From positions 1 through 8,221 of the forward strand of contig JALGWK010000058.1 in assembly GCA_025774205.1 (NCBI GenBank): 8,221 nt of DNA, written 5' to 3'. The notes under the pieces were generated by a model that was not told the origin of the DNA, searched no databases, and saw only the letters and a program-made list of their open reading frames with translations. Positions 1 through 8,221 of the stretch are shown piece after piece. A program made the position numbers and the translations under genes. This DNA is from a bacterium. Lineage in GTDB: Bacteria; Blakebacterota; Blakebacteria; Blakebacterales; Blakebacteraceae. Within the stretch, counting starts at the first letter, position 1. Every line of letters starts with the position of its first letter.

Positions 1-111
1 GACGTCTTTGTCACACAGCCATCCACAGCCATCCTTATCCTTGAAAAACTTCATGGGCCGTGCCGGTTTGTGGGTCTCTGTGCTTGCCTCGAGCCTCTCA
101 TCCGGTTCCAT
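1..111 (-). CDS. N-terminal fragment of an unrecognised protein (3' part outside the window)
   Basis: An ATG at 109-111 is preceded by a strong ribosome binding site (GGAAAGGAG, about 7 bases upstream). It opens a frame that stays open for all 37 codons to the window edge. The peptide begins MEPDERLEAS, is charged and hydrophilic for about 20 residues, then reads MKFFKDKDGCGWLCDKDV. The second methionine (residue 20) begins a more motif-like stretch and could be an alternative start, but the Shine-Dalgarno sequence favours the first. There is no signal peptide. Two cysteines (C29 and C33, spaced CxxxC) are visible. I do not recognise the family. It lies 127 bases downstream of the DsrE-like gene on the same strand, so it may be the last operon member or the first gene of another unit. 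The spacing and Shine-Dalgarno sequence support a real gene; the function is unknown. Confidence 0.6.
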   Translation of the reverse strand, partial: MEPDERLEASTETHKPARPMKFFKDKDGCGWLCDKDV

Positions 112-145
112 GATATGCTCCTTTCCGAGCAGTTGATCTCCCTTT

Positions 146-217
146 CCCGCAATCGGGGCGCGGGGTGAGGGAATCGGTAGTACAACGTTCACGCCGGCCG
201 GTGGAATCGAAGGCCGG
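146..217 (-). other. Intergenic GC-rich inverted repeats between the DsrE-like gene and the downstream gene
   Basis: Two potential hairpins lie in the 127-base gap. One pairs CCGGCC (194-199) with GGCCGG (212-217) across a 12-base loop. The other pairs CCCGC (146-150) with GCGGG (160-164) across 9 bases. Neither is followed by a T-run on the minus strand, so neither is a convincing intrinsic terminator. They could be processing or attenuation structures that let the last gene be expressed at a different level, or they could be chance in GC-rich DNA. I see no clear sigma-70 promoter in the gap. Confidence 0.25.
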
Positions 218-238
218 TTCATCGCATGTCGAGTACAC

Positions 239-613
239 TCAGTAACTGAGGGTCGAGGTCGCCTCCAGGGAATCTGTCACAACACGGGCCGCAGCGACCA
301 TCTCCGCTTCTTCAATGAGCAGCTCGGGGCCGATCTCCCGTTCTTTCAGGCAGGGGGTGCAGACCAGCATCTTCCCACCCAGTTCGAAGAAATTCGCGAC
401 CAGCTCCTTCAACGGCGGGAGATTCGCGGCGAAGATATGGTCCGCGATGCCCTTCTGCGCCACCAGCACCGCGACACCCTGCAGGGCGACCGACACCTCT
501 ACATCCATCACCAGGGCGGCGTTCGCCATCACAAAGGGGAACGATGCCCGTTCAGGATCTTCCGGTCCAAAGGTGGCGATGATGAGCATCTTCTCAGTAG
601 TTTCTTCAGCCAT
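239..613 (-). CDS. DsrE-family sulfurtransferase/peroxiredoxin-like protein
   Basis: This is a 124-residue cytoplasmic protein of the DsrE/DsrF-like alpha/beta fold. It has an N-terminal beta strand (MLIIATFGPED), an Ala/Val-rich helix (FVMANAALVMDVEVSVAL), the segment GIADHIFAANLPPLKELVANF, and then a CxxC motif, CTPC (C85 and C88), after ELGGKMLV. In this superfamily the cysteine in that region carries the persulfide or acts as a redox centre. Relatives with a CxxC are often annotated as peroxiredoxin-like DsrE proteins. It starts at an ATG with a modest purine-rich site (GAGAAAGAGAT), 23 bases after the QmoC-like gene. Its likely role, inferred from the shared operon with a TusA-like carrier and a Qmo/Hdr-like complex, is to receive or donate sulfane sulfur. 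No partner DsrF or DsrH gene is seen, so it is not the DsrEFH hexamer. Confidence 0.85.
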   Translation of the reverse strand: MAEETTEKMLIIATFGPEDPERASFPFVMANAALVMDVEVSVALQGVAVLVAQKGIADHIFAANLPPLKELVANFFELGGKMLVCTPCLKEREIGPELLIEEAEMVAAARVVTDSLEATSTLSY

Positions 614-636
614 CGTCTATCTCTTTCTCATGTCTA

Positions 637-1755
637 TCACGTTGTTACAGGTACGGTCTCCGTGGCTTCCACGGTCGACTTCGCTTTCGCCTTCACGGTG
701 ACCAGGTATATCACCAGCGGGCGGTAGAGCAGGTGAGCCCATTTCCCGAAAGGCACCTCGACCACGAGCATGGGCACAGCCACGGCCAGGTGGATGACAT
801 ACATCACATAGGTCGGAACCGGCATGCCTCCCATCCGCAGGAGGTGAACAAGAATCCCGGTCAGTGAAGTCAGGAACAGCAGGATCAGGAACATCCAGTC
901 AGTCGGATGGGAATGCCTGTGGATCTCGTGGCGCTTTCGGAGGCGGCCGATCATCATGTCCGCGCTGACGTAGAGAAGCACTGCTGTCGCGTAGTACCCG
1001 AAGAGAGAGGTCACGTTCCAGCCGTCCGTCTGGAACCACCGCAGCAGCACCATGATCAGGATGAGCATCGTCGCGTAACCGGTCACCAGCAGGAAGTGCT
1101 TCAGCCAGTGCATCCTCGAGTGATCACACTCCCGCCACCGCTTCTGTGTCATGGCATGACTGAGGAACGTACTGATCTCCGAAAGGTAGATGGACGGCCC
1201 CGCTCTGACGTCACCCATCACGAACCTGCGCAACCTCCAGGCGTTGGTAAGCAGGAAGAAACTGAGGGTTGCCGCCATGATCCAATCGCCGTACTCCACC
1301 CACTTCACCGGCGCGAACGTGTTCAGGGAGACTCGATCGGTGAGCATCGGCCCGTGGAAGAGGACGAACAGGAGCACCACGAAGAGGCTGACGGCCAGGG
1401 TCAGGCCGACCTCCCAGACCTTCGATGTGTAGAGCTTCCGTGCGATACCGGTCCAGTCGTAGCGGGAGATGAGCCACCGGCGCGTCGCCATCATGATCTC
1501 CCCCGGGTTGGCTTCCCGGGGACAGGTCTCGGAGCACTCTCCGCAGTAGTAGCAGAGCCATGGCTCCGGGGACGCTTCCAGCTTTTCAGTGAGTCCCAGC
1601 TGCAGGTAGCGGATCACCTTCCGGGGGAAGACCGTCTCCCCTTTCGAGAGCGGGCAGATCGCGGTGCAGTTACCGCAGTTGAAGCAGGCACTGACGTCGG
1701 CGGCACCGAAGCGCTCGATCTCGGAGATGAGGGTGGGGTCGGCGCGCAGACTCAT
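637..1755 (-). CDS. QmoC-like subunit: HdrC ferredoxin domain fused to HdrE-type membrane cytochrome b
   Basis: This 372-residue protein has the two-part architecture of QmoC. The N-terminal cytoplasmic HdrC domain carries two complete C-x2-C-x2-C-x3-C motifs (C24/27/30/34 and C68/71/74/78), expected to bind two 4Fe-4S clusters. The rest is a NarI/HdrE-like membrane domain. It has about six hydrophobic segments near residues 114-135, 155-172, 217-239, 250-268, 285-305 and 314-334. Histidines in or beside them (H200, H216, H220, H304, H322, H341) are candidate haem b ligands. Its family role is to connect the soluble flavoproteins to the quinone pool at the cytoplasmic membrane. The gene overlaps the upstream winged-helix gene by 4 bases (ATGA), so translation is probably coupled. 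The C-terminal tail after residue 355 is Lys/Thr/Glu-rich and probably cytoplasmic. The direction of electron flow cannot be read from sequence. Ortholog status to true qmoC needs a phylogeny. Confidence 0.9.
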   Translation of the reverse strand: MSLRADPTLISEIERFGAADVSACFNCGNCTAICPLSKGETVFPRKVIRYLQLGLTEKLEASPEPWLCYYCGECSETCPREANPGEIMMATRRWLISRYDWTGIARKLYTSKVWEVGLTLAVSLFVVLLFVLFHGPMLTDRVSLNTFAPVKWVEYGDWIMAATLSFFLLTNAWRLRRFVMGDVRAGPSIYLSEISTFLSHAMTQKRWRECDHSRMHWLKHFLLVTGYATMLILIMVLLRWFQTDGWNVTSLFGYYATAVLLYVSADMMIGRLRKRHEIHRHSHPTDWMFLILLFLTSLTGILVHLLRMGGMPVPTYVMYVIHLAVAVPMLVVEVPFGKWAHLLYRPLVIYLVTVKAKAKSTVEATETVPVTT

Positions 1756-2066
1756 GCTTCATCCTCCGGGGAATCCGCCAATCGGTAGAGAGGCCAGTCT
1801 CCGTCCATGCCCTCCTCGACCGCCAGTCCGTACTTCTTCATGGCGGAGATGTGCCAGAGAGCTGTAGCCGGATCGATTCCGGCTTCACGAGCCACAGTCG
1901 GGACCGTGACCGGTTCCCCGGCCAGGGCTTGCTTCACCTTCCGGCGGATCGATTTCTTCTCCTTCTGCAGTTCCCGGGCACGATCCACCTGGTCCGGACG
2001 CTCATTACGGAGCCGCTTCAGGAATTCCTTCAGTTCCGGATCCATCACCTTCCTGTCTTCAGTCAC
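1752..2066 (-). CDS. Small winged helix-turn-helix protein embedded in the Qmo-like operon
   Basis: This is a 104-residue basic/acidic protein. The first half is a highly charged, probably helical region (LKEFLKRLRNERPDQVDRA and onward to about residue 48). The second half reads as a winged helix. PVTVPTVAREAGIDPATAL resembles the helix-turn-helix, WHISAMKKYGLAVEEG the recognition and following helix, and DGDWPLYRLA the wing strand. I chose the GTG at 2064-2066 because GGAGGT stands 6 bases before it; the ATG at 2043-2045 has a poorer, closer site. It overlaps the preceding flavoprotein gene by 8 bases and the following QmoC-like gene by 4, so it is made in step with the complex. It could be an autoregulator, or a small structural or assembly protein that reuses the fold. 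I do not assign a target. Confidence 0.8.
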   Translation of the reverse strand: MTEDRKVMDPELKEFLKRLRNERPDQVDRARELQKEKKSIRRKVKQALAGEPVTVPTVAREAGIDPATALWHISAMKKYGLAVEEGMDGDWPLYRLADSPEDEA

Positions 2067-3870
2067 TGGCTACCTCCACAGGGTCGGCACACATCGCGTC
2101 GACCATGGCTTCGAACTGATCGAGCGTCCAGCCATTGATATCGATCGCGCGGGTCGGACACACCGCAACACAGGCTCCGCAGCCGGTGCAGAGCGCCTCG
2201 TTCACGACCGCTTTACGGATGGCCCTGCCGTCGATCACGGATTCAACGATCTTGAGGGCGCCGTCGTATTCGCACTGTGACAGGCAGATCCCGGTGCCCT
2301 CGCAACGGTCGGCGTTCACCCGGGCCACATAGGGTTCCAGATCGACATGTCCCCTTGTCAACAGGCCTGCAACCTTCACTGCCGCGGCGGAGGCGGAAGC
2401 ACAGCTCTCTTCGATGTCGCGGGGGCTCTGGCAGGTTCCCGCCAGGACCACCCCCGCCACCGCCATCTCGACCGGACGGAGCTTGGGGTGGACCTCCTGG
2501 AGAAAACCGTCCGCGCCCGCAGGGAGTTTCAGTGATTCCGCCAGGGGACCGACATCGGCCGGCTCCATCCCGACCGCCAGTACAACCAGGTCGACGGCTA
2601 CCTCTATCTCCATACCTGCGGTCAGGTTGTCTTTGACGGTGATGAGCAGGTTCCCGGTATCGTCGGGTGCTGCCATTGTTACCACCGGCGGTGTTGCCGG
2701 CTCATAGCAGAGGAAGGACACACCATCGCGCGAGGCTCGCTCGTAGATCTCTTCGTGGTTACGGCCGTAGGTCCTGATATCACGGTAGAGATCGTAGACG
2801 AATACTCCGGGGAATTTCTCGATGAGATCACTTTCAGCCTTCAGTGTGGCGGTGCAGCAGATCCGGGAGCAGTTCTCGTTCAGGGGACGGCCCGGTTTCG
2901 GTTTTTGGATCCCCTCGATCTGCCGGCTGCCGACGCAGTGAATGAAAGCTGCCCGCCGGATCATCTTTCCATTCACGGTAAGATCGCCATCAGCCCTGGT
3001 CTCATTGAGGATCTGGATAAAATCAGGCAGTGTCACTACTTCGGGGAACTGTCCGAACCCGAACTCCCCCATATCCGGCTCGTAGGGCCTGGAGCCCGTG
3101 GCCACGATGACGGCTCCAGCCGGGATCTCGAGGTCCTCCGTCGATCCGTCGCCTCTCTCCTGTTCCACCATGACGGTGAAATTCCCCACGTAGCCGGTTG
3201 CGCCGGTCACGCGGGCACCGGTCAGAACGGTGATCTCTTCCAGGGCCGAAACGTCCCTGACCAGCGTACGAACCAGTTCCGCTCCGCTCTCACCGGTTGG
3301 GAAGACGGTGCCGAATTCAGCGACCTGGCCGCCGAGTCGGGAGCTCTTTTCGACGATGGTCACGGGCAGTCCGTAAACCGCGAGATCGAGGGCGGCACGA
3401 AGGCCGGCAACCCCGCCACCCAGCACGAGCGCGCGCGAAGTCGCTCCGACCCTGATCAGGGAGAGGGGTTCGTGATGGCGGACCCGGGCGATCGCGGCCC
3501 GGACGAGCGTCGTGGCCTTCGCGGTCGCCTCTCCGGTGCTCGCATGCACCCAGCTGACCTGCTCACGGATGTTGACATGCTCATAGAGGAACTGGTTGAG
3601 TCCACCCCGCACCACCGCGCTCCGGAAGGTGGTCTCATGCAGGCTCGGCGAGCAGGAGGCCACGACGATCCGGTTCAGTCCGTGTTTCTCGATATCCTCG
3701 ACGATCAGTTCCTGCCCGGGATCCGCGCACATGAAGGTGTAGGTCCGTGAGACCGTGACATCGGGGAGATTACCTGCGTCTTCGGCCACCTTCTCCACAT
3801 CAACCTTGTCGGAGATATTCCCTCCGCAGTGGCAGATGTAAACGCCGATCTTCACTTCTTCACTGTTCAT
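2059..3870 (-). CDS. HdrA/QmoB-like flavin- and iron-sulfur-containing oxidoreductase subunit
   Basis: This 603-residue soluble HdrA-family protein has three parts. The N-terminal HdrA domain carries conserved cysteines in CHCGGN (C13, C15), the FMCADPGQ segment (C48) and CSPSLHETTFR (C73). The FAD/NAD-binding Rossmann region has GGGVAGLRAA starting at residue 151, a VATGSRPYEP segment at 257, and a CSRICC motif (C334, C338, C339). The C-terminal ferredoxin domain has one complete motif, C561/564/567/571. Its first motif is incomplete: C523, C529 and C533 are present, but the second cysteine position is threonine (CEGTGIC). Classical QmoB, as I recall it, carries a fused MvhD domain at its C-terminus. 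Here the chain ends just after the ferredoxin domain and a separate MvhD-like gene is upstream. The ATG overlaps the stop of the upstream HdrA-like gene by 4 bases. Expected role: FAD-mediated electron transfer between the sulfur-handling site and the QmoC-like subunit. Confidence 0.9.
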   Translation of the reverse strand: MNSEEVKIGVYICHCGGNISDKVDVEKVAEDAGNLPDVTVSRTYTFMCADPGQELIVEDIEKHGLNRIVVASCSPSLHETTFRSAVVRGGLNQFLYEHVNIREQVSWVHASTGEATAKATTLVRAAIARVRHHEPLSLIRVGATSRALVLGGGVAGLRAALDLAVYGLPVTIVEKSSRLGGQVAEFGTVFPTGESGAELVRTLVRDVSALEEITVLTGARVTGATGYVGNFTVMVEQERGDGSTEDLEIPAGAVIVATGSRPYEPDMGEFGFGQFPEVVTLPDFIQILNETRADGDLTVNGKMIRRAAFIHCVGSRQIEGIQKPKPGRPLNENCSRICCTATLKAESDLIEKFPGVFVYDLYRDIRTYGRNHEEIYERASRDGVSFLCYEPATPPVVTMAAPDDTGNLLITVKDNLTAGMEIEVAVDLVVLAVGMEPADVGPLAESLKLPAGADGFLQEVHPKLRPVEMAVAGVVLAGTCQSPRDIEESCASASAAAVKVAGLLTRGHVDLEPYVARVNADRCEGTGICLSQCEYDGALKIVESVIDGRAIRKAVVNEALCTGCGACVAVCPTRAIDINGWTLDQFEAMVDAMCADPVEVASD

Positions 3871-5207
3871 CGGATTTCCATTCCGGCGGAAACCGCACAG
3901 ACCGCGTCGCCTGCCGGTTCCCTCTTCTTCAGATAGCCCGAGACGGCCATGGCGGCCGCTCCCGCTTCCGCGATCGCGTCGACGATGTCCTTCGGTCCGG
4001 CCGCGGTTCCCGCGACGAAGATCCCCGGTTCATTCGTTCGGCAGGGTTCGATGGTTGGCTTCGGTACCGTCACGAAGCCGTCAGAACTCACACTGATCGG
4101 CATCCGGTCCCGAAGATCCGCCGCCGGCAGCATGCCGAGAGAGAGGACCACGAGATCGTGGGTACGCTCCTCGACCTGACCCAGTTCGTCGATGTGTTCG
4201 AAGCGGACCTCTACGTTACGGTCCCCGGCTTCGTCGATGCGGGCCACCTTTCCCTTCACGAACTCGATCCCCATGGCTGACGCGTTCTGAAAGAAGGTCT
4301 CGTAGCCCTTTCCGAAGGCCCGGATGTCCATGTAGTAGATCGTGATGTCCGCGAACGGCAGCGCGCCCGACAGGAGCATCGCCTGCTTGATGGCGTACAT
4401 GCAGCAGACACGGGAACAGTAGGGAACACCCAGGCTCCTGTCCCGTGAACCGGCGCACTGCACGAAGGCCACGGAATCGGGGACTTTTCCGTCGGCCGGG
4501 CGGAGGACACGTCCGTAGGGTCCGTGAGGCGCGAGCAGGCGCTCCATGGTGAGAGGCGAGATCACATTTACGATCTCGTTACCCCGGTACTCCTCCTTGG
4601 CTCCCATGGGAGTCGTCTCGAAGCCGGTTGCGACAACCACAGAACGGGCCGTTATCTCGATCTCGCGCGGCTTCTGATCGAAGACCACCGCGTCCGTCGG
4701 ACAGGCCACGGCACATTGACCGCAGAGATTGCATTCCATGGGGTCGAGGATCGCCAGCTGCGGGATCGCATTGGTGAAGGGGATGTAAATCGCCCGGTGC
4801 GCCGAAAGACCGCCCTCGAATTCGTCGGCTACATCCGCGTCGCAGGCGTATTCACAAAGGCGGCACCCGATGCAGAGATCTTCGTCCACATAGCGCGGTT
4901 GAAGGGTTACGCGGACGGAGAAATCCTCGTCGTGCCGGGTGACCGACTCCACCTCTGCCAGCGTGAGGATCCGGATGTTCTCGTGGTGCGCTGTCGCTGC
5001 CATCTTCGGGGTGGTGATGCAACTGGCACAATCGAGCGTGGGAAAGACCTTCGACAGGCCGATCATCTTCCCGCCGATACTGGGCTCCTTCTCCACAATG
5101 GCGACCTGCAATCCGAGGTCGGCAAGATCGAGGGCGGTCTGCAGGCCGGCGATGCCGCCGCCGATTACGAGCGTGTCGACGGTTTCAGTGGACGCCGCGC
5201 GGTTCAT
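3867..5207 (-). CDS. HdrA/QmoA-like FAD oxidoreductase with inserted two-cluster ferredoxin domain
   Basis: This 446-residue soluble flavoprotein has an FAD-binding GGGIAGLQTALDLA at about residues 16-29, then EKEPSIGGKM and LDCASC (C60, C63). An inserted ferredoxin domain follows, with C112/115/118/122 (CIGCRLCEYAC) and C159/162/165/169 (CNLCGQCAVACP), both complete. Further on are VVATGFE (residue 191), FVQCAGSRD, the HdrA signature CSRVCCMYAIKQA (C264, C268, C269) and a C-terminal FAD motif GIFVAGTAAGPKDIVDAIAEAGAAA. The frame stays open 26 codons further upstream to 5285. I chose the ATG at 5205-5207 because it gives the usual short N-terminus before the Rossmann motif, forms an ATGA overlap with the MvhD-like stop, and has a GAAGGGGCGG site before it. 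It lacks the N-terminal HdrA domain found in the downstream paralogue. It probably pairs with that protein as the QmoA/QmoB-type flavoprotein dimer. Confidence 0.9.
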   Translation of the reverse strand: MNRAASTETVDTLVIGGGIAGLQTALDLADLGLQVAIVEKEPSIGGKMIGLSKVFPTLDCASCITTPKMAATAHHENIRILTLAEVESVTRHDEDFSVRVTLQPRYVDEDLCIGCRLCEYACDADVADEFEGGLSAHRAIYIPFTNAIPQLAILDPMECNLCGQCAVACPTDAVVFDQKPREIEITARSVVVATGFETTPMGAKEEYRGNEIVNVISPLTMERLLAPHGPYGRVLRPADGKVPDSVAFVQCAGSRDRSLGVPYCSRVCCMYAIKQAMLLSGALPFADITIYYMDIRAFGKGYETFFQNASAMGIEFVKGKVARIDEAGDRNVEVRFEHIDELGQVEERTHDLVVLSLGMLPAADLRDRMPISVSSDGFVTVPKPTIEPCRTNEPGIFVAGTAAGPKDIVDAIAEAGAAAMAVSGYLKKREPAGDAVCAVSAGMEIR

Positions 5208-5596
5208 GTTTCCGCCCCTTCGTAGGCCAGGATCGAGTTCATGTCGGCCACTTCCTTGAGAAACGACTTCGTGCAGACCGTGCATATCGAGGTCAGTTTC
5301 AGGCGGCGGGGATTGATGCCCTGCTCTTTGAGCCCCAGTGACACCCGATCGATCCGGGCTGCCAGCTTCTCGTATGCGCCCTCATAGGGGCACTCCACTC
5401 CGCACGACATGACGATGATCCCCCCTATCCCCTTCTCGAAGCTGTCATAGTAGAATGACTCGGGGAAGACGACGGGGGATGGGACCCGAAGCACGAAGGT
5501 GTTGGCCGGGTAGCTCAGATGAGCCTGGCCCACGGCGTCGGCGCCGGGATAGGCACAGGCCGCCGAGGCCAGGATAAGGATCCGGTCGGTCCCCAC
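5204..5596 (-). CDS. MvhD/FlpD-like (hydrogenase iron-sulfur subunit family) electron-transfer protein
   Basis: This 130-residue cytoplasmic protein follows the MvhD/FlpD pattern. It has CAYPGADAVGQAHLSYP (C14), the RVP segment around residues 37-39, the helix ESFYYDSFEKGIGGIIVMSCGVECPYEGAYE (interrupted here only for description; C65, C69), and a C-terminal LTSICTVCTKSFLKEV (C105, C108). Family members bind one 2Fe-2S cluster and pass electrons between HdrA-type flavoproteins and a partner enzyme. Some residues differ from what I expect of the family: the first Cys of the N-terminal CxxC-like motif is serine or alanine (SAAC), and the RVxC position is RVPS. The added CxxC near the C-terminus may supply replacement ligands. 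The start is a GTG at 5594-5596, 4 bases after the TusA-like stop, with no strong Shine-Dalgarno sequence, which suggests coupling. In classical Qmo this module is fused to QmoB. Confidence 0.83.
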   Translation of the reverse strand: MGTDRILILASAACAYPGADAVGQAHLSYPANTFVLRVPSPVVFPESFYYDSFEKGIGGIIVMSCGVECPYEGAYEKLAARIDRVSLGLKEQGINPRRLKLTSICTVCTKSFLKEVADMNSILAYEGAET

Positions 5597-5600
5597 GGTG

Positions 5601-5858
5601 CTACTTGCCGCGCTTCACGAACAGCCGGTCGTAGCCTTCGTCGGCCTCGAGCGCTCCCAGGAATTCATGGCCCACCTTGTTCGCCCAGATGGGGATATCG
5701 CTTCTGGTACCGGGGTCATTCGAGCGGATCTCGAGGATCCCGCCAACCGGGACTCCACCGATACCTTTCTTGGCTTCAAGGAGGGGGCCGGGGCAGGCGC
5801 TGCCGCGCGCGTCGACCATCTTTGCCGCTTCCAGACTCGTCAGTTCCATCGTGTCCAT
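5601..5858 (-). CDS. tusA: TusA-family sulfur carrier protein
   Basis: This 85-residue protein of the TusA/SirA/YedF fold carries the signature CPGP (C22 to P25) in RGSACPGPLLEAKKGIG. The downstream strand and helix (ILEIRSNDPGTRSDIPIWA, then NKVGHEFLGALEADEGYDR) are typical of the family. The cysteine forms a persulfide and hands sulfane sulfur to partners. The start ATG at 5856-5858 has GAGGAAG about 5 bases before it; the ATG three codons later is less well placed. It lies 35 bases after the ArsR-family gene and 4 bases before the MvhD-like gene. Placement with a DsrE-family protein and a Qmo/Hdr-like complex suggests a dedicated sulfur-relay paralogue rather than the housekeeping TusA of tRNA thiolation. 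That is inferred from context, and the symbol denotes family only. Confidence 0.93.
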   Translation of the reverse strand: MDTMELTSLEAAKMVDARGSACPGPLLEAKKGIGGVPVGGILEIRSNDPGTRSDIPIWANKVGHEFLGALEADEGYDRLFVKRGK

Positions 5859-5893
5859 GTCACTTCCTCTGTTGGGGCGGGCGTGCCGCCAGA

Positions 5894-6238
5894 TCAGTCT
5901 TTAACAGCGTGGTCGAGGAGCCTCCCCGACTTCTCGAGCTCTTCCAGGAGCCCTTCCTGCATAAGCACCGATCCGCGCAGGAACTTCTGGTTCCGTACGC
6001 GGTAGAAAACGTTATGCCCGTCGCGCCGCTGGGAGACTGCGCTGCGGTCCTTCATGATCGCCAGGTGCTGGGAAACAGCAGACATCGACATTCCGAGTTC
6101 GTTCGCTATGTCGCCGACGCAGAGTTCTCTCTTCCCAAGGAGGTTGAGGATCCTCAGGCGTGCCGCATTGGAGAAGATCCCGCAGAATCTGGCCTGCAGG
6201 GCGAAAACATCTGGTGGTTTATTGTTTTGCATATTCAT
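5894..6238 (-). CDS. ArsR-family winged-helix transcriptional regulator
   Basis: This 114-residue regulator fits the ArsR/SmtB fold. FCGIFSNAARLRILNLLGKR is the conserved N-terminal helix pair. ELCVGDIANELGMSMSAVSQ followed by HLAIMKDRSAV is the helix-turn-helix, and RRDGHNVFYRV is the wing. The open frame reaches a TTG at 6268, but I chose the ATG at 6236-6238 because AGGAG lies 10 bases before it; an ATG two codons later is also possible. Cysteines are C19 and C40 (the latter in ELCVGD). Classical arsenic sensors have ELCVCD with two cysteines there, so the second is missing. A single-Cys or C19/C40 redox or persulfide mechanism, or an apo-type regulator, is plausible. As first gene of the operon, divergent from the repeat-protein gene, it probably controls itself and the sulfur genes. 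The inducer is not identifiable from sequence. Confidence 0.9.
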   Translation of the reverse strand: MNMQNNKPPDVFALQARFCGIFSNAARLRILNLLGKRELCVGDIANELGMSMSAVSQHLAIMKDRSAVSQRRDGHNVFYRVRNQKFLRGSVLMQEGLLEELEKSGRLLDHAVKD

Positions 6239-6248
6239 ATATCTGCAA
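6227..6248. promoter_or_regulatory. Imperfect inverted repeat over the arsR-like start codon (candidate operator)
   Basis: TTGCATAT (6227-6234) and ATCTGCAA (6241-6248) are inverted repeats matching at 7 of 8 positions around a 6-base AT-rich spacer. The site covers the regulator's start codon and sits just downstream of its ribosome binding site. ArsR-family proteins usually bind AT-rich imperfect palindromes near their own promoter, so this is a candidate autoregulatory site. It could instead form a weak RNA hairpin that hides the start. Assigned from symmetry alone. Confidence 0.3.
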
Positions 6249-6264
6249 CTCCTAATGTTAAATA

Positions 6265-6294
6265 TCAATAAATGTGATCATTATCGCCTGTCAA
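6265..6294 (-). promoter_or_regulatory. Candidate sigma-70 promoter of the arsR-tusA-qmo-like operon
   Basis: On the minus strand TTGACA (6289-6294) is a perfect -35 box. TATTGA (6265-6270) is a weak -10 box (3 of 6) after an 18-base spacer. It lies 27 bases before the arsR-like ATG and leaves room for the AGGAG site. A CAAT/ATTG inverted repeat (6292-6295 and 6300-6303) overlaps the -35 box and could bind a repressor. The poor -10 box would fit a regulated promoter, or the true -10 may be different. Confidence 0.4.
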
Positions 6295-6310
6295 TAATAA
6301 TTGCCCGGTT

Positions 6311-6346
6311 CGGTGACGATCAGGACTGCATCGTCGCCAGTCACCG
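6311..6346. repeat. Nested inverted repeat between the two divergent promoters
   Basis: CGGTGAC (6311-6317) pairs perfectly with GTCACCG (6340-6346). Inside it GACGAT (6315-6320) pairs with ATCGTC (6330-6335) across a 9-base loop. The two pairings share three bases, so the element can form either arrangement. It lies upstream of both predicted -35 boxes, so it would not be in either transcript as predicted. It may be a binding site for an activator or repressor acting on both units. No factor can be named. Confidence 0.35.
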
Positions 6347-6403
6347 CGCTGATGACGCGAGTGTAATGATAGAATGTCCTGTCCTGGAGAATGCTCTATC
6401 CTA

Positions 6404-6431
6404 TTGACTATGTGTCTATAGTCATTATATC
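6404..6431 (+). promoter_or_regulatory. Candidate promoter with overlapping 7-bp inverted repeat, driving the repeat-protein gene
   Basis: TTGACT (6404-6409) resembles a -35 box and TATATC (6426-6431) a -10 box, with a 16-base spacer. A perfect inverted repeat, TGACTAT (6405-6411) and ATAGTCA (6418-6424) around GTGTCT, fills the space from the -35 box to just before the -10 box. A protein bound there would directly compete with or remodel RNA polymerase. The predicted start of transcription gives a leader of about 110 bases before the ATG at 6551. Confidence 0.45.
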
Positions 6432-6450
6432 TTAAGTTGCAGTGGACCGT

Positions 6451-6496
6451 CGGGTGGCCAGGCAAGGATGCGTATCCGGACTGTGTGGCTCACCCG
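6451..6496 (+). promoter_or_regulatory. Potential stem-loop in the 5' leader of the repeat-protein mRNA
   Basis: CGGGTG (6451-6456) pairs with CACCCG (6491-6496). CC (6458-6459) can pair with GG (6487-6488) just inside it. GGAT (6466-6469) pairs with ATCC (6474-6477) across a 4-base loop at the tip. The element would lie in the transcribed leader, about 55 bases before the ATG. I do not recognise it as a known riboswitch class. It could stabilise the mRNA or be chance. Confidence 0.3.
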
Positions 6497-6550
6497 CAGC
6501 GAGACGAGTTCATCAAGTCCACGCCGGGGGGGAACAATCAAGGGAGGGAC

Positions 6551-7201
6551 ATGTTGAAGACGAGGATATGTCTGATTTCGGCAGCTGTTCTTCTATGTGG
6601 GATAGTGTCATTCGCCTCTGTGCAGTCTCAGGAACCGCCGCAGCAGAATCAGCCGCCAGTGGTCTACGGCCGCGGCCAGGGTGGGATACCCTTCGCCTGG
6701 AATGACCTGAACAGGGACGGCGTCTGCGATCTGACCGGCCAGCCGGTCGGCCAGCGTCCGATTGCCTTCGGCGGCGGTCGGGGCCGCTGGGCCCAGGTCG
6801 GCCAGTTCGTCGGACAGGTTGCCGGTCAGGCGGGGATGCTCTATGGCCGCGGACGGGGTGGTGTGCCCTATGCCTGGAACGACCGGAACCAGGATGGTGT
6901 CTGCGATCTGACCGGCCAGCCGGTCGGCCAGCGTCCGATCGCCTTCGGCGGCGATCGCGGTCGTGGGACCATGGTCAGCCAGTTCGCCGGACAGGTTACC
7001 GGTCAGGCGGGGATGCTCTATGGCCGCGGACGGGGTGGTGTGCCTTACGCCTGGAACGACCGGAACCAGGATGGTGTCTGCGATCTGACCGGCCAGCCGG
7101 TCGGCCAGCGTCCGATTGCCTTCGGCGGTGGTCGGGGCATTGGTAACGGTCGGGGCCTTGGTAGCGGTCGGGGCCGCGGTGGTGGCCGGTGGTGGAGGTA
7201 A
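6551..7201 (+). CDS. Exported three-repeat protein with EF-hand-like loops and Gly/Arg-rich tail
   Basis: The 216-residue product starts at ATG 6551, preceded by a strong GGGAGGGA site. The first 25-30 residues form a signal peptide: basic MLKTR, hydrophobic ICLISAAVLLCGIVSFA, then a polar region with likely cleavage near ASVQS-QEPP. A Pro/Gln-rich linker follows. Three tandem 59-residue repeats start near residues 38, 97 and 156. Each contains YGRG, a GGIPFAWND or GGVPYAWND segment, a D-x-N-x-D-G-x-C-D loop resembling a calcium-binding EF-hand or dockerin loop, and the invariant core DLTGQPVGQRPIAFGG. The third repeat loses the Gln-rich GQAGM end and runs into GRGIGNGRGLGSGRGRGGGR. It is probably periplasmic or surface-located and binds a metal or other ligand; the single Cys per loop is notable. 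It is transcribed away from the sulfur operon and converges with a response regulator 20 bases downstream. No enzymatic domain is seen. Confidence 0.85.
   Translation: MLKTRICLISAAVLLCGIVSFASVQSQEPPQQNQPPVVYGRGQGGIPFAWNDLNRDGVCDLTGQPVGQRPIAFGGGRGRWAQVGQFVGQVAGQAGMLYGRGRGGVPYAWNDRNQDGVCDLTGQPVGQRPIAFGGDRGRGTMVSQFAGQVTGQAGMLYGRGRGGVPYAWNDRNQDGVCDLTGQPVGQRPIAFGGGRGIGNGRGLGSGRGRGGGRWWR
6662..7192 (+). repeat. Three tandem 177-bp coding repeats
   Basis: Units begin at 6662, 6839 and 7016, exactly 177 bases (59 codons) apart. A 41-base core (6722-6762 and the same positions plus 177 and plus 354) is identical in all three. Units 2 and 3 differ only at a few, mostly synonymous, positions over their first 120 bases or so. 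Unit 3 diverges at its end into a Gly/Arg-rich tail. Each core contains a near-palindrome, GACCGGC-CA-GCCGGTC (6733-6748, 6910-6925, 7087-7102). The high nucleotide identity indicates recent duplication or gene conversion. Confidence 0.9.
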
Positions 7202-7221
7202 TGTAAACGCTCCACCCTTGA

Positions 7222-7632
7222 TCAGATTTTCAGGAGTTCGGTGATCGTTTTCAGGAACGGTTCCGGGTCTATCGGCTTGGGGAAAAATCCGTCGGGCGGT
7301 GGTACCAGCCGGCGACCGCTCAGGAACTTTTCATAGCCGTACTTGTCACCTCCATACCCGGTCACCGCCGTCACGATGACCACCGGTATGGAAGCAAGAT
7401 CGGAATCACTCCTGATGTCCCTGTAAAACCGCGTTCCGGAGGCCTCCGGCATCGAGACATCAAGCGTTACCAGGTCAGGTCTTTCCTGACGGGCGACCTC
7501 GATGCCCTCTCTCCCATTCGAGGCGGAAACGGTCTCGTATCCGTTATCTCGGAGGAGCATCTCCAGATAACTCACCACGTCAGGTTCATCATCCACGATC
7601 AGGATCTTCTTCGTTTCTCCGGTGCTCGACAT
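7222..7632 (-). CDS. Single-domain response regulator (CheY-like receiver)
   Basis: This 136-residue protein consists of one receiver domain with no output domain. The acidic pair is D14-D15 (ILIVDDEPD), the phosphoacceptor is D58 (LVTLDVSMP), the switch threonine is T88 (VVIVTA) and the conserved lysine is K119 (FFPKPID). The distance from T88 to K119 is 31 residues. In E. coli CheY it is 22 (T87 to K109), so there is an extension of about 9 residues (around TGYGGDKYGYEKFLSGRR) in the beta4-alpha4-beta5 part. The start ATG has AAGGAG 7 bases upstream. The gene lies 71 bases downstream of another receiver protein on the same strand, and the two probably form an operon. With no output domain it should act by protein-protein contact or in a phosphorelay. 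No histidine kinase is in the window. Confidence 0.93.
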   Translation of the reverse strand: MSSTGETKKILIVDDEPDVVSYLEMLLRDNGYETVSASNGREGIEVARQERPDLVTLDVSMPEASGTRFYRDIRSDSDLASIPVVIVTAVTGYGGDKYGYEKFLSGRRLVPPPDGFFPKPIDPEPFLKTITELLKI

Positions 7633-7703
7633 CTCAGCTCTCCTTCTGATTCGAAACTGTTACCTGTATCACCGATTCAGGAACTGGACAGATTGCCTCC
7701 GAT

Positions 7704-8221
7704 TTACGCATCTGGCGGGCTCTTGCCTCTTAATGCTTCGAGGGCGCGTCGAAGGGCATGCGGCTCGGCTTTCGTCAGTTGCTCTTCGAGTTCTTCCTGC
7801 AGGTTGATCCGCTCCTCGTCATCCGGCGCCTCTTCCAGTCCCAGCGCCCGCTGAACGCTCCGGACGTAGTCGAGCGGTCGCACCGGCTTCTCGAGGTAAG
7901 TCCCCGGGCCGGAGATGACCCGGTTCTCCATGATGTCGTCGAGGTCGTCCTTCCCCAGTTCGTCCTGGGCATGGGCCGTGACGATGAGCACGGGGATTCG
8001 GGAGAGATCCTTGTCCTTCCGCAATTCATAGAGGAGCTTGTGTCCACTCTTGCCCGGCATGACCAGGTCGAGGGAAATGAAGTCAGGCCGCTGCTCTCTG
8101 ATGAGCTGCAGGGCTTCATTCCCATCCGATGCCGTCAGGACATTGAACTCTGCATCTCGGAGGATCTGGGCCAGGTACTCCCGCACATTCGGTTCATCAT
8201 CGACGACGAGTACGGTCTTCT
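7704..8221 (-). CDS. Response regulator receiver protein (N-terminal end outside the window)
   Basis: The frame is open to the window edge and the last in-window residues read KTVLVVDDEPNVREYLAQ, the start of a receiver domain, so probably only a few residues are missing. The GTG at 8184-8186 is an internal valine after the acidic pair, not the start. The phosphoacceptor Asp is encoded at 8067-8069 (FISLDLVMPG), followed by the switch Thr (VLIVTA) and Lys (YLEKPVRP). The Thr-Lys distance is 30 residues, again longer than in CheY, matching the neighbouring receiver. A tail of about 45 residues after the domain is rich in Glu and Leu (EERINLQEELEEQLTKAE and onward) and probably helical; it is not a DNA-binding domain. 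It is likely co-transcribed with the next receiver gene. The signal is unknown. Confidence 0.92.
   Translation of the reverse strand, partial: KTVLVVDDEPNVREYLAQILRDAEFNVLTASDGNEALQLIREQRPDFISLDLVMPGKSGHKLLYELRKDKDLSRIPVLIVTAHAQDELGKDDLDDIMENRVISGPGTYLEKPVRPLDYVRSVQRALGLEEAPDDEERINLQEELEEQLTKAEPHALRRALEALRGKSPPDA

Follow-up and report, generated by a model that had tools for sequence, protein, structure and literature searches.

We analysed a window of 8221 bp, one entire contig, and found in it a single minus-strand operon that runs from 6268 to 239 in the order arsR–tusA–mvhD–hdrA(A)–hdrA(B)–wHTH–qmoC–dsrE (Table 1). Every named gene was verified by profile search, which bears out the preliminary description of an operon joining TusA, DsrE, two HdrA-type flavoproteins (A and B below), an MvhD-like protein and a QmoC-like membrane subunit. 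The ArsR-type regulator of that description does stand at the operon head, with the correction that the operon has two winged-helix genes, the second lying between B and qmoC. From arsR to dsrE the intergenic gaps are 35, 4, -4, -4, -8, -4 and 23 bp, with the core genes overlapping by 4–8 bp. An in-frame ATG near 6238 is a likelier start for arsR than the TTG at 6268. Searches upstream of arsR returned just weak inverted repeats in place of an operator palindrome; the single promoter-like match (2.0 expected) lies on the opposite strand. At the other end, a truncated reading frame that begins 16 bp past dsrE possibly belongs to the operon, and a homologue of it was found downstream of the cluster at locus L070.

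Table 1. Features of the operon, listed from its head, with the profile or motif that identifies each.
Feature	Position	Strand	Evidence
ArsR/SmtB-type regulator, operon head	5894..6268	-	NCBIfam HTH_metalloreg 77.9 bits (cut-off 55)
TusA sulfur carrier	5601..5858	-	PF01206 64.2 bits; CPGP
MvhD/FlpD variant	5204..5596	-	PF02662 67.5 bits
HdrA-type flavoprotein A, QmoA position	3867..5207	-	NCBIfam HdrA2 463.6 bits, far under the whole-protein cut-off; HdrA positions 140-573
HdrA-type flavoprotein B, QmoB position	2059..3870	-	NCBIfam HdrA2 515.8 bits, far under the whole-protein cut-off
Small winged-helix protein	1752..2066	-	HTH_20 31.4 bits
QmoC-like membrane subunit	637..1755	-	NCBIfam qmoC 188 bits, under the cut-off of 300
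DsrE-family sulfurtransferase	239..613	-	PF02635 51.9 bits; C85 in CTPC
Truncated reading frame	1..222	-	KFFKDKDGxGWLCDKDV; cut by contig end

Profile searches found no HdrB (CCG domain), aprAB or dsrAB among the window proteins, as had been described before, and the host genome encodes AprA, AprB, Dsr proteins (DsrA and DsrC) and canonical qmoABC elsewhere, one copy of the latter (L020) adjoining aprA and a second (L021) lying on contig C15. The TusA of the operon, with its catalytic Cys22 within DARGSACPGPLLEAKKGI, is the sole TusA found in this draft genome.

Ancestry of the flavoproteins and the membrane subunit

A consists of an FAD domain with two inserted [4Fe-4S] clusters and is devoid of the N- and C-terminal HdrA domains, while B has the N-terminal HdrA domain, the FAD domain and a C-terminal ferredoxin domain but not the inserted ferredoxin, so that the two hold complementary halves of HdrA. 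In trees, A groups with HdrA (support 96/95), A, B and HdrA together are separated from Qmo (100/100), and the canonical QmoA/QmoB of the host (L020, L021) form a clade apart from A and B (100/100). The AU test rejects grouping of A with QmoA (p 1.7e-6) and of B with QmoB (p 1.1e-5), and the nesting of the flavoproteins within true QmoA/QmoB that the preliminary description had considered is thus absent. The QmoC-like protein combines two [4Fe-4S] motifs with a haem-b type membrane part and has 8 Cys, C210 and H220/H322/H341 in common with canonical QmoC, while H304 is invariant in the QmoC-like proteins and is E or Q in the canonical ones. It belongs to a clade separate from canonical QmoC (support 100, in a tree with long branches). 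TusA-linked QmoC is not a clean clade of its own, as TusA-type, C-B-type and Acidobacteria-type loci are intermingled in the QmoC tree.

The module matches canonical QmoABC domain for domain (two HdrA-type flavoproteins, an FlpD domain and a membrane haem/FeS QmoC), except that the FlpD domain, fused to HdrA in the canonical QmoB of L020 and L021, is here a separate mvhD gene. It differs in the separate clade of A and B, the QmoC score, H304 in place of E/Q and the fact that APS reductase is not needed. With the HdrABC-MvhAGD complex of methanogens and bacteria it shares the fold and ancestry of HdrA and MvhD, but HdrB and the hydrogenase are missing, the FeS ligands of MvhD are rewired and a quinone-linked membrane subunit is added. 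The sHdr system (shdrC1B1A-hyp-C2B2, tusA, dsrE, lbpA) likewise has an HdrA-type protein adjoining tusA and dsrE and an ArsR-type regulator in control of them; here, by contrast, a membrane subunit is present and both HdrB and the lipoate-binding protein LbpA are absent from the proteins of this short contig. A matches methanogen HdrA at 396 bits and the small HdrA-like chain of 6tjr, which we take to be sHdrA, at 117 bits, and this together with the missing HdrB rules out an sHdr variant. Many Desulfobacterota also pair TusA with a DsrE-type transferase in a YeeE transporter system; the same pairing is seen here, with a redox complex in the transporter's place and no YeeE in the window or the host.

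The nearest known kind is type II Qmo, whose flavoproteins are likewise nearer to HdrA than to canonical QmoA/B and whose QmoC falls outside the canonical group (PMC10504309); this comparison rests on the published description. Type II Qmo proteins, which include those of Vulcanisaeta moutnovskia and Ammonifex degensii, occur with or without Dsr/Apr, and their role was said to need experiments (PMC10504309, ISME J 2023). Neither an operon of TusA/MvhD/wHTH/DsrE nor the change in the MvhD cysteines is mentioned in the main text of that paper (PMC10504309), and we found no paper in the searchable literature that pairs MvhD with TusA in one operon. HdrA3/A3' with MvhD in D. autotrophicum (PMC2702500) may be an earlier, unrecognised sighting.

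Conservation of the operon and rewiring of MvhD

Bacteria and archaea of at least nine phyla carry the module, and we found it in 26 other loci of eight named phyla. The preliminary description had proposed a survey of the TusA-MvhD-HdrA-HdrA-wHTH-QmoC-DsrE neighbourhood, and had asked whether tusA and dsrE might prove unlinked in relatives. The order recurs across phyla and is complete in all 11 extended loci, so the operon is not a chance assembly, and both sulfur-carrier genes are present at 21 of the 26 wHTH-qmoC loci (those with full flanks) as against 0/15 canonical qmo loci. When we searched by the variant MvhD alone, a TusA with its cysteine adjoined it in 38/38 loci. DsrA, AprA and canonical QmoC are all absent from 12 of 29 module-bearing genomes, and the module is therefore not dependent on them. 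Together, the flavoprotein trees and this linkage lend good support to the earlier proposal of a third arrangement, apart from aprAB-linked Qmo and sHdr.

The cysteines of MvhD set it apart. The window protein has C65, C69, C105 and C108 and the motif ICTVC; the first canonical FeS cysteine is missing from all cluster MvhDs (present in 0/28), and ICxVC has been gained in 28/28 of them compared with 0/42 other MvhDs. MvhDs of this type form one clade and were found only alongside TusA. The MvhD fold of HdrABC-MvhAGD is retained without its canonical FeS cysteine pattern, the AF2 model (pLDDT 86) matching MvhD 5odc_D in Foldseek with a TM of 0.88 and an rmsd of 1.4. Cys69, Cys105 and Cys108 plus either C65 or C40 are kept by all variants except that of L086. 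A metal/FeS site is therefore probably still present, and the idea of ICxVC purely as a free redox dithiol is weakened, the kept cysteines resembling a re-ligated metal site. This rewiring is a new finding. Related cores carry other partners: in Acidobacteria, MvhG and a NiFe hydrogenase sit where TusA/DsrE would be, and in Desulfobacterales there is FrhB with a QmoC-CCG fusion. The rewired cysteines and the hydrogenase swap are the two weightiest points, and both had been omitted from the earlier reading.

No conserved additional catalytic neighbour was found across the TusA-type loci. A Cys-rich protein of ~240 aa follows dsrE only in Desulfobacterota-like loci, and at L099 the downstream genes include a CoADR-rhodanese of the persulfide-reductase type. 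A YeeE-type importer was considered as a universal partner and rejected, being present in just 8/18 genomes and absent from the host.

The catalytic cysteine is kept in all core TusA proteins of the cluster, as is C85 of DsrE in 38/38, and added DsrE genes, often two or three, occur at L080, L085, L096 and L099. The solved structure nearest to DsrE is 3MC3, which is DsrE3A of Sulfolobus solfataricus (PMC4175335). ArsR proteins that sense sulfane sulfur (SqrR/BigR/sHdrR) have two conserved cysteines, in alpha2 and alpha5 (PMC12423496); among the 9 cluster-linked ArsRs the alpha2 cysteine is found in 9/9 and Cys29 is invariant, while the alpha5 cysteine is found in about 6/9 and is missing in the window and L026. 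The small winged-helix gene between B and qmoC is kept in 45 loci, and its product (AF2 model pLDDT 91) gave weak, generic winged-helix matches (ArsR/MarR/Fur) in Foldseek; it could be either a regulator or a structural subunit.

A putative link between sulfane sulfur and menaquinone

We consider it an even chance that the module is a membrane Qmo-like complex of HdrA-type parts exchanging electrons between TusA/DsrE persulfide and menaquinone. The complex would comprise MvhD, A, B and QmoC. In place of APS reductase or a hydrogenase, its cytoplasmic partner would be a TusA/DsrE sulfane-sulfur relay, in which TusA itself or a DsrE charged from TusA may carry a protein-bound persulfide to MvhD, which would occupy the hydrogenase docking place of MvhAGD-HdrABC, TusA replacing the hydrogenase there. 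The rewired site (C69, C105, C108 and C65 or C40) might then perform sulfur/electron exchange, R-SSH + 2e- + H+ <-> R-SH + HS-. The two electrons would travel to or from menaquinone by way of the A/B heterodimer, with its ferredoxin and flavin centres, and QmoC. Our working direction is reductive, from sulfane sulfur to sulfide, perhaps involving flavin-based confurcation because persulfide reduction by menaquinol alone is uphill; ArsR would probably derepress the operon in the presence of sulfane sulfur. More tentatively, and with somewhat greater doubt than belief, we suggest that the module represents a respiratory complex of a new class, a membrane-bound protein-persulfide:menaquinone oxidoreductase in which ICxVC, replacing FeS ligands of MvhD, is the TusA docking/reaction site.

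In favour of this reading are the domain match to Qmo, the TusA/DsrE linkage, the MvhD change seen only with TusA, the hydrogenase swap on a shared core, the genomes without DsrA, AprA and canonical QmoC, the catalytic cysteines of TusA and DsrE, the alpha2 sensor cysteine of ArsR and the CoADR-rhodanese gene at L099. On the other side, two of the MvhD cysteines may serve as new FeS ligands and take no part in sulfur transfer, TusA/DsrE could feed the Dsr/Apr pathway, which is present in the host and most Desulfobacterota members, the window ArsR is without its second (alpha5) sensor cysteine, and the importer is not general. The placing of the S-S reactive site is a guess, as no HdrB-like catalytic subunit is encoded.

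Electron flow from sulfide to menaquinone is downhill by established potentials, and the same proteins could run in the oxidative direction, as a cytoplasmic equivalent of sulfide:quinone reductase: sulfide (or thiol and sulfide) would yield protein persulfide, electrons would pass to menaquinone, and TusA/DsrE would export sulfur to, for example, DsrC/DsrAB. The host has DsrC, DsrA and AprAB-Qmo, sensors of the sHdrR/SoxR kind govern sulfur oxidation (PMC12423496), and in cable bacteria sulfur is known to pass from TusA to DsrE and on to DsrC (PMC13293266). We nevertheless regard this direction as rather unlikely, given that the 12 cluster genomes without DsrA and AprA have no known oxidising outlet. 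Many module-bearing groups are, moreover, known chiefly as anaerobic organotrophs. It is improbable, in our judgement, that TusA and DsrE are assembly factors that supply sulfur to the variant MvhD cofactor or to a modified flavin/FeS site in a complex with another redox substrate. In E. coli, TusA proteins do serve the sulfuration of cofactors and tRNA, and TusA here tracks the variant MvhD, not QmoC as such; but we know of no other MvhD/HdrA complex whose FeS clusters need a dedicated TusA, and the added DsrE copies and sensor-type ArsR better suit a substrate relay.

The related cores with a NiFe hydrogenase or with FrhB and the QmoC-CCG fusion would also fit a general electron hub, whose donor or acceptor (a hydrogenase, a formate dehydrogenase or a ferredoxin) is encoded elsewhere and docks at MvhD while TusA/DsrE serve another enzyme. 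The TusA-type operons, however, have no other conserved catalytic gene and MvhD is changed only with TusA, and we hold such a hub to be quite improbable. A further candidate is a Qmo paralogue that works for APS reductase or the Dsr system and merely shares a transcript with tusA and dsrE. The host does encode AprA, AprB and Dsr genes and the QmoC-like protein is a distant relative of QmoC; yet canonical qmoABC already adjoins aprA in this host, A and B branch apart from QmoA/B, and 12 cluster genomes manage without AprA, DsrA and canonical QmoC. The A/B tree and the genomes without aprA/dsrA rule out a canonical Qmo paralogue, and the broader reading is already largely refuted and very improbable.

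It is chiefly through HdrA-type complexes that anaerobes link energy conservation to low-potential redox chemistry. The seven-gene core offers a concrete genetic handle on electron exchange between cytoplasmic sulfane sulfur and the membrane outside Dsr and sHdr. Its diagnostic mark, an ICxVC-bearing MvhD beside TusA, is easy to recognise in genomes, and the module suggests a testable role for some of the type II Qmo proteins to which published work assigned no function. The exchange of hydrogenase and TusA on one core suggests that such complexes evolve by swapping soluble partners. If the proposed persulfide–menaquinone exchange is true, cytoplasmic, energy-linked sulfur respiration would exist in many anaerobes, including those without dissimilatory sulfite reductase, and predictions of sulfur metabolism would change for dsrAB-lacking genomes of Planctomycetota, Chloroflexota, Krumholzibacteriota, Lentisphaerota and Hodarchaeota. 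The module may reveal by what means many anaerobes carry out sulfur reduction or oxidation when they lack the customary sulfite-reductase genes.

Operon architecture and the host's canonical Qmo

The window spans one entire contig, G000:C175, of 8221 bp. The operon genes were matched by profile, and the spacings from tusA to qmoC (4, -4, -4, -8 and -4 bp) fit a single transcript. Protein A matched HdrA positions 140-573, the FAD domain with its inserted 2x[4Fe-4S], and B matched the N-terminal, FAD and C-terminal ferredoxin domains while skipping the inserted ferredoxin domain; the two may be complementary halves of an HdrA dimer. The QmoC-like protein scored 188 bits against a profile cut-off of 300. 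The small terminal ORF contains a cysteine (GWLCDKDV) and has a counterpart close to the cluster in a second phylum. On the other side lie a secreted-looking protein, in which a 177-bp repeat occurs 2.6 times (calcium-binding-like NDRNQDGVCDLTG units, with a Gly/Arg-rich end), and then two response regulators.

Features of the window and of comparison loci (L-numbers, loci in the host or other genomes)
Feature	Locus	Coordinates	Strand	Basis or position
arsR	window	6268-5894	minus	profile match
tusA	window	5858-5601	minus	profile match
mvhD	window	5596-5204	minus	profile match
A (HdrA-type)	window	5207-3867	minus	profile match
B (HdrA-type)	window	3870-2059	minus	profile match
wHTH	window	2066-1752	minus	profile match
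qmoC-like	window	1755-637	minus	profile match
dsrE	window	613-239	minus	profile match
ORF interrupted by contig end	window	222-1	minus	downstream of dsrE
GWLCDKDV ORF	L070	14076-14300
Repeat protein	window	6554-7201
Two response regulators	window	7222-8219		after repeat protein
Second host qmoABC, then CxxCH protein	L021 (G000:C15)	223-1886
A protein, Planctomycetota MAG	L026	5369-6907
Desulfobacterales version	L030	6432-16780
Desulfobacterales version	L037	8920-19350
Cys-less TusA-like gene	L056	4178-4483
Cys-less TusA-like gene	L062	3371-3619
Cys-less TusA-like gene	L068	4332-4613
Cys-less TusA-like gene	L070	3677-3910
Cys-less TusA-like gene	L080	3840-4226
Cys-less TusA-like gene	L085	4350-4625
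Cys-less TusA-like gene	L090	162-398
~240-aa protein	L056	10590-11294		after dsrE
CoA-disulfide-reductase-like protein	L099	11795-13531		directly behind second dsrE

The host assembly is a 3.09-Mb draft with an estimated completeness of about 86%, and its phylum is represented by just four genomes in the collection. It carries canonical qmoABC adjoining aprA on contig C11 (L020), where DsrC and a DsrM-like gene also lie, a second qmoABC (C15), dsrA with adjoining dsr-like genes (C450, L149) and aprA/aprB pieces (C26, L150). Behind the second qmoABC comes a small protein bearing multiple CxxCH haem motifs, a candidate DsrJ-like partner. Canonical QmoB has a C-terminal FlpD/MvhD fusion, as also described in the literature (PMC4911364), so that the window's D, A, B and C correspond to a Qmo with its MvhD unfused. 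At the same time, this set is not a copy of canonical Qmo: trees united canonical QmoA with canonical QmoB (100/100) and separated them from A, B and HdrA, and AU tests rejected grouping A with QmoA (p 1.7e-6) or B with QmoB (p 1.1e-5). Nesting of A and B within QmoA/QmoB, an outcome that would have refuted the preliminary description of a third arrangement, is thereby rejected. Canonical QmoC also fell apart from the new QmoC-like family, in a tree with long-branch warnings; both share eight FeS cysteines, H220, H322 and H341, whereas H304, invariant in the new family, is E/Q in canonical QmoC. By its description, type II Qmo, which occurs with or without Dsr/Apr and whose role is unknown, matches the ancestry of A and B (PMC10504309).

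Distribution and linkage of the module

A QmoC-like query against 84,980 species genomes gave 504 relatives, and among the best 80 of these, 26 loci had the order tusA-mvhD-A-B-(wHTH)-qmoC with dsrE downstream or at the head, spread over Desulfobacterota, Planctomycetota, Krumholzibacteriota, Chloroflexota, Verrucomicrobiota, Lentisphaerota, Bacteroidota and Hodarchaeota. The proposed linkage of tusA and dsrE held in relatives, both being present at 21 of 26 loci with wHTH directly upstream of qmoC and full flanks; the other five all had the Acidobacteria-type arrangement described below. Neither gene was found at 15 canonical qmo loci. An independent search using only the MvhD variant (301 Chloroflexota and 395 Desulfobacterota genomes) found 38 loci with the cysteine motif ICxVC, every one with a Cys-bearing TusA adjoining, and the single match without ICxVC also had no adjoining TusA. 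The whole order was seen in all eleven of the 38 that were read over 13-18 kb. In a branch with ICSVC (L190-L195), QmoC is split into an HdrC-like gene and a membrane part. The A protein of a Planctomycetota MAG is 87% identical to that of the window despite the difference in phylum, reflecting either recent transfer or a binning or taxonomy problem.

DsrA was clear in 16 of 29 cluster-bearing genomes, and 12 of 29 had none of DsrA, AprA and canonical QmoC, single absences meaning little because completeness is not given for these genomes; in a second set, 8/16 were without DsrA. The pattern of Dsr/Apr absence recurs across phyla, in keeping with a module that does not depend on either system.

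Partner exchange and a modified MvhD

Six loci of the Acidobacteria type (L076, L077, L087, L089, L091 and L092) have the same core in the order B-D-MvhG-MvhA-A-wHTH-QmoC, with the large subunit of a NiFe hydrogenase encoded between D and A, MvhG wherever checked, a maturation protease at L092, and no TusA or DsrE. They likely encode a quinone-linked cytoplasmic hydrogenase complex. A Desulfobacterales version (L030, L037 and about 25 similar loci, including one in the isolate Desulfospira joergensenii) has the core order qmoC(fused CCG)-B-D-FrhB-A. Here HdrD-like CCG domains are joined to QmoC, and a two-headed HdrA fusion and FrhB are also encoded; at L030 a response-regulator domain lies within A. 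The hydrogenase and FrhB variants suggest that D-A-B-C is a quinone-coupling core whose soluble partners can be exchanged, and that TusA/DsrE stand in the hydrogenase's place.

We aligned 28 TusA-type MvhDs with 42 others (hydrogenase-, HdrABC- and FrhB-linked MvhDs and QmoB C-termini). None of the TusA-type proteins (0/28) but all of the others (42/42) had the first canonical FeS cysteine, and ICxVC (C105 and C108 in the window) was present in 28/28 TusA-type proteins and 0/42 others, although these labels follow shared descent and so do not represent 28 independent events; the variant forms one clade (98*). All retain C69, and nearly every TusA-type MvhD also has C40 or C65, mostly just one (both at L063; a cysteine shifted by two residues at L086). 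In an AF2 model of the window MvhD (pLDDT 86; TM 0.88 to MvhD of 5odc), the cysteines lie in loops after neighbouring strands, which conservatively would point to a cluster re-ligated in its former position; on a bolder reading they may form a sulfur-handling site.

Sulfur carriers and proposed function

TusA retains Cys22 within a cluster-specific motif, CPGPLLEAKK, and DsrE retains Cys85 (38/38), its nearest solved structure being 3MC3, DsrE3A of Sulfolobus solfataricus (PMC4175335). Among nine cluster ArsRs the alpha2 cysteine is invariant and the alpha5 cysteine, required by sulfane-sulfur sensors (PMC12423496), is present in about six; the window ArsR lacks the alpha5 cysteine. In Desulfobacterota another TusA-like gene, its catalytic cysteine lost (7/7), often stands ahead of the core TusA, with further such copies among loci of the MvhD-variant search. 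Desulfobacterota-like clusters have a ~240-aa protein after dsrE (L056 and seven other loci) with an invariant FRKCYA(R/K)GCPxNLCxH and no Pfam match. At L099, a second dsrE is followed by a CoA-disulfide-reductase-like protein of the persulfide reductase type, with a rhodanese domain.

We found no description of a TusA-MvhD operon in the openly searchable literature. TusA would dock at MvhD and, on our best reading, in which we infer reaction, direction and site, the complex would be a menaquinone-linked protein-persulfide oxidoreductase.
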